This document shows positions 1 through 64,000 of a stretch of 64,000 nt of DNA, one piece after another. How positions within the stretch are numbered: the first letter of the stretch is position 1; the number at the start of each line of letters is the position of its first letter. The notes beneath the pieces were generated by a model, which saw nothing but the letters and a program-made list of their open reading frames with translations, was not told where the DNA came from and did not search any database. The position numbers and the translations under genes are program-made. The stretch is from a virus: positions 1-64,000 of the IMG/VR virus record IMGVR_UViG_3300010391_000058. One strand, given 5' to 3'.

Positions 1-84
1 AAAAAAATGATTGATGCCTTGCCTCCTGAAGTTAAGCGAAGAGTGGAAGAGAAAGCAAGAAACAACTCAAAAAATAGTTATTAA
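1..84 (+). CDS. C-terminal end of a phage head-module gene (partial)
   Basis: The window opens inside a gene. Its last 27 codons are visible and it stops at 82-84, one base before the next start codon at 86. The visible tail is charged and helical (LPPEVKRRVEEKARNN) and has no recognisable domain. Its place just upstream of the head protease suggests a portal or minor head protein, but that is inference from order only. Confidence 0.6.
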   Translation, partial: KKMIDALPPEVKRRVEEKARNNSKNSY

Positions 85-85
85 T

Positions 86-280
86 ATGTCTGATACTACT
101 ACAAAAGTAAAACTTCCAACTCCGGAAGAGATTACTAAAACGCTGCAACATCATTTAGATAAACTTGTTCCGATTATAAGTGCCGTTGAAGTTGAGTTGG
201 CTACAAAAAGAGATATCCCCGTAGAGCATATTGTTCAATTATACAAACAGCAAAGGGATATGGAAGGAGCAATTCGGTAA
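86..280 (+). pseudogene. 5' part of small head-module gene split by the IS1595 element
   Basis: The ATG at 86 (MSDTTTKVKLP...) is preferred to an earlier in-frame ATG at 11 because the upstream gene stops at 84. The frame reads 63 phage codons up to ...RDMEGAI and then enters the transposon end at 276, where it stops after one foreign codon. Removing the element and one target copy lets the frame run on from 4250 (QWLINLEKRF...) to a stop at 4321-4323. That gives an intact 87-residue protein. The product is small, helical and has no known domain; its role in the head module is unknown. It is inactivated here unless the truncated 64-residue form works. Confidence 0.8.
268..275. repeat. Target-site duplication, left copy
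   Basis: The octamer AGCAATTC lies directly outside the left transposon end and is repeated exactly at 4242-4249 outside the right end. Eight-base target duplications are typical of IS1595-family insertion. Confidence 0.9.
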
Positions 281-301
281 CTATATACCTGTTAGACCAT
301 G
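276..301 (+). repeat. Left terminal inverted repeat of the IS1595 element
   Basis: Begins GGTAACTATATACC and ends GACCATG. It is identical over 26 bases to the reverse complement of 4216-4241; the two ends diverge immediately afterwards. The first five bases lie in the truncated host gene and supply its stop codon at 278-280. Confidence 0.93.
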
Positions 302-330
302 CTTATAAAAGATTTCTTTTAACATAGCAA

Positions 331-552
331 TCAGTCTTCAAAACCCTCTTGGATGAAATCTTCTTCGTTTTGCGCAAAAGTGTCTGATGCGTCTTTCGCA
401 TCATAAGCAGCGTCTTCTATCATTTCTCTATTTGCGTTATCAATATCTTCTTCCATTCCCTTTTGGTCATGCGCTTCATAATCATCGTTAGAAATTACCG
501 GCTTTTTGAATTTTGGTGGTTCCATATTGGTATTATTTAAAGAATATGACAA
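331..552 (-). CDS. Small acidic transposon passenger protein
   Basis: Encodes 73 residues from the ATG at 552, or 64 from an internal ATG at 525. The product is strongly acidic, with Asp/Glu clusters through the second half (MEEDIDNANREMIEDAA), and has no membrane segment, cysteine pair or known domain. The start lies four bases after the stop of the minus-strand gene at 557-859, so the two probably form one transcript that runs towards the left transposon end. Function unknown. Confidence 0.6.
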   Translation of the reverse strand: MSYSLNNTNMEPPKFKKPVISNDDYEAHDQKGMEEDIDNANREMIEDAAYDAKDASDTFAQNEEDFIQEGFED

Positions 553-556
553 ACAA

Positions 557-859
557 TCATGGGGAGCTTATTTTTTCAATTTCGATCTTTACAAGATTAA
601 CGAAACCATCTAATGGTGTATTTGCATGAGTAGTAAATTCATGTTTTTCACTACTATTCACTTCCTCGTCTGTTAGTTTTTTCACTGTTGCCAATTTATC
701 AAAACCACGGTCAAAAATCCGCAATAGGTATGTTTCTCCGTCTTTTCCAATTATTTCATCCGTATATAAACTTTTCATTTCCCCTTTAACAGAAGCCTTC
801 ATTATACTGTGAAAGATATTTGATGCTTCTTTAGCTGATTTTTTCTTTGCCTTTGCCAT
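557..859 (-). CDS. Hypothetical transposon passenger protein
   Basis: A 100-residue protein with a lysine-rich start (MAKAKKKSAKEA) followed by a soluble mixed alpha/beta sequence. No domain was recognised. It is the first gene of a two-gene minus-strand unit in the left arm of the element. A TAAATTTG box lies only five bases upstream of the ATG, so the mRNA may have almost no leader. Function unknown. Confidence 0.6.
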   Translation of the reverse strand: MAKAKKKSAKEASNIFHSIMKASVKGEMKSLYTDEIIGKDGETYLLRIFDRGFDKLATVKKLTDEEVNSSEKHEFTTHANTPLDGFVNLVKIEIEKISSP

Positions 860-863
860 GCCA

Positions 864-892
864 CAAATTTACTACTTTTATCTAATGGGAAA
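864..892 (-). promoter_or_regulatory. Candidate promoter for the two left-arm passenger genes
   Basis: On the minus strand, TAAATTTG (871-864) matches the Bacteroidetes -7 box TAnnTTTG, and TTTC (892-889) lies 17 bases upstream, shorter than the usual 19-21. The start codon at 859 follows almost at once. The rest of the 860-1009 gap shows nothing further that I can support. Confidence 0.4.
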
Positions 893-1009
893 CCCCCGCA
901 AGGAAAGCCTCTAATGAGAAGGCAACCAATACGGGGTTCACGGCACATATATTGATGCCGTTATTTCCTGTCGCTCGACACGACTTATTTTTAAAGGGCA
1001 TCAAGCCCT

Positions 1010-1939
1010 TTAATTATTTTCGGATTCTTCTTCCTCTATGAACTTTAAAGCTAATTGAGTACCTATTTTGGGGTATGCCCTTTCTATTCCTCTTTTGAAG
1101 ACCTCCCATTGAGTATTGGCTCGCATTAATGCTAATACACCACTAAAATGCTTGTCCAATGCGGGATGTCCTGTTTCTTGAGTAAGCCATTGATGATGCT
1201 TTGCCTGCCTTCTTCCGATTTCTTCAATAACTGGATTCCTTTTTCTTAGCTCTTCCAGTATGCCGGGAGCTAATCTGTCATAAATAAAATCGTTTGTATA
1301 TCTCCCAACAACACCGGGCATTTTCATGGTTGTTTTGTCTAACGGCCACCCTTTTAGTCTGAATAACTCTTCATAAAATTCCATTGGGAAACATCTCGCC
1401 CACGCTGCATATTCTTTCCGAAGATATTTATCTAATATTTTTTGAAGAGCATCTCTTTGCCTTGTCTCTTGGAAACCCGTTGCTTCATCAACTAAGGCAA
1501 TAATTCCAATAGTGGCAAACCCTCTAATTAAGGAGTGTGATCTTTCCGCATATGTCGTTTGTCTCGGTGTTAAGACACCTTTTTTTTCTGCATCAATATA
1601 TACATAGCACACCAAAGGCAATATATCTGCCTTATATCCGTAGGCTTTTTGGCCGCCCACCATTTCAAATTCAATATGTTTGGAAGACTCTATTAATTCG
1701 CTGGAAATAAATTCTTTAAGATTATTTGCTCTTAAAAAGAGTGGCGCTGTGAAGACTGCTGTTTCATCAACAGAAGACTGATCTTCTTTATATTTTGGCT
1801 TACCAGTCCTCCCCAATGCTCTTAAAAACCCTTCACGGCTCAAAACTCTTTCACCTGTGTCCAGGTTGTAGCAGCGGATTTTAAATCCAGCAATATCAAC
1901 AACCCCCTGATGGGTTGCTAAGGGTGTTTTCTTACTCAT
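1010..1939 (-). CDS. P63C-domain protein carried by the transposon
   Basis: A 309-residue soluble protein. The C-terminal half carries the P63C signature: DEATGFQETRQRDALQKIL, then FPMEFYEELFRLKGW (about residues 187-201). P63C domains occur in phage and mobile-element proteins, and their function is not established. The start codon overlaps by eight bases the end of the zinc-ribbon gene upstream, so the two are translationally coupled. Presence inside the transposon ends makes it cargo or an accessory transposition or regulatory factor, not a phage gene. It could act on DNA, but no catalytic motif is visible. Confidence 0.8.
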   Translation of the reverse strand: MSKKTPLATHQGVVDIAGFKIRCYNLDTGERVLSREGFLRALGRTGKPKYKEDQSSVDETAVFTAPLFLRANNLKEFISSELIESSKHIEFEMVGGQKAYGYKADILPLVCYVYIDAEKKGVLTPRQTTYAERSHSLIRGFATIGIIALVDEATGFQETRQRDALQKILDKYLRKEYAAWARCFPMEFYEELFRLKGWPLDKTTMKMPGVVGRYTNDFIYDRLAPGILEELRKRNPVIEEIGRRQAKHHQWLTQETGHPALDKHFSGVLALMRANTQWEVFKRGIERAYPKIGTQLALKFIEEEESENN

Positions 1940-2333
1940 TTGATAATTTGTTTTGAATTGCTAATATGAGTTCTTGGTTATCCAAATAACCAGTTTTTAT
2001 TCTCTTAATCATTTTTAAAACCGTGTCTTTCGTAACTCCTAATTCACCTGCCAATGTGCGTAAACTTGCTTCCGTTATCCCTGCTATGGCCAGACAATAA
2101 AACCATTTCCTCAAATCAACCTTACTCCTGTGAAATAGTGTTCTTGCCGTTATACTAAAATTTGTATTGCATTTATTACAACGGTAGCGGCGTCCCTTTT
2201 CAATAGGGGAAGAAAAACTGGTTTTACAATACGGGCAGATTGGGGTATTATTCCACAATATTTTTTCAAGGAATTTTATGGCATCCTCTTCCTTTGGGAA
2301 CTGCTTATATACCTGTTTTAATGTAACTGTCAT
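1932..2333 (-). CDS. Stand-alone IS1595-type zinc-ribbon/HTH protein
   Basis: A 133-residue protein starting at the ATG at 2333 (MTVTLKQVYKQF); an earlier in-frame ATG at 2378 would overlap the divergent promoter. It has the zinc ribbon of IS1595 transposases, C33-x2-C36 and C52-x2-C55, followed by an HTH-like segment (ASLRTLAGELGVTKDTVLKM). It ends there, with no DDE catalytic domain. It resembles the N-terminal half of the divergently encoded transposase (shared layout WNxTPxCPxC...KW). A DNA-binding regulator or transposition co-factor is the likely role. It overlaps the P63C gene by eight bases. Confidence 0.75.
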   Translation of the reverse strand: MTVTLKQVYKQFPKEEDAIKFLEKILWNNTPICPYCKTSFSSPIEKGRRYRCNKCNTNFSITARTLFHRSKVDLRKWFYCLAIAGITEASLRTLAGELGVTKDTVLKMIKRIKTGYLDNQELILAIQNKLSNE

Positions 2334-2347
2334 AGTTAAAGATAGGG

Positions 2348-2379
2348 CAAAGATTAAAAATAAATTTGGACAAACCAAA
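2348..2379 (-). promoter_or_regulatory. Candidate promoter for the zinc-ribbon/P63C operon
   Basis: On the minus strand, TTTG (2379-2376), a 20-base spacer and AATCTTTG (2355-2348) give a near match to TTTG-N20-TAnnTTTG. The operon start codon is at 2333. It interleaves with the opposite-strand transposase promoter. Confidence 0.5.
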
Positions 2380-2396
2380 TAAACATTCTACCTTTA
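2365..2396 (+). promoter_or_regulatory. Candidate promoter for the transposase
   Basis: TTTG (2365-2368), a 20-base spacer and TACCTTTA (2389-2396) match the Bacteroidetes promoter form. The transposase ATG is at 2417, giving a leader of roughly 15 bases. The element overlaps the divergent promoter, so a protein binding here would control both. Confidence 0.55.
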
Positions 2397-2416
2397 TCTA
2401 TGACAAACAGAAAACG

Positions 2417-3346
2417 ATGAAAACATTCAAAAGCATATTAGAGTTTCAGAAAGAGTTTAGCACAGAAGAAAAGTGCAGGCAGTATTTAGAGCAACAACGT
2501 TGGAATGGGACACCCGCTTGCCCGTTTTGTGGTTCTATAAATGTTTGCCGTTTCAGTAATGGCAAAATATTCAAGTGCCGGGAAAAGCAATGCAAAAATA
2601 AGTTCAGTGTAACGGTTGGCTCTATTTATGAGAACACTAAAATCCCTTTAGCTAAGTGGTTTTTAGCTACATACATTTTATCTGTGCATAGTAAAGGTAT
2701 CAGCAGTTTGCAGCTTGCTAACTGGCTTGGAGTGACCCAAAAGACAGCATGGCACTTAAACCACCGTATAAGGAAAATGCTCACAGATAACGCCCCTGAA
2801 TTACTGGAAGGCATCGTTGAGGTTGACGAAACTTATGTAGGCGGCAGCTTAAAGAATATACACGCAAGCAAAAAAGAAGGCAAAAAAGGATTAGATAATA
2901 AAACTATGGTATTTGGTGCATTACAACGTCAGGGCAAAGTAAGAGTAAGGGTTATACCTCAAACCAATTTAGAAAATGTTAGTGCAGCGATTGAAGATTT
3001 TGTAGCACTTGACAGCACTATGGTAACAGACGAACATCATGCTTATAACAGGGTGGGTTTAAAATACGATCACAGAAAAGTAAACCACAGAGATAAGGAA
3101 TATGTTCGTAAAGAAGATATACTGGTACATACTAATAATATTGAAGGCTACTGGAATATCCTTAAAAAACAAATTGATGGCATCCATCATTCAGTTAGCC
3201 CAAAACATTTACAACGCTATTGTAATGAATCAGCATTCAGATATAATAGCAGGGCTTTGTTGCAGGATGAGCGTTTTGCTGCTGCGCTGGCTAATTGTAA
3301 CGGTTCATTAAAATATAAAGTATTAACCTCAAACGAAACCGAATGA
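2417..3346 (+). CDS. IS1595-family DDE transposase
   Basis: A 309-residue transposase starting at ATG 2417. The N-terminal zinc ribbon has C35-x2-C38 and C54-x4-C59. An HTH segment follows (GISSLQLANWLGVTQKTAW). The ISXO2-like catalytic domain shows D137 (EVDETYVGG), D205 (MVTDEHHAY) and E243 in TNNIEGYW. All expected catalytic positions are present, so it is probably active. It is the source of the flanking 8-bp duplication. Its end overlaps the start of the XRE gene by four bases (ATGA), so the two are likely co-translated. Confidence 0.92.
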   Translation: MKTFKSILEFQKEFSTEEKCRQYLEQQRWNGTPACPFCGSINVCRFSNGKIFKCREKQCKNKFSVTVGSIYENTKIPLAKWFLATYILSVHSKGISSLQLANWLGVTQKTAWHLNHRIRKMLTDNAPELLEGIVEVDETYVGGSLKNIHASKKEGKKGLDNKTMVFGALQRQGKVRVRVIPQTNLENVSAAIEDFVALDSTMVTDEHHAYNRVGLKYDHRKVNHRDKEYVRKEDILVHTNNIEGYWNILKKQIDGIHHSVSPKHLQRYCNESAFRYNSRALLQDERFAAALANCNGSLKYKVLTSNETE

Positions 3347-3552
3347 AAGACGGAATTTATTTAAAAGAGATGGGTAAAAAAATAAAGGCAGCAAGAGAAG
3401 CAAAAGGACTTTACTTGCGGGACTTGGGCAAGCTGTGTAATATTCATTACGGGGCAATTTGTGAAATAGAAGGCGGCAAAAGAAACAGCCATATCCTTAC
3501 TTTGAAAAATATTGCGGATAAATTAGGTGTAGACGTGAAAGACTTTATTTAA
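3343..3552 (+). CDS. XRE-family HTH regulator of the transposon
   Basis: A 69-residue protein that is nearly all one lambda-repressor-like HTH domain. Features are LGKLCNIHYGAICEIEGGKR as the helix-turn-helix with the conserved E-x-G-x-R region, and a C-terminal LADKLGVDVKDF-like end. It is coupled to the transposase by a four-base overlap, so it probably regulates expression of the element. A target operator cannot be identified with certainty; the divergent promoter region at 2340-2400 is the obvious candidate. Confidence 0.85.
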   Translation: MKDGIYLKEMGKKIKAAREAKGLYLRDLGKLCNIHYGAICEIEGGKRNSHILTLKNIADKLGVDVKDFI

Positions 3553-3581
3553 AGTTTGTATCTTGTATAAAACCACCTTTT

Positions 3582-4079
3582 ATGCAAGCGTTCCAATCTT
3601 GGGCAGATATTGTAATAATGCTCGTATTAGCAATTGCCTATATAATCACGTTTATAGTTCAAAAAAATCAAATAAAAGCTTTAAAGGAAACATCTAAAGC
3701 TCATGCAGAGCTAACACAATCTCAATCGGTTCACATTGGTACTTATAAAAACCTATTTAAGCCAGAAGAGTTGGAAAGCTTCATTAAAATGAAAGTAGAG
3801 CTAAAGCTTGAAGATTCCAGTAAAATAATAAAAGAAAAAGAGAAAAAGGTACAGGAATCGGAGGAAGAAATTCAAGCTTGGGTAGTATTATATACTGACA
3901 CAGTGTGGGCATTATATGGGGTGTTAAGGAGCTTAGATGGGATGGCCAAGAATGAAACTCGTCTTGAATTTGTTACCCAGTTTTGTCAAAAAAGTAATCT
4001 TACTACGTTAGAGGTATTTAAGTTTTTGGACAAAAAATTTGAAAATGTGTTACCTGAAATAAAAAAAAGCCAGAGTTAA
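3582..4079 (+). CDS. Membrane-anchored coiled-coil passenger protein
   Basis: A 165-residue protein with one N-terminal membrane segment (about residues 8-25, IVIMLVLAIAYIITFIV), then a charged helical stretch with likely coiled coil (SKIIKEKEKKVQESEEEIQ), then a helical C-terminus. No enzyme motif is seen. It lies 29 bp downstream of the XRE gene on the same strand. Function unknown. Its last 62 bases overlap the minus-strand ORF at 4018-4218. Confidence 0.65.
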   Translation: MQAFQSWADIVIMLVLAIAYIITFIVQKNQIKALKETSKAHAELTQSQSVHIGTYKNLFKPEELESFIKMKVELKLEDSSKIIKEKEKKVQESEEEIQAWVVLYTDTVWALYGVLRSLDGMAKNETRLEFVTQFCQKSNLTTLEVFKFLDKKFENVLPEIKKSQS

Positions 4080-4218
4080 TACACCATTTTTTTAGCTCAT
4101 CATACTCTTCTATTGTCAAAAAAGAACAACCTCTTAAACAACCATATTTAGCATCAAATAAGTCATTTAATATTTTAATAAAAGCGGGTATATCTATTTG
4201 ATTATTTTGGGGGTTCAT
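4018..4218 (-). CDS. Small ORF starting inside the right inverted repeat
   Basis: Encodes 66 residues (MNPQNNQIDIPAFIKILNDL...). The ATG is formed by the last three bases of the right inverted repeat. The composition looks protein-like and includes three cysteines before the C-terminal stretch, but the end overlaps the convergent membrane-protein gene by 62 bases. No domain was recognised. It could be a real small gene or a chance frame. Confidence 0.35.
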   Translation of the reverse strand: MNPQNNQIDIPAFIKILNDLFDAKYGCLRGCSFLTIEEYDELKKWCINSGFFLFQVTHFQIFCPKT

Positions 4219-4241
4219 GGTCTAACAGGTATATAGTTACC
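4216..4241 (-). repeat. Right terminal inverted repeat of the IS1595 element
   Basis: Perfect 26-bp inverted copy of 276-301. Read inward from the element end, its last three bases form the ATG of the small minus-strand ORF 4018-4218. Confidence 0.93.
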
Positions 4242-4249
4242 AGCAATTC
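4242..4249. repeat. Target-site duplication, right copy
   Basis: Exact second copy of AGCAATTC, directly outside the right transposon end at 4241. Fusing 275 to 4250 restores an open reading frame, which confirms the element boundaries. Confidence 0.9.
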
Positions 4250-4323
4250 AATGGTTAATTAATCTTGAAAAAAGATTTAATCCTTCAAAGATCATTGCAT
4301 TTGGTAAGCCAGGACAGGCTTAA
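4250..4323 (+). pseudogene. 3' part of the gene split by the IS1595 element
   Basis: This is the displaced 3' end of the gene starting at 86. Joined after base 275 it continues in frame with 24 residues (QWLINLEKRFNPSKI... ending KPGQA) and the stop codon TAA at 4321-4323. It has no start codon of its own and is separated from the 5' part by 3,966 bp of transposon plus one target copy. The head protease gene begins 72 bp downstream, so the insertion may also affect its expression. Confidence 0.8.
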
Positions 4324-4395
4324 TAAAATTCCACTCGTATAAAAAAAGTGTGCCACTTTACGCACAATTGATTTGCCGCAAATTACATTTACGGT

Positions 4396-5655
4396 ATGAT
4401 CTATACCGTTGATGAGAGTGCAGAGGTGCCGATCATGCTCATTGATAAGCATATTGGATACAACGATGAGGACGGTCAGGGTATAGATGGAGCTCTTTTC
4501 CAGAGGGAATTATTGCGGCTTGATAGCATGGGTAAAAAATCCATAGATGTATGGATAAATTCGCCGGGAGGTAATGTTTTTGAAGGGTTCATGATTTTTA
4601 ATGCGATCCTTAATACGAATACTCCGGTTGATACATACAATATCGGGATGGCAGCAAGCATGGCAGGTGTAATCTTCATGGCCGGGAGAAAAAGAAGGAT
4701 GGCCGATTACGCAATGTTCATGACCCACATGCCAGGCAGTAGCCCAGACGATAAGATGCTAAGCGCAATGGCCGATTCCATGGTGATCATGACTTCTGCA
4801 AAAAGCAGCATTGGTGAAGAGGAAATGCGGAAGATGATGAAAAAGGAAACATGGTTGAACGCCCAAGAATGTTTTGCCATGGGGCTTTGTACAGAAGAGC
4901 CGGTTAAAAGCAGTCTTGCTAATAAGAAATGGATGCCGGCAGCAAGTGATAGCCGGGTAATCTGGATAGAAGCAAAGAAAGTCGCAGCAAATGTTTTGAA
5001 TAATAATACTTCTCAATCACAAAATTCTACTAATATGAGTATGACAAAAGTAACCATGAAGTTGGGCCTTGTTGAGGCAGCAACCGAAGATAATATCGTT
5101 GAAGCCATTAAGGTGATAGAAGCGAAAGCTTACACCGCTGAAACGAAAATTATTCAGCTTGAAACTCAGCATGCCACGAAGCTGACTGAAGTTACTAACC
5201 AGGCTACTGCTGAAGTAACAGCGGCCAATGCTAAGGTGACTGATATCACCGCAAAGCTCACTGCTTCTGAAGCAAGGGCTACCACAGCGGAAACAGCCCT
5301 GACAGCAAAAACAGCTGAGTACGATGCAATTAAAGCAAAGTATGATGCAATGGAATTGGAAAAAACCAATGCCGTTGAAGAGGCTAAGAAAGTTGCTGCA
5401 AAATCCATGGTTGACACTCATGTAAGGACAGGCCGGATCAAGAATGAAGCTGCTGTTATCGAAAAGTGGGTTGCCCTTGCAACCGCCGATCTGGATGGAA
5501 CAAAATCAATGATCGAAGCAATTCCGCTGAGTGTAAATGCTCCGGTATTCCAGACAGATATTCCGGCAGCAAATAACCAGGCTGGCTTATCAACAACGGC
5601 AATGCATCTTGCAGTTAAGAACAAAATGAAGAGAGAAGGAAAAGTAGTTGTTTAA
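4396..5655 (+). CDS. ClpP-type head maturation protease with C-terminal scaffold-like domain
   Basis: A 419-residue protein. Residues about 1-175 form a ClpP/SppA-type serine protease: WINSPGGNVFEG (54-64), nucleophile S88 in GMAASMAG and H111 in MFMTHMPG. These proteases cut scaffold and capsid proteins during head maturation. After a short linker the rest (about 215-345) is an Ala/Thr/Glu-rich coiled coil with repeated TAE/AKT units, then a helical C-terminus. This is what an internal scaffold looks like, so protease and scaffold seem to be one polypeptide. The capsid gene follows directly. The interrupted gene and transposon lie upstream. Confidence 0.85.
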   Translation: MIYTVDESAEVPIMLIDKHIGYNDEDGQGIDGALFQRELLRLDSMGKKSIDVWINSPGGNVFEGFMIFNAILNTNTPVDTYNIGMAASMAGVIFMAGRKRRMADYAMFMTHMPGSSPDDKMLSAMADSMVIMTSAKSSIGEEEMRKMMKKETWLNAQECFAMGLCTEEPVKSSLANKKWMPAASDSRVIWIEAKKVAANVLNNNTSQSQNSTNMSMTKVTMKLGLVEAATEDNIVEAIKVIEAKAYTAETKIIQLETQHATKLTEVTNQATAEVTAANAKVTDITAKLTASEARATTAETALTAKTAEYDAIKAKYDAMELEKTNAVEEAKKVAAKSMVDTHVRTGRIKNEAAVIEKWVALATADLDGTKSMIEAIPLSVNAPVFQTDIPAANNQAGLSTTAMHLAVKNKMKREGKVVV

Positions 5656-5715
5656 CAAAAAACTTTTTATCCTAAAGGATCAATAATAAAATTTAAAAAC
5701 TAAAAACCCCTTACC

Positions 5716-6726
5716 ATGGCCCTCGTAATATCAGATACCGCTTATGCCGGAACGTTTGCAAGTTATTTCTGGCTGCCCGCCACATTTGGAATGGATACCC
5801 TGCAGAAGGGAGTTGCTTATGTACAGGACGGGATCAAGAAAACACACACCATTGGCCGTGTTGATTTTGCAAACCCACTACAGGCCAGGGTAGCAACGCC
5901 AAGCTCCAGCGGAACATTTACCGTGGATGGCAGATCGCTGTCACCAACTGATATGATGGTTTACACGGAATTCAACCCCCGTGATTTTGAACAACATTGG
6001 CTTGCTGAGCAGCTGAGCCCTACGCTTTTGGCAAGGGAATTACCAGTAACTGCAGAGACCTACATGATGCAGATGGCATTAAACCGTACATTTGAGCAGA
6101 TCGAACTTGGTGTATGGATGGGATCTACCACATATACCGCCGTTGCCGGCGATCCTGGTAATGGACAGTTGAAGTTCTTCGATGGCTTCCTGAAAAAAAT
6201 GGTTGCTGATGCCGCTGTATTGAAAGTAGCAAGCCCGCTGCCTTTGAGCGCCGCTGCCTCCAGTGGATCAGTTTATAATATCGTTGATGCCTTCAATGCA
6301 TTGCTGGCCCTGGCAGCTGCAAATAAGAAAGCATTGCTGAGCAAACCAAGCCGTTATCAGAGGTTGAAGTTCCTGGTATCGGTGAACACAGAACAAATTT
6401 ATCACACCTTCCTTACCACTACCTTGACATTCAAGGGTATTAATACCACCGAACAGGGGATTAACAAGTTCAAAGGATATGAAGTAGTTCCTTTGGCCGG
6501 TATCCCTGATGATACGATCGTATTCACGGAGGCCCTTGATGATACCAGCTCCAATTTATATATCGGTATGAACAGTACTGAAGATAATAACCTGCAGCTG
6601 CAAAGGCTTCAGGCAAACAGTGAGCTTTACTTCCTGAAAGGGTTGATGAAGTACGATGTTCAGTACGGGTTCAGTGAGCAGGTGTTTTTATTCACTACCC
6701 TGGTTGCCGGAGACTTCAGTGTATAA
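5716..6726 (+). CDS. Major capsid protein
   Basis: A 336-residue soluble protein directly after the protease-scaffold gene, the standard place for the major capsid protein. It is rich in beta segments with an N-terminal helix-poor arm. It shows regions common in HK97-fold coat proteins, such as a long central helix (ETYMMQMALNRTFEQIELGVWMG) and a C-terminal YFLKGLMKYDVQYGFSEQVF. No cysteines or membrane segments. The assignment rests on order and size more than on a sequence signature. Confidence 0.75.
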   Translation: MALVISDTAYAGTFASYFWLPATFGMDTLQKGVAYVQDGIKKTHTIGRVDFANPLQARVATPSSSGTFTVDGRSLSPTDMMVYTEFNPRDFEQHWLAEQLSPTLLARELPVTAETYMMQMALNRTFEQIELGVWMGSTTYTAVAGDPGNGQLKFFDGFLKKMVADAAVLKVASPLPLSAAASSGSVYNIVDAFNALLALAAANKKALLSKPSRYQRLKFLVSVNTEQIYHTFLTTTLTFKGINTTEQGINKFKGYEVVPLAGIPDDTIVFTEALDDTSSNLYIGMNSTEDNNLQLQRLQANSELYFLKGLMKYDVQYGFSEQVFLFTTLVAGDFSV

Positions 6727-6798
6727 TGGCCCGGTGATCAATTGATAGTTGACAGGTAAAAAATTTATAACGGGCAATAGCCCACAAATGATACCAAT

Positions 6799-7233
6799 AT
6801 GAAAAAGTTCCTTTTCCTCTTTTTGTTTGCCTTGATCGGCATGGCTGTTAATGCTCAGTTCACAACTCCAAGGACGGGTACCGGGGTGAGGTATGATCCC
6901 AGGAATTTGAATTATGAGTATACAGTAAAGACCGATGCGGCCAGTGCTACGATTGACACGTTTGCGGTGTCACCAAGGTCATGGCGAACAATGTACAAGC
7001 TTGTATTGGTTGACAGCGTTTGTGCCGGCAACCCCGTTGTTACCAGATCGTATGTAGGGGATGAAATAACATTTATTATTTCAGCTGCCAGTGGTACCCC
7101 ATTTTTAAGATTTGTCGGGTCAAATTGGATAACGGCAGCAGGAACAGTAACTATGACTACCAACTTACGATCAATAGTCACATTTGTTTTTGATGGGGCT
7201 AAATATGTTGAATCGAAGAGATATACCCAATAG
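6799..7233 (+). CDS. Secreted beta-rich protein in the capsid module
   Basis: A 144-residue protein with a clear Sec signal peptide (MKKFLFLFLFALIGMAVNA, cleavage before QFTTP). The mature part is Thr/Val-rich beta sequence ending in a motif typical of phage fibre and decoration domains (SIVTFVFDGAKYVE). It lies between the capsid and neck genes. A head fibre or decoration protein would not normally carry a signal peptide, so either the peptide is used for export of a virion part or the protein acts on the host envelope. Similar C-termini occur in the fibre genes at 19438 and 22770. Confidence 0.6.
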   Translation: MKKFLFLFLFALIGMAVNAQFTTPRTGTGVRYDPRNLNYEYTVKTDAASATIDTFAVSPRSWRTMYKLVLVDSVCAGNPVVTRSYVGDEITFIISAASGTPFLRFVGSNWITAAGTVTMTTNLRSIVTFVFDGAKYVESKRYTQ

Positions 7234-7288
7234 AGTTTATATTTTTTAGGTATATCCAAAACGTATTTATCATTTCTCAAAAAGTTCT

Positions 7289-7780
7289 ATGAACACAGAA
7301 AATACCCAAAGCCTTCGGAAGCTGGTCAGTTTTTTGAATTTGAAACCAAGTGTTACCGAAGTTTGGTTGAATAATAAAGGTGATTATCAACTTTCTCAGC
7401 AAAAGGGGTTTGATGAGAAAGTAACACGGGAAGAGGTTTTGGAACATGAAAACGATTTGCCGGCAGAGGAAGTAAAAGAGAATACAGTTGAATCGGCAAA
7501 CGTTGAGCATCTGATGATCACAGTAAACCAGGCAAATGAGGCGCTGGTATCAGAAAAAGGAAAGGTTGCGATCCTGGAAGCTAAATTGGAGGCAGCAGAA
7601 AAGGATCGTGATTCATATAAGGCCCAGGTAGGTGAGTTGATTGAAGGTGAAGATGAAGCGGAATTACAACCAAGGAACGGAACCTGGTTGCAGGAAAGAA
7701 GAGAGAGTGCTGATACAATTGAGGCACTGAAACAAAAAATAGATGAACTGGAAGCGTTGAATGTCAAACAACCTACTTAA
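7289..7780 (+). CDS. Coiled-coil head/neck-region protein
   Basis: A 163-residue acidic protein. The N-terminal 50 residues look folded (LVSFLNLKPSVTEVWLNNKGDYQLS). The rest is a predicted coiled coil with heptads (KVAILEAKLEAAEKDRDSY, and IEALKQKIDELEALN). The last 20 bases overlap the next gene. No known domain; position between capsid and tail genes suggests a head-completion or scaffold-like helper role. Confidence 0.6.
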   Translation: MNTENTQSLRKLVSFLNLKPSVTEVWLNNKGDYQLSQQKGFDEKVTREEVLEHENDLPAEEVKENTVESANVEHLMITVNQANEALVSEKGKVAILEAKLEAAEKDRDSYKAQVGELIEGEDEAELQPRNGTWLQERRESADTIEALKQKIDELEALNVKQPT

Positions 7781-8336
7781 TAGTGTTGTCGGTATAAATG
7801 TTCCGATTCAAGCCTTCCAGGTTTTTTTGTATAAAAAACTAAAAGCTCTTTGGCCGGTTGATGATACCAATTTCGAAGGATATGGCCGGGTATATAGAAA
7901 TTCAAACGACAGGGGGTATGTGCCTGAAGTCTTTGTAAGTTCTACTGAACCCGGAAACACTCAATATAAGGGTGTTGTTTTCGATAAGACCATTTTGAAA
8001 GCCATGTTTTTCTTTAACCAGGAAGATAAGGCAACCTTCAGCGAAGGATCTGAAACGGCAAAAGTCTCTTTGATATTTATAACGAATATTGCCATGCTAA
8101 AAGCGGAGTTTCCGCACAGGGGAGATGAAGAGGTGAGGAATGATGTTCAAAAGCTTTGCAGTATGAATGTTCAGAATTTTATCCTTACCGGAACAGAGAC
8201 AGGATTTAGTAATGTGTTCCGGCAGTTTTCAGGATTAACGAATAAAGACGGTGAGGTATTTGAAGATAGGCACCCGCTGTTTTGTTTTAAATTAAATTTC
8301 GATTTGTTCTATCAACCGACACAAATAAAATGTTAA
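7761..8336 (+). CDS. Putative neck / tail-completion protein
   Basis: A 191-residue protein of mixed alpha/beta character, without signal peptide or membrane segment. It lies between the capsid cluster and the likely tail-tube gene, where head-tail joining or tail-terminator proteins are usually encoded. It overlaps the previous gene by 20 bases and ends three bases before the next. No family signature was recognised, so the role is inferred from order. Confidence 0.5.
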   Translation: MSNNLLNSVVGINVPIQAFQVFLYKKLKALWPVDDTNFEGYGRVYRNSNDRGYVPEVFVSSTEPGNTQYKGVVFDKTILKAMFFFNQEDKATFSEGSETAKVSLIFITNIAMLKAEFPHRGDEEVRNDVQKLCSMNVQNFILTGTETGFSNVFRQFSGLTNKDGEVFEDRHPLFCFKLNFDLFYQPTQIKC

Positions 8337-8339
8337 CCT

Positions 8340-9269
8340 ATGGCTCTCGTTAACCCATGTAACCTAGCAGCAACTTCCTCCAATACCGGAGCTGAATGTA
8401 ATAATGCATTGAAAGCTTCTGCACAGATTTGGCTGGTTCCTAAAACCGCTTTTTGGCAGACAGCCGATCTTGCAGATTTCACTGCATTCCTGAATACGAA
8501 GATTCATGCTACAGCTGCCTCCAGGTTCTATCCGATATTTGGTAATTCAGCGCCAATAAGAATTATCACAGACAACCCGGCAGCTGATGTAATTGAAGAG
8601 TTGGAAGATGGTTCAGTACAGTTCATCCGTTACGGAATGTACAACCGTACTTTCCTTACAACTGAAGGAGGTATGGATCTTGCCCGGCACCTGATGGGCC
8701 TTAGCCAGAATTATGCATTTATTGAGACTGATATCATAGGTCAGGTTGGGATGATGAAGAATGCAGATGGCACATATTCAGGCTTTCCGACAAACCTTGC
8801 TTATCCACCGGCTCCGATGCTTGCAAACCTAAAAACCTCTTATAAGAATCAATTCATGCTGTCATTCAGCCCGAATAATTATATCAAAAAAGGGTATGTA
8901 TTCAGCAGTGATGCAGATGAAGATATCCTTTCACTCAGAGGCTTGTATGATACTGAGGTTACACAGGGCAGCGGCGTAAACAGCATAACGAAAATTTATG
9001 TTGATGTTACTACAATTGCCGGTGGAACCGACCTAGTGGCCCTGTATGGTGCTACCCTGGCTGCAGTAGGTAATTTCGTTTTGACCAATGCAAACGGAAC
9101 ACCTAACACACCTTCAGCTGCAGCGGTAGTAAACGGTGAAGTTGAATTTACAGGAACCTTTGCAACCGGTACCAATATTACTGTTGGGCTGGCCGCTCCA
9201 AGCGTACTGAAAGCAGCCGGGATCGTTGGTTATGAAGGAACAAAAACTTTGGCTGCAGCCATCCCATAA
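8340..9269 (+). CDS. Putative major tail tube protein
   Basis: A 309-residue protein, mostly beta structure. The C-terminal third (from about residue 215, SITKIYVDVTTIAGGTDL...) is Ala/Thr/Gly-rich and looks like an added Ig-like or surface domain, as found on many tail tube proteins. The gene lies before the small pre-tape-measure genes, the usual tail-tube place. The start MALVNPCNL resembles the start of the capsid gene (MALVISDTA) only in its first residues. Confidence 0.6.
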   Translation: MALVNPCNLAATSSNTGAECNNALKASAQIWLVPKTAFWQTADLADFTAFLNTKIHATAASRFYPIFGNSAPIRIITDNPAADVIEELEDGSVQFIRYGMYNRTFLTTEGGMDLARHLMGLSQNYAFIETDIIGQVGMMKNADGTYSGFPTNLAYPPAPMLANLKTSYKNQFMLSFSPNNYIKKGYVFSSDADEDILSLRGLYDTEVTQGSGVNSITKIYVDVTTIAGGTDLVALYGATLAAVGNFVLTNANGTPNTPSAAAVVNGEVEFTGTFATGTNITVGLAAPSVLKAAGIVGYEGTKTLAAAIP

Positions 9270-9282
9270 TAGCTAGTGCTTT

Positions 9283-9657
9283 ATGGCACTTAGTAAAGGA
9301 CAGTTGGAGTTTGTTGATGAAGAGGTAAAGAGGGAATGGCCGGTGCAGTATAAAGAAGCTCAATTCTGCAAAGAGAAAAAGGCACTGTATAAAAAGATAA
9401 GGACAGAGGCCAGGGAGAGGTTGATTAAAGAAATAACAAAAAATAATTCAATGCCGAAAAATATTCATGGGGTAAATGTAGAGTTACAGCATCCCGATAT
9501 CATAAAAGCAAAAAGTATTGCTGACCTGGAGAAACTTGATTTGTTCAGCAGCGTGAATGAAAAGGATCGGAAGGCAGCTTATCAGGAATTGTGGAGTGAG
9601 TTGAACCCCGGAAAGAAACCGGCCGTTGACAAGGAAAAAGACCATGAAGAAAAATAA
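9283..9657 (+). CDS. Putative tail assembly chaperone-like protein
   Basis: A 124-residue, charged, helical protein with a lysine/glutamate-rich C-terminus (KKPAVDKEKDHEEK). Its place between tail tube and tape measure fits a tail assembly chaperone. No slippery sequence or overlapping out-of-frame extension, the usual sign of that family, was found. Functional label by position only. Confidence 0.45.
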   Translation: MALSKGQLEFVDEEVKREWPVQYKEAQFCKEKKALYKKIRTEARERLIKEITKNNSMPKNIHGVNVELQHPDIIKAKSIADLEKLDLFSSVNEKDRKAAYQELWSELNPGKKPAVDKEKDHEEK

Positions 9658-9726
9658 TTGAGACTGATTAAAAATACCTGGAAAGGCAGACGTTGATGAA
9701 TGTCTGCCTTTTGTAATTTAGGGAAT

Positions 9727-10209
9727 ATGCTGGATGATCTAAAAAAGTTTATTGATGATCTTGAAGCCTTCGATGCAAAAGCGGAAGTGATTGCTATTAT
9801 CGGGGAGAAAACAGAAATGTTAGCGGAGCTTCAGAGTGAACAGTGGATGGAAGGCCGGGGAGTTGATGGGGAATATATCAGGCCATACTACAGCGAAAAC
9901 CCATATTTCAAGAATAAGGATGCAGCGGTAAGATATGCCAGGTGGAAGCAGAAGATAACACCGAATCCTGAGCGACCATTTGACGTACCTAACCTTTATA
10001 TCAATGGGTACCTGCACAGTTCGGTATTCGCAAAGGTAATTGATGATGAGGTGGAAATAGATTCACTTGTTTCTTTTGCCGATGAAGTTTTCAGAACACA
10101 CGAAAATGCAGTTGGTTTGAGTGCAAAGATGAGATTATTATTCGCTGAGCAGGTAGTATTACCGAACTTCGAAGATGTATTGAAAGAAAAAACAGGGCTT
10201 ATATTATGA
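9727..10209 (+). CDS. Tail-region protein with GVDGxxIxPxYS motif
   Basis: A 160-residue protein if the ATG at 9727 (MLDDLKKFIDDL) is used; an in-frame ATG at 9700 adds nine unlikely residues. It has an N-terminal amphipathic helix and then QWMEGRGVDGEYIRPYYSE, a pattern I recall from small proteins encoded just before the tape measure in Bacteroidetes prophages. The role is not established. The end overlaps the next start by four bases. Confidence 0.55.
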   Translation: MLDDLKKFIDDLEAFDAKAEVIAIIGEKTEMLAELQSEQWMEGRGVDGEYIRPYYSENPYFKNKDAAVRYARWKQKITPNPERPFDVPNLYINGYLHSSVFAKVIDDEVEIDSLVSFADEVFRTHENAVGLSAKMRLLFAEQVVLPNFEDVLKEKTGLIL

Positions 10210-10793
10210 TGATCACCAAATGTTCAGAGTGCAGCGTAAAAATATTCATTGACTGTTTGTTCAATGGAGACAGAAGTGCATTGAATGGTGGTGACTTCGA
10301 TAAGATATTTACGGAGTACGTGGATCTGTCCGGTGTAGGTGAAACCAGGGAATACGATCTTTTGACCAGCATCCACAACGTACAGTGCAGGATAACATTT
10401 ATTGATACTATGGTAAAAGTACAAAAGGAATTTTTTATGAATTTTGAAATTCCTTTTGTTAATGCATTCGATGATTTCAGGAAATACGGGCACCGGCTCA
10501 GCTGGAACCCGGAAAAGCCTGCTGACTTTATTACTCAGTTGCAGAGAGTGGATGTAATAGAGCGTAAATCAATAGCAGAGCTGGATGCATATATAAAAGA
10601 ATTAAAGAGCCTGAAAAAAGATGGTGTTGTTCCGGATAAGAATGGACGAAAAGACTTTATCCGGCAGCTGAATACCCTCAATAAGGCCGGATACAAAATT
10701 GACAGGGAAAAAACAGATATGGAAGAGTTGGCACTGATGATCAGGGATCATAACGATTATATTAGGGAGTTATCAAATAAACCAAAAGAATAA
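10206..10793 (+). CDS. Hypothetical tail-module protein
   Basis: A 195-residue soluble protein with cysteines near the start (TKCSECSVKIFIDC) and a long helical second half. Two adjacent ATG codons (10206, 10209) could start it. It is coupled to its neighbours on both sides: four-base overlap upstream and TAATG overlap with the tape measure downstream. No domain recognised; probably needed for tail assembly. Confidence 0.55.
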   Translation: MMITKCSECSVKIFIDCLFNGDRSALNGGDFDKIFTEYVDLSGVGETREYDLLTSIHNVQCRITFIDTMVKVQKEFFMNFEIPFVNAFDDFRKYGHRLSWNPEKPADFITQLQRVDVIERKSIAELDAYIKELKSLKKDGVVPDKNGRKDFIRQLNTLNKAGYKIDREKTDMEELALMIRDHNDYIRELSNKPKE

Positions 10794-13700
10794 TGGGCCA
10801 GAACATTGTTGAATTAGGGTTTGATATTGACCGATGGGGCGCTGAAAAGAAGATCATCTATGAAGATCTTATGTCAATATATGAGATAGCCAAAAAGGTT
10901 AATGATACTAAATTGCTTCCTGGAGGCGGTGGTGGATGGGCAGAAATGAAGGCCCAGGTGGAGGCCCTTAAATCACAGGTCACACAGTTGCAGGATGCTA
11001 ATGTAAAGTTAGCAGCTTCAATGGCAGAGGTAACAGCTGCCCAGGCAAAGGAGGGTGCTGAGACTAAAAAAACCAGTGAAGAGACAAGAAAAGCCACTGA
11101 AACGACTTCCAAATATGTTGCCGGCCAAAAGGAGTTGCTTGAAATAGCAGCTAAGAACGAAATTCAATCAAAGAAACTGACTGAGGAAAAAAAGAAATTG
11201 GCCGCTGCATTTAAAGCCGCTGAAATTACAGAGACACAATATGTTGCCCGGCTTGCTGAGATAAAAGAAAAGCAGGTTCAGCTATCAGTGTCCAGCCAGG
11301 GCCTTAATGTGGCGCTGAAAAATATTGAGAAGGGTGCCCAGGCAACCGATGGATCACTGGAGAAGCTAAGGACTGAATTGAACCTATCACTCATGACCTT
11401 CGATAAAATGAGTGCTTCAGACCGTGGCGGGGATATCGGGAAGGAGTTGGAAGGGAAGATACAATCACTGACAAAAGAAATAAGTGCCTCTGAGCAGGCT
11501 ACAGGACGTTTCCAGCGCAATGTAGGTAACTATGCTAACAGCCTTGCGGAAGGGTTTGAGAATGTCCGGAGGGAAATATCAAGATTGAAGCAGGAACAAA
11601 ATGATTTGAGCAATTTAAAGAGCAGTGATCCTACAGGATTTGCAACCAGGGGAGGTGGAGAGCAATTAAAAAGAACTACAGCTGCATTGGGCCAATTGGA
11701 GAATGTAGAAAGGATCAGCTTAAAAACAAATACAAATTTATCTGGTTCTGTACGTGATATCAGCAAGGCATATATGACCATGGCAGAGAGCGGAAATTTC
11801 AGTAAGGAGTTTCTGAATGAGTTCAAAAAATTCACCGCTGATTCAGTTGATAAGGTTAATGATTTGAAGGATGAGATCAGGGCCCTTTCATCAGATACCC
11901 GGAGCTTTGATCTATTGTCGGGCAGCATAAACGTTATGGCATCAGGTTTTCAGATTGCTTCCGGGGCCGCTGCCATGTTTGGAGGCAGTGAGGAAGATGT
12001 ACAGAAAATAACGATGAAATTGGTAGCTGTCCAGAATATAGCTACCGGGGCCCGTGAAATTGCGAATGAAGCGACAAAAAGGGGATCAGCGTTGAACCTG
12101 GCTTATGTAGGCATTCAGAATATGGTGGCTACTGCAATGGACAGATCAGCGGCAGCCTCAGTAAGATTAAAAGCTTCCTTGGGGTTGTTAGGCATTGCTG
12201 TTACCGTTATCGGGGCTATTGCAATTGCTTTATCAATGATGGGTAAAAAGGCTACTGAAGCTGAGATAGCACAGAAAAATCTTAATGAAGCCATGAAAGA
12301 GGCCGGTAAGGAATATGGCACTGCCATTGAGCAGGTTAATTCCCTTCGCACAAATATTGATCTTGCAAAGAATAAGTTTCTTGATAAAGAAGCAGTGGTT
12401 AAGCAGTATAATGAATCCATGGGTAAGACAACCGGGGAAGTAAAGTCATTGGATGAAGCTGAAAAGGCCCTGAATAAAAATGCTGATGCATATATTCAGT
12501 TCATGTATCTGAAGGCAATTGCTACGGCAGCATTCGCAAAAGCATCACAATTGGCTGTTGATAAGCAGTTGAAGTTGCTGGAAGGCCCGGATAAGGATGA
12601 AATGTTTTTGGCAAGCATGTTAGTTGGTGGTAAGAGAGCAAAGGAACTTGCTGATAAACAACAAAAAGAACAGTCTGTATTATTCGATAAACAGATAGAT
12701 TCATTACTTGCACTTGCAAAGGAAAAACAAGGTGAGGCAGCAAAGAAGGCAAAGGAAATGGGGTTTGATTTCTTTGGTACCCCGGACAAAAAGGATAAGG
12801 CAGATAAAAAAGATTCTGCCACTGATATGTTTAAGAATGAAGAGGAAATGAGAAAGGCACTGTTTGAAAAACAAAAAGTGCTGTTCCAGGAAAGGATTGA
12901 TCTGAACCAGAAAGTTCTTGATGATGATAAGAGCACGTATTTTGAAAGGATAGCCGCTGCCCGAAACTTTACCAGGGAAAGCATTGCTTTGATCAATGCA
13001 CAAAAAGATTTTGAGCTAGGTGATTTAGGTAAGCAGCAAAAAGAGGAAGAGAGAAAGGCCGGAAAAGATATAAAGGATAAAAAGAAACGTGCTGAGGTGC
13101 TGGAAACCATTGATAAAGAGTATGCAGCTAAAAGAGCGGTGATCGAAGAGAATACCCGTATTGCGATCGGGAAAATAAAAGACGGTGAAATACCCAGGCA
13201 GAAGGCCATTGACAAGGCAGCAAAGGAGTTATTGAAAAAAAATCTTGATGAAAAATTAAAGCTGGAGCAGGAAGCCGCTGAACACCGGAACAAGGTTCAT
13301 GATAATGAAATGACCAGCATTCAGAATACCTATGATGCTGAGATTGTTAAGCTTGAAGATAAGTTTGCCCGTGGGTTAATATCCGAAAAGAATTATAACC
13401 GGGAAAAACTCAGGCTGAAAGCTGAGTTGCAGGCCAAACAGCTTGAAAAAGAAATTGAATTCCTGCAACAGGAAATTAAGATTGCGAAGGCACGGGCAGA
13501 ATTGGAACCTGATGCAGCTAAAAAGACAGCGGCCCTTGATGCTATTGCTGCAGCTGAAGGTAAATTAGCCGGGCTTCAGAATGATTTATCAGCATTGTTG
13601 GTTGATATTTTCAAGAGTAATAATGATAAGACTAAGAAAAACTTTGCTGAAACATTTAATCAGATAGCTGAGATAGCTAAAAAAACACTTGATATCATTG

Positions 13701-14470
13701 GTGGGTTTGTAGATGCGAATATTACCAGGCAGAAAAATGCGATCCAGGAATTGATTGATAAGAACAACGAATATTCTGCAGCTGAAATTGAAAGGATCAC
13801 AAACTCAACTTTATCTGAAGAGGAAAAAGCGGCAAAAGTTATTCAGCTGAAGGCCGAACAGGATGCAAAAAATACTGAATATGCCAGGAAACAAAAAGAG
13901 CTTGATATGGAAGCGGCAAGATTTAAAAAAGCCGCTGCAATTGCCACTATTATTTTGAATACTGCGATTGCAGTCACCAATGCTATGACTACAGGTGATC
14001 CATATACAGCTGGACTAAGGGCCGCAATAGTGGCGGCTATTGGCGCTGCAGAGTTGGCCGTTGCGATATCAACTCCAATACCTTCCTATGCAGAAGGATC
14101 TGATGATACTCCAGGTGGTATTTCCCGGTATGGTGAGGCTGGAGCTGAGGCTGTTAAGGAGCCTGGCAAGCCATGGAGAATAGTAAATAAGGAAACAATC
14201 GGATATCTAGCGAAACACTCAAAAGTTGTACCGCTTACAGCTGATTCGATCAATAATGCCATGTATGGCAGCATGATGGAAAGTACCTCTGATCGGTTGA
14301 TGTTGATTGAAGCTATTGAAAAGAGCGGCAGCAATGCCTGGAAGCAAGCCAGTGATAAAATAGTCGGTGCAATTGAAAGGAATAAGAACAAAACGATTGT
14401 AAAAAATAATATCAATATTGGCGCTGACTTTCATTTATGGGTAAATAAATATGTAAACGGTAAGGCATAA
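10793..14470 (+). CDS. Tail tape measure protein
   Basis: A 1,225-residue protein, the longest in the window. It is mostly coiled coil (residues about 40-300 and 680-1040). Hydrophobic segments lie near residues 462-484 (LLGIAVTVIGAIAIALSMMG) and 1045-1085 (AIATIILNTAIAVTNAM). A Gly/Pro turn follows (YAEGSDDTPGGISRYGEAGAEAV), common near tape-measure C-termini. It sets tail length; at about 1.5 angstrom per residue this predicts a tail near 180 nm, consistent with a siphovirus. The start overlaps the previous stop (TAATG). Confidence 0.92.
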   Translation: MGQNIVELGFDIDRWGAEKKIIYEDLMSIYEIAKKVNDTKLLPGGGGGWAEMKAQVEALKSQVTQLQDANVKLAASMAEVTAAQAKEGAETKKTSEETRKATETTSKYVAGQKELLEIAAKNEIQSKKLTEEKKKLAAAFKAAEITETQYVARLAEIKEKQVQLSVSSQGLNVALKNIEKGAQATDGSLEKLRTELNLSLMTFDKMSASDRGGDIGKELEGKIQSLTKEISASEQATGRFQRNVGNYANSLAEGFENVRREISRLKQEQNDLSNLKSSDPTGFATRGGGEQLKRTTAALGQLENVERISLKTNTNLSGSVRDISKAYMTMAESGNFSKEFLNEFKKFTADSVDKVNDLKDEIRALSSDTRSFDLLSGSINVMASGFQIASGAAAMFGGSEEDVQKITMKLVAVQNIATGAREIANEATKRGSALNLAYVGIQNMVATAMDRSAAASVRLKASLGLLGIAVTVIGAIAIALSMMGKKATEAEIAQKNLNEAMKEAGKEYGTAIEQVNSLRTNIDLAKNKFLDKEAVVKQYNESMGKTTGEVKSLDEAEKALNKNADAYIQFMYLKAIATAAFAKASQLAVDKQLKLLEGPDKDEMFLASMLVGGKRAKELADKQQKEQSVLFDKQIDSLLALAKEKQGEAAKKAKEMGFDFFGTPDKKDKADKKDSATDMFKNEEEMRKALFEKQKVLFQERIDLNQKVLDDDKSTYFERIAAARNFTRESIALINAQKDFELGDLGKQQKEEERKAGKDIKDKKKRAEVLETIDKEYAAKRAVIEENTRIAIGKIKDGEIPRQKAIDKAAKELLKKNLDEKLKLEQEAAEHRNKVHDNEMTSIQNTYDAEIVKLEDKFARGLISEKNYNREKLRLKAELQAKQLEKEIEFLQQEIKIAKARAELEPDAAKKTAALDAIAAAEGKLAGLQNDLSALLVDIFKSNNDKTKKNFAETFNQIAEIAKKTLDIIGGFVDANITRQKNAIQELIDKNNEYSAAEIERITNSTLSEEEKAAKVIQLKAEQDAKNTEYARKQKELDMEAARFKKAAAIATIILNTAIAVTNAMTTGDPYTAGLRAAIVAAIGAAELAVAISTPIPSYAEGSDDTPGGISRYGEAGAEAVKEPGKPWRIVNKETIGYLAKHSKVVPLTADSINNAMYGSMMESTSDRLMLIEAIEKSGSNAWKQASDKIVGAIERNKNKTIVKNNINIGADFHLWVNKYVNGKA

Positions 14471-17112
14471 TGAGTGTTCCTCAGAAAATATGGCTTCAAT
14501 TTATTGTTGATGCACAATACCGATCCAGGTGGGTTGATTATAGTGGTGGTATCCCTGTTGTTAAGATATCTTCCCCCCCGGTTTTTTTGCCTCAATTAGC
14601 ACGTGGCTGGAAAGAGGCGCTGATTGCTTTTGGTACAAATATAAAGTACTGGAGTTTGATCAGATCATACAGCCAACCGTTGTTTTTCGTAAATGATGGG
14701 GCTATAATATGCAGGGATGCTATTTACTCAGCAGCAAAAAAGGGCTATGAGGAAGAGTTATACATTTTAATATTGAAGTTAAACCCTGCAACAGGGGTGT
14801 ATGACTTGGAATATAAAGGCCGCCTGGAGTTTTCAAAGCATATTGATATGCCCCGCAAAGGGATAACAGTAAACTCAATTGAAGGAGGTGTATTCTCATA
14901 TCTTACTGCAAATGATAACGTTGACTATGCATTACCCCTTTCTCCTTTAAATCCGGATGTAAACCTTCTTACGATTACCGGGGTAAAGCTGCATGATACA
15001 TTCAGGTATTCAGTTATTGATTTGACAGTAGAAAAGCCATCAGACTTTGATCATCATGCCGTTGCTTATTTAATACCCTTCCCCTTCATTTCAAATGACG
15101 GTGACAGTGTTGGAATTATAAGTGGAAGCCAAAGGTTTGAACAGATTGTTAACTCAGGAACGTTTACTTATTCAATGGTGACAGCTGTTTTAGCAACTTC
15201 GTCTAATTACTTTTTCTCTTCAATAAGACCTGTTACTGTAACTCCAGCAGGAAGGATTTTTGTTTCAAAAAATAATGGTGGTGCAGCCGTTGTAAGTATG
15301 AATATCTGGTTTGAAACATCACTTGGAAACAAGTATCAAGTCCTGCCATTAACAGTTTATCCAGCGGGGAACATAGATGTTGATATTGATATTGCAGCCC
15401 TAGGGCTTAGCATTCCCCTTGCCGCCAATGAAAAACTATTCTTGGTTCATTTGGTAAATTCATTAACCACATTTACCACGTTTGTAACATGGCATTTAAC
15501 CGATGTGTTTTTTTCCTTTGAAACTATAAATCCACCGTCCAATGCCTACAGTTTATCAATAATAGATGTTCATAAGCAGCTAGTATCAGCTATGACCGGG
15601 GGCAGATATACCGGTAACAGTGTTTATTATTCAGCTCACAGGGAAATACAATTTACTTCAACCAATGCGCTGCAGAACTATGCTTTTGAGGTGTATTATG
15701 GATCTTTCCAGACTGTTAACACTGCCGGCATTTATACAATCGTTATTCCAGGGAAGTTGAAAACGTTGCCTAGCAATAATCAGCTATTGATATCCGGGGC
15801 CCCGTCAAATAATGGGATATACACTATCTTGAATGTAGGCCCTTTGGTTGCAGGCTATACAACGATCACAGTGCAGGAGCCAGTGACCAGTGCTACTTTG
15901 GATGGGATAATATCTTCAATACCGGCCCTGGTAATGACTTACCAGGACTTCTTTAACGATGTTGACTGCCTTTCAAAAGAAAACGGCGCTGGTATAGGGA
16001 TGAAGATTGTAAATGATGTTATTTGGATTGAACCAAAAGAAGAGCTATACAAGCCTGATACAGAGATATTTGATATCGGAGAAATAGCAGGATTGAAGCT
16101 TTATTATGCAGATGAATTACTTGCTAATTCACTCCTGACCGGGTATAAATCACAGGATTACCGGCAGCGGAATGGTATCTATGAATTCAATACAACCACT
16201 CTTTTTAAACTGCCTGTTGATTCATTGCAAAGGGAATTGAAAAGAGTTTTGAAGTCCAGGGCAGATTGTTTTGGTATAGAATTCATAAGATCGAATATTT
16301 TCAATAAGCCAACAACCGATATCACAGGTGATAACCAACCGGTTGTTATTGATACAGTTCCTTTTACCGGAACAATGGTTGTAAACTTTTTTGCGACAAA
16401 CCAGACTATGATCATTCCTCTTGGTATTGCTATAAGCACAGGGGATGTTATTGCGGTAACAGGCAGCGGAACAAACGTTGGAACCTGGACTGTTGGGGCC
16501 ACATCAATGATACCTACAGGCATGGTGTTGTTTCTTCTCAGCGGCCCTACAATCGTGGATGAGACGAATGCAACCGTAACCATTACCCTTGTTACCGGAA
16601 AATCACGGATAGTCAACCGTCCTGCATATACAACCCTGGTAGGTGTACTTGATAACACTGTTTACAATACAGAGATATCCCCGCATAAATTAATGCTGAG
16701 ATTCAAGATGTATTTAGCATCACTTCTTTCTCAGTTGTTGGATAAGAAAATTGTATTTCAAAAAGCAGATAAAAACAGTAGCCTGTCAACCACTTTGGCA
16801 GGGGTAACTGTTGCTGAAAGGCAGGATGAGGTTGTTGCTGGCTTGGGTGATCCATTATTTATTCCCAGGTATGCAGAGTTTGTAACACCTGTTCAAATAT
16901 CTTTTGCGAAGGTTATGGCTAATATAGGAACCGGATATGTGAAGGGAACTTTTTACGGTGTGCCGATTTATTTTTTACCAATAGGAGAAATGCAGGCAAA
17001 ACCAGCTATTAATGAGGCACAAACATGGAAGATGTTGCTGGCACCACCTCCATTGAATGATCTGGCAGTTCTGGAAAAGTTGTCAGATGAAGGGCTATTT
17101 ACTAACCATTAA
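14470..17112 (+). CDS. Large distal tail / baseplate protein
   Basis: An 880-residue, beta-rich protein translated directly after the tape measure (TAATG overlap). It has no membrane segment and no recognisable enzyme motif. Repeated Thr/Val/Ile beta stretches (IYTIVIPGKLKTLPSNNQLL, and TFTTFVTWHLTDVFF) suggest stacked beta-sandwich domains. The position after the tape measure is where distal tail and tail-associated hub proteins are encoded. Which of these it is cannot be told from sequence alone. Confidence 0.6.
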   Translation: MSVPQKIWLQFIVDAQYRSRWVDYSGGIPVVKISSPPVFLPQLARGWKEALIAFGTNIKYWSLIRSYSQPLFFVNDGAIICRDAIYSAAKKGYEEELYILILKLNPATGVYDLEYKGRLEFSKHIDMPRKGITVNSIEGGVFSYLTANDNVDYALPLSPLNPDVNLLTITGVKLHDTFRYSVIDLTVEKPSDFDHHAVAYLIPFPFISNDGDSVGIISGSQRFEQIVNSGTFTYSMVTAVLATSSNYFFSSIRPVTVTPAGRIFVSKNNGGAAVVSMNIWFETSLGNKYQVLPLTVYPAGNIDVDIDIAALGLSIPLAANEKLFLVHLVNSLTTFTTFVTWHLTDVFFSFETINPPSNAYSLSIIDVHKQLVSAMTGGRYTGNSVYYSAHREIQFTSTNALQNYAFEVYYGSFQTVNTAGIYTIVIPGKLKTLPSNNQLLISGAPSNNGIYTILNVGPLVAGYTTITVQEPVTSATLDGIISSIPALVMTYQDFFNDVDCLSKENGAGIGMKIVNDVIWIEPKEELYKPDTEIFDIGEIAGLKLYYADELLANSLLTGYKSQDYRQRNGIYEFNTTTLFKLPVDSLQRELKRVLKSRADCFGIEFIRSNIFNKPTTDITGDNQPVVIDTVPFTGTMVVNFFATNQTMIIPLGIAISTGDVIAVTGSGTNVGTWTVGATSMIPTGMVLFLLSGPTIVDETNATVTITLVTGKSRIVNRPAYTTLVGVLDNTVYNTEISPHKLMLRFKMYLASLLSQLLDKKIVFQKADKNSSLSTTLAGVTVAERQDEVVAGLGDPLFIPRYAEFVTPVQISFAKVMANIGTGYVKGTFYGVPIYFLPIGEMQAKPAINEAQTWKMLLAPPPLNDLAVLEKLSDEGLFTNH

Positions 17113-17130
17113 AAAGAGTAATTTTAACAG

Positions 17131-18057
17131 ATGGCAACCATATTTACTTCCATATTAAACACCTTGCATTGGGTGAAGTATAATTTTACCTTGGCTGCCG
17201 GATATCATCATAAGGATATTTATGATGATAACTTTGAAAACAGGGGAAATAGTTATGTATTTGCGGGGGAATATGCACAAAAATGGGAAAAGGCACAGCT
17301 AGTTTTCAACCAGTGTATAACAAAAGATCTGAGCACAATTGATTTGACGGTATATAACAGCAAGGGGGAAGTACATTTTACAGCCCCGATGAACGTTGTT
17401 TCAAACCCGGCTGTTCAACTCCCATACGTTTTAAATACCTACTGGCTGAACATGAGCGCCTATCCGGATGATTATTACCAATGTGTAATGTCCTCTGGTT
17501 CCGGGGAAAATCTGGTAAGGTTAAGGATCAGCGAATGGATTGAGTTGAAGGCTGATCAACCAGGTACATTGTTAGCTAAATATGGTCATAGTACTAATAA
17601 TAAATTCAATACTTATATGACCGATCAGATACCGTTCAGATTTGAAGCGGCACTGCTTGATTGGTATGATGATGATAGCCATGAGGGATATACAAATGAA
17701 ATTGCGGATGTAGAATTGCTGGACGGAATACCGTTACAAAAAAGAATACTGGAAACTAAATTTGTTCCTGATTGGGTTCGAAGGAAACTCATTTATATTT
17801 TAATGCTGAACCGTTGTTATATTGAAGGAACAAGATATAGCCGTACCCCTGAAAATAAGATTGGTATGAAAAAAGTAGTAGGCAGCAACCTTGTCAGCTA
17901 CAGGATTGAAATAAGTAAGGCCGTTAACAGCTATGGCCTTGGAACAGATGAAACAGGCACCGAAGATCAATTGGTAATTACTTATACACTGAATGCTCAG
18001 GCCTTTGGTAGTGGTAATCCGGGAGACGTAATAAACATGGAAGTAATAAATAATTAA
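17131..18057 (+). CDS. Tail tip / baseplate protein
   Basis: A 308-residue soluble mixed protein without clear motif, rich in aromatic residues (YHHKDIYDDNF, ALLDWYDDDSHEGY). It lies 18 bp after the large baseplate protein and two bases before the next tail gene. Likely a structural part of the tail tip. Confidence 0.5.
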   Translation: MATIFTSILNTLHWVKYNFTLAAGYHHKDIYDDNFENRGNSYVFAGEYAQKWEKAQLVFNQCITKDLSTIDLTVYNSKGEVHFTAPMNVVSNPAVQLPYVLNTYWLNMSAYPDDYYQCVMSSGSGENLVRLRISEWIELKADQPGTLLAKYGHSTNNKFNTYMTDQIPFRFEAALLDWYDDDSHEGYTNEIADVELLDGIPLQKRILETKFVPDWVRRKLIYILMLNRCYIEGTRYSRTPENKIGMKKVVGSNLVSYRIEISKAVNSYGLGTDETGTEDQLVITYTLNAQAFGSGNPGDVINMEVINN

Positions 18058-18059
18058 CG

Positions 18060-19433
18060 ATGCCCAATACAGTAACATTCAATATTTCTTCCAATGCTCA
18101 ACCGGGCATGGCAGTTAACCACATGGTATATGCTTTGTATAAGCAAAGCGATCCGGGTGTTATTGTTTACTCACAGGCCTTTGCCCCGCCACATAATGCA
18201 AGGCTTGTAAGCTTCCCTGGTATCGAAAGAACTAACTGGCAGTTCAAATTATTGCAAACATTACCAGACAACGTTACCGTGGTAAGCCAAATGGATTCTT
18301 ATTTCTTTGTACCCGGTGACAATTTCGTTACCTATTATGAGCCGGTGGAAATAGAGATCGGGGTTACACCTGGAACAACGATTGGGGCCAATACATTCAC
18401 CTTTGATGGCAGCGGTGGAACATTCGATTGGCGGGGCCGGAAAGTTTTTGTGGAAAGGGTAGGGCAGGGAACGATGAGCAGGACAACCAGTGTTCTGCAA
18501 TATTCGTGGGATTCTGTCAACGGTATATTCACGTTGCTGGCAGTAGGGGATGAATTTGCCCCCAACGAATTATTCAATGTAGAATTCGGGCTTGTTACTG
18601 ATGCGATATCTGGGGTTCCGGTGGCGAACCTATTCAGTGGAACGATGATCATAACGGGAGCCACAACATTGGTAGCTGGAGATGCCGGCAAGAATATAAT
18701 CATCAAAGGGGCCAGTGTTGGTTTCGATATCACATTGCCTGATATAACGCTTGTTCCGTCCTCAGTTCCTTTTTATTTTGAATCGGGGATCAGCAGCCAT
18801 AAGTGCGTGAGAATAAAAACGGTCATGGGCCAAACTATTGATTGGCTGAAGGGAGCGATCACAGATCTGAAAATAGGAGTATGTGAGGCCCTGGTAATCT
18901 ATAAGGAGCCATCTACGACTAATTGGAGGGTACACCGGGCAGACGGGAATTTCATGCAGGTGGGCCGTATAATCGTTACTGATGCTGATATTTCCGTCCA
19001 AGAGTTCAATGTAATGGAATTGAATGGCGCTACCTATAGCATCACCGGGGCCGGGAGAAGGCTATATGAAGAGTTTGTGCAGAAGCTTCCACCTTCGCAG
19101 GTATGCACCTTTGCTGCCTGGGGAACCGGGGATAATAAGTATAAGTACAGCTATGCCAGCGGGGATAATGCGAAGTTGCCTGATCGCAGGAACCTTTATG
19201 TAAGAAACTCCGATGGTTCTATCTTACCAGGGGTGTATCAAAAAGATGCAGTATATATTGATCCGGCAAAAAACCTATTTGCCACATCAAAGAATGGTGT
19301 TGAGACAGCAACGGGATGGGATAGTAGCCCTGGAGAGATAAATATCCGGCAAGGGTTTACAATTCAATCGGAGGCTGGTGTTACCGAAACAAGGCCCAAA
19401 ACAGTGGTTGTTCGTATGTTTGTATTAGTATAA
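18060..19433 (+). CDS. Tail collar-type tip/fibre protein
   Basis: A 457-residue protein. The first 300 residues are beta-rich. The C-terminal about 110 residues resemble a phage tail-collar domain: LPDRRNLYVRNSDGS, PGVYQKDAV, then GVTETRPKTVVVRMFVLV at the very end. Collar domains cap receptor-binding fibres. It is followed after four bases by the very large fibre gene. Receptor binding is the likely role. Confidence 0.7.
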   Translation: MPNTVTFNISSNAQPGMAVNHMVYALYKQSDPGVIVYSQAFAPPHNARLVSFPGIERTNWQFKLLQTLPDNVTVVSQMDSYFFVPGDNFVTYYEPVEIEIGVTPGTTIGANTFTFDGSGGTFDWRGRKVFVERVGQGTMSRTTSVLQYSWDSVNGIFTLLAVGDEFAPNELFNVEFGLVTDAISGVPVANLFSGTMIITGATTLVAGDAGKNIIIKGASVGFDITLPDITLVPSSVPFYFESGISSHKCVRIKTVMGQTIDWLKGAITDLKIGVCEALVIYKEPSTTNWRVHRADGNFMQVGRIIVTDADISVQEFNVMELNGATYSITGAGRRLYEEFVQKLPPSQVCTFAAWGTGDNKYKYSYASGDNAKLPDRRNLYVRNSDGSILPGVYQKDAVYIDPAKNLFATSKNGVETATGWDSSPGEINIRQGFTIQSEAGVTETRPKTVVVRMFVLV

Positions 19434-19437
19434 ATTA

Positions 19438-22400
19438 ATGAATATGAAAAGATTATTAATTGCAGCACTTTTACTGGTATCAGGTGTATGTTTCGGACAG
19501 AGTGTAATACCTCCATGGGCAAAACCAAATAACAGTTTTGGCACCGTACAAAACGGAATTGCCTTGCAGAGAATTATTCTATTGCCAACAGGATGCGGTA
19601 ATCCGGCCCCGCTTGGCGTTAAAGATTCTGCCATGAAGCAGGGGGCATATTACTTCGATAGTTGCGCTCACCGGCCATGGATATGGGATTCAAAAACAAA
19701 TGTTTGGGATTCTATTCACCTTGGATCAACGGCATCTGGAGGAAGTAATTGGGGCATCCTTGGTAATACCGGAACCAATCCGACAACACACTTTGTTGGA
19801 ACAACTGATTTGCAGGACTTCGTTGGCAGAACAAATAATATTGAAAGGTTCCGGGTGAAAAGTACCGGCAACTTTTGGATGAAGGATACAGCGAAGGTGA
19901 GTAAGATTATGTCGCTACCAATACCAGAGCCCGATTATGAAATTGCAATATTTCCTGATATTCAGAACATGATCGAGCTGCATCAAGCTGATAGTAGAAC
20001 TATGTTTCAATGGCTGAAGGACAGCGCAGTATATTACAACGTTAAGGCAATGATACAGGTGGGAGATATTACGAATAGAAATACTACTGCCGAATGGGAT
20101 ACATTAACCTCTCAGTTAAATCTTATAGCTGCAACTGATATTATTCCATATAGTTTTGCGGTTGGGAACCATGATTATGGGAACGGCTTTACACCCGCCC
20201 CACGGGATGCAACGAATTACAACAATTATCTTGGTGTTGCACACTATACCGGGAAGTCTTTTTATGGAGGTCACTATGGAAGTACTAATGAAAATTTCTG
20301 GATACAATTTAATGCAGGTACGAGAAAATACCTTGTCATGAATTTGGAATTCCTTCCAAGGGATGCAGTTGTTACCTGGGCCGGAGGGATATTGGATTCA
20401 GTTTATACAGCCGATCCAGCAAGGGAGGTCATAATCAATACCCATGCTGTTATTACTACTTATGGGGAGCTTTCTACTGATACCAGCGTTTATACCGGTG
20501 ATACTTATGGGATGAGCGCCGATAATAGCGGTCAGGAGCTTTGGGATAAGCTGATAAAGAAAAAGCCAAATATCAAATGGGTTGTATCGGGGCACTACCT
20601 TATACCGAATGTTTGGCCGAAGTACGGCCTGACAGATCGAATAATTGCAACCGGGGAGAATGGCAACCTGATCAATGCAATCTTTGTCAATTACCAGGAC
20701 GATAGTACAAATGGAGACGGTTATTTTCTCCGTTTGAAATTTCACCCATCATTAGGAACGGTTGATGCAAGATATTATTCATCTGTTAAGAAGGCTGAAG
20801 ATCCACGAATACAGTATTCACCTCCATTTGCTTTGCAAGATCCAGCTATACATGTAATCACTTCGATGGCGGTTAAGGGGGATGCTGCTATCAATGGTGA
20901 CTTTCGGGTTGCTGGAGAGCTTAAAAATGAGAAGCTTTCAAAAGATGGCATTGCTTATACTGGTGATGATCATATTATTAATAATTCGCCAAATCTTTTA
21001 TTCAACTCAGCGCAAGGATTAAGACTTAAAAATCTTAATAAAGATACTGCTACAATTACCATTACAAAAAACCCATTAGATTCAACCAATACTCCTTATA
21101 TAAAATTTGTTTATGGCCCGGCAGGGCAATCATTTCAGATAAGGGGTGGCACTGAGCAAATATTATATGGTGGCTGGAATAATAATATTTTCATGGGGGA
21201 TTCGGCTGGCGCAAAAAATAGAGGCGCAGCCAATTCAGGTTATGGCCCTTTTGCTTTAGCAAGAAATATACAAGGAGACAGAAACTTTGCGGCTGGCCCA
21301 TATTCACAAAATGTTGCAGTTGGGAGTGATAATACCACAGTCGGTACTTATACAATGTTAGGTATTGTGAATGGTGGAGACAATACAGTTATGGGAGATT
21401 ATTCATTGGTTAATGCTACAGGTACAGTAACAGGAAATTCAATTTTTGGAAATGATGCTTGGGGTACTGAAGGAGCTTTAGTTGCCCCTACATGGAATAC
21501 AACTGTTGGTAAAAACATTGCCAGATTTTCCACTGGTTCACCATCATTTAATACTATTGTTGGAGCCAGAAATGCAACAGCTATTCAGGGTAGCCATAAT
21601 CTAATATTAGGGCCAGATTCAGGGAATGGCAGTTTTATATTAGGAGATTATAATGTTTTAATTGGTGGAAATAATGCTGCCGGCATTAATGGTAAGAGTA
21701 AATGGATTCAAATTTCAGATTGTTTTGGAAATATCCGGGCCGTTTGTGATAGTGTAGGTAATTGGGGTATTGGCACGGTTACGCCAACTACATTGCTTCA
21801 TGTGAATGGCGCAAACGGATTCAGATATGTTGATGGTAACCAGGGAGCAGGGAAAATATTGCAATCTGATGCAAATGGTGTCGGAAGTTGGCAAGCTGCT
21901 GCAGGTGGAGCGCCCGGTGGAAGTAATAAACAGGTACAGTTTAATAACAGCAGTGCTTTTGGCGGGGCTACGGGCTTTGAATACCAAGTTGGAGCATCCC
22001 CTAATGTTTTGATCCAGGCTCAAAATGCTGCATATACACCTTTGCAATTGAAGATGGCTGCAAGTCATAGCGGTAGTTCTTTTGAAATTGTAACCTCAAC
22101 GGGAACTCCCGTGGTTTCAGTAGATGCAAATGGAACGATAACCGCAAATGGTGTTATCATGGGTCAATATGGAGGTGCCAAAGGTTTTTCTCTTACTTCG
22201 CCCAATGATTTATATTTTGATGCAGGTGTAAGTCATGACGTTCATATTGTAATGGGAACACAGGGGGCACACTATTATTCCAATGGAGGTGTAACAACTA
22301 TCATTAGAAATCAATATGGTGGAAACAGTGCTGATTTTGAAATGGGAAGCAATTTACAGATAACTCCAAGTACAGGATATACAGGAATAGGCGCTGGTGG

Positions 22401-22767
22401 AACAAAAGATTATTTAAAAGTAATGACAGGTGGTAATATCGGTGCAGGAGTTACAACCCCAACATCTATATTACATACAACCTCTTTTGCAACAGGATAT
22501 GTAGCAAAGACAGCTAATTATACGGCAACAATTTCTGATTACACCATTAATTGTACCAGCGGCACATTTACTGTCACATTGCCAACAGCGGTTAGCATTA
22601 CGGGTAGAATCTATGTGATAAAGAATACCGGTGCCGGTACAATAACCATTGCAACAACTTCATCTCAGACAATAGACGGGGCAACAACAAAGACATTGAA
22701 TACGCAGTATTCAGGCTACCAGGTACAGTCAGATGGAGCTAATTGGATAATCATTTCAACTTTTTAA
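19438..22767 (+). CDS. Giant tail fibre with signal peptide and calcineurin-like phosphoesterase domain
   Basis: A 1,109-residue protein. It begins with a typical signal peptide (MKRLLIAALLLVSGVCFG, cleavage before QSVIPP). Residues about 168-455 are a calcineurin-type metallophosphoesterase with all motifs: FPDIQN (D174), VGDITN (D210), VGNHDY (N244, H245, D246), NTHAV (H336) and SGHYL (H386). The rest is fibre: head-domain-like repeats (SGYGPFALARN..., NTTVGTYTM), an intramolecular linker (GGSNKQVQFNNSSAFGGATG) and a beta C-terminal knob. It probably binds and processes a surface polymer or nucleotide-linked phosphate. The signal peptide on a virion protein is unusual. Confidence 0.8.
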   Translation: MNMKRLLIAALLLVSGVCFGQSVIPPWAKPNNSFGTVQNGIALQRIILLPTGCGNPAPLGVKDSAMKQGAYYFDSCAHRPWIWDSKTNVWDSIHLGSTASGGSNWGILGNTGTNPTTHFVGTTDLQDFVGRTNNIERFRVKSTGNFWMKDTAKVSKIMSLPIPEPDYEIAIFPDIQNMIELHQADSRTMFQWLKDSAVYYNVKAMIQVGDITNRNTTAEWDTLTSQLNLIAATDIIPYSFAVGNHDYGNGFTPAPRDATNYNNYLGVAHYTGKSFYGGHYGSTNENFWIQFNAGTRKYLVMNLEFLPRDAVVTWAGGILDSVYTADPAREVIINTHAVITTYGELSTDTSVYTGDTYGMSADNSGQELWDKLIKKKPNIKWVVSGHYLIPNVWPKYGLTDRIIATGENGNLINAIFVNYQDDSTNGDGYFLRLKFHPSLGTVDARYYSSVKKAEDPRIQYSPPFALQDPAIHVITSMAVKGDAAINGDFRVAGELKNEKLSKDGIAYTGDDHIINNSPNLLFNSAQGLRLKNLNKDTATITITKNPLDSTNTPYIKFVYGPAGQSFQIRGGTEQILYGGWNNNIFMGDSAGAKNRGAANSGYGPFALARNIQGDRNFAAGPYSQNVAVGSDNTTVGTYTMLGIVNGGDNTVMGDYSLVNATGTVTGNSIFGNDAWGTEGALVAPTWNTTVGKNIARFSTGSPSFNTIVGARNATAIQGSHNLILGPDSGNGSFILGDYNVLIGGNNAAGINGKSKWIQISDCFGNIRAVCDSVGNWGIGTVTPTTLLHVNGANGFRYVDGNQGAGKILQSDANGVGSWQAAAGGAPGGSNKQVQFNNSSAFGGATGFEYQVGASPNVLIQAQNAAYTPLQLKMAASHSGSSFEIVTSTGTPVVSVDANGTITANGVIMGQYGGAKGFSLTSPNDLYFDAGVSHDVHIVMGTQGAHYYSNGGVTTIIRNQYGGNSADFEMGSNLQITPSTGYTGIGAGGTKDYLKVMTGGNIGAGVTTPTSILHTTSFATGYVAKTANYTATISDYTINCTSGTFTVTLPTAVSITGRIYVIKNTGAGTITIATTSSQTIDGATTKTLNTQYSGYQVQSDGANWIIISTF

Positions 22768-22769
22768 TT

Positions 22770-23069
22770 ATGCAAAACTTTGTAAAACAGGTAAGCACAG
22801 CAACGAGTGGAACGGTAACTATGCCGGACACGAAACAAGATGTTGTTTTAATTCATGATGCAGAAAGTTTGGCGGAAACGCTGACCATGGCTTTTCCGGC
22901 AAACCCGGTGGATGGACAGAGGGTTGTTATTGCCTCAACTCTTGGAGTAACAGAATTGACACTTTCTTCTGCACTTACTATTGTTGGAGGGCTTTCAGTT
23001 ATTGCAGCAGGAGGTTGCGCCGGGTATATCTATGAGGCGGGTCAAAATAAGTGGTTTAAGATTTCATAA
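22770..23069 (+). CDS. Small fibre-tip or fibre-associated beta protein
   Basis: A 99-residue protein from the ATG at 22770, directly after the fibre stop; the longer in-frame start at 22743 would overlap the fibre gene. It is a single beta domain (TVTMPDTKQDVVLIHDAESL) ending GYIYEAGQNKWFKIS, the same kind of ending as the fibre knob and the 6799-7233 protein. Probably a fibre cap, attached lectin-like subunit or fibre chaperone. Confidence 0.55.
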   Translation: MQNFVKQVSTATSGTVTMPDTKQDVVLIHDAESLAETLTMAFPANPVDGQRVVIASTLGVTELTLSSALTIVGGLSVIAAGGCAGYIYEAGQNKWFKIS

Positions 23070-23095
23070 AGAATAACGTACTATGTAATTCAATA

Positions 23096-23458
23096 ATGAA
23101 AAGCTTTTTACATATCGCTGTATTGTTATTCTTTTTTTCTTTTACTGTCTCCGGGCAGCAAGGAGAAAACACGGTAACGATGAAGGAGTATATTGACAAG
23201 CAGGTGGATATGCTTTTAAAAATATCCGATATCAGATATGATAATATTGAAAGTAATGTTAGAACAGCAAACTCAGCAATGGATAAAAGAATGGATGGGG
23301 TTAATGAGTTCCGAGCACAGCTAAAAGATCAGGTTGCTACATTTCCAACCAGAAAAGAATTGTGGGGATACCTGGTTGCGGTTATTACTACCATGATTGC
23401 AATTATGAATTTTCTTCAAAAGAAAAAAGAAACAGAAAAAACCAAAGCTCATGAATAA
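23096..23458 (+). CDS. Secreted/anchored lysis-module protein
   Basis: A 120-residue protein with an N-terminal signal-like segment (SFLHIAVLLFFFSFTVSG), a helical middle (NIESNVRTANSAMDKRMDGV) and a C-terminal membrane segment (LWGYLVAVITTMIAIMNFL) followed by a basic tail. This arrangement suits a protein spanning or lining the periplasm, such as a spanin- or holin-related factor. The end overlaps the next gene by eight bases. Confidence 0.5.
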   Translation: MKSFLHIAVLLFFFSFTVSGQQGENTVTMKEYIDKQVDMLLKISDIRYDNIESNVRTANSAMDKRMDGVNEFRAQLKDQVATFPTRKELWGYLVAVITTMIAIMNFLQKKKETEKTKAHE

Positions 23459-23936
23459 AGAATCAATCATTGTAATAATTCTTGGCCTGATCGGGGTCGC
23501 TTATGGCTGTTTGAGAAAGATGGGGAAGCTTCAGGCTGAAGCTGATAGCGCCAATGTAAAGTTCAACCGGAAGATATATTGGACGAAAGACCGGATTTCA
23601 ATTATCAGCTCTGTATTATCAGTTGCGATCTGGTATGCCATATTCGGTGAATGGGCTAAGAAGTACCCAGGGATCATTGATATCAAAAGAACGCTGTTTG
23701 TGGTAGCAGGATATTCCGGAACCTCAATAATCCAGGATGCTTTTGATGGCTTCACCCAAAGCGCAAAAAAGTATATCCGGAGCTATGTAGATGTAAAGAC
23801 AAACACAGCTGATATGATGACAGGGGTATCGAAGGCAGCGCCGATTGATAAGGTAATTGAGAAGGGCAATGAAATTACAGGGGCAGACGTAACGAAGGCC
23901 CCGCCTGCTCCAAAAGATGTAGAAACGAAACCTTAA
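23451..23936 (+). CDS. Holin-like membrane protein
   Basis: A 161-residue protein with three likely membrane segments: residues 5-20 (SIIVIILGLIGVAYG), about 50-68 (IISSVLSVAIWYAIFG) and about 78-95 (TLFVVAGYSGTSII). A soluble, charged tail ends in proline-rich sequence (APPAPKDVETKP). Position in the cassette before the endolysin fits a holin of class I shape. Confidence 0.5.
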   Translation: MNKESIIVIILGLIGVAYGCLRKMGKLQAEADSANVKFNRKIYWTKDRISIISSVLSVAIWYAIFGEWAKKYPGIIDIKRTLFVVAGYSGTSIIQDAFDGFTQSAKKYIRSYVDVKTNTADMMTGVSKAAPIDKVIEKGNEITGADVTKAPPAPKDVETKP

Positions 23937-23939
23937 CCG

Positions 23940-24110
23940 ATGGAGACAACGAAGCAACAATGGTTGGAGCACTTGATGAAACTAAAAGAGTATGAAAAGG
24001 AATTATATATATGGTTAAAAAAACGAATGAAAAAGGCTGGAGAGGTAATAGTTATTGATGAAAGCAATACGCCTCCGCTGCCTCCAAAATCACCGATAGA
24101 AACAAAATAG
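23940..24110 (+). CDS. Short charged protein of the lysis cassette
   Basis: A 56-residue ORF (METTKQQWLEHLMKLKEY...) ending in a proline-rich tail (NTPPLPPKSPIETK) and a TAG stop. It starts three bases after the holin-like gene and uses the same strand and spacing as its neighbours. The basic amphipathic helix followed by a proline tail echoes the previous protein's end. Function unknown. Confidence 0.5.
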   Translation: METTKQQWLEHLMKLKEYEKELYIWLKKRMKKAGEVIVIDESNTPPLPPKSPIETK

Positions 24111-24131
24111 TTAACCTTAAACCTAAATGTC

Positions 24132-24323
24132 ATGGCACGCAATCTGTATGTAGTAAAATTCAATGAGACAACGGATCTATTCATGATTCATTACGATCCG
24201 AATTATTCTCTTTGTGAGTGGGGTGGCCCCAATCACCCGGACGTAATGACCTGGGAAACGCTGGCTGCAGCTCAGCAGGTGGCCGCATCAATTAACGGAG
24301 GCACAGTAGGCACTCCAAAATAA
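24132..24323 (+). CDS. Small conserved-looking hypothetical protein
   Basis: A 63-residue soluble protein (MARNLYVVKFNETTDLFMIHYDPNYSLCEW). It has tryptophan and histidine residues in a compact beta-then-helix pattern and an Ala-rich helix near the end (AAAQQVAASINGG). It is the only member of the cassette without membrane segment or long coil. Unknown role. Confidence 0.5.
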   Translation: MARNLYVVKFNETTDLFMIHYDPNYSLCEWGGPNHPDVMTWETLAAAQQVAASINGGTVGTPK

Positions 24324-24329
24324 TATTGA

Positions 24330-24815
24330 ATGAGAAAGTATAAGAAGGGGTTTATAGTTTATTTCCCGGTTACACTGGTTGCAATCCAGGTAATGATTAA
24401 CCTTTTGTCTTTTATAGACAAGGGGCTTTACCTATCAACGGGATTCTATTTGAACATGCTATTTGGCACCAATGTATATTTCGCTTTGTTTCTGATCATT
24501 CTTACATTCAGTATCAAAGCCTGTTCAGTTAGTAAGTGGGCCGCAATAGCCGAATGTGCTTTTGCAGTAAACTATATGGTCATTCAGCAGGATAACCTTT
24601 ATAATATTCTATTCCAGGTTATTGTAGGTGTCTTGGCGATCTTTGCAACCTTCTATCATTTCATAAGGAAATTTCCGCTTTGCAGGCTGAGCTTGCTGGC
24701 TAAGTTTTATAAGAAATTAATAAAAAGCGGATGTAATTGGAATAAAGCATTTGAGGCATGGCAGAAAGATTTAGATAATAAACTTGAAAAACAATACCAT
24801 GAATTTAAGCATTGA
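24330..24815 (+). CDS. Polytopic membrane protein, holin candidate
   Basis: A 161-residue protein with about four membrane segments: residues 8-28, 45-62 (VYFALFLIILTFSI), 68-85 and 90-110 (ILFQVIVGVLAIFATFYHF). A basic, helical cytoplasmic tail follows. Overlaps the next gene by 17 bases. Together with 23451 and 24799 it is one of three candidate holins; which one is the pore-former cannot be told. Confidence 0.5.
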   Translation: MRKYKKGFIVYFPVTLVAIQVMINLLSFIDKGLYLSTGFYLNMLFGTNVYFALFLIILTFSIKACSVSKWAAIAECAFAVNYMVIQQDNLYNILFQVIVGVLAIFATFYHFIRKFPLCRLSLLAKFYKKLIKSGCNWNKAFEAWQKDLDNKLEKQYHEFKH

Positions 24816-25008
24816 AACAGTAGTAACCCTACTAACCGGCATCGGCGTTATTGCCGGCATATTTTCATGGTGGCTATCTAAATTTCTTTCTGACAAAAAA
24901 GAAAGCACTGAGTTGCGTATTGAGGTAAAGTATCTGGAGGAAGATGTTCGTAAATTAGAGAGGGATGTTGAGGACTTGAAAAATAAAAATAGAAATTCTC
25001 ACAGATAA
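24799..25008 (+). CDS. Single-span membrane protein with coiled coil
   Basis: A 69-residue protein from the ATG at 24799 (MNLSIETVVTLLTGIGVIAG). One membrane segment is followed by a highly charged coiled coil (LRIEVKYLEEDVRKLERDV). The shape resembles small holin-associated proteins of the haemolysin XhlA type. Its start lies inside the end of the previous gene. Confidence 0.5.
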   Translation: MNLSIETVVTLLTGIGVIAGIFSWWLSKFLSDKKESTELRIEVKYLEEDVRKLERDVEDLKNKNRNSHR

Positions 25009-25019
25009 AATAAACTATT

Positions 25020-25475
25020 ATGGCACTTGACCTTGGCAAACTAAATGAGATCCTGAAAACTGTATCTACAAATAAGTGGCTGCTTATATGCCTCACGGCA
25101 ATCACGCTAACCTACTTTGCTACAAAGTTGTTTGGCCCAGGCAAAAGCGATCCGGAGGCAGTAAAGGTGCTGCAAAAGCAGAATGATCAGTGCTCCACAG
25201 AAAAGCAACAGTTTGTGGATTACATTCTGAAGATGAATAATAGCCTCAAAGAGATGGCCGGCCAGCCGACTTCTTTTAATAACATAAATTCGGTTGAAGT
25301 CACTTTATTGGATGATGATTTCATGTTTGCTGTTTACGATACTACCAAGAAGCCAATGACCAGGAACCAGCAGCAACAACAGCTTTTAAAATGGATATCC
25401 AGCAACGATTCAGTGCTCAGAAGAGCGCATGTTGATTCGCTGAGGCGGGCCGATTCCATAAAAAAGAGGGGGTGA
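25020..25475 (+). CDS. Inner-membrane spanin-like protein
   Basis: A 151-residue protein with one N-terminal membrane segment (KWLLICLTAITLTYFATKL) and a mostly helical, Gln-rich periplasmic part (RNQQQQQLLKWISS). It has the general shape of an i-spanin, which links inner and outer membranes in the last step of lysis. No partner lipoprotein is evident nearby, so the label is tentative. Confidence 0.45.
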   Translation: MALDLGKLNEILKTVSTNKWLLICLTAITLTYFATKLFGPGKSDPEAVKVLQKQNDQCSTEKQQFVDYILKMNNSLKEMAGQPTSFNNINSVEVTLLDDDFMFAVYDTTKKPMTRNQQQQQLLKWISSNDSVLRRAHVDSLRRADSIKKRG

Positions 25476-25481
25476 AATAGA

Positions 25482-25510
25482 TTTGGTGTGAACGAATTTT
25501 CCTATATTTA
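25482..25510 (+). promoter_or_regulatory. Candidate promoter before the last lysis genes
   Basis: TTTG (25482-25485) and TATATTTA (25503-25510) are separated by 17 bases, slightly short for a Bacteroidetes promoter. This is the largest gap in the lysis cassette (73 bp) and precedes the gene at 25549. Confidence 0.4.
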
Positions 25511-25548
25511 ACTATTCTTACTTTATTTATAATCTATAAAACTTCCTT

Positions 25549-25917
25549 ATGACTGACATTGCAACTCCCATTCCAACATCCCCTGTAATTGGTATTGATC
25601 ATTTAAAATCGGGGTTGAAAACGGTATCTGACTTCAGAAACCAGGTAGCACAAACCAAAAGATTCAACATTCTTGCATTGCTTGGCTTTGTAGATGATCT
25701 GGCTGCCATTGGCGAAACGATCACAGCCTGGAAGGATATCATTGCTGAGGCAAAGGATCTTGACAGCAATGAAAGCAAAGAGCTTGCTACCTATGCATTG
25801 GAGGTGTTGAAAATACCAGCGACTAAAGTGGCAAAATTCGTTTCCGATGCGTTGCAGTGGTTGATAACAACTATTGACCTGGTAGAACAAGCCAGGCATT
25901 TGAAAGATCCTGCATAA
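25549..25917 (+). CDS. Helical hypothetical protein of the lysis cassette
   Basis: A 122-residue, mostly helical protein without signal peptide or clear membrane span. A moderately hydrophobic patch (FNILALLGFVDDLAAIG) and an acidic helix (KDLDSNESKELATYALEVL) are visible. Its stop overlaps the next start by one base (TAATG). Unknown role. Confidence 0.5.
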   Translation: MTDIATPIPTSPVIGIDHLKSGLKTVSDFRNQVAQTKRFNILALLGFVDDLAAIGETITAWKDIIAEAKDLDSNESKELATYALEVLKIPATKVAKFVSDALQWLITTIDLVEQARHLKDPA

Positions 25918-26561
25918 TGAAAAATGTAAACTGGTGGAAGATTGGCATTGTTGCTGCCATAGCGGTTGCCCTATTTTGGGGAGGCTGTAAGTATGACCAG
26001 TGGAAAACAAAAAAATCAGTTGGCACAGTAAAGACGGTCACACATGATTCGCTTGTTTACCGGGATACGGGCCGGATAGTTCCTTTCAGGGTGGATCATT
26101 ATGCAAAGGGAAAAGATGGCAAGCCATATCCGGTGCATGATACAGTTCCGGGTGTTCCAGAAATAATTATTGAGCCCACCGATACGGCAGCGATCCTTGC
26201 CAGGTATAATGAAACAGCATACTATCATCACCAGGTAGATACGGGCCGCTGGAAGATAACGGTGGATGAATCGGTAACACAAAACAGAATTAAAGATTGG
26301 TCACTGAAGGCTGTAAGCAGCGATACCACTACAAAAACCACAACGATAATACAGCCCCCAAAAAACTTTGTAGCCTATTTCACATTTTCCACAATGGGAA
26401 ATTTCAATAACCCTTTATATGCACAGTCATTGGGGTTGGCTTTAAAATTACCGAATGATAAAGTATATCAGGTGGCAATAGTCAGGGCAGGCAATCACCG
26501 GCCAATGGTACAGGCAACATACTTGGCACCACTTCGAAACCCATTTAGAAAAAGGAAATAA
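25917..26561 (+). CDS. Membrane-anchored periplasmic protein, spanin candidate
   Basis: A 214-residue protein with one N-terminal membrane segment (KIGIVAAIAVALFWGG, followed by a cysteine) and a long periplasmic part rich in beta and charged residues. A proline-rich stretch (PPKNFVAYFTF) precedes a basic C-terminus (NPFRKRK). It resembles membrane-anchored proteins encoded before endolysins in Bacteroidetes phages. Candidate lysis or envelope-disrupting factor. Confidence 0.5.
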   Translation: MKNVNWWKIGIVAAIAVALFWGGCKYDQWKTKKSVGTVKTVTHDSLVYRDTGRIVPFRVDHYAKGKDGKPYPVHDTVPGVPEIIIEPTDTAAILARYNETAYYHHQVDTGRWKITVDESVTQNRIKDWSLKAVSSDTTTKTTTIIQPPKNFVAYFTFSTMGNFNNPLYAQSLGLALKLPNDKVYQVAIVRAGNHRPMVQATYLAPLRNPFRKRK

Positions 26562-26563
26562 CC

Positions 26564-26761
26564 ATGGCAGAGATTCAGATTGAAACCATTATGGATATCA
26601 ATAAGTTTAAAAAGGATTGCAGGCGAATGGTCAAAGTGCTGAAGATCATGAGATGGTTGATAATCTTTAATCATCGGCCATTGTCATGGCTTATTAAACC
26701 GGTTCTAACAATCTGGATGAGATTAACCATAAACAGAGCAATGCATGTCAGAACAATTTGA
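26564..26761 (+). CDS. Small basic membrane-interacting protein
   Basis: A 65-residue, strongly basic protein with hydrophobic patches (MRWLIIFNHRPLSWLIKPVLTIW). It starts two bases after the previous gene and overlaps the endolysin gene by 17 bases. It may insert into the membrane like a small holin or pinholin; this is speculative. Confidence 0.45.
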   Translation: MAEIQIETIMDINKFKKDCRRMVKVLKIMRWLIIFNHRPLSWLIKPVLTIWMRLTINRAMHVRTI

Positions 26762-27434
26762 TGGCGTAATAGGATCGCTTGCCTTCGATCCGATAGAGAT
26801 ACCGGCGCTGCCGGAGAAATTGCCAGTGCTTAATGTAACCCTGGAGCAGTTCGGGCCTATGACAGAAATAGTGATTGATAATTTCGAAGGCGGCTATTAC
26901 AATCCGAACATGCTGAAAAACTTCAAGGCAGCTGATCAGGCATTATTGAAATCATCCGGAGAAACGATGTTTGGCTTGGACAAGAAGGCCGGAGCCAGTT
27001 TGCAGCAATACCCGGAATGGAATCAGTTCTGGAAGATCGTGGATGAGGACAGGGCTAAAAACATTTGGAAGTATAATTACAAGGGCGGGGGAGTAGCTGC
27101 TGAGCTGAAAAGGCTGGCTGCGGCACTGATGTATCGGTGGTTTAGTTACTTAGCCGGCAAGTATATTTTGATATCATCAATGGACGAGATAACCAATGAC
27201 CAGCGGCTTATTATTCATTTTAGTTACGCATGCTGGAATGGAGAATCTTGGTTCAAAAAATATTCTGATGCATTAAATAAAGCCATTTCAAAATTCAGTG
27301 GTAACAAAGATGCAATCTTTGAGGAAGCGATTAAAGCCAGAACACAGGCAACAAATAAATTTGGTCTTCCCAATAGAGCCATAAGACAACAAGGAGAGCA
27401 CATGTTAGCCTTATTCGCCAACCTACATTTATAG
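26745..27434 (+). CDS. Endolysin, GH108-like muramidase
   Basis: A 229-residue protein without signal peptide. It has a catalytic-type motif near residue 50, IVIDNFEGGYYNPNM, with the glutamate followed by GGY as in the GH108 family. SSGETMFGLDKKAG (the substrate-loop region) and a C-terminal WNGESWFKKYSDALNKAI, typical of the same family, follow. It should cut the glycan backbone of peptidoglycan at lysis. It ends the membrane-protein cassette, as expected. Length is normal for the family. Confidence 0.75.
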   Translation: MSEQFDGVIGSLAFDPIEIPALPEKLPVLNVTLEQFGPMTEIVIDNFEGGYYNPNMLKNFKAADQALLKSSGETMFGLDKKAGASLQQYPEWNQFWKIVDEDRAKNIWKYNYKGGGVAAELKRLAAALMYRWFSYLAGKYILISSMDEITNDQRLIIHFSYACWNGESWFKKYSDALNKAISKFSGNKDAIFEEAIKARTQATNKFGLPNRAIRQQGEHMLALFANLHL

Positions 27435-27494
27435 AAAAACCTCACATTTCTGCAAGGCTTTTCATATCTTTATTGTGACTAAACTTTAAAGATA

Positions 27495-27980
27495 TTGGCA
27501 AAGATAATAGTTCATTCAAAAAAATATGGTGAAAAAATTATCCTTATAGATAAGGCTGATTTTGAACAGCTTAAACAATATAGTTGGTATGTTGATAAGG
27601 TTAAGAATAAATTCTACGCAACCAGAAGTGGATATCCAGGATCGCCAATAAGGATGCATAGGGTTATAATGGGTGTCTCAGACCCTAAAATACAAGTTGA
27701 TCACCGAGATAAAAATGGGCTAAATAATAAAAGAAGCAATCTTAGATTATGCACAAACAGACAAAATAGTTGTAATAAAATTGCTATTAAAAATAGAACT
27801 TCTAAATATCTTGGAGTTTGGTTCAATAAAAGAAAAGGCAGCTGGAAGTGCGAAATAATGAAAGATGGGAAAAAGGTTTATTCTCGATCATTTAAAACAG
27901 AAGATGAGGCAGCATTAGCATATAACCGAAATGCCCCTAAGTTTCACGGGGAATTTGTAAGCCTAAATATCATTCCATAG
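27495..27980 (+). CDS. HNH endonuclease with AP2 DNA-binding domain
   Basis: A 161-residue protein starting at TTG 27495 (no in-frame ATG upstream before a stop at 27480). The HNH motif is MHRVIMG...QVDHRDKNGLNNKRSNL with catalytic H residues. The C-terminal about 60 residues form an AP2 domain (SKYLGVWFNKRKGSWKCEI, then EDEAALAYN). This layout is typical of free-standing homing endonucleases. It lies between the endolysin and the next small genes and has probably inserted there by homing. A TATCTTTA box lies upstream at 27465. Confidence 0.85.
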   Translation: MAKIIVHSKKYGEKIILIDKADFEQLKQYSWYVDKVKNKFYATRSGYPGSPIRMHRVIMGVSDPKIQVDHRDKNGLNNKRSNLRLCTNRQNSCNKIAIKNRTSKYLGVWFNKRKGSWKCEIMKDGKKVYSRSFKTEDEAALAYNRNAPKFHGEFVSLNIIP

Positions 27981-28009
27981 CTCCAGGCAGCTACCTGCAC
28001 AAAAATATT

Positions 28010-28040
28010 TTTGGGTTAAATCAGAAACTCTTTACCTTTA
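28010..28040 (+). promoter_or_regulatory. Candidate promoter (leaderless) for the 28046 gene
   Basis: TTTG (28010-28013), 19-base spacer, TACCTTTA (28033-28040). The ATG follows five bases after the -7 box, so transcription would start at or very near the start codon. Confidence 0.5.
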
Positions 28041-28045
28041 ACCTT

Positions 28046-28180
28046 ATGGTATTGTTTATTATTTTCCTTGTACTTGCAGCTTTCACAGGTGGAATATATC
28101 TCGGTAAATATCTTGAAAGAAAAAAGAAGCCGCCTGTAAAAGATGAGCAAGCAGTGAAAATAAATATAGTAGCAGATTAA
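28046..28180 (+). CDS. Short single-span membrane protein
   Basis: A 44-residue ORF: one membrane segment at the N-terminus (LFIIFLVLAAFTGGIYLG), a basic linker (KYLERKKKPPVKD) and the ending KINIVAD. The same ending closes the next gene (28219-28584), and the DNA there is similar as well, so part of one gene was probably copied from the other. Function unknown. Confidence 0.55.
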   Translation: MVLFIIFLVLAAFTGGIYLGKYLERKKKPPVKDEQAVKINIVAD

Positions 28181-28218
28181 ATTTGTCTCGTATTTTCTAA
28201 TCAATAAATGTAAATCAA

Positions 28219-28584
28219 ATGAAACTTTTAAAAACCGATTTCACTTCCGGAGACAACGGCTTGCAAAAAAATTATCACATTGAGCCTGTAACTTCCGAAA
28301 ACGTTTTGGACACAGTACAGGACGGTTCACAAAACTTTATTACTGTTGATCCCGTTGCCGATGATGCAGATCCAACCGCCAATGTAGTTGTTGAGACAGT
28401 GGCAAAGGTTGTTCCTAACGGAGATGATAAAAACAAATTCGGCCTTGTATGGGTAGGCGAAGGAAATGTAAGGGTGAAGGCGAAGGCCGATGCTGATATG
28501 GGATCTGAAGTAAAGATCATTACCGGCCAGGCTGATTTTGAGCTGGTGGATGAAGCCACGAAGATCAATATCGTAGCCGACTAA
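28219..28584 (+). CDS. Soluble beta-rich hypothetical protein
   Basis: A 121-residue, acidic, beta-rich protein (NFITVDPVADDADPTANVVVE) without signal peptide. The sequence has the look of a small capsid- or DNA-binding beta domain but no family signature was recognised. A perfect -7 box TAAATTTG at 28178-28185 and a strong terminator at 28616 suggest a single-gene transcript that may be highly expressed. Confidence 0.55.
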   Translation: MKLLKTDFTSGDNGLQKNYHIEPVTSENVLDTVQDGSQNFITVDPVADDADPTANVVVETVAKVVPNGDDKNKFGLVWVGEGNVRVKAKADADMGSEVKIITGQADFELVDEATKINIVAD

Positions 28585-28615
28585 GAATTTTCATAAAAGT
28601 TGGTTTTGGTGAAAG

Positions 28616-28649
28616 AAGCCTTGGGCGAAAGCTCAGGGCTTTTTGTTTT
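28616..28649 (+). terminator. Rho-independent terminator
   Basis: An 11-bp stem (28616-28626 with 28631-28641, two G-U pairs) closed by a GAAA tetraloop, followed by TTTTGTTTT. Confidence 0.88.
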
Positions 28650-28689
28650 GTCACGCTTCAGGATTTATATATAGGAGGCAAGCCGGACT

Positions 28690-28715
28690 ATGCAGCAAGT
28701 CAGTATATACTGCAT
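28690..28715. repeat. Nested palindrome, possible operator
   Basis: A perfect 12-bp palindrome CAGTATATACTG (28701-28712) overlaps an inverted pair ATGCAG/CTGCAT (28690-28695, 28710-28715). It lies in the gap between the terminator at 28616 and the gene at 28787. Confidence 0.35.
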
Positions 28716-28786
28716 GTGGATAAATAAACTTATAGGTTGACGGCAAAAATGTAACGCTTAGGAGCATTATATAGTTAAAGGACTGT

Positions 28787-29086
28787 ATGAAAGAGACAAA
28801 ACACAAACTTACCAGGGATGGCCGGTTATACTACTGGTGCCAGGTAATGAAGGATCAGGGCCGGGAATTATTTTTCAGAAGGGGCAAGGTTAACATGATC
28901 CTGCTCATTGAGGAAGGCGATATTATTTCCGTTGGGATATCCGTTGTAAGCATGCAGGATGCTATTCACCGGTGCCGGGAACGGTTTGGAATTCGCAACC
29001 TGGAGATCATGATAAGGCAGGAAATTAATATGGATGAAGTACGGAGAATTCTTAACCTGCCTGATAATGAAGATGATATTAGTTGA
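28787..29086 (+). CDS. Hypothetical protein
   Basis: A 99-residue, basic then acidic soluble protein (MKETKHKLTRDGRLYYWCQV). The middle is beta strand (MILLIEEGDIISVGISVVS), and the C-terminus is helical and acidic. No domain recognised. It is preceded by a gap of about 135 bp that holds a palindrome but no convincing promoter. Confidence 0.55.
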   Translation: MKETKHKLTRDGRLYYWCQVMKDQGRELFFRRGKVNMILLIEEGDIISVGISVVSMQDAIHRCRERFGIRNLEIMIRQEINMDEVRRILNLPDNEDDIS

Positions 29087-29193
29087 ATAGGAATTATGCA
29101 AAAGAGGCATAGGAATTGTGTAATAACTCAATAGTCTTTTTCAATTACATTTGTTTTGTTATTGAATTATTTATAAATAAAACTTTATCTAAA

Positions 29194-29400
29194 ATGACCG
29201 ACATTAAAAAACCCGTCCTTTCAAAAGAGGATGCAGAGAAAGCAGAAGCTACAAAGCAAAAAGAAACCGGCAGGATCAAGGGTTTGATTGATGCTAAGAA
29301 AAAAGAACTCAACCTGGCAGTGAACGCAAGTAACACCGATGATGTTGCACGGATCAAAGAGGAAATCGGAAAGCTTGAAGAAGAGATTTTAAACCTGTAA
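29194..29400 (+). CDS. Small coiled-coil protein
   Basis: A 68-residue protein from the ATG at 29194 (MTDIKKPVLSKEDAEKAEA); the longer in-frame start at 29116 would add a hydrophobic stretch that looks non-coding. The product is a charged helix hairpin (RIKGLIDAKKKELNLAV, ARIKEEIGKLEEEILNL). A terminator follows 23 bases after the stop. Unknown function. Confidence 0.55.
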   Translation: MTDIKKPVLSKEDAEKAEATKQKETGRIKGLIDAKKKELNLAVNASNTDDVARIKEEIGKLEEEILNL

Positions 29401-29422
29401 CGGGCCCGGATCAAAAATTTAC

Positions 29423-29451
29423 CCCGCTGCCTTTCCGGAGCGGGTTTTTTG
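29423..29451 (+). terminator. Rho-independent terminator
   Basis: Stem CCCGCT (29423-29428) with AGCGGG (29439-29444), followed by TTTTTT, just after the gene ending at 29400. Confidence 0.85.
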
Positions 29452-29494
29452 TATATTGCATTGTTAACCCATTTTTACTAACCATTCAAACAAA

Positions 29495-29551
29495 ATGGCT
29501 ACTAAGAAAAAAGCTGCAAAGGCCCCGGTAATTCGGGGCTTTCTTTTTTAA
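29495..29551 (+). CDS. Tiny leader-like ORF running through a terminator
   Basis: An 18-residue ORF, MATKKKAAKAPVIRGFLF. Its last ten codons form a GC-rich hairpin and T-tract, so translation would pass through the terminator structure. The start MATKKK resembles the start of the next gene (MATKRKRNP). It may be a leader peptide, a degraded gene start or a chance frame. Confidence 0.3.
   Translation: MATKKKAAKAPVIRGFLF
29518..29548 (+). terminator. Rho-independent terminator inside the leader ORF
   Basis: Stem GCCCCG/CGGGGC, extended by AAA/TTT around a bulged G, followed by CTTTTTT. It lies between the ORF start at 29495 and the promoter of the gene at 29609. Confidence 0.8.
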
Positions 29552-29570
29552 ATGATTTGACTTACTTTTG
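29540..29570 (+). promoter_or_regulatory. Candidate promoter for the 29609 gene
   Basis: TTTC (29540-29543), 19-base spacer, TACTTTTG (29563-29570), an exact TAnnTTTG box. The -33 part overlaps the terminator T-tract. Confidence 0.5.
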
Positions 29571-29608
29571 TTTCAAAGCAGGAACCGGCTAAGCGGTTCA
29601 GACATATT

Positions 29609-30103
29609 ATGGCTACTAAACGCAAGCGCAACCCTGCGCCAAAGAAACAATCCATTTCAAAAAAAGTTATTGATCCACCGCATGATGATTGCGAAGTAAT
29701 TTCCAGGTTTGAAGCAACCGGCAAACCTTTTTCAGTGAAGAGAAAACAAGATGGCGTATTATTTTACATTCAAGACAGGGTGTCCAATGGTACGGCTATG
29801 TGCGGATTTATTACAGGGTTTAATTTTTTAGAGGGTAAAACATTTGTTGAACACACTTATTCCGGAGTTGGGATGAACCTTGATTCATTGGTGAAAGTGC
29901 CAACACTGCCATCGAGATTTCAGATCGGTGATAGTGTCGCTATTAAATTCAAAGAATTATCTATTCCGAGAGCTGCTGTAACCAAGGTGCATTTCAACAA
30001 TAACAAAGTGTTGTATGATCTGCAGGTATGGTTTGGTGGAGGTACGGGTGCTTCTACCAGGATTCACAATGTAGATTCAGCTATTGTAGAAAACCCGGAA
30101 TAA
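29609..30103 (+). CDS. Hypothetical protein with basic N-terminal tail
   Basis: A 164-residue protein. The N-terminus is strongly basic (MATKRKRNPAPKKQSISKK), followed by beta-rich sequence with two similar SH3/KOW-like stretches (SRFQIGDSVAIKFKELSIPRA is one). The basic tail and the small beta-barrel-like body suggest nucleic acid binding, which is inference. It is a single-gene unit between its own promoter and a terminator at 30149. Confidence 0.55.
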   Translation: MATKRKRNPAPKKQSISKKVIDPPHDDCEVISRFEATGKPFSVKRKQDGVLFYIQDRVSNGTAMCGFITGFNFLEGKTFVEHTYSGVGMNLDSLVKVPTLPSRFQIGDSVAIKFKELSIPRAAVTKVHFNNNKVLYDLQVWFGGGTGASTRIHNVDSAIVENPE

Positions 30104-30148
30104 TAAAGATGGTTTTAGGTGTGGGTTCAAGTACCCCGCCACGGTACG

Positions 30149-30174
30149 GCCCTTGTTTCAACAGGGGCTTTTTT
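30149..30174 (+). terminator. Rho-independent terminator
   Basis: Stem GCCCTTG (30149-30155) with CAGGGGC (30162-30168), then TTTTTT. A second inverted pair GTACC/GGTAC lies just upstream at 30131-30147. Confidence 0.85.
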
Positions 30175-30201
30175 CATGGTAACGGTTTTAGTATTATAAG
30201 T

Positions 30202-30387
30202 ATGACACAGAAAGAATGGGAAAACTTATTAGTACCCGGAGCCACATTTGAAGCCAGGGAATTGACCAAAGAAGAGGTGAGTGAAATGATTAAAGTCATA
30301 GAGGAATATGAGCAGGAACAGGAAAGAAGAAGGATATACTTGAATGAACACTGGTGGGAAATAATGAATAGGAGGATAACTATATAA
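30202..30387 (+). CDS. Small charged hypothetical protein
   Basis: A 61-residue protein from the ATG at 30202 (MTQKEWENLLVPGATFEAR); the upstream part of this frame crosses a terminator. It is largely helical and acidic-basic (EEVSEMIKVIEEYEQEQERR). No domain recognised. Confidence 0.5.
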   Translation: MTQKEWENLLVPGATFEARELTKEEVSEMIKVIEEYEQEQERRRIYLNEHWWEIMNRRITI

Positions 30388-30403
30388 AAAATCAGGAATA
30401 ATA

Positions 30404-30436
30404 TTTGGATAATTCCGGAAATTTATTTTACCTTTT
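30404..30436 (+). promoter_or_regulatory. Candidate promoter for the 30469 gene
   Basis: TTTG (30404-30407), 21-base spacer, TACCTTTT (30429-30436). The leader to the ATG at 30469 would be about 25 bases. Confidence 0.55.
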
Positions 30437-30468
30437 CACTACCTAATTACCACTTTTAAGTGACACTT

Positions 30469-30813
30469 ATGAAATGGACTAAAATTTTACCTCTGATGCT
30501 ATGCTTTACGCTGGTGTTATGTACGGTAGGAAGATCGGCCCCTGCTGAAAGGGGCAATGATCCCTCTCCGCAAATCAAAAAGTATGTAGCTGAAAAAAGC
30601 TGTTCTGAGATCACTACAATTCAGGTTGCTGCTATCCAGGCGGGAGACTTCCAGGATATACAGATCACAACCGATGCCGGGGAGAAGCCGGTGGATTGTT
30701 TGAAGATCGAAGTGGCAAGCAAAGAAACATACCCGGTGTACCCGGTTGATCTTCGAAGGCGGCTACCTGATATGAGTTACAAAATAAACAAGCCCCCGGA
30801 TCAGTTGGAATAA
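30469..30813 (+). CDS. Secreted hypothetical protein
   Basis: A 114-residue protein from ATG 30469 (a GTG at 30460 is also in frame). It has a signal peptide (KILPLMLCFTLVLCTVGRSA) and a small mature domain with two cysteines (SCSEITT, VDCLKI) that could form a disulphide. It has its own promoter and terminator. A secreted phage-encoded protein outside the lysis cassette may act in the host envelope during lysogeny or infection, for example in superinfection control; this is speculation. Confidence 0.55.
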   Translation: MKWTKILPLMLCFTLVLCTVGRSAPAERGNDPSPQIKKYVAEKSCSEITTIQVAAIQAGDFQDIQITTDAGEKPVDCLKIEVASKETYPVYPVDLRRRLPDMSYKINKPPDQLE

Positions 30814-30844
30814 ATTTCTTACTAACTCAATTCGTATAAAAAAG

Positions 30845-30874
30845 CCTTTGTGGATATTTCACAGAGGTTTTTTG
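30845..30874 (+). terminator. Rho-independent terminator
   Basis: Stem CCTTTGTG (30845-30852) with CACAGAGG (30860-30867), then TTTTTT. Ends the single-gene unit at 30469-30813. Confidence 0.85.
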
Positions 30875-30941
30875 TTTGGATACTCCCTACATTTACCTCA
30901 GAATTTAATGGAATGTTAAGTGTTTCCGCTTAACTGTAAGT

Positions 30942-30978
30942 AAAAAGACAAGCCCGCTGTTTCTACAGGGGGCTTGTC
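30942..30978 (-). terminator. Terminator of the minus-strand gene at 31010
   Basis: A 13-bp stem with one mismatch (30947-30959 with 30966-30978). Read on the minus strand it ends in TTTTT (30946-30942), so it serves the minus-strand gene, not the plus-strand one. Confidence 0.85.
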
Positions 30979-31009
30979 GCTTGAATAAGGTCCGTTTTCC
31001 CGTGGAACC

Positions 31010-31255
31010 CTATGTATCTTCCTTTTTATCAATTGTTTGCGGATTTTCATCTTCCTGCATTAACTCTTTGAGACGGGCAATGTATTTATCAAGCTCTTCC
31101 CTTGTTGGGATATATTGGCGCTTTGCTCTGATTGGCATGCCATCCAGCCCGCATGTATGAGGGATGTATTTGCGTGTCTTAACTCCGGCCCTGGCAAAAG
31201 AACATGACTGACAGTAGTTTTTTCTCATGTTTATATTTCCAGATTTTTTATACAT
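31010..31255 (-). CDS. Minus-strand zinc-binding small protein
   Basis: An 81-residue protein (or 72 from an internal ATG at 31228). It has cysteines in NYCQSCSFARAG and HTCGLDG that could bind zinc, and a helical C-terminus (REELDKYIARLKELMQED). It is the only minus-strand gene outside the transposon, with its own strong terminator, which suggests a regulator or lysogeny-related gene at the boundary between late and early regions. Unknown function. Confidence 0.6.
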   Translation of the reverse strand: MYKKSGNINMRKNYCQSCSFARAGVKTRKYIPHTCGLDGMPIRAKRQYIPTREELDKYIARLKELMQEDENPQTIDKKEDT

Positions 31256-31337
31256 ATAATTTTGATGTGTTGATCTAATATGTATAATGCATTGAGGTTA
31301 CAAAAAGTGGAAATTCCCCGCAACCGTTAAACGGGGG

Positions 31338-31523
31338 TTGTATAGAAAAGAATGTAAAAAGGGAGATTTCCACCAAAAATATGCCCACATTATGATAACA
31401 ATATGGGCTGAAGGAAACAGGGCTATTTTTGAATATCTTGGCATTGAGAAGGGTAACGGATCAACCAGCCGGGAGGCCCTTAAATTGGTTCCTATTGGTT
31501 TTAAGGCTGTTTTTCAGGCCTAA
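31338..31523 (+). CDS. Weakly supported short ORF
   Basis: Encodes 61 residues from a TTG start, or 43 from the ATG at 31392 (MITIWAEGNRAIFEYLGIEK). No domain, and the start is uncertain. It lies in a stretch (31256-31725) that otherwise holds a hairpin (CCCCG...CGGGG, 31317-31336 region) and promoter-like sequences. It may not be a gene. Confidence 0.3.
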   Translation: MYRKECKKGDFHQKYAHIMITIWAEGNRAIFEYLGIEKGNGSTSREALKLVPIGFKAVFQA

Positions 31524-31631
31524 AGGTAAAGGACGGATCAAAGGGGGCCCGGTCCAGGTTGTGTTTGGAAATAGCCCGGAATTGACTAAAAACCACCGTT
31601 TTACAAACTATTTTCAAAAAACCCTAAAAAA

Positions 31632-31647
31632 ATACCACAAAATAACA
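31632..31647. repeat. 16-bp repeat, copy 1
   Basis: ATACCACAAAATAACA, repeated exactly at 37981-37996. Both copies lie upstream of a gene that carries the AAACTTCGCA motif near its start. Confidence 0.6.
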
Positions 31648-31663
31648 CTTTTAACCGTTTACC

Positions 31664-31675
31664 TTGCTATATTTG
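31664..31675 (+). promoter_or_regulatory. Candidate -7 region before the early gene cluster
   Basis: TTGCTATATTTG contains the exact box TATATTTG (31668-31675). The same 12 bases occur at 63843-63854. No good -33 element at the normal spacing is visible. Starts the long plus-strand early run beginning at 31726. Confidence 0.5.
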
Positions 31676-31725
31676 GATATCATTTAAAGGGGGCGGCAAC
31701 CCGGTACAATTCGGCAAACAAAAAA

Positions 31726-32064
31726 ATGACTACTCAAAACTTCGCAACAACTACAGTTACCTGGAAAGTGAATAAAAAGGTAAGCGCCTTAAAAACATCC
31801 CTTGCAAAAGAGCTGCCAGGTATCACAAACGAAACTATTAAAAAACTATTTGGCCGGCTTCCTTCAGGATGTAACCCCCGTGAAAAGTACAGCGGTTTTA
31901 TTACATTAACCAACGATTCAGAACCGGTAAAAGAGGCAAACAGCCCTTTTGAAGGTTCCGGTATATATACCCTATACTGTGCAAATGGTAAATGGAGGAT
32001 AGGGGGGTTTTTCAAAAATCAATTTACGGATCAGCTTGCTGAGTATATAAACAGCAATAAATAA
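31726..32064 (+). CDS. Hypothetical early protein
   Basis: A 112-residue protein from the ATG at 31726; the frame is open far upstream (31429) but that part crosses the promoter region. Codons 5-7 contain the AAACTTCGCA sequence otherwise found before starts. The protein is basic and mixed alpha/beta (TWKVNKKVSALKTSLAKEL, then GIYTLYCANGKWRIGG). No domain recognised. First gene of the early run. Confidence 0.55.
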   Translation: MTTQNFATTTVTWKVNKKVSALKTSLAKELPGITNETIKKLFGRLPSGCNPREKYSGFITLTNDSEPVKEANSPFEGSGIYTLYCANGKWRIGGFFKNQFTDQLAEYINSNK

Positions 32065-32080
32065 ATTTCATTCACTTCAA

Positions 32081-32090
32081 AAACTTCGCA
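32081..32090 (+). promoter_or_regulatory. AAACTTCGCA leader motif before 32094
   Basis: The motif ends three bases before the ATG at 32094. CTTCAA lies directly upstream, as in the copies at 38015 and 42496. Five similar sites share the position. Confidence 0.6.
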
Positions 32091-32093
32091 CAA

Positions 32094-32324
32094 ATGAAAG
32101 TCATAAAACAGCCCTTTATCGGGCAACCTACAAACCAGGCAACCGGGTGCAGCGGCATTCAGGCGCTGGTGGAATCCATTTACATTCCATACAGGGGCCA
32201 ATTAATTGAACGGACATTAACCGGGTTTTCAGTAGATGGTGCCCCGGTGGGATCAGTGGAGGCAGCTAAGGAGCTGATAGATGGAAAGCGGGCATGGCAG
32301 GGGAAATCAGTAGTTAACTTTTAA
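32094..32324 (+). CDS. Hypothetical early protein
   Basis: A 76-residue soluble protein (MKVIKQPFIGQPTNQATGCSG) with a beta N-terminus and helical C-terminus (SVEAAKELIDGKRAWQG). No domain recognised. Has the AAACTTCGCA leader motif, like the next gene. Confidence 0.55.
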   Translation: MKVIKQPFIGQPTNQATGCSGIQALVESIYIPYRGQLIERTLTGFSVDGAPVGSVEAAKELIDGKRAWQGKSVVNF

Positions 32325-32332
32325 ACTTCGCA
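32323..32332 (+). promoter_or_regulatory. AAACTTCGCA leader motif before 32335
   Basis: Ends two bases before the ATG at 32335; its first bases overlap the stop codon of the previous gene (TAA, 32322-32324), so the motif cannot be part of a distant promoter. Confidence 0.6.
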
Positions 32333-32334
32333 AA

Positions 32335-32718
32335 ATGAAAATAACAGATACAGAAAAAAGAATATTGCAGAACCTACATTTGAAAGGATGCACCGGAAAG
32401 ATGGGATCACTTAATAAGGATCAACGGGGGAAGATATTAAAAGGCCTCCAGGATAAAGGATTGCTGGACAAAAATTGCCGGCCAACGCAAAAAGGCATTG
32501 AAGTTTCAGCCCCCTTTTATGTAGCGACAAATGAAGATAATTATGATGAGTGGGAGGGTGTTGTAATAGATAAGATCGAAGAGTTTTGCGAAGTAAGCCG
32601 GTCCGATGCTCAGGGTATTGTCGAAGCTCAGCCGTTTTACATGCAGCAGTGTTGGGCAAAAGGAATGACCGGCGAAGAGACAGCAAGGTTTATAGATGCA
32701 AGAAGTGTTGTAAAATAA
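32335..32718 (+). CDS. Winged-helix-like early protein
   Basis: A 127-residue protein. The N-terminal 65 residues look like a winged helix: EKRILQNLHLKGCTGKMGSLN, then KILKGLQDKGLLDKNCRPT and QKGIEVS. The C-terminus is helical and acidic. It probably binds DNA, perhaps as an early regulator. Label from fold-like pattern only. Confidence 0.5.
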   Translation: MKITDTEKRILQNLHLKGCTGKMGSLNKDQRGKILKGLQDKGLLDKNCRPTQKGIEVSAPFYVATNEDNYDEWEGVVIDKIEEFCEVSRSDAQGIVEAQPFYMQQCWAKGMTGEETARFIDARSVVK

Positions 32719-32743
32719 TTTCGTAACAAATAAATTTTTTTAT

Positions 32744-33217
32744 ATGAATAAGCTTGGAGAAAGAAACTATCTTTTGCTCAGCCAGGGCGCAAAGACAACC
32801 GGCAACTATGTAGAGGCTTTTCACTATGCACAGGAGAGCTTGTATGTTCATGAGGCCGAAACCATTTATGCATTTTGTAAGTGGTGCCAGGAAGATACAG
32901 CAAACAGGTCATGGGGATCAGTTAACTATGAAATGAGATTTAAGCAGTTTTTGGAAGCAACGTTATCCAAAAACAAGTGTATGATATTTGAAGTTAAGAG
33001 AATAGAGCAAACCGTTGAAACCACTTTGATCGAAGCGGATAGCTTGGCAGAGGCAGAAGCTATTGCTGAAAAGGATCATGTATCATTCGGGAAAAATGAA
33101 GTTGTCAGTGCTGAAATTACCGCTGAGGAAGTAAATAAATTTCCAAAGGGCCGGATCATTTACACAGCTACAGGCTACAAAGATGCATCAGGAAAACAGC
33201 ATGTTATAACAGGATAA
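32744..33217 (+). CDS. Hypothetical protein with DpnD/PcfM-like part
   Basis: A 157-residue protein. The first 80 residues are helical. From about residue 85 (MIFEVKRIEQTVETTLIEAD) it resembles small DpnD/PcfM-type domains, in which a beta strand pair is followed by SLAEAEAIAE. That family has no firm function. Lies directly before the C5 methyltransferase. Confidence 0.45.
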   Translation: MNKLGERNYLLLSQGAKTTGNYVEAFHYAQESLYVHEAETIYAFCKWCQEDTANRSWGSVNYEMRFKQFLEATLSKNKCMIFEVKRIEQTVETTLIEADSLAEAEAIAEKDHVSFGKNEVVSAEITAEEVNKFPKGRIIYTATGYKDASGKQHVITG

Positions 33218-33226
33218 AAATTTTAT

Positions 33227-34021
33227 ATGTTTAAACCTACAGCGAAAGGATACTTCAGCGGATGCGGCGGCATGGAATTAGGAATGATGCAGGCCGGTGT
33301 AAATATTATTCAGTCGCTTGACCTGGACAAACGGGCCACAGATACAATGATTGCCAACCCCCATTATTTCAATCACCCCATTTTGCACAAGGACATAAAA
33401 GATATAACGGTATTGCAGCAACATAGAAGTGATATCATTATTGGCACTTATCCATGCACTAAGTATTCAACCATTGCAGATATTCACGGATGCAGAACCG
33501 GTGATGATCTGTTTTTACATTTCTTCAGGCACATTGCAATAGAGCAACCGGAAATGTATGTGGTTGAGAATGTACCAGGGATGAAAAAGTTTCCTATTGT
33601 AATGGAAGCCATGACACGGCTACCACAGTACTACATTAACGTTTTTTGCCCGATGAAAACAACCAATTGGCTACCACAGAAAAGGGACCGGCTAATTTTG
33701 ATAGGGACAAAGAAGCCATTTTTTATAATGGAGCCTTCACAGATAGCAAACCGTCCCAGGATCAAAGATCTTATGGAATCAAACCCGGATATTAATATAC
33801 CAAAGAATGTGCTGAGCCGATTGAAGGGTAAATACCGGGACCTCCCGATTATAGTTGATCCTGACCAGCCGGGAGCAATGGCCCCGACATGTGTAGCTCA
33901 TTATGCAAAGGATCAGGGCACACGGTTGGTAAAGGATAAGAAAGGGCATTTTGTAAATGTTCTGAATGTAAGAAGATGGCTTACTATGACTTTGTTCCGA
34001 ACAGTCTCAGTACACCGATAA
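33227..34021 (+). CDS. C5-cytosine DNA methyltransferase with damaged C-terminus
   Basis: A 264-residue protein with the main C5-methyltransferase motifs: I (YFSGCGGMELG, 9-19), IV with the catalytic C77 (TYPCTKYST), VI (ENVPG, 114-118) and VIII (QKRDR, 151-155). The frame then reaches the RRWLTM region of motif IX and ends in an abnormal tail (FRTVSVHR). Motif X, needed to complete the cofactor site, is missing. Removing one A in GTACACCGATAAT near 34012 would continue as SVPDN, the normal course of this family. It is probably an inactivated or weakened enzyme. Confidence 0.85.
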   Translation: MFKPTAKGYFSGCGGMELGMMQAGVNIIQSLDLDKRATDTMIANPHYFNHPILHKDIKDITVLQQHRSDIIIGTYPCTKYSTIADIHGCRTGDDLFLHFFRHIAIEQPEMYVVENVPGMKKFPIVMEAMTRLPQYYINVFCPMKTTNWLPQKRDRLILIGTKKPFFIMEPSQIANRPRIKDLMESNPDINIPKNVLSRLKGKYRDLPIIVDPDQPGAMAPTCVAHYAKDQGTRLVKDKKGHFVNVLNVRRWLTMTLFRTVSVHR

Positions 34022-34077
34022 TAACCACTCCATGTTCACATGATTTTAAACAATATTGGAAACATTTTTAAATAATA

Positions 34078-34087
34078 AAACTTCGCA
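34078..34087 (+). promoter_or_regulatory. AAACTTCGCA leader motif before 34091
   Basis: Ends three bases before the ATG at 34091. The 70 bases between the C5 methyltransferase and this start are A/T-rich and show no clear promoter. Confidence 0.6.
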
Positions 34088-34090
34088 CAA

Positions 34091-34864
34091 ATGACAAAAC
34101 AAGATGTATTAAAACAGTGTACCATTGAGGGTAATATAGTTCGCCTTCCAAACATTAAGCTGGACAGAAAACTTTATTTGGAAGTATCTACAGCCCTTGG
34201 AGGCATAGCCGCTGGAGGGATCGGTGGCACATGGAACCGGCAGTTAAAAGGCTTTGTATTTGAAAAAGGATATGAGGATGAGCTTGCTTCACTCATGGCC
34301 AAAATATCGGGGGGAGAAAAAATAAACCTGCAGCAAGAATTTCAGTTTTTTGAAACACCGGATTTACTTGCTAATTGGCTGGTTGAATTAGCTGATCCTA
34401 AAATGACCGATTTTATACTGGAGCCCTCAGCAGGCCGGGGCGCAATTGTCAGGGCAATATGGAAAAGATTACCGGAAAAGATAATTTTTGGTTGTGAGAT
34501 ACAGCCATCTAATGTAAAAGCATTGAAGGCCATGGGTCCTTTCTATTCCAATATTACAGAAGATTTTTTGGAATTGGAGCCTTCATTAGAGTTATTCGAT
34601 AAGATCATTGCAAACCCGCCTTTCAATAAGAACCAGGATATTGATCACATACAGCACATGTATAAATGCTGCAAACCAGGGGGCCGGATCGTTTCAGTTG
34701 CAAGCAACCATTGGATGGAAGGGGGCAATAAAAAGGAAGCTGAATTCAGGGCCTGGTTATTCGGATTGAAAGCCAAAGTGCATGATATCGAAGAGGGAAT
34801 ATTTAAAGACAGCGGCACCATGGTAAGTACATGTGTGATCGTTATTGATAAACCTTTAAAATGA
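34091..34864 (+). CDS. N6-adenine-type DNA methyltransferase
   Basis: A 257-residue class I methyltransferase. The cofactor motif is LEPSAGRGAIV (E111-G117) and the catalytic motif is NPPF (N175-F178), as in amino-methylating DNA methyltransferases. The N-terminal 85 residues form a helical region with WNRQLKGFVFEKGYE, common in phage enzymes. It probably methylates adenine in phage or host DNA. The end overlaps the next start by four bases. Confidence 0.85.
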   Translation: MTKQDVLKQCTIEGNIVRLPNIKLDRKLYLEVSTALGGIAAGGIGGTWNRQLKGFVFEKGYEDELASLMAKISGGEKINLQQEFQFFETPDLLANWLVELADPKMTDFILEPSAGRGAIVRAIWKRLPEKIIFGCEIQPSNVKALKAMGPFYSNITEDFLELEPSLELFDKIIANPPFNKNQDIDHIQHMYKCCKPGGRIVSVASNHWMEGGNKKEAEFRAWLFGLKAKVHDIEEGIFKDSGTMVSTCVIVIDKPLK

Positions 34865-35505
34865 AAACTACACATTATACTAACGGATATGGCGGGAAAC
34901 TGAATTATGTAACCACTTGTGGTAAGGAAATTCACAGCCACAGCGAAACAGAATCAGCAACTATTGATCCATACAAAGTGACTTGCAAAGCCTGTAAGAA
35001 GTCGTTTGACTTTTTGGAGGATCTTTTACGAAAAGAAAGCGACCTTCCAGGCGTGAAGCGTAGAATATATCTTGAATCAGACGTTTTGCATGCTACGGAA
35101 TTAAGTAGAGCCCAAGATGAAGTTGGAGATTTGTGTTTAGAGAAAGGAGACAAATTTATCAGGCGGGTTTTTTCTGATGTGCTTGAATATGCCTGGCATG
35201 ATCTACCCGGAACATGGGAAGCAGTAAAAAAAGCAGATGAAATTTACTCCGATTCATCTTTGATCCCATTGGTTGGCGGTTCTTATTCAGGAGCTCCCGT
35301 TATTTTCAACGGTATGTGTGAGAGAGCAGTAAAAGAAAATATAAAAGGCAAGGACGTTTATATTCTGAATGAATTGAGTAATATATATTGGGATATGATT
35401 GATATTCCGATGATGAAAAAGGCATTTAAGTATAACAACCTGTTCATGTATAACAAAGAAAGAGAAATGATTAAAGTAGATATTTCCAAAATAAAAAAGA
35501 AATGA
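34861..35505 (+). CDS. Zinc-binding hypothetical protein
   Basis: A 214-residue protein. The N-terminus has a likely zinc site: C20 with H25/H27, then C42-x2-C45 (VTCKACKKSF). The rest is helical and acidic with no enzyme motif. Coupled to the methyltransferase by a four-base overlap, so it may be a partner or simply part of the same operon. Confidence 0.55.
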   Translation: MKTTHYTNGYGGKLNYVTTCGKEIHSHSETESATIDPYKVTCKACKKSFDFLEDLLRKESDLPGVKRRIYLESDVLHATELSRAQDEVGDLCLEKGDKFIRRVFSDVLEYAWHDLPGTWEAVKKADEIYSDSSLIPLVGGSYSGAPVIFNGMCERAVKENIKGKDVYILNELSNIYWDMIDIPMMKKAFKYNNLFMYNKEREMIKVDISKIKKK

Positions 35506-35506
35506 A

Positions 35507-35791
35507 ATGGCATTAGTAAGCTATGCAAAACAAATGTCTGAATTAGCAATAAAGGGGGCGAAGATTGCTAAGGAAAAAGGTATATTAGGCCAGTGTGGGA
35601 AGATGTGTGATACATGTGCCTTCAAATTGGATCAGAAACATAACCTTGATTACTTATTTGCAGCTGATCAGGCAGCCTTTCAGTTAATGTCAGAAGGTGA
35701 ATTTTATTGTCATACACATGATTTCAAATGTGCTGATAAACCCTGTGCCGGCTTCACATTAGCAAAGCTTGTATTTGAAAAAGACGAATGA
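35507..35791 (+). CDS. Cysteine-rich small protein coupled to the PP-loop protein
   Basis: A 94-residue protein with two cysteine clusters, GQCGKMCDTCAFK and FYCHTHDFKCADKPCAG, that could bind zinc or an iron-sulphur cluster. It overlaps the PAPS-reductase-like gene by four bases, which suggests the two act together, perhaps in sulphur or metal delivery. Function not established. Confidence 0.6.
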   Translation: MALVSYAKQMSELAIKGAKIAKEKGILGQCGKMCDTCAFKLDQKHNLDYLFAADQAAFQLMSEGEFYCHTHDFKCADKPCAGFTLAKLVFEKDE

Positions 35792-36642
35792 GTTTAGAGT
35801 TAATCAATATGGCAATAGATCAGGGCGCTGTCCTTTACCCGAATGTTTCAGGGGGAAAGGACGGGCAGGCTATGGTAAAAACGATGATGAACAACGGCAT
35901 TCCTATTGAAGGCCTTATCCATGCAGACCTTGGCAGGACAGAGTGGAAGGAGAGCATTGGCATGTGTGAAAAGCTTTCCAGGGAGACAGGGAAGCCGCTG
36001 CATGTAGTGAGAAGATCTGATGGCCGGGATATGATTGATCACTGGAGGCACCGGTTGAATCAATTGAAGGGCACCGGGAAACCTTTTTGGAGTAGTTCAC
36101 AAAGCCGTTATTGCACCAGCGATATGAAGCGGGACCCTATAGATAAGTTTTACCGGAATTGCGGGCACAATTTTATAGTCAGCTGCGAAGGGATCAGGGG
36201 AGGCGAAAGCAAGCCACGGGCAAAGAAGATACCGTTAACAATTCGGACCAGGATAACGGCCCCGTATTACAAAGGAATGACCGTACAGGAAGCAATTGCA
36301 GCCTATAACCCTAAGCACCGTTTGGCGCTTACCTGGTACCCGATATTTCATTTTAGCCTGGAAGATGTTTTGGCCACATACGGCATGAATTCGGCGGCGC
36401 TCCAGGTGTACCGGGATATTTACAAAGGGATCGGTAAAGTAATGGGTGGTTGGCCTTTTCATCCGGCATACGTTTATGGTAATAACCGGGTGAGTTGCGT
36501 GTTCTGCATCCTTGGTTGTAATAATGATCTGAAGGTAGGTGCAAAGCACCGGCCAGAGCTATTGAACATGATGATCGAAATGGAAGAGGAAGGGCAGGCA
36601 ACTTTCAAAAATAACTTTTCACTCAAAGAATTATTGCAATGA
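35788..36642 (+). CDS. PAPS-reductase-like PP-loop protein
   Basis: A 284-residue protein of the PP-loop ATP pyrophosphatase superfamily. The loop is NVSGGKDGQ (S21-G26), with G in place of the usual last S. RYCTSDMKRDP (about 107-117) and C237-x2-C240-x3-C244 (CVFCILGC) follow; these cysteines resemble those that hold an iron-sulphur cluster. Related phage proteins are annotated as PAPS reductases, but relatives also act in DNA sulphur or base modification. With three methyltransferases nearby, a DNA-modification role is plausible. Confidence 0.75.
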   Translation: MSLELINMAIDQGAVLYPNVSGGKDGQAMVKTMMNNGIPIEGLIHADLGRTEWKESIGMCEKLSRETGKPLHVVRRSDGRDMIDHWRHRLNQLKGTGKPFWSSSQSRYCTSDMKRDPIDKFYRNCGHNFIVSCEGIRGGESKPRAKKIPLTIRTRITAPYYKGMTVQEAIAAYNPKHRLALTWYPIFHFSLEDVLATYGMNSAALQVYRDIYKGIGKVMGGWPFHPAYVYGNNRVSCVFCILGCNNDLKVGAKHRPELLNMMIEMEEEGQATFKNNFSLKELLQ

Positions 36643-36965
36643 AAGATAAGAACCCAAAACCATTGTCAGCAGAAATGCAAAGGGTATTGGCTATGCTGTC
36701 TGAATATGGATGCCTTGTTAGATACAAGGGAGGTTTTTGGCATAAAGAAAATGCTGAAATGGAACCATTATCAGGTGGTGGCCGTTCACCCGATGGCGGG
36801 CAATACCCTCCAGGATATTGCGGCACACTTACAATTCAGGCTTTATTGAAAAGAGATCTGATAAAGGTTGATGAATCGAAGCCAATAAATATGTTTCGGA
36901 CTTTTCCGGTAAAAGTATCACTTAAAAAAGAAGCGAATGAAAAGAAGGAAAATGATAAGAGCTGA
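36639..36965 (+). CDS. Hypothetical protein
   Basis: A 108-residue protein; four-base overlap with the PP-loop gene. Contains a winged-helix-like start (EMQRVLAMLSEYGCLVRYKGG), a Gly/Pro-rich loop (SGGGRSPDGGQYPPGYCG), and a helix (LTIQALLKRDLIKVD), then a lysine-rich tail. Possibly DNA-binding; unknown. Confidence 0.5.
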   Translation: MKDKNPKPLSAEMQRVLAMLSEYGCLVRYKGGFWHKENAEMEPLSGGGRSPDGGQYPPGYCGTLTIQALLKRDLIKVDESKPINMFRTFPVKVSLKKEANEKKENDKS

Positions 36966-37065
36966 GCGCCAATTTATCAGGGCTGGCAGAAAGCCATTAT
37001 TGAGAAGGATAATTTATGAAGAGATAAAATATTGGAGACAGTTTAAAGACGGATTACCATTTTAA
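36952..37065 (+). CDS. Short basic peptide ORF
   Basis: A 37-residue ORF (MIRAERQFIRAGRKPLLRRI...) with 13 basic residues, overlapping the previous gene by 14 bases and ending 10 bases before the next start. It fits the tight spacing of the region. Unknown function. Confidence 0.45.
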   Translation: MIRAERQFIRAGRKPLLRRIIYEEIKYWRQFKDGLPF

Positions 37066-37075
37066 AATCAATTTT

Positions 37076-37483
37076 ATGGATATAAAACTTATACCGATAT
37101 CGGAACAAGATGGCCGGGCAATTTTTTTCCCGGAAGAATTACCAATAGGTGAATTCATTTCAATGAGGTTGCTTGAAAAGCATACTGAAAGCGGTAAAAC
37201 AGCCGTTGCATGGCTTATAGAATTCCCGGAAGAGATTCATGCTAAAAGAGTAATGGTAAAAGCCACGGCTAAAATTGCTGATGGAATGTTAGGAGCTGTC
37301 CGGGGAGCATGCCTAAAGTTTGGCGATTGGGATAACTATAAAGACAAAATGGAATTTGAAAATCAAATGGTAGCCAGTTTTGTTGCTTCCATGACAGATG
37401 AGCAGAGGGTAGAATTGTTTTCGAAATACTGTAAGCACTGCGGCAGTGATGATCCGGGATGCCAGTGTATGAACGATGAATAG
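37076..37483 (+). CDS. Hypothetical early protein
   Basis: A 135-residue protein with a beta-rich N-terminal domain (LIPISEQDGRAIFFPEELPIG) and a cysteine-rich C-terminus (YCKHCGSDDPGCQC) that could bind zinc. The pairing is similar to some phage single-strand-binding or recombination accessory proteins, but no family was recognised. Confidence 0.5.
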   Translation: MDIKLIPISEQDGRAIFFPEELPIGEFISMRLLEKHTESGKTAVAWLIEFPEEIHAKRVMVKATAKIADGMLGAVRGACLKFGDWDNYKDKMEFENQMVASFVASMTDEQRVELFSKYCKHCGSDDPGCQCMNDE

Positions 37484-37685
37484 TATGGATGATCAAAAAC
37501 CTATATTGGATGAGGAACGGAATAAGAAGATCTGTGTTAACCCGGATTGCGGAGTAGTTGTATTAAACCATGATTGGCACGAAAAGCATTGCCGGGATTG
37601 CGGAACGATATTGGTAAAAATCAATCAAAGGACTTTTGAAAAGAAGTTCACAGGCAACCGGCAGGCTTATTATCTTGAATGTTAA
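37476..37685 (+). CDS. Small zinc-ribbon protein
   Basis: A 69-residue protein (or 66 from ATG 37485). It has ICVNPDCGVVVLNHDWHEKHC and RDCGTIL, a clear zinc ribbon. It is preceded by an 8-base overlap with another protein that has cysteine pairs at its end. Probably a nucleic-acid-binding or adaptor protein. Confidence 0.55.
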   Translation: MNSMDDQKPILDEERNKKICVNPDCGVVVLNHDWHEKHCRDCGTILVKINQRTFEKKFTGNRQAYYLEC

Positions 37686-37694
37686 AATCACTAT

Positions 37695-37970
37695 ATGACT
37701 GAAGAGCAATTAAACCAAGAACGTGCAAAGATCGCTGAAGAGCTGAGAGCCCGGCGAAGGCACCTGAAATTGACACAGCGGGAGCTGGCTGAGCAGGTTG
37801 GCATGCAGGAGGCAACGATCAGTAAAATAGAAAATGGCGCTTTTTGGCCCAATATGAAGCAGTACGTTCTAATATTGAATGCCTTGCGGTTGGAGCGGTT
37901 GGAACCACTATGGCTGCCGGAAAGTTATTTGCCGCAATTACAAAAAAGATATCAAAAAAACATTAAATAG
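37695..37970 (+). CDS. XRE-family regulator
   Basis: A 91-residue protein with one HTH of the lambda-repressor type: LRARRRHLKLTQRELAEQVG, then MQEATISKIENG, the standard recognition helix region. It is an early regulator; its operators may be the repeats in the promoter region directly downstream (37973-38024) or elsewhere. Start at 37695 with a normal HTH spacing. Confidence 0.85.
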   Translation: MTEEQLNQERAKIAEELRARRRHLKLTQRELAEQVGMQEATISKIENGAFWPNMKQYVLILNALRLERLEPLWLPESYLPQLQKRYQKNIK

Positions 37971-37972
37971 TA

Positions 37973-38005
37973 CTTGGATAATACCACAAAATAACATTAC
38001 CTTCA
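37973..38005 (+). promoter_or_regulatory. Candidate promoter before 38028
   Basis: CTTG (37973-37976), 21-base spacer, TACCTTCA (37998-38005). The spacer contains the second copy of the 16-bp repeat ATACCACAAAATAACA (37981-37996), so a protein bound there would cover the promoter. Confidence 0.5.
37981..37996. repeat. 16-bp repeat, copy 2
   Basis: Exact copy of 31632-31647. It lies between the -33 and -7 boxes of the promoter for 38028, an operator-like position just after the XRE gene. Confidence 0.6.
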
Positions 38006-38014
38006 ATCTTTCAA

Positions 38015-38024
38015 AAACTTCGCA
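38015..38024 (+). promoter_or_regulatory. AAACTTCGCA leader motif before 38028
   Basis: Ends three bases before the ATG at 38028; CTTCAA precedes it at 38001-38006. Confidence 0.6.
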
Positions 38025-38027
38025 TGC

Positions 38028-38270
38028 ATGGAAATACCTATTCAAATACTCGATAGCTGGAAGAAATTACGGAGCCATGGTGACGGTAAAAAGATCGTTA
38101 AAGCTAATAGTGGAAAGATTGGTGAAATAGACATTACCAGAGCTTTTAAAAATGGCAAGTGCTCAGATGATGTATTTGAGATCATAGGTAATTTTTACAA
38201 AGAAAAAGAACAACGGGTAGAAAAATATATGCCAGTGGTGGAGGATAAAGAAGAAGGGCCGGATGGCTAA
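38028..38270 (+). CDS. Small early protein
   Basis: An 80-residue, charged protein (GKKIVKANSGKIGEIDITRA, then KCSDDVFEIIGNFYKEKE). I recall similar small proteins following XRE genes in Bacteroidetes phages. It may be a second DNA-binding switch protein. Promoter with operator-like repeat directly upstream. Confidence 0.55.
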   Translation: MEIPIQILDSWKKLRSHGDGKKIVKANSGKIGEIDITRAFKNGKCSDDVFEIIGNFYKEKEQRVEKYMPVVEDKEEGPDG

Positions 38271-38313
38271 AATTATAAATGGCGGTTGAATTCCGACAGA
38301 GCCACAGATAACA

Positions 38314-38493
38314 ATGGCACGTTATTTTGTTCGCATTGAAGCCGGAAGTATACACCTAAGAGCTGCAAAGGTTATAGTAACGTTTATCCTGCAGTTGTAT
38401 GCCGACACAAACACAAAGACAGCCTGCCACTGGAAAGACAGTGTACCGGGTGACCGGGGAAACAGGTCACTCCCGCAAGGGATCAAATTATAA
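38314..38493 (+). CDS. Short hypothetical protein
   Basis: A 59-residue ORF (MARYFVRIEAGSIHLRAAKV...) that ends three bases before the next start. The hydrophobic middle (VIVTFILQLYA) may be a buried helix. Supported by spacing only. Confidence 0.4.
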   Translation: MARYFVRIEAGSIHLRAAKVIVTFILQLYADTNTKTACHWKDSVPGDRGNRSLPQGIKL

Positions 38494-38496
38494 GTA

Positions 38497-38703
38497 ATGG
38501 GTGGAGATAAAATAAAGTTCAGTGAGATACCGGAGGGGGTAAAAAAGCTTCTTTCAAATTTTGAGCTATATGCCGGTGAAAGATACGGGGATATCATTTT
38601 TTCGGAAACCAGGAAACAGGGCATTATTGCTTATCTTAGGAATAAAAAAAAGGTAGATTTGTTAAACGAATTCAATGCAATATTTCCAGTAAAAGTTAAA
38701 TAA
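38497..38703 (+). CDS. Small hypothetical protein
   Basis: A 68-residue basic/helical protein (MGGDKIKFSEIPEGVKKLLS). No domain. Three-base gap to the previous ORF and six-base gap to the next. Confidence 0.5.
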   Translation: MGGDKIKFSEIPEGVKKLLSNFELYAGERYGDIIFSETRKQGIIAYLRNKKKVDLLNEFNAIFPVKVK

Positions 38704-38709
38704 AAACCT

Positions 38710-38907
38710 ATGGATAAAGAACTACAAATACCCGCTGAAACTTCGATCTTTACGATCATGGCAATAATTATAATCCTTGGGATGATATGGATTGTTGTTT
38801 ACTACAAGGCAGTGCATGATAAAAAGAAAATGAGAAAGGAAGTTGATGCCTGGCCTAGTGCGACAACAAAAAGACATGGATTATATTATATAAAGAAATT
38901 CCCTTAG
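38710..38907 (+). CDS. Small single-span membrane protein
   Basis: A 65-residue protein with one membrane segment (IFTIMAIIIILGMIWIVVYY) and a basic cytoplasmic tail (KKKMRKEVDAW). Early-region membrane protein; function unknown, possible superinfection or host-takeover factor. Confidence 0.5.
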   Translation: MDKELQIPAETSIFTIMAIIIILGMIWIVVYYKAVHDKKKMRKEVDAWPSATTKRHGLYYIKKFP

Positions 38908-38933
38908 GTGGAAGGGAATATGGTGGCTTGTAA

Positions 38934-38963
38934 GGGGGCCGTGGTTCAGCGGCTCCCTTCTTT
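38934..38963 (+). terminator. Probable terminator
   Basis: Stem GGGGGCCG (38934-38941) with CGGCTCCC (38950-38957), then TTCTTT. Separates the regulator cluster from the recombination genes. Confidence 0.7.
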
Positions 38964-38980
38964 AAAATTAAAAAAGAAAA

Positions 38981-39003
38981 CCCCCTGACTGCTAATCAGG
39001 AGG
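38981..39003 (+). other. Hairpin upstream of the ERF gene
   Basis: CCCCCTGA (38981-38988) pairs with TCAGGAGG (38996-39003). It is followed by CTATTTAAAAC, not by a T-tract, and lies 19 bases before the ERF start. It could be a leader structure or stabilising hairpin. Confidence 0.5.
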
Positions 39004-39021
39004 CTATTTAAAACTTATCAA

Positions 39022-40023
39022 ATGAGTGATACCAAAGATAATGAAAATAAGGAACTGGCAATAGTGCCGGCAGAAACGACCCCTGCAGCACTTCTACAGC
39101 TTGCAATACAAAAGGATCTTGATATCACAAAGCTTGAAAAGCTTATGGAGCTTCAGGAACGATGGCAGGCAGGAATAGCCCGGAAAGATTTTCTGACTGC
39201 TATCAGTAAATTTCAATTACAGTGCCCACAATTAAAAAAATCAAAAGAAGTTGTTGTTAGAACAAAGGATGGGGGAAGCTATAAATATAAATATTCTCCA
39301 CTTGGAGATATTGATGATCAGATTAAAAAGCCACTGAATGAGAATAGTCTTTCAAAGCGTTGGGAGATTAAAGATGAGGGAGATCAAATACTTGTAGCAT
39401 GTATTATTTCACATGCTAATGGACACTCAGAGCGTACTGAAATGAGAGGGCCAAAGGATAGTAGTGGTAGTAAGAATGCGATCCAGGCAAGCGGCAGCAC
39501 AGTTACTTATTTGCAGCGTTACTCTCTGATTGCAGCACTTGGCCTGAGTACGGCAGATGAAGATATTGAAGGGGCACAGCCTCCAATACAAAAGAAAAAC
39601 CAGCCAAAGCCTGAGCCTAAAAACGAAGGGCCTGTAGTTGAAATACCGGATGTATGGAAGAAAAAGGCCGCTGCCTGCAAAACTCCAGCTGATGTTGATT
39701 TGGTGATCGAAAAAAATAAGGAGACGGTGAACCGGCATAAGCCATTAAAAGATTTTCTTTTGAAAAGAAAAGACGAACTTTCAGGTAGTAGCATTGTTGA
39801 CGGGCCCGCTCATCAGCTGGATGAAATACCAGAGCTGAATGCTGAAAAAGGCGGGAAGCCGGTTATTACAAATGAACAGTTTAAAAGTTCAATAAAACTA
39901 ATTGAGGGAGGGGATTTGCAGGAGTATTACCGGGTGTTGGCAGATTACTTGATGGATAGAAACCAAACAACGGCCATGAAAAATGCTTATACAATTGCTA
40001 AGGACAAAAAAAATCAGAAATGA
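39022..40023 (+). CDS. erf: ERF-family single-strand annealing protein
   Basis: A 333-residue protein. Residues about 40-190 form an ERF recombinase domain: ISKFQLQCPQLKKSKEVVV, GSYKYKYSPLGDIDDQIKKP, and YLQRYSLIAALGLSTADED near its end, a highly typical motif. The C-terminal 140 residues are linker and helices. ERF proteins anneal complementary single strands in phage recombination and genome circularisation. The end overlaps the next start by four bases. Confidence 0.9.
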   Translation: MSDTKDNENKELAIVPAETTPAALLQLAIQKDLDITKLEKLMELQERWQAGIARKDFLTAISKFQLQCPQLKKSKEVVVRTKDGGSYKYKYSPLGDIDDQIKKPLNENSLSKRWEIKDEGDQILVACIISHANGHSERTEMRGPKDSSGSKNAIQASGSTVTYLQRYSLIAALGLSTADEDIEGAQPPIQKKNQPKPEPKNEGPVVEIPDVWKKKAAACKTPADVDLVIEKNKETVNRHKPLKDFLLKRKDELSGSSIVDGPAHQLDEIPELNAEKGGKPVITNEQFKSSIKLIEGGDLQEYYRVLADYLMDRNQTTAMKNAYTIAKDKKNQK

Positions 40024-40463
40024 ACAGGTTAAATATTACCGATAAGGTTTTAGATAAGCTTGGTTTTTCCGAATATTGGGATGAGCATTGTACATGGGGC
40101 GGCAGGACACTGGTTTTTAGCAATGGCACGAAGTTTAGAATAATTGACCAGGAGGAAATGGATGATGATAGCCAGGGATACGCAAATAATGGAAGGTATG
40201 TCGCTCAACACGTTTATTTTGCCGGGTGGTTTGCTATGCCTAAAGTAAACATGGTGCACCATGATTTATTTTTCTTACATGAAATGTATGAATGTATTGA
40301 AAAATATTACCCTGCTTGTTTGCCAGAATTTTTAGAGAAGTGTAAGGCATTAAAAATGGATGGATATATAGAAGATTATTTAAAAGAAAAAAAAGTTCTT
40401 TTTCCGGGCTGGTGTTCATCCGTGGGGGAAGCAGAAAGAAACAGGGCCACAAACGATACATAA
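40020..40463 (+). CDS. Hypothetical protein coupled to ERF
   Basis: A 147-residue acidic protein with several tryptophan/tyrosine and histidine residues (YWDEHCTWGGRTLVF, FAGWFAMPKVNMVHHDLFFL). No domain recognised. Overlaps ERF by four bases, so probably part of the recombination module. Confidence 0.5.
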   Translation: MNRLNITDKVLDKLGFSEYWDEHCTWGGRTLVFSNGTKFRIIDQEEMDDDSQGYANNGRYVAQHVYFAGWFAMPKVNMVHHDLFFLHEMYECIEKYYPACLPEFLEKCKALKMDGYIEDYLKEKKVLFPGWCSSVGEAERNRATNDT

Positions 40464-40521
40464 GTGGTGGACTTCGAAACATGGTAATAAGATCTGAATG
40501 CCGAAGAGTATCAACGCTACC

Positions 40522-40558
40522 CATTCGCCTGATAATTCTGTTTCCCCACAGGTGAATG
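40522..40558 (+). other. Long hairpin in the gene-free stretch
   Basis: A 10-bp stem, CATTCGCCTG (40522-40531) with CAGGTGAATG (40549-40558), one G-U pair, 17-base loop. It lies in the 496-base gene-free stretch 40464-40959, upstream of the candidate RNA domain. Confidence 0.5.
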
Positions 40559-40615
40559 ATCAAGTTCTTTAAAGTTAAAACCAGGAAAGCCTCCGTAACA
40601 TAAAGTGTGCGGCTT

Positions 40616-40636
40616 AGCCGGAAGTGCCGGCTTTTT
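40616..40636 (+). terminator. Probable terminator in the gene-free stretch
   Basis: Stem AGCCGG (40616-40621) with CCGGCT (40627-40632), loop AAGTG, then TTTTT. It could end the ERF operon transcript before the RNA domain that follows. Confidence 0.6.
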
Positions 40637-40644
40637 AAAGTTCT

Positions 40645-40932
40645 TTAACACCGGTTGGCTGATGATAAACCATTGAACCCTGATCCGGCCAACTAGATGC
40701 CCGGCGAAGCAATGGACTAGGGGCTGTACCTGGTATTCGTGAAGGCATGAGTTAGTAATTCTGCAGAGGAAGGATAAAGCTGCCTGAGAAAAGTGGAAGC
40801 GATTGGGCCATATCAATTCAGGACAGTGTGAAGGATTGATCGGGTTTAAAAACTAATTGTTTTCAGCAATTAACGGCGGCAATTGAGATCTGAAGCGGGG
40901 TGAACAGTTACCATAGCCAGGGCCGGTGTTAA
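40645..40932 (+). ncRNA. Candidate structured non-coding RNA domain
   Basis: The two ends of a 288-base segment pair over 10 perfect bases (40645-40654 with 40923-40932), and after a two-base bulge over seven more (40655-40661 with 40914-40920, two G-U pairs). Inside are shorter hairpins, for example TAATTG/CAATTA around 40853-40871. No plausible plus-strand gene exists in 40464-40959, which is exceptional in this tightly packed region. I could not match it to group I/II introns, tmRNA, RNase P or 6S. Class unknown. Confidence 0.55.
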
Positions 40933-40959
40933 TTTTTAACCAGTAAAAAAGTAAATATT

Positions 40960-41205
40960 ATGGCAGCAAAGTGGTATTACGCTCAACAGAAAAAGGCAAT
41001 GGAAATTCTGAAATCAAAGTTTGAAAACTTCCCGTGTAACTTTCAAGCCTTTACTGATAACCGGATAGTAGAAAACTATACGTGTTTCAATCCAAAGGAA
41101 GGCGCTGGTTATCCAAGTGGAACGATTATGGAGGTACATATAACCAAAGGAGCCAAGAAGCCGGTAATGGTTATTTATGAGCTCAAATTGGTGGCATCAA
41201 ATTAA
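40960..41205 (+). CDS. Hypothetical protein downstream of the candidate RNA
   Basis: An 81-residue soluble protein (MAAKWYYAQQKKAMEILKSK) with a helical start and beta C-terminus (KKPVMVIYELKLVASN). No domain. A small hairpin GTTAA/TTAAC (40928-40940) in its leader shares bases with the closing helix of the RNA domain. Confidence 0.5.
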   Translation: MAAKWYYAQQKKAMEILKSKFENFPCNFQAFTDNRIVENYTCFNPKEGAGYPSGTIMEVHITKGAKKPVMVIYELKLVASN

Positions 41206-41212
41206 AAGTACT

Positions 41213-41374
41213 ATGGAGATATTCATTCTTGTAGTCCTGATCTTGCTCACAATATTTGTGATTATAGGATTTATTGGGGCGGTAATGTCAGGGGTAGTAT
41301 GGCAATCAATAGTCATGGGTATCCTTTCAGCTCTTGGAGTAATAGCTGTTATTTTCAAAATACTTCAAACTTAA
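41213..41374 (+). CDS. Small two-span membrane protein
   Basis: A 53-residue protein from ATG 41213 (MEIFILVVLILLTIFVIIGF), nearly all hydrophobic, with two membrane segments. The earlier in-frame start overlaps the previous gene. Unknown early membrane protein. Confidence 0.5.
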   Translation: MEIFILVVLILLTIFVIIGFIGAVMSGVVWQSIVMGILSALGVIAVIFKILQT

Positions 41375-41378
41375 ATTT

Positions 41379-41783
41379 ATGCTAACCACAGAACAATTAA
41401 TGAAGCCCAGGTATAAGGTTATTGCTTATTACCCAGGTTGCCCGTTTAATGTTGGCAATATTTTGATGCAAGCAGTAGATAATGGGAAACTGTTTTGGAG
41501 TAAGTTGGAAACAGGGGAGTGGGGTGCACAGGTTAACGATATTCACCTTTACCCTCACCTATTCCAACCCCTCCAATGGTGGCAGGAACGGGATGTGAAA
41601 GATATGCCGGAGTATGTAAAACACATACAAACAGGAAGGGTTTGTCGGGTGGCAGATGCTAACGAAAAGTATCCTAGTGGGTTTATGATTGATTATCCAA
41701 TGACAGAATGTTGGATTGTATATAAAGACTGTATACCGTGTACTGAAGCAGAATATCAACAATACATAAAGTCAAAACAATGA
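41379..41783 (+). CDS. Hypothetical protein of a Bacteroidetes phage family
   Basis: A 134-residue protein (PRYKVIAYYPGCPFNVGNIL, HLYPHLFQPLQWWQERDVKD, MPEYVKH). I recall this pattern as a common but uncharacterised family in Bacteroidetes phages. Four-base overlap with the next gene. Confidence 0.55.
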   Translation: MLTTEQLMKPRYKVIAYYPGCPFNVGNILMQAVDNGKLFWSKLETGEWGAQVNDIHLYPHLFQPLQWWQERDVKDMPEYVKHIQTGRVCRVADANEKYPSGFMIDYPMTECWIVYKDCIPCTEAEYQQYIKSKQ

Positions 41784-42031
41784 AAGCACTTCTTATAAAT
41801 AATAAGGAGATAATTCTGGATGGCGTAAAATATACTGGTTGTCCTGAATTAGAAGAGTATAAGGAATATACCATTGTTGACGAAATTCCGGCATTTTGCG
41901 GTCACGCACCTCTTTATGTAATAGAGGAAAGTGATCGTTGGTTGCTACAAATGAGATTTGTTGTTATGACTAATCGGGCTGAAGAGGAAGAAGGGATCAC
42001 ACTGGATGAATGGCTTTTACAAATAAAATAA
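41780..42031 (+). CDS. Small hypothetical protein
   Basis: An 83-residue acidic beta protein (MKALLINNKEIILDGVKYTG, then ESDRWLLQMRFVVMTNRAEE). No domain. Coupled to the previous gene. Confidence 0.5.
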   Translation: MKALLINNKEIILDGVKYTGCPELEEYKEYTIVDEIPAFCGHAPLYVIEESDRWLLQMRFVVMTNRAEEEEGITLDEWLLQIK

Positions 42032-42041
42032 AACTAGCAAT

Positions 42042-42467
42042 ATGAGTGTTTTCAGATTACCAAAAGACCTGCAACCGGGGGATATATCAATTAATCATGG
42101 GTTATGGCCGGGGCCAAACTATAACCTGATCGAACAGATCATGAAGGATCACATGGAGAAAGCAGCCAAAAAGAAAGATGATTTTATTAAAAGTAAGATC
42201 ATTGAAAAGGGATACGGTCACTTGCTTGAAGGGATCGAAAAACGGATATTTCCAAAAATTGTCTGCATAAGAGACGATAGTATGCCAACCTGGATTTATT
42301 ACTACGCTGACAATAACACGGATGAAGGTGATTTTATTGTCGCAATTCAGGATTACACTTTTGACACGAACACTGATCCGAATAATTTTGGTGTAATGAT
42401 GAATTGTTCCTTTAAGTGGCAGGACACAGAGCCACTAAAAATAACCCGGAAAAACATGGCTGAATAG
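42042..42467 (+). CDS. Hypothetical protein
   Basis: A 141-residue soluble protein with mixed sequence (EKGYGHLLEGIEKRIFPKIV, then PTWIYYYADNNTDEGDFIVA). No domain recognised. Ends with TAG, 40 bases before the next gene's GTG start. Confidence 0.5.
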   Translation: MSVFRLPKDLQPGDISINHGLWPGPNYNLIEQIMKDHMEKAAKKKDDFIKSKIIEKGYGHLLEGIEKRIFPKIVCIRDDSMPTWIYYYADNNTDEGDFIVAIQDYTFDTNTDPNNFGVMMNCSFKWQDTEPLKITRKNMAE

Positions 42468-42495
42468 AATAATATTGTTAACTTCAAACATCTAA

Positions 42496-42505
42496 AAACT
42501 TCGCA
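42496..42505 (+). promoter_or_regulatory. AAACTTCGCA leader motif before 42508
   Basis: Ends two bases before a GTG start codon, which shows that the motif tracks the start site even where the start codon is not ATG. CTTCAA lies upstream (42482-42487). Confidence 0.65.
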
Positions 42506-42507
42506 CC

Positions 42508-42765
42508 GTGAGCAAGAAAAAAAGGGTAACACTGAATATAAACCTTGATGATATCAGGGCTCAGTACACGGGGTTTGTTTTTCATATCTTCCGCAACGGG
42601 ACTAAAAGATTATTTAGAACTGTTAAGGTGACAGGCAATACAACTATTTTTAATCTTCCTGCCGGGGAGTATTTGTTTAAGCTTATTGTCCTCCATAGGA
42701 AAAAACATTGGTGGGAGGCAAGGGTTAAAACCGAAATTAAGTCCGGATATATAGCGGTACCATGA
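42508..42765 (+). CDS. Hypothetical early protein with GTG start
   Basis: An 85-residue basic beta protein (MSKKKRVTLNINLDDIRAQY, GYIAVP at the end), starting with GTG at 42508. Four-base overlap with the NinB-like gene. Unknown; could be a small accessory protein of recombination. Confidence 0.55.
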   Translation: MSKKKRVTLNINLDDIRAQYTGFVFHIFRNGTKRLFRTVKVTGNTTIFNLPAGEYLFKLIVLHRKKHWWEARVKTEIKSGYIAVP

Positions 42766-43193
42766 CTGAGTTTTTTATAGATATAGAGAATGGCGGGATC
42801 GTACAGAAGCGGTTGATGAGGGCAAAGTTTGATGAATTGATTGATGGGGCATATAAAATAATAATTGAGAAGGGGAAAAAGCGGAGCTTAAAGCAAAATG
42901 CATACCTTCATTTCATTCTTATCCCTGAGTTCAGGAAGGCACTGAATAGTGTAGGATACCGGGTAAAAGATGATGAGCAGGCAAAGCAGATATTCAAAGC
43001 AACGTTTTGTACCCGGCATATTGATAATGAAAATAAAGAATCTGATTTACCCCAGGTTGCATTGGTAAGGGATACAAGCTCAATGTCAACAAAAGAGCTG
43101 TCAGAACTATTTGAAGAGGTAATCCAGTTTTGCGTTGAGCACATGAATTACCAAATTCCGTTTCCAGGCGAGAAGTTAATGCTTGATATATGA
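42762..43193 (+). CDS. NinB-like recombination protein
   Basis: A 143-residue protein with the NinB-type pattern: IIEKGKKRSLKQNAYLHFIL near residues 34-53, and the helical C-terminus STKELSELFEEVIQFCVEHM. NinB-type proteins support recombination and bind single-stranded DNA. It lies downstream of the ERF module and overlaps both neighbours by four bases. Confidence 0.65.
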   Translation: MTEFFIDIENGGIVQKRLMRAKFDELIDGAYKIIIEKGKKRSLKQNAYLHFILIPEFRKALNSVGYRVKDDEQAKQIFKATFCTRHIDNENKESDLPQVALVRDTSSMSTKELSELFEEVIQFCVEHMNYQIPFPGEKLMLDI

Positions 43194-43549
43194 ACTCAGA
43201 AATTTACGATAGAATTAAGGCCGCACATGATGAAATTAAATTAGCGGAGGCGAAATTTAAGTATAGCTGCAATCCAAGTATCCGGGTGATTATAAATCAC
43301 ATGTTGGCAAAGGGAGAAATGTACATGAATTATGAGAAAAACCCGGCAGAGCTGAATGTAGCTTATGATGATATCTTTAAATTCGTTTTTTTAAACAGCG
43401 TTGTTGATGATGATACGGTACAAATGGCAATGACAATAGCCAGGAACCGGGTGTATGCATTTATTGATCGGATGGCAGACGGATATTTAGAGAATAAACA
43501 AATGAAGATCTTCGATGAAACGGGGGTGCTTCCTTATCATGGTAACTAA
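43190..43549 (+). CDS. Helical hypothetical protein
   Basis: A 119-residue all-helical protein (IYDRIKAAHDEIKLAEAKFK, FVFLNSVVDDDTVQMAMTIA). No domain. Overlaps the NinB-like gene by four bases, probably part of the same module. Confidence 0.5.
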   Translation: MNSEIYDRIKAAHDEIKLAEAKFKYSCNPSIRVIINHMLAKGEMYMNYEKNPAELNVAYDDIFKFVFLNSVVDDDTVQMAMTIARNRVYAFIDRMADGYLENKQMKIFDETGVLPYHGN

Positions 43550-43573
43550 TTACTCATTATAAAAACACAACTC

Positions 43574-44323
43574 ATGGCTACAAAAGAAAAGGGTGATAAA
43601 AAAACACCCGCAAAAAAAACCGACAAACCAAAAATGAAAGCCTTAAAAGGAAAAGGCGGTGTTAATCCTGAAGAGAATGGAACTGAAGATATTTCAGAAT
43701 TCCAGGAAACTGAAAAGACAGGACGGAAATCCACCGATGATCTGCTGAAAGAGCAGGATGCTAAAAAGAAAAAGAAGGCTGGAACAACAATTAAAAAAGT
43801 TACATTGGCTAAAAAAGGTAGCCCAGGACTATCTGTTTCATTGGAGACTATTGAATCGGATGGGTCAATTACAAAAGATCCAAATAAATCATTTACCAGA
43901 CCTGTACATCAAAACCTTAAAAATGCTATGGCCGCCTTTGCAATACACTGGTTAATACTGAATGATTATCTCAGTACCAGATCGGTACCTGATATCAAAA
44001 AATATGATCCGGCGCTGATAGAAGGGGTTAATGTATCCGGCATCAGCATTGGAGGTAACGATGGTGAGGAAGGAATAATGATCACCGGGCAAAAAACAAG
44101 CCGGAGAAAAAAATCAATTGGGATCAATACCCCATTTGAAAGGTTTGAAGAGGTGGCAGAAACCAGGTATAAGTACATGGATGATATTGAAGCTATTGTA
44201 AAGAATATCATGACCAGGGTAGATAAATACCTAAGTGGGGAAGAGGTTGGTGAGGACAACCAGATTGAAATGAAGTTTGACGAAAACCAAACTGCAGATG
44301 AAATCAATGAGCCCGTAGATTAA
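43574..44323 (+). CDS. Lysine-tailed early protein
   Basis: A 249-residue protein. The N-terminal 75 residues are disordered and basic (MATKEKGDKKTPAKKTDKPK), and the central part is a mixed domain (NLKNAMAAFAIHWLILNDYL). The C-terminus is acidic (NQIEMKFDENQTADEINEPVD), as in some single-strand-binding or replication proteins. No family recognised. Its last base is the first base of the next start codon. Confidence 0.5.
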   Translation: MATKEKGDKKTPAKKTDKPKMKALKGKGGVNPEENGTEDISEFQETEKTGRKSTDDLLKEQDAKKKKKAGTTIKKVTLAKKGSPGLSVSLETIESDGSITKDPNKSFTRPVHQNLKNAMAAFAIHWLILNDYLSTRSVPDIKKYDPALIEGVNVSGISIGGNDGEEGIMITGQKTSRRKKSIGINTPFERFEEVAETRYKYMDDIEAIVKNIMTRVDKYLSGEEVGEDNQIEMKFDENQTADEINEPVD

Positions 44324-44718
44324 TGGGTGTAAAAAAAATCATATCAAAGCAGCCTGAGCTATTTGATAAACCTGCGCTGGCAGTCATTCTCAGCATTGAG
44401 GGTGGCTGCCTTAACCGGGATGCAGGCATAGATAAAGCTGTAACCCATGCTGATAATGAAATACCCGATTGGAGCCGAAAAGCATACATGTTTTTAATAG
44501 ACAAGTATCTTAAAAATAATGACGGGGAGTTTCAATGTGAGGATGTAAGAAGCTATGCGGCCCTGGTTGACTTCCCACTTCCCCCGCATGCACGGGCATG
44601 GGGTGGAATAATTGCGAAAGCAGCAAAGGACGGATTTATTCAGCATACAGGAATTGGGCCGGTAAGAAACGCAAAGGCCCACAGAGCAAATGCAGCTATA
44701 TGGATCAGGATAAAGTAA
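44323..44718 (+). CDS. Winged-helix-like conserved phage protein
   Basis: A 131-residue protein. The second half matches a pattern common in phages: FQCEDVRSYAALVDFPLPPH, ARAWGGIIAKAAKDGFIQHT, AAIWIRIK. It suggests a small DNA-binding winged helix. One-base overlap with the previous gene and 19-base overlap with the next. Confidence 0.55.
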   Translation: MGVKKIISKQPELFDKPALAVILSIEGGCLNRDAGIDKAVTHADNEIPDWSRKAYMFLIDKYLKNNDGEFQCEDVRSYAALVDFPLPPHARAWGGIIAKAAKDGFIQHTGIGPVRNAKAHRANAAIWIRIK

Positions 44719-44876
44719 TACCGGATAACACACAAAAGAAAACTTACATTCTATTGGATTGGGGTGGCAATATCGAAGATAGATGTGAAATGACAGAGGC
44801 CCAAGCAAAGAAAGTGAATGAAGATCTTTGGACCAAAGAACCAAGGCTAATAAGATGGGCACCAATAAAATACTGA
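44700..44876 (+). CDS. Small hypothetical protein
   Basis: A 58-residue protein from ATG 44700 (MDQDKVIPDNTQKKTYILLD), overlapping the previous gene by 19 bases. The C-terminus is helical and charged (TEAQAKKVNEDLWTKEPRLI). Unknown. Confidence 0.5.
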   Translation: MDQDKVIPDNTQKKTYILLDWGGNIEDRCEMTEAQAKKVNEDLWTKEPRLIRWAPIKY

Positions 44877-44877
44877 A

Positions 44878-45044
44878 ATGGCAAACGTCAAAAAAAATCA
44901 AGGTTCACCACTTTGAGAAAGGCTGTTTATACTCTTTGGTATTATGGCTTCATAAGTGAGTTTGAAAAGGACAGTTTTAATATGCGGATTGATACTTCAA
45001 AGAGGCAGGATAAAATCAGGAAGCAGCAAAATAAAAGGAAATGA
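44878..45044 (+). CDS. Small basic protein with an apparent frameshift at A8
   Basis: ATG 44878 opens MANVKK and then stops after 12 codons. A shift of one base at the run of eight A (44890-44897) joins it to an open frame encoding SRFTTLRKAVYTLWYYGFIS and a basic tail, ending at 45042-45044. The shifted product has about 54 residues. That end overlaps the next start by four bases (ATGA), the pattern of real genes here, so the downstream frame is probably genuine. It needs either slippage, or one A more or less in the true sequence. Confidence 0.5.
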
Positions 45045-45733
45045 AAAAGGGAATGGGCGGGCATCAATCCGCTGACAGTCGCACAATGAATTGGCTTACG
45101 CCTAGGGAAGTTATTATGCAGTTGGGAGAATTCGATCTTGATCCCTGCAGCCCTATTAAACGGCCCTGGGATACAGCTAAGAAGCATTACACTATTGAGG
45201 ACAACGGATTGTTATTGCCATGGATCGGGAGGGTATGGCTGAACCCGCCTTATGGTGATCAGCTGGAAGCCTGGATGAAGTTAATGGCAGCTCATAACAA
45301 CGGGATCGCATTGACGTTTGCCAGGACGGATACAGATGTATTTCACCGGTACATTTTCCCTGTTGCAGACAGCATATTTTTTTTAAAAAGCCGCTTATCT
45401 TTTGTTAACTTGGGAGGGATAAAAGCAAAGTCAGATGGCGGGGCCCCTTCAGTGTTTATTGCATACGGTGAATACAATAGTCAGGTTCTTGCTGATACGA
45501 AATTTGTAGGCAAACATGTACCCTTAAACTATACACCCTTCATTGTGGTTGGTATTTCGCCAACGTGGATATCGGTGGTAACGATAGCTGTAAGGCATTG
45601 CGGGGATGCAGAGCTGAAGCCGGTTTATGATATGGTTGAACGGTTGGCACCGGATAAGGTGGCCGGCAATCAGCACTGGAAAGAAAAGATAAGGCAACAA
45701 ATTCAAATAATCAGGAAAAATGGAAGTAGGTAA
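45041..45733 (+). CDS. dam: Phage N6-adenine DNA methyltransferase (Dam-like)
   Basis: A 230-residue protein with the phage Dam pattern: MNWLTPREVIMQLGEFDLDP, D34-P35-C36 (DLDPCS), HYTIEDNGLLLPW, and NPPYG with N68-Y71. The family methylates adenine, often GATC. It lies in the middle of the early run and overlaps both neighbours. No truncation visible; the C-terminus is basic. Confidence 0.88.
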   Translation: MKKGMGGHQSADSRTMNWLTPREVIMQLGEFDLDPCSPIKRPWDTAKKHYTIEDNGLLLPWIGRVWLNPPYGDQLEAWMKLMAAHNNGIALTFARTDTDVFHRYIFPVADSIFFLKSRLSFVNLGGIKAKSDGGAPSVFIAYGEYNSQVLADTKFVGKHVPLNYTPFIVVGISPTWISVVTIAVRHCGDAELKPVYDMVERLAPDKVAGNQHWKEKIRQQIQIIRKNGSR

Positions 45734-45932
45734 TAAAATAAGTATTTTGGAATACGATCTAGGCGAAGTCAGAGAAGCAGAAATTTTGAATATATTTAAA
45801 GAGAACGAAGATACACGCATGGATATTATTACTTATAGATACTTTGGTAAAATTTTAAAAGTTTGGCATTATAGAATAAGAAGAAGATTTGAGTTTGAGT
45901 CTGCAATTGAGCAAGCTGAAAAATATAAATAA
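45720..45932 (+). CDS. Small hypothetical protein
   Basis: A 70-residue protein overlapping Dam by 14 bases. Charged beta/alpha sequence (VGNKISILEYDLGEVREAEI, then KILKVWHYRIRRRFEFE). No domain. The next start follows the stop directly. Confidence 0.5.
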   Translation: MEVGNKISILEYDLGEVREAEILNIFKENEDTRMDIITYRYFGKILKVWHYRIRRRFEFESAIEQAEKYK

Positions 45933-46232
45933 ATGAGTATAGAGATTACAGATAATCTATTAAAGGAATTGATTGAATTATGTAAGTGCGAAGTTTCAAT
46001 CTCGGTGAATACTCATCGAAATTATTATGAAACAGTAGAAGATAACTTGCGTGATGTTATTGACAATAAGGAAGTATCTGATGAGGTGTACCAGGAAATG
46101 AAAAGAAGAGACACTGTTATTCGTGTCCAAGCTTATCCGGATACTCCAGTCGGTTTTTACTCAGCATACCATTGGGATATCAGTATAGCACTGCAGGAAG
46201 TTATTGAATCAATTAAAGCAGAAAGGAAGTAA
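45933..46232 (+). CDS. Small hypothetical protein
   Basis: A 99-residue soluble acidic protein (MSIEITDNLLKELIELCKCE). Starts directly after the previous stop and overlaps the helicase start by one base (TAATG). Possible helicase-associated small subunit by position; no domain. Confidence 0.5.
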   Translation: MSIEITDNLLKELIELCKCEVSISVNTHRNYYETVEDNLRDVIDNKEVSDEVYQEMKRRDTVIRVQAYPDTPVGFYSAYHWDISIALQEVIESIKAERK

Positions 46233-47944
46233 TGGGAGCTATAATTACAGAAACTCAGAAAGGTTTTGAAGTGAAGATCATTCCCTATGACGAAGGGATA
46301 AAGAATGCATTTAAAGGCATTAAGTATTCATGGTACCGGGGCCAGGATAAGACTTGGGTTGTTCCAAAATACCAGCAAGATGAGCTTGAAAGGGTAAAAA
46401 AGAGATTGGGAATCATGAACGATCCGGTTATTGAAATGGAAGAGCAGTATGGTGTAATACCACCACATCCCGATCTTAATATTGATTTGAAATTAAAAAG
46501 GCCATTGCTTAAATTTCAGGAACCGGGAGTTGCTATAGCTATCCAATGGAAAAAATCTATTTGCGGGGATGATATGGGCCTTGCAAAATCAAGCACAGCA
46601 ATAGCAGTAGCCAAGGCGCTGAACAGTAAATGTGTCCTGGTTATCTGCACGAACCTTGCAAAATACAATTGGCAGAATGAGATTATGATTGCTGACGGGC
46701 AAAAAAGCATGGTGATCAGCGATTCAGGAGTAAGCAGCTGGCAGCTTTATTACAAAAATGGTAATATCAAATACTTTATAGTCAACTATGAATCGTTAAA
46801 AAAATACTTTGTTAAACCAGGCTGGAAAAAACCACCGGGCCAATTCAGGTTATCAGCTATTCCTTTCCGGGAATGCATCAGCTTATTTGATTTTGTTATT
46901 GTAGATGAAAGTCATAATTGTGCCAACCCGGAGACACTACAGAGCCGGTTTGTCCGGGGTATTTGCAAGGATAAGCCTGCAGTAATATGTTTGACGGGCA
47001 CAATCTTAACCAATAGTGTAAAGGATATCGCAAACCAGCTATTGATCGTTGACAGGCTGAAGGACGTTGTTTCTCATATACCACACCCGGTTGATCAATA
47101 TGGCAGGCCAACAGACAGGGATGGATATACTAGATTCTTAAACAGGTATTGCAATGGCGGGAACGGAGAAAGCAATTTGAATGAGCTGCAGTATAGGTTA
47201 CGGATGATATGTTATTTCCGGAGACAGAAGTCAGAGGTGTTGAAGGATCTGCCTGACAAGATAAGGAATGTAATGTATTGCGATATCACAAACAGGGAAG
47301 AGTACGATAAGTTTGAAAAGGAATTCATTGCTTACCTGAAAGAGATAAAGGCCTCAAATAATCCGAATAAAAAGGCCATGCTTGCCGGGCAGATGTTGGT
47401 TAAATTAGGAGCACTCAGAGAAATAGCTGCCCGGGGAAAGATTGGAGCAGCAAAAGAGTATGTTGATCAAGTAACCAGCTCAGGGAAAAAGGTTGTGATA
47501 TTCGCTCACCACAGATCAGTGATTACCGAATTAAAAAAGAATTTTGGTTCATGTTCAATAACCGGGGAAGATGATAGTGACCACCGGCAGCGGTCAATAA
47601 AAAGTTTTCAGAACAACCCAAAAGAAAATAAAATTACCTGCAGCCTGAAAGTGGCAGGTGAATCTATTACTCTTACAGCGGCTTCTGATGTTCTTTCAGT
47701 AGAACAACCGTTGACCGATGCCCGGCTGGAGCAGTGTATTGACAGGCTTCACAGGATAGGGCAGGTAAATAAAGTTATGGCAGCTATTCTTTTGGCCCGG
47801 AAAACAGTTGATGTGTATGTATATCACAATATCATTTTAAAGAAAAGGGATTTGCTGCAGGCAGTAACCGGTGATCATGGGCAGGGCCCGGATCAGATAA
47901 TTGATGATATGCTGGAATACTTTTCAAAGAGAGAAAAAGAGTAA
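46232..47944 (+). CDS. SNF2-family DNA helicase/translocase
   Basis: A 570-residue superfamily 2 protein. Motif I is GDDMGLAKSS (112-121, G116/K119), DESH (D225-H228) is motif II, LTGT is motif III, and QCIDRLHRIGQ (about 501-511) is motif VI. An N-terminal domain of about 80 residues (YSWYRGQDKTWVVPKYQ) resembles the DNA-binding HARP-like region of annealing helicases. It should remodel DNA at replication or recombination forks. It starts one base into the previous stop codon. All catalytic motifs are intact. Confidence 0.9.
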   Translation: MGAIITETQKGFEVKIIPYDEGIKNAFKGIKYSWYRGQDKTWVVPKYQQDELERVKKRLGIMNDPVIEMEEQYGVIPPHPDLNIDLKLKRPLLKFQEPGVAIAIQWKKSICGDDMGLAKSSTAIAVAKALNSKCVLVICTNLAKYNWQNEIMIADGQKSMVISDSGVSSWQLYYKNGNIKYFIVNYESLKKYFVKPGWKKPPGQFRLSAIPFRECISLFDFVIVDESHNCANPETLQSRFVRGICKDKPAVICLTGTILTNSVKDIANQLLIVDRLKDVVSHIPHPVDQYGRPTDRDGYTRFLNRYCNGGNGESNLNELQYRLRMICYFRRQKSEVLKDLPDKIRNVMYCDITNREEYDKFEKEFIAYLKEIKASNNPNKKAMLAGQMLVKLGALREIAARGKIGAAKEYVDQVTSSGKKVVIFAHHRSVITELKKNFGSCSITGEDDSDHRQRSIKSFQNNPKENKITCSLKVAGESITLTAASDVLSVEQPLTDARLEQCIDRLHRIGQVNKVMAAILLARKTVDVYVYHNIILKKRDLLQAVTGDHGQGPDQIIDDMLEYFSKREKE

Positions 47945-47946
47945 TT

Positions 47947-48225
47947 ATGAAAAGATATTTAATTGCAGTTGATAAACAGGTTACAACAACAAACCGTTTG
48001 GGTAGCCCGTTAATGCTATTTGAAATTACAGACGGTGTGATTAGACTTATGTCCTCTAGGATTATTGAGGCAATGCCAACAGAATTTGCATTTATAATGG
48101 AGGTAGAAAAAACAATTCATGATCTTAAACGACTTTATAAGTTTGAAATGAACCAGGTCTATTTATTGTCCGATTTTCCAGTTGTATTAAAGGATAGGGA
48201 TGTTAAAAACAGATTCGTACTTTAA
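47947..48225 (+). CDS. Small hypothetical protein after the helicase
   Basis: A 92-residue mixed protein (MKRYLIAVDKQVTTTNRLGS), ending in KNRFVL. Starts two bases after the helicase. No domain recognised. Confidence 0.5.
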   Translation: MKRYLIAVDKQVTTTNRLGSPLMLFEITDGVIRLMSSRIIEAMPTEFAFIMEVEKTIHDLKRLYKFEMNQVYLLSDFPVVLKDRDVKNRFVL

Positions 48226-48227
48226 AG

Positions 48228-48545
48228 GTGGGAAATAATTCAACGATATCAGGATTGGAGCGAAGGGTTTTTAAATATGACAGCTCAAAGGCAGATAAAA
48301 GATTTTTTAAGCAAAAGATCGTTGATTTTGTAAGGGAAAAGCCAGATGGCAAGAGCTATACTCAGTATCTTATTGATGCAATTTGGTTAAGGAATAATAA
48401 GGGTGAGACAACAAAGTACATGTATTTCAATGACCGGATACAGCAATTATTTATTGACAGATATTTTTACAGTTGGGCTAGAAAGATGATTGGTTTTATC
48501 GAAGAGGAAGCTGAACGTGCATACGGGAAAAATACATCGGCATAA
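48228..48545 (+). CDS. Hypothetical early protein with GTG start
   Basis: A 105-residue basic helical protein from GTG 48228 (MGNNSTISGLERRVFKYDSS), ending RAYGKNTSA. No ATG fits in frame before residue 60. Two-base gap to the previous gene. No domain. Confidence 0.5.
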   Translation: MGNNSTISGLERRVFKYDSSKADKRFFKQKIVDFVREKPDGKSYTQYLIDAIWLRNNKGETTKYMYFNDRIQQLFIDRYFYSWARKMIGFIEEEAERAYGKNTSA

Positions 48546-48596
48546 GTGCGGAATGGATCAATTAAATGTTTAAATTTAAAGAGCAAAAAAGTTACT

Positions 48597-49112
48597 ATGC
48601 TTACTGATTATTTAAAAAAGAGACAGGAACATATTTTTGCAGGCAGGCCGTTGCGGGAAAAGAAAGTTCATACATTAAACCAGGTATCGCCAAAGACAGC
48701 TGCAAAAAAAGCCGAACAGAAAAAGGAAGAAAAAAAGAAACAAGCTAATGGAACCGGTAAACTATCGTTGAAGAAATGGTTTTTGGATATTGAAGAAAAA
48801 CATTGGTCAAGCGGAATGTGTTGTTGTATGGAATGTGGAGTAGCAATTCCAAGATCATTTGCTAAGTTCGCAACGGCTCATTTATTACCAAAGAAACTTT
48901 TTAATTCAATAAAAACACATGAGCTTAATTATCTCATATTGGGTGCCGGTTGCGGATGCCACGATAAAACAGATCGGGTAGATAAATTCAGTCAAATGAA
49001 AGTATGGCCGGAGGCAGCACGAAGGATTAAAGAAATGATACCCTTACTTCCATTTGATGAACTTAAATATTTATCAGGACAATTAATGACAGCACTAGAA
49101 AATACGCCATGA
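48597..49112 (+). CDS. HNH/zinc-type protein, possibly NinG-like
   Basis: A 171-residue protein from ATG 48597; a GTG at 48546 is also in frame. The first 65 residues are a basic linker. The core has C-rich and His motifs of HNH-type nucleases: CCMECGVAIPRSFAKFATAH, LLPKKLFNSIKTHELNYLIL, AGCGCHDKTDR. NinG-like or HNH recombination nucleases have this layout. Next gene overlaps by four bases. Confidence 0.6.
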   Translation: MLTDYLKKRQEHIFAGRPLREKKVHTLNQVSPKTAAKKAEQKKEEKKKQANGTGKLSLKKWFLDIEEKHWSSGMCCCMECGVAIPRSFAKFATAHLLPKKLFNSIKTHELNYLILGAGCGCHDKTDRVDKFSQMKVWPEAARRIKEMIPLLPFDELKYLSGQLMTALENTP

Positions 49113-49486
49113 TAAACGCAAGTGAATTAAGAATCGGAAATTTTGTATTGAACGGAAACGGTAAGTATACAAAAATCACTTACCATGAAATAAGGTACGC
49201 CCAAATTTATCCAGATAATAATTACAACCCAATTCCGCTTACCCCTGAAATATTAGAAAAAAGTGGGTTTAAAAAGATTCAGGACTCTTTTGACCGTGCG
49301 GAATGGAGTAAATTAACCACTGGTAAAATTGTGAGCCTTCAACAAGATGGAGTGCCTGGTAATTTTGAAGCCATTAAACAGCCTTTTATTTTTAAGTGGG
49401 ATTGGCTTGAAGAAGCGAAGATTCAAATTACACACTTACACCAACTTCAAAACCTTTACTTTGCATTAACAAATTCTGAATTATAG
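49109..49486 (+). CDS. Conserved Bacteroidetes phage protein of unknown function
   Basis: A 125-residue protein with a recurring pattern: ELRIGNFVLN near the start, PIPLTPEILEKSGFKKI in the middle and HLHQLQNLYFALTNSEL at the end. I recall this as a widespread uncharacterised family. Coupled to the HNH-type gene by a four-base overlap. Confidence 0.65.
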   Translation: MINASELRIGNFVLNGNGKYTKITYHEIRYAQIYPDNNYNPIPLTPEILEKSGFKKIQDSFDRAEWSKLTTGKIVSLQQDGVPGNFEAIKQPFIFKWDWLEEAKIQITHLHQLQNLYFALTNSEL

Positions 49487-49493
49487 TAAACTT

Positions 49494-49916
49494 ATGAGTA
49501 CAAAGGAACTAACATTTAATAGAGAAAGGTTTGCTACTGCAAGTCTTATTTACAGAAATGAAAATGAACTTACTGTAGAGAAATTCGCAGAACGAATGGG
49601 CGTTTCCAGCTATGTTATTAATGCCTACGAATTGAAGAGAAGCGGGCCCACCTTACATACTGCAATCAACTTCTGCAGGATTACAGGAAACGATTTCTAT
49701 TCTTTTATAGATGAGGGATCAAAAAAAAATCCGCAGTGTAGTTTAACCGATATTAATAAAATTGATACCGGTTGCGATTTTAATTTTAAGCCAGAAACTA
49801 TTAAACTTGAAATGAAGGAAGAGAAGGGAAAGTATTTTGTAAGAATTAATGGCGGCGGGGATTGGATTGCTGCCGATTGGAACAAGGGGGAAAGCACCGT
49901 TAGAATTCATTATTAA
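49494..49916 (+). CDS. HTH-like hypothetical protein
   Basis: A 140-residue protein. Residues 10-60 look like an XRE-type HTH (LTVEKFAERMGVSSYVINAY, ELKRSGPTLHTAINFCRITG). The C-terminus is a small acidic beta domain (KYFVRINGGGDWIAADWNK). Possible regulator. Confidence 0.55.
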   Translation: MSTKELTFNRERFATASLIYRNENELTVEKFAERMGVSSYVINAYELKRSGPTLHTAINFCRITGNDFYSFIDEGSKKNPQCSLTDINKIDTGCDFNFKPETIKLEMKEEKGKYFVRINGGGDWIAADWNKGESTVRIHY

Positions 49917-49931
49917 AACCAAAATAAGACT

Positions 49932-50225
49932 ATGACCAAGTGGATAAGCATTACAGAGGTTAAACCTTTTGTAATTAAAAAGACTAAGACTTTTTGGATC
50001 GTAACAAAAGAAGGTAATCAGCATTTAGGAATAATACAATGGTATGCTCCTTGGCGTAAATATTCTTTCTTTCCAAAGCCGGATACTGTTTGGGAGACAC
50101 AATGCCTGAAAGATGTAACGGCCTTCATTGAAAACCTTATGGTTGAGCACAAAAAAGAATTACAAAACAGAAAAAAGCAAGATCATGGGATTACCAGTAA
50201 AAACAAAAGGCGGCCAAATGAATAA
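49932..50225 (+). CDS. Conserved small phage protein
   Basis: A 97-residue protein with a pattern common in phages: GIIQWYAPWRKYSFFPKPDT, ending in a basic tail (NKRRPNE). The function of the family is unknown. The last 41 bases overlap the next ORF. Confidence 0.6.
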   Translation: MTKWISITEVKPFVIKKTKTFWIVTKEGNQHLGIIQWYAPWRKYSFFPKPDTVWETQCLKDVTAFIENLMVEHKKELQNRKKQDHGITSKNKRRPNE

Positions 50226-50295
50226 GGCCCAAAAAAAGAAAAGGAATCACAGAGAGAAGATGAAAAAGAATTCACGAAGAGCAAACCGGCGCTGA
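50185..50295 (+). CDS. Short Lys/Arg-rich peptide
   Basis: A 36-residue ORF (MGLPVKTKGGQMNKAQKKKR...) with about half basic residues. It overlaps the previous gene by 41 bases and its TGA overlaps the next ATG (TGATG). Such a peptide could bind nucleic acid; it could also be a chance frame. Confidence 0.4.
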   Translation: MGLPVKTKGGQMNKAQKKKRNHREKMKKNSRRANRR

Positions 50296-50513
50296 TGAGG
50301 CATTTTAATTGTCATGCCAGGAGTAGGCAGAATCGGAAACGGCTGATAGATAAAAGTACTCACCGGAATTTAATACCGATGAAAATAACCCCGGTGCCCA
50401 AAGTGGTGAATGAGAAACTTATAAATTATAGTCTAAAGGACTGTATTATCATTATTGATACTCCAGGATGTTGGGGATCAAACTTCGATCATGGTATGCA
50501 TGGAAGAAGGTAA
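50295..50513 (+). CDS. Small basic hypothetical protein
   Basis: A 72-residue protein (MRHFNCHARSRQNRKRLIDK) with a basic N-terminus and a hydrophobic middle (LKDCIIIIDTPGCWG). No domain. Confidence 0.45.
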   Translation: MRHFNCHARSRQNRKRLIDKSTHRNLIPMKITPVPKVVNEKLINYSLKDCIIIIDTPGCWGSNFDHGMHGRR

Positions 50514-50525
50514 ATATAAAGAGAT

Positions 50526-50876
50526 ATGTGTTGTAATATTCCAGCTAATATAATGGATTGTTGTTCAAAACCTGATTGGGCTGGTACAGTCAAGATGATT
50601 GAAGATTGCGGGTTTGAAATTCCCACTTGGAGCAGGCATGCTATTTTAGACGGCAAATGTACCTCAGTAAATATCGGCCCGGATAACGGCGAAGGAATTC
50701 CGTTTGTTGATATTGAAGAAAGGGGCTGGAAAAGTCAGAGGTTCCTGCATCCATATAAACAACTTGCAAAGGCTATTGTATTTAACATTCTGAACCCGGA
50801 TTGGGCTGAACGAAAAAAGCAGGAAATAAAAGAATGGATGGATGAAAAAATACCGGAGTTTATCCGGCCAATATAA
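50526..50876 (+). CDS. Cysteine-starting hypothetical protein
   Basis: A 116-residue protein. Four cysteines lie within the first 13 residues (MCCNIPANIMDCC), which might bind a metal. The rest is a mixed domain ending in helices (NPDWAERKKQEIKEWMDEKI). Unknown. Confidence 0.5.
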   Translation: MCCNIPANIMDCCSKPDWAGTVKMIEDCGFEIPTWSRHAILDGKCTSVNIGPDNGEGIPFVDIEERGWKSQRFLHPYKQLAKAIVFNILNPDWAERKKQEIKEWMDEKIPEFIRPI

Positions 50877-50881
50877 AATAT

Positions 50882-51142
50882 ATGATACAAGAAAAGGTTA
50901 GAAAAAAGAGGCTGGAGCTGCCGGATGATGCGAAGGAATTTATTATGGCTAATTATCAAAGCATGTCCGTTCCGGATATGGCAAAGAAGATGAAGCGGGG
51001 CAGTACAACGGTATATGGCTGGATGAAAGATCTGCAGCTGAAGCCCAAAGGCCTTACGATTACAAATGATCACCCCTTTAAAAAGAGTAACCGGAACCTG
51101 GAGGCATTTTTAACCAGCTGCAGGAACGATAGAATAAAATAA
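50882..51142 (+). CDS. HTH DNA-binding protein
   Basis: An 86-residue basic protein with a simple HTH: IMANYQSMSVPDMAKKMKRG, then STTVYGWMKDLQL. It resembles a transposase- or resolvase-type HTH, probably an early regulator. Five-base gap to its upstream neighbour. Confidence 0.65.
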   Translation: MIQEKVRKKRLELPDDAKEFIMANYQSMSVPDMAKKMKRGSTTVYGWMKDLQLKPKGLTITNDHPFKKSNRNLEAFLTSCRNDRIK

Positions 51143-51146
51143 AACG

Positions 51147-51419
51147 ATGCCAAAAAACAAACTTTACGGTGTGCAGCAAGCAATGGCTCAGGTAGAACAA
51201 TCTAAGTCCAGAAGAGCAGCTGAATATAAAAGGGCTTTTCTTGCTGTTGCAGCCTTATCAAAGTTGACCAGGATTAGTATTAAGCCCACTCATGGATATC
51301 AGGGAAATTGCAGGTGGCAGGTTAATGCTTTTGGAAAGATATTTTATAATTACGATTTGATTGAAGCTTTAAGAGAAGTCGCAATTTTAGGAAGTAAACT
51401 ATATGAGAAACAGCACTAA
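51147..51419 (+). CDS. Hypothetical protein
   Basis: A 90-residue basic helical protein (MPKNKLYGVQQAMAQVEQSK). Overlaps the next ORF by 17 bases. No domain. Confidence 0.45.
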   Translation: MPKNKLYGVQQAMAQVEQSKSRRAAEYKRAFLAVAALSKLTRISIKPTHGYQGNCRWQVNAFGKIFYNYDLIEALREVAILGSKLYEKQH

Positions 51420-51594
51420 ACTTAAAAAGATATTGGAGGATAATACCATAGGTTTATCTACTTCAAATCACAATTGGCAAATGTCAATCATCAATTTCAA
51501 AACCAAAGAAAGATATCAGGTGGAAGGAAAAAGTTTTACGGAAGTAATAAATAAAGCATTTAAACAATATGGCATCGGCAGGCGCAGACTTTAG
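51403..51594 (+). CDS. Small hypothetical protein
   Basis: A 63-residue basic protein (MRNSTKLKKILEDNTIGLST) between two overlapping genes (17 bases upstream, 26 downstream). The middle and end resemble a short strand-plus-helix element (QMSIINFKTKERYQVEG). No domain. Confidence 0.45.
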   Translation: MRNSTKLKKILEDNTIGLSTSNHNWQMSIINFKTKERYQVEGKSFTEVINKAFKQYGIGRRRL

Positions 51595-52069
51595 TAATGA
51601 TCGAAAGTACAGGTACAGACTTTGGAGAATATGGGATGATTCTCTTCCAAGGGCTATGCTTATTGGTTTGAACCCATCCACTGCAAACGAAAATAAAAAC
51701 GATAACACCATTAATATTTTAATTCGTGTTATGACAACTTTGGGATATGGTGGATTTTATATGATGAACTGTTTTGCTTTTATAGCCAGCAAACCAGAAC
51801 TACTTAAACACAACCAGCTGTCCGATGAATGGAACAATAATTTTCTTATAGTAACAGCCGGGGAATGTTCAGATGTAATTTTCGCATGGGGAAGCTTTGA
51901 GATCATTAAAGAGACGGGCAGAGATAAAGAGCTTATGGAGCTATTTCCGAATGCATTATGTTTCGGCCATAATCAAAATGGAACACCGTTTCATCCCAGG
52001 GCACTTAGTTATAAAGGATTACTTAACAAACCTGAACTTATAAAATTTTCATCAAATGGCAGAGAATAG
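51569..52069 (+). CDS. DUF1643-family protein
   Basis: A 166-residue protein with DUF1643 features: YRYRLWRIWDDSLPRAMLIG, LNPSTANENKNDNTI, GYGGFYMMNCFAF, AWGSFE, CFGHNQNGTPFHPRALSY. The family is common in phages and bacteria and its activity is unknown. Overlaps the neighbours on both sides. Confidence 0.85.
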   Translation: MASAGADFSNDRKYRYRLWRIWDDSLPRAMLIGLNPSTANENKNDNTINILIRVMTTLGYGGFYMMNCFAFIASKPELLKHNQLSDEWNNNFLIVTAGECSDVIFAWGSFEIIKETGRDKELMELFPNALCFGHNQNGTPFHPRALSYKGLLNKPELIKFSSNGRE

Positions 52070-52322
52070 ATTTATAGTTGCTGAAGTTTCTAAAAATTGG
52101 GAGCAAGGCAATTTTTAGCAAGGAGACAATAAAGAACTTGAATTGTTGTCTCAAAGGTTTGAACTGGTTATCAATACCAATTTTGAAAGAGGGTATAAAT
52201 TATCAGATTGGAAAACCAGCGTGTTTGTTCATGATGGAGTAGTAAGCGAAACTATTATTGCGATTTTCGAAAAAATTGTTGATTTCACTTATAAAGGCTT
52301 TAAAGAACAGGAGGAAAATTAA
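52056..52322 (+). pseudogene. Small gene with an in-frame TAG
   Basis: ATG 52056 encodes MAENRFIVAEVSKNWEQGNF, then TAG at 52116-52118. The same frame continues for 67 codons (QGDNKELELLSQRFELVINT...) to TAA at 52320-52322, without any other stop. The downstream part looks like a normal protein. TAG is used as an ordinary stop by other genes here, so this is more likely a nonsense mutation than recoding, although read-through is possible. Confidence 0.55.
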
Positions 52323-52345
52323 TGGCAGAGAGTAACAAAAGGTAA
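52322..52345 (+). other. Orphan start of the DUF5131 gene (MAESNK)
   Basis: An ATG overlapping the previous stop (TAATG) opens MAESNKR and ends. Gp37/Gp68 (DUF5131) proteins typically begin like MAExxKIEWTDATWN. The gene of that family starts 525 bases further on, after an HNH gene, so this looks like the original start cut off by an insertion. Confidence 0.5.
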
Positions 52346-52348
52346 CGG

Positions 52349-52376
52349 TTTGTGTCCACTGTATTTTGTATCTTTG
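52349..52376 (+). promoter_or_regulatory. Candidate promoter of the HNH gene (leaderless)
   Basis: TTTG (52349-52352) and an exact -7 box TATCTTTG (52369-52376), with a short 16-base spacer. The ATG follows three bases later. Confidence 0.45.
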
Positions 52377-52379
52377 ATT

Positions 52380-52943
52380 ATGGCTCAAACTCACAATGGA
52401 AGGATATTACAGTTTTGTAATAAACATGGCTTAGATTATGAGTTTTACAAAAAACAAAGAAAAGCTGGATTAAAATGGTGTACGGGTTGTAAGGAGTGGC
52501 ATGCATTTAAAGAGTTTGGGAAAGATAAAACACGGTATGACGGGTTTGCGGCAATGTGTCTTGATTACAGGAGCAGATTTGACAAACGTAGGTATGTTCC
52601 AAAAACAAGAGTTTCTAAAAAGGGGGCTCGGTTTGTTCCAGCAAGGGATAATGATAAAAACCAGGCAAGAGCAAGAGTAAACAGATTTGTTCGTGTCGGG
52701 ATTCTACCAAACCCAAACGAACTTCCCTGTGTAGATTGTGGACACACTAAAGAAAGTAAAGAAAAAAGAAGGCATGAATATGATCATTATAAGGGATATA
52801 AAGCCGAACACCAAGAAACAGTAGAAGTGGTTTGTAGTATTTGTCACAAAAAAAGAACAAACAAATTATATGGGAAAAGAAACCGGAATAAGTTGGACGG
52901 ACGCTACATGGAACATAGCAAGGGGATGTACAAAAGTGGATGA
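52380..52943 (+). CDS. HNH endonuclease-like protein, probably homing
   Basis: A 187-residue protein from ATG 52380. The N-terminal zinc knuckle (KWCTGCKEWHAFKEFGKDKT, AAMCLDYRS) is followed by an HNH-type region: CVDCGHTKESKEKRRHEYDH and HQETVEVVCSICHKKRTNK. It has its own promoter box directly before the start. Its last 74 bases overlap the DUF5131 gene and supply that gene's new start codon. Both points fit a homing-type gene that inserted after codon six of the DUF5131 gene. Confidence 0.75.
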   Translation: MAQTHNGRILQFCNKHGLDYEFYKKQRKAGLKWCTGCKEWHAFKEFGKDKTRYDGFAAMCLDYRSRFDKRRYVPKTRVSKKGARFVPARDNDKNQARARVNRFVRVGILPNPNELPCVDCGHTKESKEKRRHEYDHYKGYKAEHQETVEVVCSICHKKRTNKLYGKRNRNKLDGRYMEHSKGMYKSG

Positions 52944-53724
52944 AGATTGTAAATTCTGTTATATGTACCGGGATAGTATGAATGGCACAAGGTATAAACC
53001 AGCTCAGGTTGTCAGAACAAAAACAGTCTTTGATTTTCCTTTAAAATACAAGGAAACAAAAAGTAGTTGTTGGGATGGGAAGCCGCTAATATTTACCAGT
53101 AGCCTAACAGATTTTTTCCATGAAGATATTGATGGGTACAGGAATGAGGCCTGGGATATCATTCGAAAGTGCCCTCACCTTATTTTTCAAATTCTTACCA
53201 AAAGGCCTGAAAGAATCTTGAAGCATTTACCTGATGATTGGGGAGATGGATGGGATAACGTTTGGTTAGGAACGTCTGCCGGCAGCGGTGGAGAAAAACA
53301 GATGAAAAGAATTGAAGATCTAATGGAGGTAAAACTTTCCGGAAAGGCTAAAGTTATTTTCCTTTCCTTGGAACCACTACACGGGCCAATTGATCTAAAT
53401 AATGAGTTTGATTTTTCTCCTATTGATTGCAGCGCCAATATTTTAGAGTACTGCGATTGGGTGATTGTTGGTGGAGAGAGCGGTAATGATGTAGGTAAAT
53501 ACCGGTACCGGCCCTGCAGCATTGAGTGGATTCATAAGATCGTTTATGACTGCCAGGAAAACGTGGTTCCAGTATTCGTTAAACAGCTTGGCACTCATCT
53601 ATCAAAAGAATTAAAAATGTCTGATCGGCATGGTGGGAATATTGATGAGTTCCCGGAACATTTACAGTTTCGGCAATTCCCTGGTTGGTATGATTCCGAA
53701 AAAAGTTCTTTGCAGATAAAATAA
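52870..53724 (+). CDS. Phage Gp37/Gp68 family protein (DUF5131)
   Basis: A 284-residue protein of the DUF5131 family. It has ISWTDATWN, then C20-x6-C27-x2-C30-Y (GCTKVDEDCKFCYM), which resembles a radical-SAM iron-sulphur site, then IFTSSLTDFF, ILTKRPERI and GGESG. Its function is not established. Normal members start MAExxKIEWTD; here the first six residues (MGKETG) come from the end of the HNH gene (see 52322). Confidence 0.88.
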   Translation: MGKETGISWTDATWNIARGCTKVDEDCKFCYMYRDSMNGTRYKPAQVVRTKTVFDFPLKYKETKSSCWDGKPLIFTSSLTDFFHEDIDGYRNEAWDIIRKCPHLIFQILTKRPERILKHLPDDWGDGWDNVWLGTSAGSGGEKQMKRIEDLMEVKLSGKAKVIFLSLEPLHGPIDLNNEFDFSPIDCSANILEYCDWVIVGGESGNDVGKYRYRPCSIEWIHKIVYDCQENVVPVFVKQLGTHLSKELKMSDRHGGNIDEFPEHLQFRQFPGWYDSEKSSLQIK

Positions 53725-53812
53725 TTCCTGTTATCTTCGAATTATAACAGTCTGGTATTATTCGGTAGCACGGATATTGCCAGGTAAAAGATGAAACAGT
53801 CTTTTTCCCTTA

Positions 53813-53841
53813 CCTCCAGTGCTACATGGAGGTTTTTTTTA
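53813..53841 (+). terminator. Rho-independent terminator
   Basis: Stem CCTCCA (53813-53818) with TGGAGG (53827-53832), followed by TTTTTTTT. It lies in the leader of the gene at 53860, 19 bases before its ATG. Confidence 0.85.
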
Positions 53842-53859
53842 TCTTCTAAAACAAGTCAA

Positions 53860-54138
53860 ATGAAAAAACTTCTCACACTCATCATTCTTTCTATTGCCTT
53901 TACCGTTTCCTGCCATGCACAAAAAGACAGCCTGAATAAGAAAGTTCAGGACACCGTTGCAGTAGAAACAACTCCTTTGTTATCTTATAACGATATAAAT
54001 TTACTTTTTGAAAAAGTTCTATTGGACATGCCTCTTCGATATGCCGGCCCTATTCGGGATGCTTTAATTACTTTACTCAGCCAAAGGGAAGTTGAGTATA
54101 ATGCAAAAAAGAAGCTCCAGAAAAAGCAGAATAAATAA
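53860..54138 (+). CDS. Secreted hypothetical protein
   Basis: A 92-residue protein from ATG 53860, chosen because it begins a signal peptide (MKKLLTLIILSIAFTVSCHA) and because the upstream part of the frame crosses a terminator. The mature part is helical (LLFEKVLLDMPLRYAGPIRD) and ends in a lysine-rich coil. Third small secreted protein in the window outside the lysis cassette. Function unknown. Confidence 0.55.
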   Translation: MKKLLTLIILSIAFTVSCHAQKDSLNKKVQDTVAVETTPLLSYNDINLLFEKVLLDMPLRYAGPIRDALITLLSQREVEYNAKKKLQKKQNK

Positions 54139-54157
54139 CCTTTAAACAAAAAATCAA

Positions 54158-54514
54158 ATGATTACTGTTTTCCAGCAGCTAAGCCTGTATTGTCAGGCGA
54201 AGGGCTTGACAGCCCCTACAAAGGACGATCTTACCAATGCCGGCAATATTGTATCACATCATTTCAGGCGATTTTGGGTGCCTAAGAAGTACATTGAAGT
54301 TGGTTCTATAATTCCCGATGCCGGGTTTATAGTGCAACAGGAAGGTGATAACAAGCATGTAGTGGCTGGATACCCTGATATTTTTAAGGATGAAATGAAT
54401 AGCAGGTTTGATATGTACTTTGAGAATAAGGCAAAGGAAAAGCCAGTGATCAAAGAAAAGAAACCCCCAAAGCCGGGTGCCTATCTTGCTTATCAAGCCA
54501 AACCAGGAAAGTGA
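54158..54514 (+). CDS. Hypothetical protein before the replication initiator
   Basis: A 118-residue protein with a helical N-terminus, a beta part (KKYIEVGSIIPDAGFIVQQE) and a Lys/Pro-rich tail (EKKPPKPGAYLAYQAKPGK). Unknown. One-base gap to the next start. Confidence 0.5.
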   Translation: MITVFQQLSLYCQAKGLTAPTKDDLTNAGNIVSHHFRRFWVPKKYIEVGSIIPDAGFIVQQEGDNKHVVAGYPDIFKDEMNSRFDMYFENKAKEKPVIKEKKPPKPGAYLAYQAKPGK

Positions 54515-54515
54515 A

Positions 54516-55271
54516 ATGGCCGAAAAAAATTCAGGGTGGGTTAAAATCCACCGGAAAATTATGGAAAGTGCCGGGTACTTTTCAGAACCTTTCTGCAGGA
54601 ATGCAGCATGGTTTGATCTTATCCTTTTGGCTAACCATGATGAGAATTATTTTCGGGCCAGGGGGATCAGGATTACAGTAAAAAGGGGTCAGGTTGGGTA
54701 TGGTATGAGAGAATTAAGTAAGCGTTGGAGGTGGTCAAGGGGTAAGGTTGAGCGATTCATGAAAGAGCTTGAATTTGATAAGAAGATAGTAAGGCAGAAA
54801 AACAATGTAACTACTTTAATATCATTGGTTAACTATTCAAAGTATAATAGCAATGATACCACAGACAAAAACCCAAGTGAACAGCAAGCAGAAAACCAGA
54901 CGGGCCTAAACAAGAATGATAAGAATGTAAAGAATGGTAAGAAGTATATACATAAAAAACGAAAAAAGGATGTGTTGGCTGATACGAATACAATTCTGTT
55001 AATAGATTTTGCCTTTGAAGATGAGGCGTTTAAAGAAAAATATTTACGGTGGGTTGATCATTTAACAGCAAAAGGAAAGCGACCAACTGAAGCAACGATC
55101 ATTGAGCACATGCAGTTTTTAAAAGAGTATGAAGTTGATAAAGCAATACAGATAATTGGTTATTCACTGAATGGTGGATATCCAGTTTTATATGAACCAA
55201 AAGAAAATGGAAAACAATCAAATAGCCCAGGTTCAGAAACTACCAGATCGGTTACTGATCTATTGTCCTGA
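54516..55271 (+). CDS. Replisome-organiser-like winged-helix protein
   Basis: A 251-residue protein from ATG 54516. Residues about 5-105 form a winged-helix region typical of phage replication initiators: GWVKIHRKIMESAGYFSEPF, ITVKRGQVGYGMRELSKRW, WSRGKVERFMKELE. A charged linker and a DnaD-like helical C-terminal part follow. It should bind the origin and load replication proteins; no origin repeats are obvious nearby. The end overlaps the next gene by 65 bases. Confidence 0.7.
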   Translation: MAEKNSGWVKIHRKIMESAGYFSEPFCRNAAWFDLILLANHDENYFRARGIRITVKRGQVGYGMRELSKRWRWSRGKVERFMKELEFDKKIVRQKNNVTTLISLVNYSKYNSNDTTDKNPSEQQAENQTGLNKNDKNVKNGKKYIHKKRKKDVLADTNTILLIDFAFEDEAFKEKYLRWVDHLTAKGKRPTEATIIEHMQFLKEYEVDKAIQIIGYSLNGGYPVLYEPKENGKQSNSPGSETTRSVTDLLS

Positions 55272-56145
55272 AATGATGGATGAGGTCGGGCTGGTAGAGA
55301 CATGGATCGGAACCAAGGTAAAGGATATGAGCCTGGAAGAGTTTACCAGGGGCCTTGCTAAGGTATTGGCTGAGGTAGTATTTATTACCGGGGGAAAGAT
55401 GTATGACAAAAATAAAGCGGATCAAAAGAAGTTCTATGATCTTCAGCTGCAGACTATCAGCAAATTTATTATCACTACTTTTAGCTTCTTTACCCTGGCT
55501 GAGATATCAAAGGCATTTTACCTGAATGCAGCCGGGAAGTTCTCAGAAATTTACTCCCATTATAACCGGGAAATAAATATTGAATTTGTCGGTAAGGTTC
55601 TGGCAGGATATAAGGAATATAAGCAGGGCCTATTCAATGTCCATGGTGAAAAGCTTTACAATGCGATCCATCCACCAAAACAACTTCCCCCGGCCAAAGT
55701 ATTAACCGATGAAGATTACCTGAATGATAAGCGCCTGATGATCGAACAGGCCTATCAGAATTTAATTACCAACCTTGATATGAACGATGAGTTATTTCCA
55801 GCATTTTTCTATGATACGCTGGAAGCTGATGGGGCCTTTCCTGTAGGTTTATATCAAAAGAAGATGAAAGAAGCAAAGGAAAGGATTGCTCATAACGAAC
55901 AGGTTAAAATCATGTATGCTCAGATGCAGGAGCATAAGGATGGAGAGAAAAGATATCATGACACGGTTCACATTTCAGCGGCTTTGGAAACAGTGCGGAG
56001 AATGGTGAAAGCCGGGAAAATCGAAGAGCTGCACCCGGTCCGGCTGGTGAGTAAGCAAATGATTGTGAAAGAGTATTTCCTTAAACTATATTCAGCTGGA
56101 AGGAAAAATATTTATGCAGTAGAGAAAGCAGAAAAGGCAGAGTGA
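55207..56145 (+). CDS. Replication-module protein of unknown type
   Basis: A 312-residue, all-helical protein from ATG 55207 (MENNQIAQVQKLPDRLLIYC), overlapping the initiator-like gene by 65 bases. No ATPase motif. By position it may be a helicase loader or primosome factor, as commonly follows an organiser protein. The C-terminus is charged (KNIYAVEKAEKAE). Confidence 0.5.
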   Translation: MENNQIAQVQKLPDRLLIYCPEMMDEVGLVETWIGTKVKDMSLEEFTRGLAKVLAEVVFITGGKMYDKNKADQKKFYDLQLQTISKFIITTFSFFTLAEISKAFYLNAAGKFSEIYSHYNREINIEFVGKVLAGYKEYKQGLFNVHGEKLYNAIHPPKQLPPAKVLTDEDYLNDKRLMIEQAYQNLITNLDMNDELFPAFFYDTLEADGAFPVGLYQKKMKEAKERIAHNEQVKIMYAQMQEHKDGEKRYHDTVHISAALETVRRMVKAGKIEELHPVRLVSKQMIVKEYFLKLYSAGRKNIYAVEKAEKAE

Positions 56146-56825
56146 TGAAAACTACTGCAAGGACAATACAGGATGCGCTGAGAAGCTATGCAACAAACCA
56201 TAAATATGTACTACAGAATAGTTATGTTTTTAATTGGGAAAGCGATTTCTTTTCAATGACAAAAACCGGGAATGTATATGAATATGAGGTCAAGATCAGC
56301 AAGGCAGATTTTAAAAAGGACTTTGATAAGCGGAAACATTATTTTTTAAGCAATTACAATACCGGCAGGATCATTGAAAAAGACACGAAGGAAAGGGATG
56401 ATTTTATACTTTGGACAGGCAATAAAGTTTGTGCAGATAATTATAATAAAAACGGCGCTGGCACAAGAAATAATTTTCCTTACTGCAAAGTAGAATGGCA
56501 TGATTCAAACAAGTTCTTTATTCCAAACAGGTTTTATTTTGTTTGTCCACAGGGACTGCTATCTAAGTACCAGGTGCCGGCTTATGCCGGGTTAATTATT
56601 GTGAGCGGCTACAGTGCCACAGAAATTAAGCGGGCCCCGATACTACACAAAAGGAACCTGTTTGATGATCATGGGCTGACAAAGATCTTGCTGGAAAAGT
56701 TTTATTATCTGTCAGAGAATATTCGGAGGGATATAAGTTTTGCTAAGCATGAATTGTGGGAGGCAAAAGAGAAAGTAAAAAACCTTACCAAGTTAATTGA
56801 AGAGAATAATATTCAACATGGATAA
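56142..56825 (+). CDS. PD-(D/E)XK nuclease-like protein (MmcB-type)
   Basis: A 227-residue protein. NWESDFFSMTKTGNVYEYEV, then KISKADFKKDFDKRKHYFL forms a PD-(D/E)XK core: D at SDFF, E-x-K at YEYEVKIS. The pattern resembles MmcB-like repair nucleases. The middle and C-terminus are helical. Overlaps both neighbours. Confidence 0.65.
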   Translation: MMKTTARTIQDALRSYATNHKYVLQNSYVFNWESDFFSMTKTGNVYEYEVKISKADFKKDFDKRKHYFLSNYNTGRIIEKDTKERDDFILWTGNKVCADNYNKNGAGTRNNFPYCKVEWHDSNKFFIPNRFYFVCPQGLLSKYQVPAYAGLIIVSGYSATEIKRAPILHKRNLFDDHGLTKILLEKFYYLSENIRRDISFAKHELWEAKEKVKNLTKLIEENNIQHG

Positions 56826-57030
56826 GAAAAATTCATATTTCGTAAGGTATAAAATAAGAGAGCATGAGCACATGACTGCCTTCGATTTAATAATCAAGCC
56901 GGGAACATGTGCAACATATATTATGAATCCATTGATGATAGATAAAATACTTGAAATATCAATAAAAGGAATAGAAAGAAAAGAGGTACAATTTTTATCA
57001 ATATGCTTACTGAATTCGGAAAAGATATAA
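56818..57030 (+). CDS. Small hypothetical protein
   Basis: A 70-residue protein from ATG 56818 (MDKKNSYFVRYKIREHEHMT), chosen to reduce overlap with the nuclease gene to eight bases. Beta then helical; no domain. Confidence 0.5.
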   Translation: MDKKNSYFVRYKIREHEHMTAFDLIIKPGTCATYIMNPLMIDKILEISIKGIERKEVQFLSICLLNSEKI

Positions 57031-57031
57031 A

Positions 57032-57451
57032 ATGGAAAGGATAACAGAAAAGCAGCTGGAGCGGTTGCTGAGATCAGGGAAGATCAAGGGATATGTTGTA
57101 AACAACCATGGTAAAGGGAAAAATTTAGGTAAAAATAAGTATGGTGCCAGGAAGGTAATTATTGACGGTAATGTTTTCGATAGTAAAAAGGAGGGGAACC
57201 GGTATTTTGAATTGAAGATCAGAAAGTGTGCAGGTGAAATAAAAGGGCTGAGATTACAGGTAGAATATACGTTTGAAGTTGAGAGACATAAGATAGCATC
57301 TTATTTTGCTGATTTTGTTTATACCGTAGTCAGGTCCGGAGAAACGATCGTAGAGGATGTAAAGAGTTCAGCTACCAGGAAGCTGCCGGTGTTTAGGTTA
57401 AAAAAGAAGCTTATGATGGCGCTGCATGGTATCGAAATAAAAGAAGTATGA
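57032..57451 (+). CDS. DUF1064-family nuclease-like protein
   Basis: A 139-residue protein with the DUF1064 pattern: NKYGARKVIIDGNVFDSKKE, GNRYFELKIR, ASYFADFVYTVVRSGETIVE, DVKSSATRK. The core (D in DFVY, E-D-V-K) is like a PD-(D/E)XK nuclease. Phage members may process recombination or replication intermediates, in the niche of RusA. Overlaps the next gene by four bases. Confidence 0.8.
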   Translation: MERITEKQLERLLRSGKIKGYVVNNHGKGKNLGKNKYGARKVIIDGNVFDSKKEGNRYFELKIRKCAGEIKGLRLQVEYTFEVERHKIASYFADFVYTVVRSGETIVEDVKSSATRKLPVFRLKKKLMMALHGIEIKEV

Positions 57452-57681
57452 GGATCACCCAGGATGGACATACAGTATTGAACAGCGATCAGGTGTATGA
57501 AATCCTTTGGGCATATTGTAATGATGAGATATCAGAGGCCTTTCCGCATAAGACAAAAGTTGTTGATGTACCCGAAGAGTGGAGAATATGGAAGGCAGAA
57601 TTAAGGTGTCGGGGTGAGTGTTGGAGGTTGAATAAAGCAAACAGGGAAAGAGTTGATCAAATGATAAATAATAACCGATGA
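57448..57681 (+). CDS. Small hypothetical protein
   Basis: A 77-residue helical protein (MRITQDGHTVLNSDQVYEIL, LRCRGECWRLNKANRERVDQ). Coupled to DUF1064; the next ATG follows its stop directly. No domain. Confidence 0.5.
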   Translation: MRITQDGHTVLNSDQVYEILWAYCNDEISEAFPHKTKVVDVPEEWRIWKAELRCRGECWRLNKANRERVDQMINNNR

Positions 57682-57927
57682 ATGAGCAAACCGTTTGATA
57701 TAGCTTGGAAAAATCCGGATGAACCGATTAAATCAGATGGAAGAGATAAGGTAAAGTGCGGTGTTTGCGAAAAAGAAGGATTGCCATTTGGTGATTGGGG
57801 GTATTCAGAACTTGTAATTAGACCTGGGGAGATTTCAGGGTATGAGTATCAATTTTGGACTTGTTCAAAGGAGTGTGAAAGGAAGTCAAAGCCATTTAAG
57901 GATAAAAAAATAAAAGAACTTACATGA
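57682..57927 (+). CDS. Small zinc-binding protein
   Basis: An 81-residue protein with two cysteine pairs, KCGVCEKEGLPFG and WTCSKECERKS, that suggest a zinc site. Four-base overlap with the next gene. Unknown role. Confidence 0.55.
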   Translation: MSKPFDIAWKNPDEPIKSDGRDKVKCGVCEKEGLPFGDWGYSELVIRPGEISGYEYQFWTCSKECERKSKPFKDKKIKELT

Positions 57928-58703
57928 AAGAGCATCCAATTTTGTTCAGTACCGATATGGTCAAAGCCATATTAGAGGATCGGAAAACAATGACAAGGCG
58001 AATAGTAAACCCTCAGCCTGTATTTGATGAGGACAGCGGAAGGGTATTCAGTGGTCATGTGCCGGCCAAAAGAAGCCCCTTTGATATACACAATTGGAAG
58101 GAACCGTTTGCAGAATTCTTTTCAAAAACGAAGCCAGGGGATGCTATGTGGGTAAGGGAAACATGGAGCCCAACTATAAACATTCCAGAAACAAAGAATT
58201 GGTATAAAGCCTCTGCAGATGAAGTGGCAGCAATGATGATAACATGGAAGCCCTCTATTTTTATGCTAAAAGAAGATGCACGGATATGGCTAGAGGCAAT
58301 AAGTGAGAAAGTTGAACGGATAGCAGAGATCAGTGATGAGGATTGCATTAGAGAGGGGATTTTATTTTATGATGATGATATCCTGGAGGAAAGAAGATAC
58401 AAAGACTATTTTAATACCCCTGAAGGATTTGGGCATCCCGACTTTGATTACTTATCATTTGATAATCCAAGAGAATTTTTCAGATCGTTGTGGCAAAAGA
58501 TAAATGGAAAGCCAAAGCCAGTTCAGAAAAAGGTTAATGGAAAACTAAAAACGGTTGGTTATATAGTATATCCATTTGATGCTGAGGCTGGAAAAGAATT
58601 CAAAGGTAAAAAAACATGGAGAGGAAAGCCGCTAACAGTAGTTATTAATCCAGTGGTAAGGATCATTGAGTTCAATACGCTCAGCAAAACCGGTAAGCCA
58701 TGA
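57924..58703 (+). CDS. ASCH-like phage protein
   Basis: A 259-residue protein of a widespread phage family: PILFSTDMVKAILEDRKTMT, RRIVNPQP, GDAMWVRETW, IWLEAISEKVERIAEISDED, CIREGI. The fold resembles ASCH/PUA-like domains, which bind RNA or modified bases. Function unknown. The order in the operon is tight, four-base overlaps on both sides. Confidence 0.75.
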   Translation: MKEHPILFSTDMVKAILEDRKTMTRRIVNPQPVFDEDSGRVFSGHVPAKRSPFDIHNWKEPFAEFFSKTKPGDAMWVRETWSPTINIPETKNWYKASADEVAAMMITWKPSIFMLKEDARIWLEAISEKVERIAEISDEDCIREGILFYDDDILEERRYKDYFNTPEGFGHPDFDYLSFDNPREFFRSLWQKINGKPKPVQKKVNGKLKTVGYIVYPFDAEAGKEFKGKKTWRGKPLTVVINPVVRIIEFNTLSKTGKP

Positions 58704-59041
58704 AAGCGCCAATAGTAAAAGTAATCCGTGCCTGGAGTTGTTTTCTTAATTACAAGAGAACAGAAAGCCAGATTGATGTACCGGAGCATAAAGCTTTTCC
58801 GGATCAAAAGACTTACCACTCTGGCGAAGGGTATTATTGGGGCAAAACAAGATGTGTAAAGATCTATGCTTTTGGCCCTTACAATACCAGGAAGCATTAT
58901 ACAACCAGGCTGGAGGTCCGGATAGATGGCAAGGAATATGAAAGGACTTATTTGCGTGTGTTTACTGATCGGGGCCTATGCCTTATTTGTTCCCGGTTAA
59001 TTCGTGATGCAGAAAAACTTCATAGGAGGCGGCGCTCATGA
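58700..59041 (+). CDS. Hypothetical protein
   Basis: A 113-residue basic protein with Tyr/Trp-rich beta sequence (KTYHSGEGYYWGKTRCVKIY) and C-terminal LCLICSRLIRDAEKLHRRRR, with a cysteine pair. No domain recognised. Overlaps both neighbours by four bases. Confidence 0.5.
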   Translation: MKAPIVKVIRAWSCFLNYKRTESQIDVPEHKAFPDQKTYHSGEGYYWGKTRCVKIYAFGPYNTRKHYTTRLEVRIDGKEYERTYLRVFTDRGLCLICSRLIRDAEKLHRRRRS

Positions 59042-59439
59042 TCACTGCAGATGGATATAGCAAAGAGCCAAAGGAGAATGCTGAAGGTATTGTGGTTACA
59101 TTCGGAAAGGAAATGATGATTGAACAGGGAGGGGCCAAACAGTTCCTGAAAGATTTTCTGGAATGTATGGCCGATGAAAACGCCTGGTGGATGCATAAGA
59201 TGAAAAACAGGCCAACAGTAGAAGTGGCAACGGTTTACATTATCGCATTGAACCGGTTATATGGCAAGGTAAATTTCGGCTGGTTTGAAAACGGTATAAC
59301 CACCGGAGGCACGGCAGATGGAGGGGAAAAAGAATTTGATTGGGCCCGGATGTGTTTGGTTGGCCCGTTTATCAGGTGTCCTTTTAAAAGAACGCTGAGG
59401 GGCTTCCAGGGATTTCGTTATGCAACTAAATTGTTTTGA
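59038..59439 (+). CDS. Hypothetical protein
   Basis: A 133-residue protein with a helical middle and a Gly-rich loop (NGITTGGTADGGEKEFDWAR). Precedes the ATPase gene by 22 bases. No domain recognised. Confidence 0.5.
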   Translation: MITADGYSKEPKENAEGIVVTFGKEMMIEQGGAKQFLKDFLECMADENAWWMHKMKNRPTVEVATVYIIALNRLYGKVNFGWFENGITTGGTADGGEKEFDWARMCLVGPFIRCPFKRTLRGFQGFRYATKLF

Positions 59440-59461
59440 GATAAGTTAAAAATAAAATCAA

Positions 59462-61153
59462 ATGAGTAACATTAAATTAGGGTATGAAATACCCACTGCT
59501 AAACCCGTGTATGTAAGTCCTTCGCATCTTATTGTTACAGGCATTACACAGCTATCCGGGAAAACAACTACATTGGAAGCCCTGTTATTGCGAAGCCCTT
59601 TTAAATCCATTGTGTTCAAAACAAAGGTTGGTGAGAAAAGTTTTTCTGAAGGCACTACAGTGGCACCGTTTTTCCGTGACCGGTCAGATTATGAATTTGT
59701 AAGATCTTTGATCGAAGCCTATGCCAAAGAGAAAATGACAATTGAAAAAGGCACCCTTATGTCTCTTTGCAAGGGATCGAAAAATCTTATTGAGATCAAA
59801 AAGAGGGTTGATGATGAACTGACTGAAGGTAAAATCCGGGGAATAATTTTAGAGATATATACCCGCCTTCAGCACTACCTGGAGAACCTTATACCACAAA
59901 TCCAATATGCAAATTTTTCCAGCACACTAAACATAGTGGATGGAATTAACATCATGAACCTGGAGAGGTTTTCTGAAGAGGCCCAAAGCTTAATTATTCA
60001 ATCGGTTGCCGATGAAGTGCTGAAACACCAGCATGATATCGTTATTGTAATCCCGGAGGCATGGAAGTTCCTGCCGCAGAAATATAACAACCCATGTAAA
60101 AGAGTTGTTGAAAGTTATATCCGGCAGGGAGCGGCCAATAATAATTTTATTTGGCTGGACAGTCAGGACATGGCCGGAGTAGATAAAATTCCTTTGAAAC
60201 AGATCAGCACATGGATATTGGGATACCAGGCAGAAAGGAATGAGGTTAAACATACGCTTGATCAAATTTCATTGCCCAAAGCATCGAAGCCAAAGGAAGA
60301 TGATATCATGGGTTTGGGGATCGGGCAATTTTTCCTTTCAGATCGGGAAGGGGTTGTAAAGGTATATGTACAGCCCGATTGGATTCATGATGATCTGGCT
60401 ATTGAGGTTGCAAAAGGGCTTGTTGATTCGGCTGAAGTAGCATTAAAAAAGCCTCTGCAAAAAATAAATATTCCGGTAAGAAATGAGGCGGTAAAACCAG
60501 GGGCGGCTGAAGCTGGCTATGCTACCAAAAAAGAGTTGACACAAATAAGGATTGATTTCTTTAATAAGATTCAGAACCTTACTGAGGATGTAAATAACGC
60601 AATCAACAATTATATCAACTCTAATAACCAAGAACCAGTTGACTATGATCATGTAGTAGGCCTTGTACTTCAAAAAATACCGGCAAGATCAGCTGATACC
60701 TCAGCACCGGTTGATATCAATGCTATTGTAACACAGGTGTTATCCAAGATACCGGCATCTCAGGGCAATGTAACATACACGGTGGCCCCGCTGGAGAAGA
60801 TCAAGAAAGATTTTTTGAATGAGGCGAAGGGTAAAATAATATCAACCATAACCGGGTTTGATGAGCAGCAAAGAAAGATTTTGAAATGGATTGAACAGAA
60901 CGGAAAGAATACAACCAAGGCCCAGGTATTTGAAAATTGCTTTGGCAAGGCTTCCACTTCAGGGGGTACATATCAAGCCCTGGTTAAAAAGGTAACGGAT
61001 ATGAAGGGCGCTGAGATGATCAGGGTTGATACAGCTCAGCGGATATTCCCGAACCTTAAAGACAGGATCAGGGAAATGATAGGGCAGTATGAAGCCACGG
61101 AGCCGGAAATAAATAACCTGTACAACCACATTTTAATGGAGCTGCTGAAATAA
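59462..61153 (+). CDS. HerA/FtsK-like P-loop ATPase with C-terminal winged helix
   Basis: A 563-residue protein. Walker A is GITQLSGKTT (G27-T36). A Walker B-like strand is IVIVIPEAW (E199), in the style of HerA. QDMAG and IPLKQISTWILGYQAE, as in sensor/arginine-finger regions, follow. Residues about 375-480 are a flexible helical linker. The last 90 (RKILKWIEQNGKNTTKAQVF...) form a winged helix. HerA/FtsK ATPases pump DNA. In a tailed phage its role could be DNA translocation, partition or packaging help. No terminase is seen in the window. Confidence 0.75.
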   Translation: MSNIKLGYEIPTAKPVYVSPSHLIVTGITQLSGKTTTLEALLLRSPFKSIVFKTKVGEKSFSEGTTVAPFFRDRSDYEFVRSLIEAYAKEKMTIEKGTLMSLCKGSKNLIEIKKRVDDELTEGKIRGIILEIYTRLQHYLENLIPQIQYANFSSTLNIVDGINIMNLERFSEEAQSLIIQSVADEVLKHQHDIVIVIPEAWKFLPQKYNNPCKRVVESYIRQGAANNNFIWLDSQDMAGVDKIPLKQISTWILGYQAERNEVKHTLDQISLPKASKPKEDDIMGLGIGQFFLSDREGVVKVYVQPDWIHDDLAIEVAKGLVDSAEVALKKPLQKINIPVRNEAVKPGAAEAGYATKKELTQIRIDFFNKIQNLTEDVNNAINNYINSNNQEPVDYDHVVGLVLQKIPARSADTSAPVDINAIVTQVLSKIPASQGNVTYTVAPLEKIKKDFLNEAKGKIISTITGFDEQQRKILKWIEQNGKNTTKAQVFENCFGKASTSGGTYQALVKKVTDMKGAEMIRVDTAQRIFPNLKDRIREMIGQYEATEPEINNLYNHILMELLK

Positions 61154-61247
61154 GTGGGGTAAAAATGCACGACTTTTTTCAAACTGAACTTTCGATGCTT
61201 GACACCTACATGTTATTGATTGTAAGAATGATGTAAAAGAATTTGGA

Positions 61248-61331
61248 ATGTCAAGTGGAATATCAAAACAAAAGTGGTGTAAGAATACAGGAGAAAAAAA
61301 CAAACTGACCAAAATGCTTGACCAGAGATGA
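61248..61331 (+). CDS. Very short ORF in the gap after the ATPase
   Basis: A 27-residue ORF (MSSGISKQKWCKNTGEKNKL...) ending TGA at 61329-61331, overlapping the next ATG by four bases. The frame is open upstream to about 61194 without ATG. Supported only by the overlap; the rest of 61154-61327 shows nothing else. Confidence 0.25.
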   Translation: MSSGISKQKWCKNTGEKNKLTKMLDQR

Positions 61332-61531
61332 GCGCAGAAACAAAAGAGATAGTATTAATAGCGGATCGGAGTTGTAAGACATGTATCAAGAACGAAGTGT
61401 GCAGGCATTATTTCGATCTTCATAAATTAATAGGTGAAATGCCACAGCACGGAGCCCCGCATAAAACAGATATCTTATATGACTGTTTAGCAAATTCATG
61501 TTTGTTATTCCAAAAAAAGAAAACAAAATAA
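61328..61531 (+). CDS. Small cysteine-rich protein
   Basis: A 67-residue protein with CKTCIKNEVCRHYFD near residues 16-30 and later DCLANSC. Probably binds a metal. No known domain. Confidence 0.5.
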   Translation: MSAETKEIVLIADRSCKTCIKNEVCRHYFDLHKLIGEMPQHGAPHKTDILYDCLANSCLLFQKKKTK

Positions 61532-61538
61532 GTTCTAT

Positions 61539-61847
61539 ATGCTACTACAATTAGAAATGGATATTGATAAGGCAGATCAGCATTTCCAACATGCCCCGCA
61601 ATCTGTTATTGATGCTCATTTAAAAGAAAGGTGGACTAAGGAGTTTACAAAAGCAGTTTTCCCGATGGCCCCCTTTGCGCTTGTAAAAGGGGCACCGGGC
61701 AATGTTACCAGGTATCGAAGCGGTATATGTATTTTGGCTGAATCTCAGTTAAACCATACCTTAGACATGCTGAAGATATTGAAGGGGGTAAGTCCTGAGA
61801 GAGACAATATCATTGATGCGATCCGGGAAGAGCTTTTAAACCGATGA
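61539..61847 (+). CDS. Hypothetical protein
   Basis: A 102-residue soluble protein (MLLQLEMDIDKADQHFQHAP), mostly helical with a central loop (APGNVTRYRSGI). One base before the next start. No domain. Confidence 0.5.
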   Translation: MLLQLEMDIDKADQHFQHAPQSVIDAHLKERWTKEFTKAVFPMAPFALVKGAPGNVTRYRSGICILAESQLNHTLDMLKILKGVSPERDNIIDAIREELLNR

Positions 61848-61848
61848 A

Positions 61849-62124
61849 ATGACAGCTGAACAAAAATATTCGAAAGCAATTGCAATAGCTGAATCGGTTA
61901 CTGAGACGGCCACGGGGATTGTTCGTGAATTAAAGAAGCTACCGAAAGGGAAGCATAAGCGGAATGTATTTATAAAAACATACAATAGAAGGCCTGGCAA
62001 TAAAAGGAAGCGGGCAATTGTTATGATGAATTCAAGCATGTCGGCAATGATGGGAGCTATGCAGGTGGCAATGATCATGCAGACACCAATACCCAAATTA
62101 AAACCTGGAGGAATTGCGATATGA
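61849..62124 (+). CDS. Hypothetical protein with basic centre and Met-rich end
   Basis: A 91-residue protein. The middle is very basic (KKLPKGKHKRNVFIKTYNRR) and the end is Met/Ala-rich and hydrophobic (MMNSSMSAMMGAMQVAMIM). It could bind nucleic acid or membrane. Overlaps the next ORF by four bases. Confidence 0.5.
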   Translation: MTAEQKYSKAIAIAESVTETATGIVRELKKLPKGKHKRNVFIKTYNRRPGNKRKRAIVMMNSSMSAMMGAMQVAMIMQTPIPKLKPGGIAI

Positions 62125-62219
62125 AGGTTAAAAGCAAATGGTATTGGCATGGGTTATTCATCTTACTGATCCTTTGCTTAACATTTTTTGTTTTACTATT
62201 AACTGGAGCACTAAAATAA
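62121..62219 (+). CDS. Very short membrane peptide
   Basis: A 32-residue ORF (MKVKSKWYWHGLFILLILCL...) that is one membrane segment with a basic start. It overlaps the previous gene by four bases and precedes the next by nine. Unknown. Confidence 0.45.
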   Translation: MKVKSKWYWHGLFILLILCLTFFVLLLTGALK

Positions 62220-62228
62220 ACTTTATAT

Positions 62229-62852
62229 ATGAGTGAAGAGACTAATCAACCAGCTGCAACAGCCCTGGCACCGATTACATGGGAGCCAAAAAAAGTGTAT
62301 GTAAAGGATTTGAAAGAAAATCCACAGAACCCCAAAATAATTACTGAAGCAGGTAGGCGGCGCTTGCATTTGTCTTTGGATAAATTCGGGTTGGCCGGCA
62401 CCATGTCAGTGAATGATGATCTTACAATTATAGACGGTCATAGCCGAAAATCAGAATTGGAAATGAGGGGTATTGAAGAGGTTTGGGTATCAGTTCCATC
62501 CAGGCCGTTGACAGATGAAGAGTATAAAGAAATGAATGCAATGTTTGATCATGCCAGGGCCGGAGAAGTAGATAAATTCATGACTGAAAACCTTTTCAGG
62601 GATGAAATGCTGATTGAATGGGATTTGAAGAGCCCAAAAAAAGAGGCTGGAGAAAAAGGGTTGTTCCCGATTGTGCCGAAGTTCGATGAAAAGCATGATG
62701 CATTCGTTATAATCTGTCAAACGGAAAGTGAGATATCTTTTATTCAGAATGCATTGATGCTGGAAGAGAATAGCAGCTACAAAAATAAAAACACCGGTAT
62801 CACATTTGTAACCACTGGAAAAAACTTTATTAAGGTATGGCAATCGAAATAA
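62229..62852 (+). CDS. ParB-like domain protein, candidate DNA-modification enzyme
   Basis: A 207-residue protein. Residues about 20-90 form a ParB/sulfiredoxin-type domain: VYVKDLKENPQNPKIITEAG, RRRLHLSLDKFGLAGTMSVN and IIDGHSRKSELEMRG. The helical C-terminus has FMTENLFRDEMLIEWDL. Phage ParB-like proteins have been linked to DNA modification when next to glycosyltransferases. The end overlaps the transferase gene by 16 bases, so they are probably one functional unit. Confidence 0.75.
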   Translation: MSEETNQPAATALAPITWEPKKVYVKDLKENPQNPKIITEAGRRRLHLSLDKFGLAGTMSVNDDLTIIDGHSRKSELEMRGIEEVWVSVPSRPLTDEEYKEMNAMFDHARAGEVDKFMTENLFRDEMLIEWDLKSPKKEAGEKGLFPIVPKFDEKHDAFVIICQTESEISFIQNALMLEENSSYKNKNTGITFVTTGKNFIKVWQSK

Positions 62853-63565
62853 AGGTGGTGATCCCTTCAGCTGGAAGGCCCCATAGACAGAGCACAATAA
62901 AACATGTAGCCAATGCAATCATTTGTGTTCCGGAAAAGCAAAAGGCGCTGTATGAAGAGCGGAATAAGGATAATGAGATTGTGGCCCACCCGGACAGCAT
63001 TCTTGGTTTGGGGCCTAAAAGGAATTGGATCTATGAGAAGTTTGGAAACGTGTTTATGATAGATGATGATACCCATGGTTTGCAGCGGCTATATGAAACC
63101 AGGGTAACGATCTGCAGCCCTGAGCAGGCTTATGATATCATTCAGAGCCTTGGCAACCTGGCAAAGATATCCGGCAATTATTTATATGGCTTTTCGAAGT
63201 ATGCAAACACCCTCCAATATACAGGCCTGAAGCCATTTGCGTTGACCGGTTACATCAATGGAGTTGGTATTGGGTTGATCGAAAAGAGCCTGTTGAAGTT
63301 TTCAGATAAAATAACATGCAACAACGATGTTTTCATTTCATGTTTGAATGCTCACTATTACCATACATGCTTTATTGATACCAGGTTTTCATTTAAACAG
63401 GATGGAGTGAATAAGGGTGTTGGTGGTATGTCGTTGATCAGGAACCCGGAAACTGATAAAAATGATATTGAATTTTTAAAAAAGTCATTTGGCAGTGTGC
63501 TAAAGTTTAAGCAGCGGGCAGGATCAGCGAAGCAATGGAACATAATGTTGAAACTTCCTTTTTAA
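62837..63565 (+). CDS. GT-A glycosyltransferase, TET-associated-like
   Basis: A 242-residue protein. VVIPSAGRPHRQSTIKHVAN begins the GT-A fold and FMIDDDTHGL (about residues 74-83) holds the metal-binding D-x-D type motif. GLGPKRNWIYEKF, YINGVGIGLIEKS and CNNDVFISCLNAHYYH follow. It resembles the glycosyltransferases associated with phage ParB, methylase and TET/JBP systems that attach sugars to modified bases. No TET/JBP gene is in the window; a donor sugar is unknown. Coupled to the ParB-like gene. Confidence 0.75.
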   Translation: MAIEIKVVIPSAGRPHRQSTIKHVANAIICVPEKQKALYEERNKDNEIVAHPDSILGLGPKRNWIYEKFGNVFMIDDDTHGLQRLYETRVTICSPEQAYDIIQSLGNLAKISGNYLYGFSKYANTLQYTGLKPFALTGYINGVGIGLIEKSLLKFSDKITCNNDVFISCLNAHYYHTCFIDTRFSFKQDGVNKGVGGMSLIRNPETDKNDIEFLKKSFGSVLKFKQRAGSAKQWNIMLKLPF

Positions 63566-63749
63566 GGGCTGCACTCAGCAATTGTGCTAAAATCTGATGC
63601 AAGAAATGTGGCTTCCTTGGACGATCAGGCAATTTTCAGCATTACCTACACAAAAGAAAGTGCTTGCTAGAATTGAAGCTAATGGCCTCCCAGGTCATTT
63701 TTGGGGGTTTAGGGCCCCCGGAACCGGTCAAAATATGACTTCCCCCGGC

Positions 63750-63790
63750 AATTGATTCATTTTCAGGGCCTCATAATTGATTCATTTTCA
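63750..63790. repeat. Pair of 16-base direct repeats, operator-like
   Basis: AATTGATTCATTTTCA at 63750-63765 and again at 63775-63790, 25 bases apart. They lie about 60-100 bases upstream of the TATATTTG box. Confidence 0.65.
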
Positions 63791-63842
63791 ATAAAGAATT
63801 TACTATAATTTATTGATTTACAATAGTATTGGATCAATCAGG

Positions 63843-63854
63843 TTGCTATATTTG
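63843..63854 (+). promoter_or_regulatory. Candidate promoter (-7 region) for the last gene
   Basis: TTGCTATATTTG, identical to 31664-31675, with the -7 box TATATTTG at 63847-63854. A -33 box at normal spacing is not clear. The leader to ATG 63909 would be about 48 bases and contains the AAACTCCGCA motif. Confidence 0.5.
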
Positions 63855-63895
63855 ATTTATCAAAGAGGGATAAAGACCCCGATTTTTAAACTTAA

Positions 63896-63905
63896 AAACT
63901 CCGCA
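63896..63905 (+). promoter_or_regulatory. Variant AAACTCCGCA leader motif before 63909
   Basis: One base different from the other copies (C for T), with the same three-base distance to the ATG. Confidence 0.55.
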
Positions 63906-63908
63906 ATC

Positions 63909-64000
63909 ATGTCAACGAAAATCATTTTAAAAAAAGAGTGGACTTCAAAAGTAACTTTGTCAAATAGCCAGGTGCTAGTTGTAAAATGGGTTGCTGCCCT
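63909..64000 (+). CDS. Start of a new gene (partial)
   Basis: ATG 63909 opens a frame (MSTKIILKKEWTSKVTLSNS...) that continues past the window end with 30 complete codons visible. The start is supported by the leader motif and the promoter box. The N-terminus is a charged beta strand; the function cannot be told. Confidence 0.6.
   Translation, partial: MSTKIILKKEWTSKVTLSNSQVLVVKWVAA

Follow-up and report, generated by a model that had tools for sequence, protein, structure and literature searches.

A transposase-derived zinc-ribbon protein coupled to a P63C protein within a phage IS1595-family transposon, and candidate operators resembling transposon ends

A protein that keeps the DNA-binding domain of a transposase is known from IS1, in which InsA, a zinc-finger/helix-turn-helix protein, represses the IS1 promoter and competes with the transposase at both ends of the element (PMC12428005). 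The locus described here, within a 64,000-nucleotide window (positions 1 to 64,000) of the 83-kb virus record IMGVR_UViG_3300010391_000058, resembles that system in encoding a catalysis-free protein that corresponds to the DNA-binding half of a transposase, with sites that appear to derive from transposon ends in its putative own promoter region (compare PMC12428005). Unlike InsA, which comes from the same gene as the IS1 transposase and is the product made without a frameshift, the short protein in the window is encoded by a separate gene, belongs to another subgroup than the resident transposase, and is coupled to a P63C protein. The surrounding element is like IS1595 transposons that carry passenger genes, having a transposase with zinc ribbon and DDE_Tnp_IS1595 domains, inverted ends, and an 8-bp target duplication, which is usual in that family (PMC8101967). 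P63C is common in phages, plasmids, and prophages, and we found no established function for it. The window P63C belongs over its full length to the phage P63C sequence family (PHROG 2384, Mx8 p63), with a predicted fold like that of Mx8 p63 and, more weakly, perhaps like that of Bro-N and antirepressor proteins; it differs from these proteins in lacking an N-terminal GGxARA motif and in being coupled to a zinc-ribbon/helix-turn-helix (HTH) partner. A looser parallel is found in the toxin-antitoxin pairs of Tn3 transposition modules, which are likewise small gene pairs built into the module and recurrent across elements (PMC7157771). The genes in the window are different ones, and the likeness is one of arrangement, not of toxin activity.

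In the literature searched, neither a recurrent P63C passenger in several IS1595 subgroups nor a second, truncated transposase inside such an element is described. The open-access literature searched likewise held no report of P63C with IS1595 or with end-derived operators of this kind; a review of the IS1595 family and a paper from 2002 about regulator domains of viruses could contain parts of it. Each component is of a known kind, and the new part is their combination and recurrence.

Table 1. Features of the transposon and its flanks in the window. L numbers are our handles for compared loci.
Feature	Position	Strand	Basis
Left target-site duplication, AGCAATTC	268-275	none	sequence
Left 26-bp terminal inverted repeat, GGTAACTATATACCTGTTAGACCATG	276-301	+	repeat scan, 100%
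Small cargo ORF, 64 aa	331-525	-	no family match
Cargo ORF, 100 aa	557-859	-	no significant family; weak PHROG 3128
P63C protein, 309 aa; N-terminal region Bro-N-like in structure search, C-terminal Pfam P63C domain	1010-1939	-	Pfam and PHROG
Short zinc-ribbon and HTH protein, 133 aa; IS1595 N-terminal half without DDE	1932-2333	-	profile, tree, AlphaFold
Candidate operator B, core TGTCATAGTTAAAGATAG; 16/18 to inner L148 end, covers start codon of short gene	2323-2346	+	site match, matrix
Candidate operator A, core TGTCATAGATAAAGGTAGA (2387-2405); 19/19 to inner L148 end	2387-2410	-	site match, matrix
IS1595-family transposase, 309 aa; zinc ribbon and DDE_Tnp_IS1595, catalytic residues present	2417-3346	+	domain search
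XRE-type HTH protein, 69 aa; 4-nt overlap with transposase stop	3343-3552	+	domain search
Cargo protein, 165 aa; N-terminal hydrophobic stretch	3582-4079	+	no significant family
Right 26-bp terminal inverted repeat, exact reverse complement of GGTAACTATATACCTGTTAGACCATG	4216-4241	-	repeat scan
Right target-site duplication, AGCAATTC	4242-4249	none	sequence

Perfect 26-bp inverted repeats flanked on either side by the same 8 bp identify 276-4241 (3,966 bp) as a transposon (Table 1), and the transposase domains, inverted ends, and 8-bp duplication together place the whole element in the IS1595 family. It interrupts a phage gene (11-280 and 4242-4330), whose stop codon is now supplied by the transposon end; with the transposon removed, the frame entering from upstream would read ~25 codons further before a stop, and the next gene encodes a phage head-maturation protease. 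Within the element, the XRE protein and the 165-aa protein that follow the transposase represent possible added regulation of the transposase operon.

The first-pass annotation described, divergent from the transposase and inside the transposon, a protein with only a zinc ribbon and HTH whose gene overlaps that of P63C by 8 nt, and domain searches and coordinates bear this out. The short protein matches Zn_ribbon_IS1595 (E = 3e-10, residues 14 to 57), with weak HTH matches at residues 90 to 113, and its AlphaFold model has a mean pLDDT of 90. Domain search found no DDE domain in it, and the ORF stops before the first catalytic Asp, so that it amounts to a transposase DNA-binding domain alone, in a separate gene on the strand opposite the transposase. 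The overlap with P63C is ATGAGTAA. Two other origins were rejected: no DDE-coding frame lies between the overlapping genes, which rules out a frameshifted full-length transposase, and the short protein falls in a different clade from the transposase of the window, which rules out derivation from it.

The window P63C protein matches Pfam P63C at E = 4e-31 (108 bits, against a curated cutoff of 26.1) and PHROG 2384 over nearly its full length (E = 6e-100); the PHROG search also gave a partial match to an antirepressor. Structure searches with its model (mean pLDDT 83, pTM 0.53) returned Mx8 p63 first, followed by Bro-N, repressor-domain, and antirepressor proteins, the BFVD matches to Bro-N proteins being at E values of about 2e-3 with low TM-scores. 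Sequence and fold searches of the PDB with P63C gave nothing significant, and none of the PADLOC defense models matched it; the short protein had only a weak PADLOC match (E = 0.002). A GGxARA-like N-terminal motif occurs in 1 of 24 IS1595-linked P63C proteins and in 58 of 108 stand-alone ones, counts that ignore shared ancestry and come from a stringent pattern search, which overlooks variants (L044, counted as negative, has a close variant). It is as if the partner protein replaces the motif in linked P63C.

With P63C sequence as the only criterion, we gathered P63C genes from plasmids, phages, Pseudomonadota genomes (15 of 398 positive), and viral contigs; single-sequence scans of the viral contigs with either window protein returned no matches, and alignment queries were required. 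The first viral sample, for which similarity to P63C was the sole basis of selection, holds 73 distinct P63C genes; 8 of them are fused to an IS1595 zinc-ribbon ORF or have one ≤150 bp upstream on the same strand, while the rest of the ~789 kb of flanks holds one other IS1595 ORF. The coupling is thus more than chance. In the Pseudomonadota set 3 of 19 P63C genes are linked in this way, and none are in 13 plasmid and phage records. The association is thus real but confined to a minority of P63C genes. The unlinked P63C genes stand alone, mostly beside CI-like repressors where the neighbor could be named, so IS1595 elements are one biological setting for P63C, as had been proposed from the window, and not its sole setting, most P63C genes being stand-alone phage or plasmid genes. 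Our tally of P63C genes carried by transposons is probably an undercount, since strong end-like sites occur near P63C genes lacking an adjacent IS1595 ORF (L072, L079, L240, L134, and L139).

Altogether, P63C lies directly behind, or is fused to, an IS1595 zinc-ribbon ORF at ~20 unrelated phage and bacterial loci; the suggestion that the pair forms a module is upheld in this wider sense, and an association between P63C and IS1595 elements does recur in other genomes. When viral contigs were scanned with the zinc-ribbon half as seed, P63C adjoined it at most of the loci closest to that seed, whereas a more distant clade lacked this neighbor. A partner of ~130 residues, as in the window, is the rare form, with four pairs (the window included) and two fusions among ~190 distinct P63C sequences; two further viral scans yielded no new short pair. 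Usually the gene directly upstream of P63C encodes a full-length transposase that retains the catalytic domain; it overlaps P63C by 4 or 8 nt or is separated from it by a gap of a few bases, and the two lie inside an element bounded by terminal inverted repeats. At least 17 such elements exceed shuffled controls in the inverted-end scan (L042, L043, L044, L052, L059, L070, L099, L107, L110, L140, L144, L147, L150, L154, L243, L260, and L264; L110, L264, and L059 only narrowly), and 8-base duplications are visible in L070, L110, L150, L243, and L059. The smallest, L144 (1,942 bp) and L260 (2,135 bp), consist of transposase and P63C only; others carry extra cargo encoding DUF3800, DUF4760, an XRE protein, or a DNA methyltransferase, and L107 and L072 are shortened, nonautonomous derivatives in which two ends flank P63C. 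Several IS1595 subgroups thus carry P63C as a recurrent passenger.

P63C can behave as an exchangeable cassette in an otherwise conserved element. L042 and L043 are the same transposon in two genomes, with DNA identity of 78.5% through the transposase and 79% through DUF3800; their transposases are 81.5% and their DUF3800 proteins 90% identical, but their P63C proteins are only 30% identical, and DNA similarity ends ~13 bp into P63C and returns at the start of DUF3800. The P63C tree, in which one row (L107) is very long and unreliable, intersperses transposon-linked genes with stand-alone ones, so that the state changes at least 15 times, and it groups the L042 P63C with a stand-alone gene. 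P63C genes move into and out of IS1595 elements. P63C and a DNA methyltransferase also occur without a transposase beside CGGAATGTCC-type ends in L072 (3970-6099) and L240 (3303-5708), the former bounded on both sides with its left end within the start of P63C.

Catalysis-free partners are separate genes in the window, L129, L131, and L276 and are fused to P63C in L107 and L116. All four separate short proteins end near the same point, roughly where the catalytic domain would begin. In the zinc-ribbon tree, these short forms are nested among P63C-linked transposases, within a clade supported at 94, and occupy three positions: the window with L148 (90), L276 with L129 (95), and L131 alone. The simplest reading of this topology is several independent truncations, although long branches leave the exact positions unsure. 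The window protein has a very long branch (2.57), which fits relaxed or adaptive change and means that its position is not fully secure. L148 is the best match for both window genes, its P63C being 58% identical and its full-length transposase, which adjoins that P63C, 48% identical to the short protein, and the P63C tree joins the window and L148 with support of 100. Since one locus with a full-length transposase is best for both genes, the short gene is a transposase minus its DDE domain. The working transposase in the window comes from another subgroup. There the nearest relatives with P63C are L243, L260, and L264, whose ends, like those of the window transposon, open with GGTAA and continue into a similar T/A-rich stretch. 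The two types of end differ, the left end of L148 being GGTAATGTCATAGATAAAGGTAGA and that of the window transposon beginning GGTAACTATATA. With an L148-type short gene and a transposase of another subgroup, the transposon holds remains of a different P63C transposon. Inverted ends around the short pairs of L129, L131 (a locus cut by the contig end), and L276 and around the L116 fusion did not rise above shuffled background.

Sequences resembling L148-type ends lie in the 83-bp region between the short gene and the transposase, or at its border. With a matrix built from 13 transposon ends, L148 excluded, the top two sites in the 64 kb are at 2387 (23.9 bits) and 2323 (18.3 bits), followed by one at 8.5 bits; they are the only two such sites in the window, and both lie in the presumed promoter region shared by the short gene and the transposase. 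They are inverted relative to each other and 64 bp apart, a layout also seen in L144 and L148, and both lack the outer CGGAA-type tip; the core of site A, its tip lost, ends 11 bp before the transposase ATG. A second internal site, 52 to 60 bp inside the left end, is present in 7 of 9 full-length P63C transposons of the clade and in 0 of 3 relatives without P63C. Because the window sites seem inherited, their presence alone is no proof of use, and the two could be passive fossils. Other short genes are also preceded by end-like sites, two in L129, one in L131, and three in tandem ~22 bp apart in L276. The L131 site is directly 5′ of TTGACT-17 bp-TATATT, and those of L276 and L129 run into the likely −35 region, these promoters being putative and read by eye.

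We consider it reasonably probable that the short protein is an InsA-like autorepressor acting at end-derived operators and that P63C is a co-encoded, exchangeable Bro/antirepressor-like regulator. Homology shows the first steps: an ancestral L148-type IS1595 element carried a transposase-P63C operon behind its left end; in the window lineage, the transposase lost its catalytic domain while its zinc-ribbon/HTH part stayed coupled to P63C; and this remnant and P63C are now cargo of a second IS1595 transposon. Beside the remnant, the inner part of the old end, presumably the part that is bound, persists in two copies, and the outer tip, presumably required for transposition, has been lost. By analogy with InsA, the short protein would most likely bind DNA and repress its own operon, and probably the divergent transposase as well, depending on the promoter positions. 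P63C, co-translated with it, would most likely modulate this repressor or another phage regulator, the step that we hold least firmly.

Three other readings bear on this proposal. The short ORF might be the decaying remains of a dead transposase, kept open by P63C translation or by chance, with only P63C functional. An overlapping stop and start would indeed tie translation of P63C to the upstream frame, the window protein has its long branch, and dead or truncated transposase ORFs without P63C occur in phages, e.g., L153. However, the first two codon positions are better conserved than the third (identity of 0.63, 0.68, and 0.40, respectively), the zinc cysteines and HTH are retained, and the ORF remained open in only 6 of 5,000 neutral simulations (~0.1%), a figure silent on how long ago truncation occurred. 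The common endpoint of short forms at four loci, at about one domain boundary, and the tandem sites of L276 and L129, which look amplified rather than fossil, also speak against decay, and we regard it as unlikely. Much less likely still is that the short protein acts as a dominant-negative inhibitor at the present transposon's own 26-bp ends. The short protein does fold like the DNA-binding half of the transposase, and InsA acts in this way in IS1, but the short protein comes from another IS1595 subgroup with different end sequences, which makes such competition the least likely reading, and matching sites are found in the promoter region and not at the ends. Of the earlier suggestion that the short protein binds the transposon ends or competes with the transposase there, binding to end sequence is still plausible; the targets expected from the L148-type origin of the gene are the two promoter-region sites and not the 26-bp ends.

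The remaining alternative concerns P63C and is partly compatible with our preferred explanation of the short protein: P63C may be plain cargo of benefit to the host, such as an anti-phage or superinfection-exclusion function, tied to the transposase by cotranscription only. We give this a sizable chance, somewhat short of even. P63C adjoins CI repressors in phages (as in ST104, L019), repressors being its commonest neighbors; on plasmids it lies beside Abi, restriction, and methyltransferase genes; it accompanies DNA methyltransferase cargo in L150, L072, and L240; and its precise swap between the near-identical L042 and L043 is as expected for variable defense cargo. Set against this are the nearly fixed transposase-P63C order, the reduction of the smallest elements to these two genes, the fusion of P63C to a zinc-ribbon/HTH domain in L116, and the failure of any PADLOC defense model to match.

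Beyond the autorepressor proposal, we can tentatively suggest a broader role, which we think somewhat more apt to be wrong than right. P63C may serve IS1595 transposons as a dedicated accessory regulator, a swappable second subunit that responds to conditions and, by way of end-derived operators, governs the transposase-P63C operon. Phages may several times have domesticated the catalysis-free pair as a switch of the repressor/antirepressor type, its tandem operators having arisen from transposon ends. Because P63C is here tied to a defined transposon family and to predicted operators of ~19 bp, its function becomes testable by simple assays. In this set, transposases also appear to have been turned repeatedly into candidate gene switches through loss of the catalytic domain, with transposon ends apparently becoming candidate promoter operators, in phages in which intermediate steps are still visible.

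Two further observations concern related loci. A second clade of phage IS1595 zinc-ribbon ORFs (L158 to L187), none of them P63C-linked, includes many that match only the N-terminal half of the profile and may represent other domesticated or C-terminally replaced transposases. In L008, P63C (3885-4823) is divergent from an IS1-like single-gene transposase without a zinc ribbon (4797-5906), the 5′ ends of the two genes overlapping.
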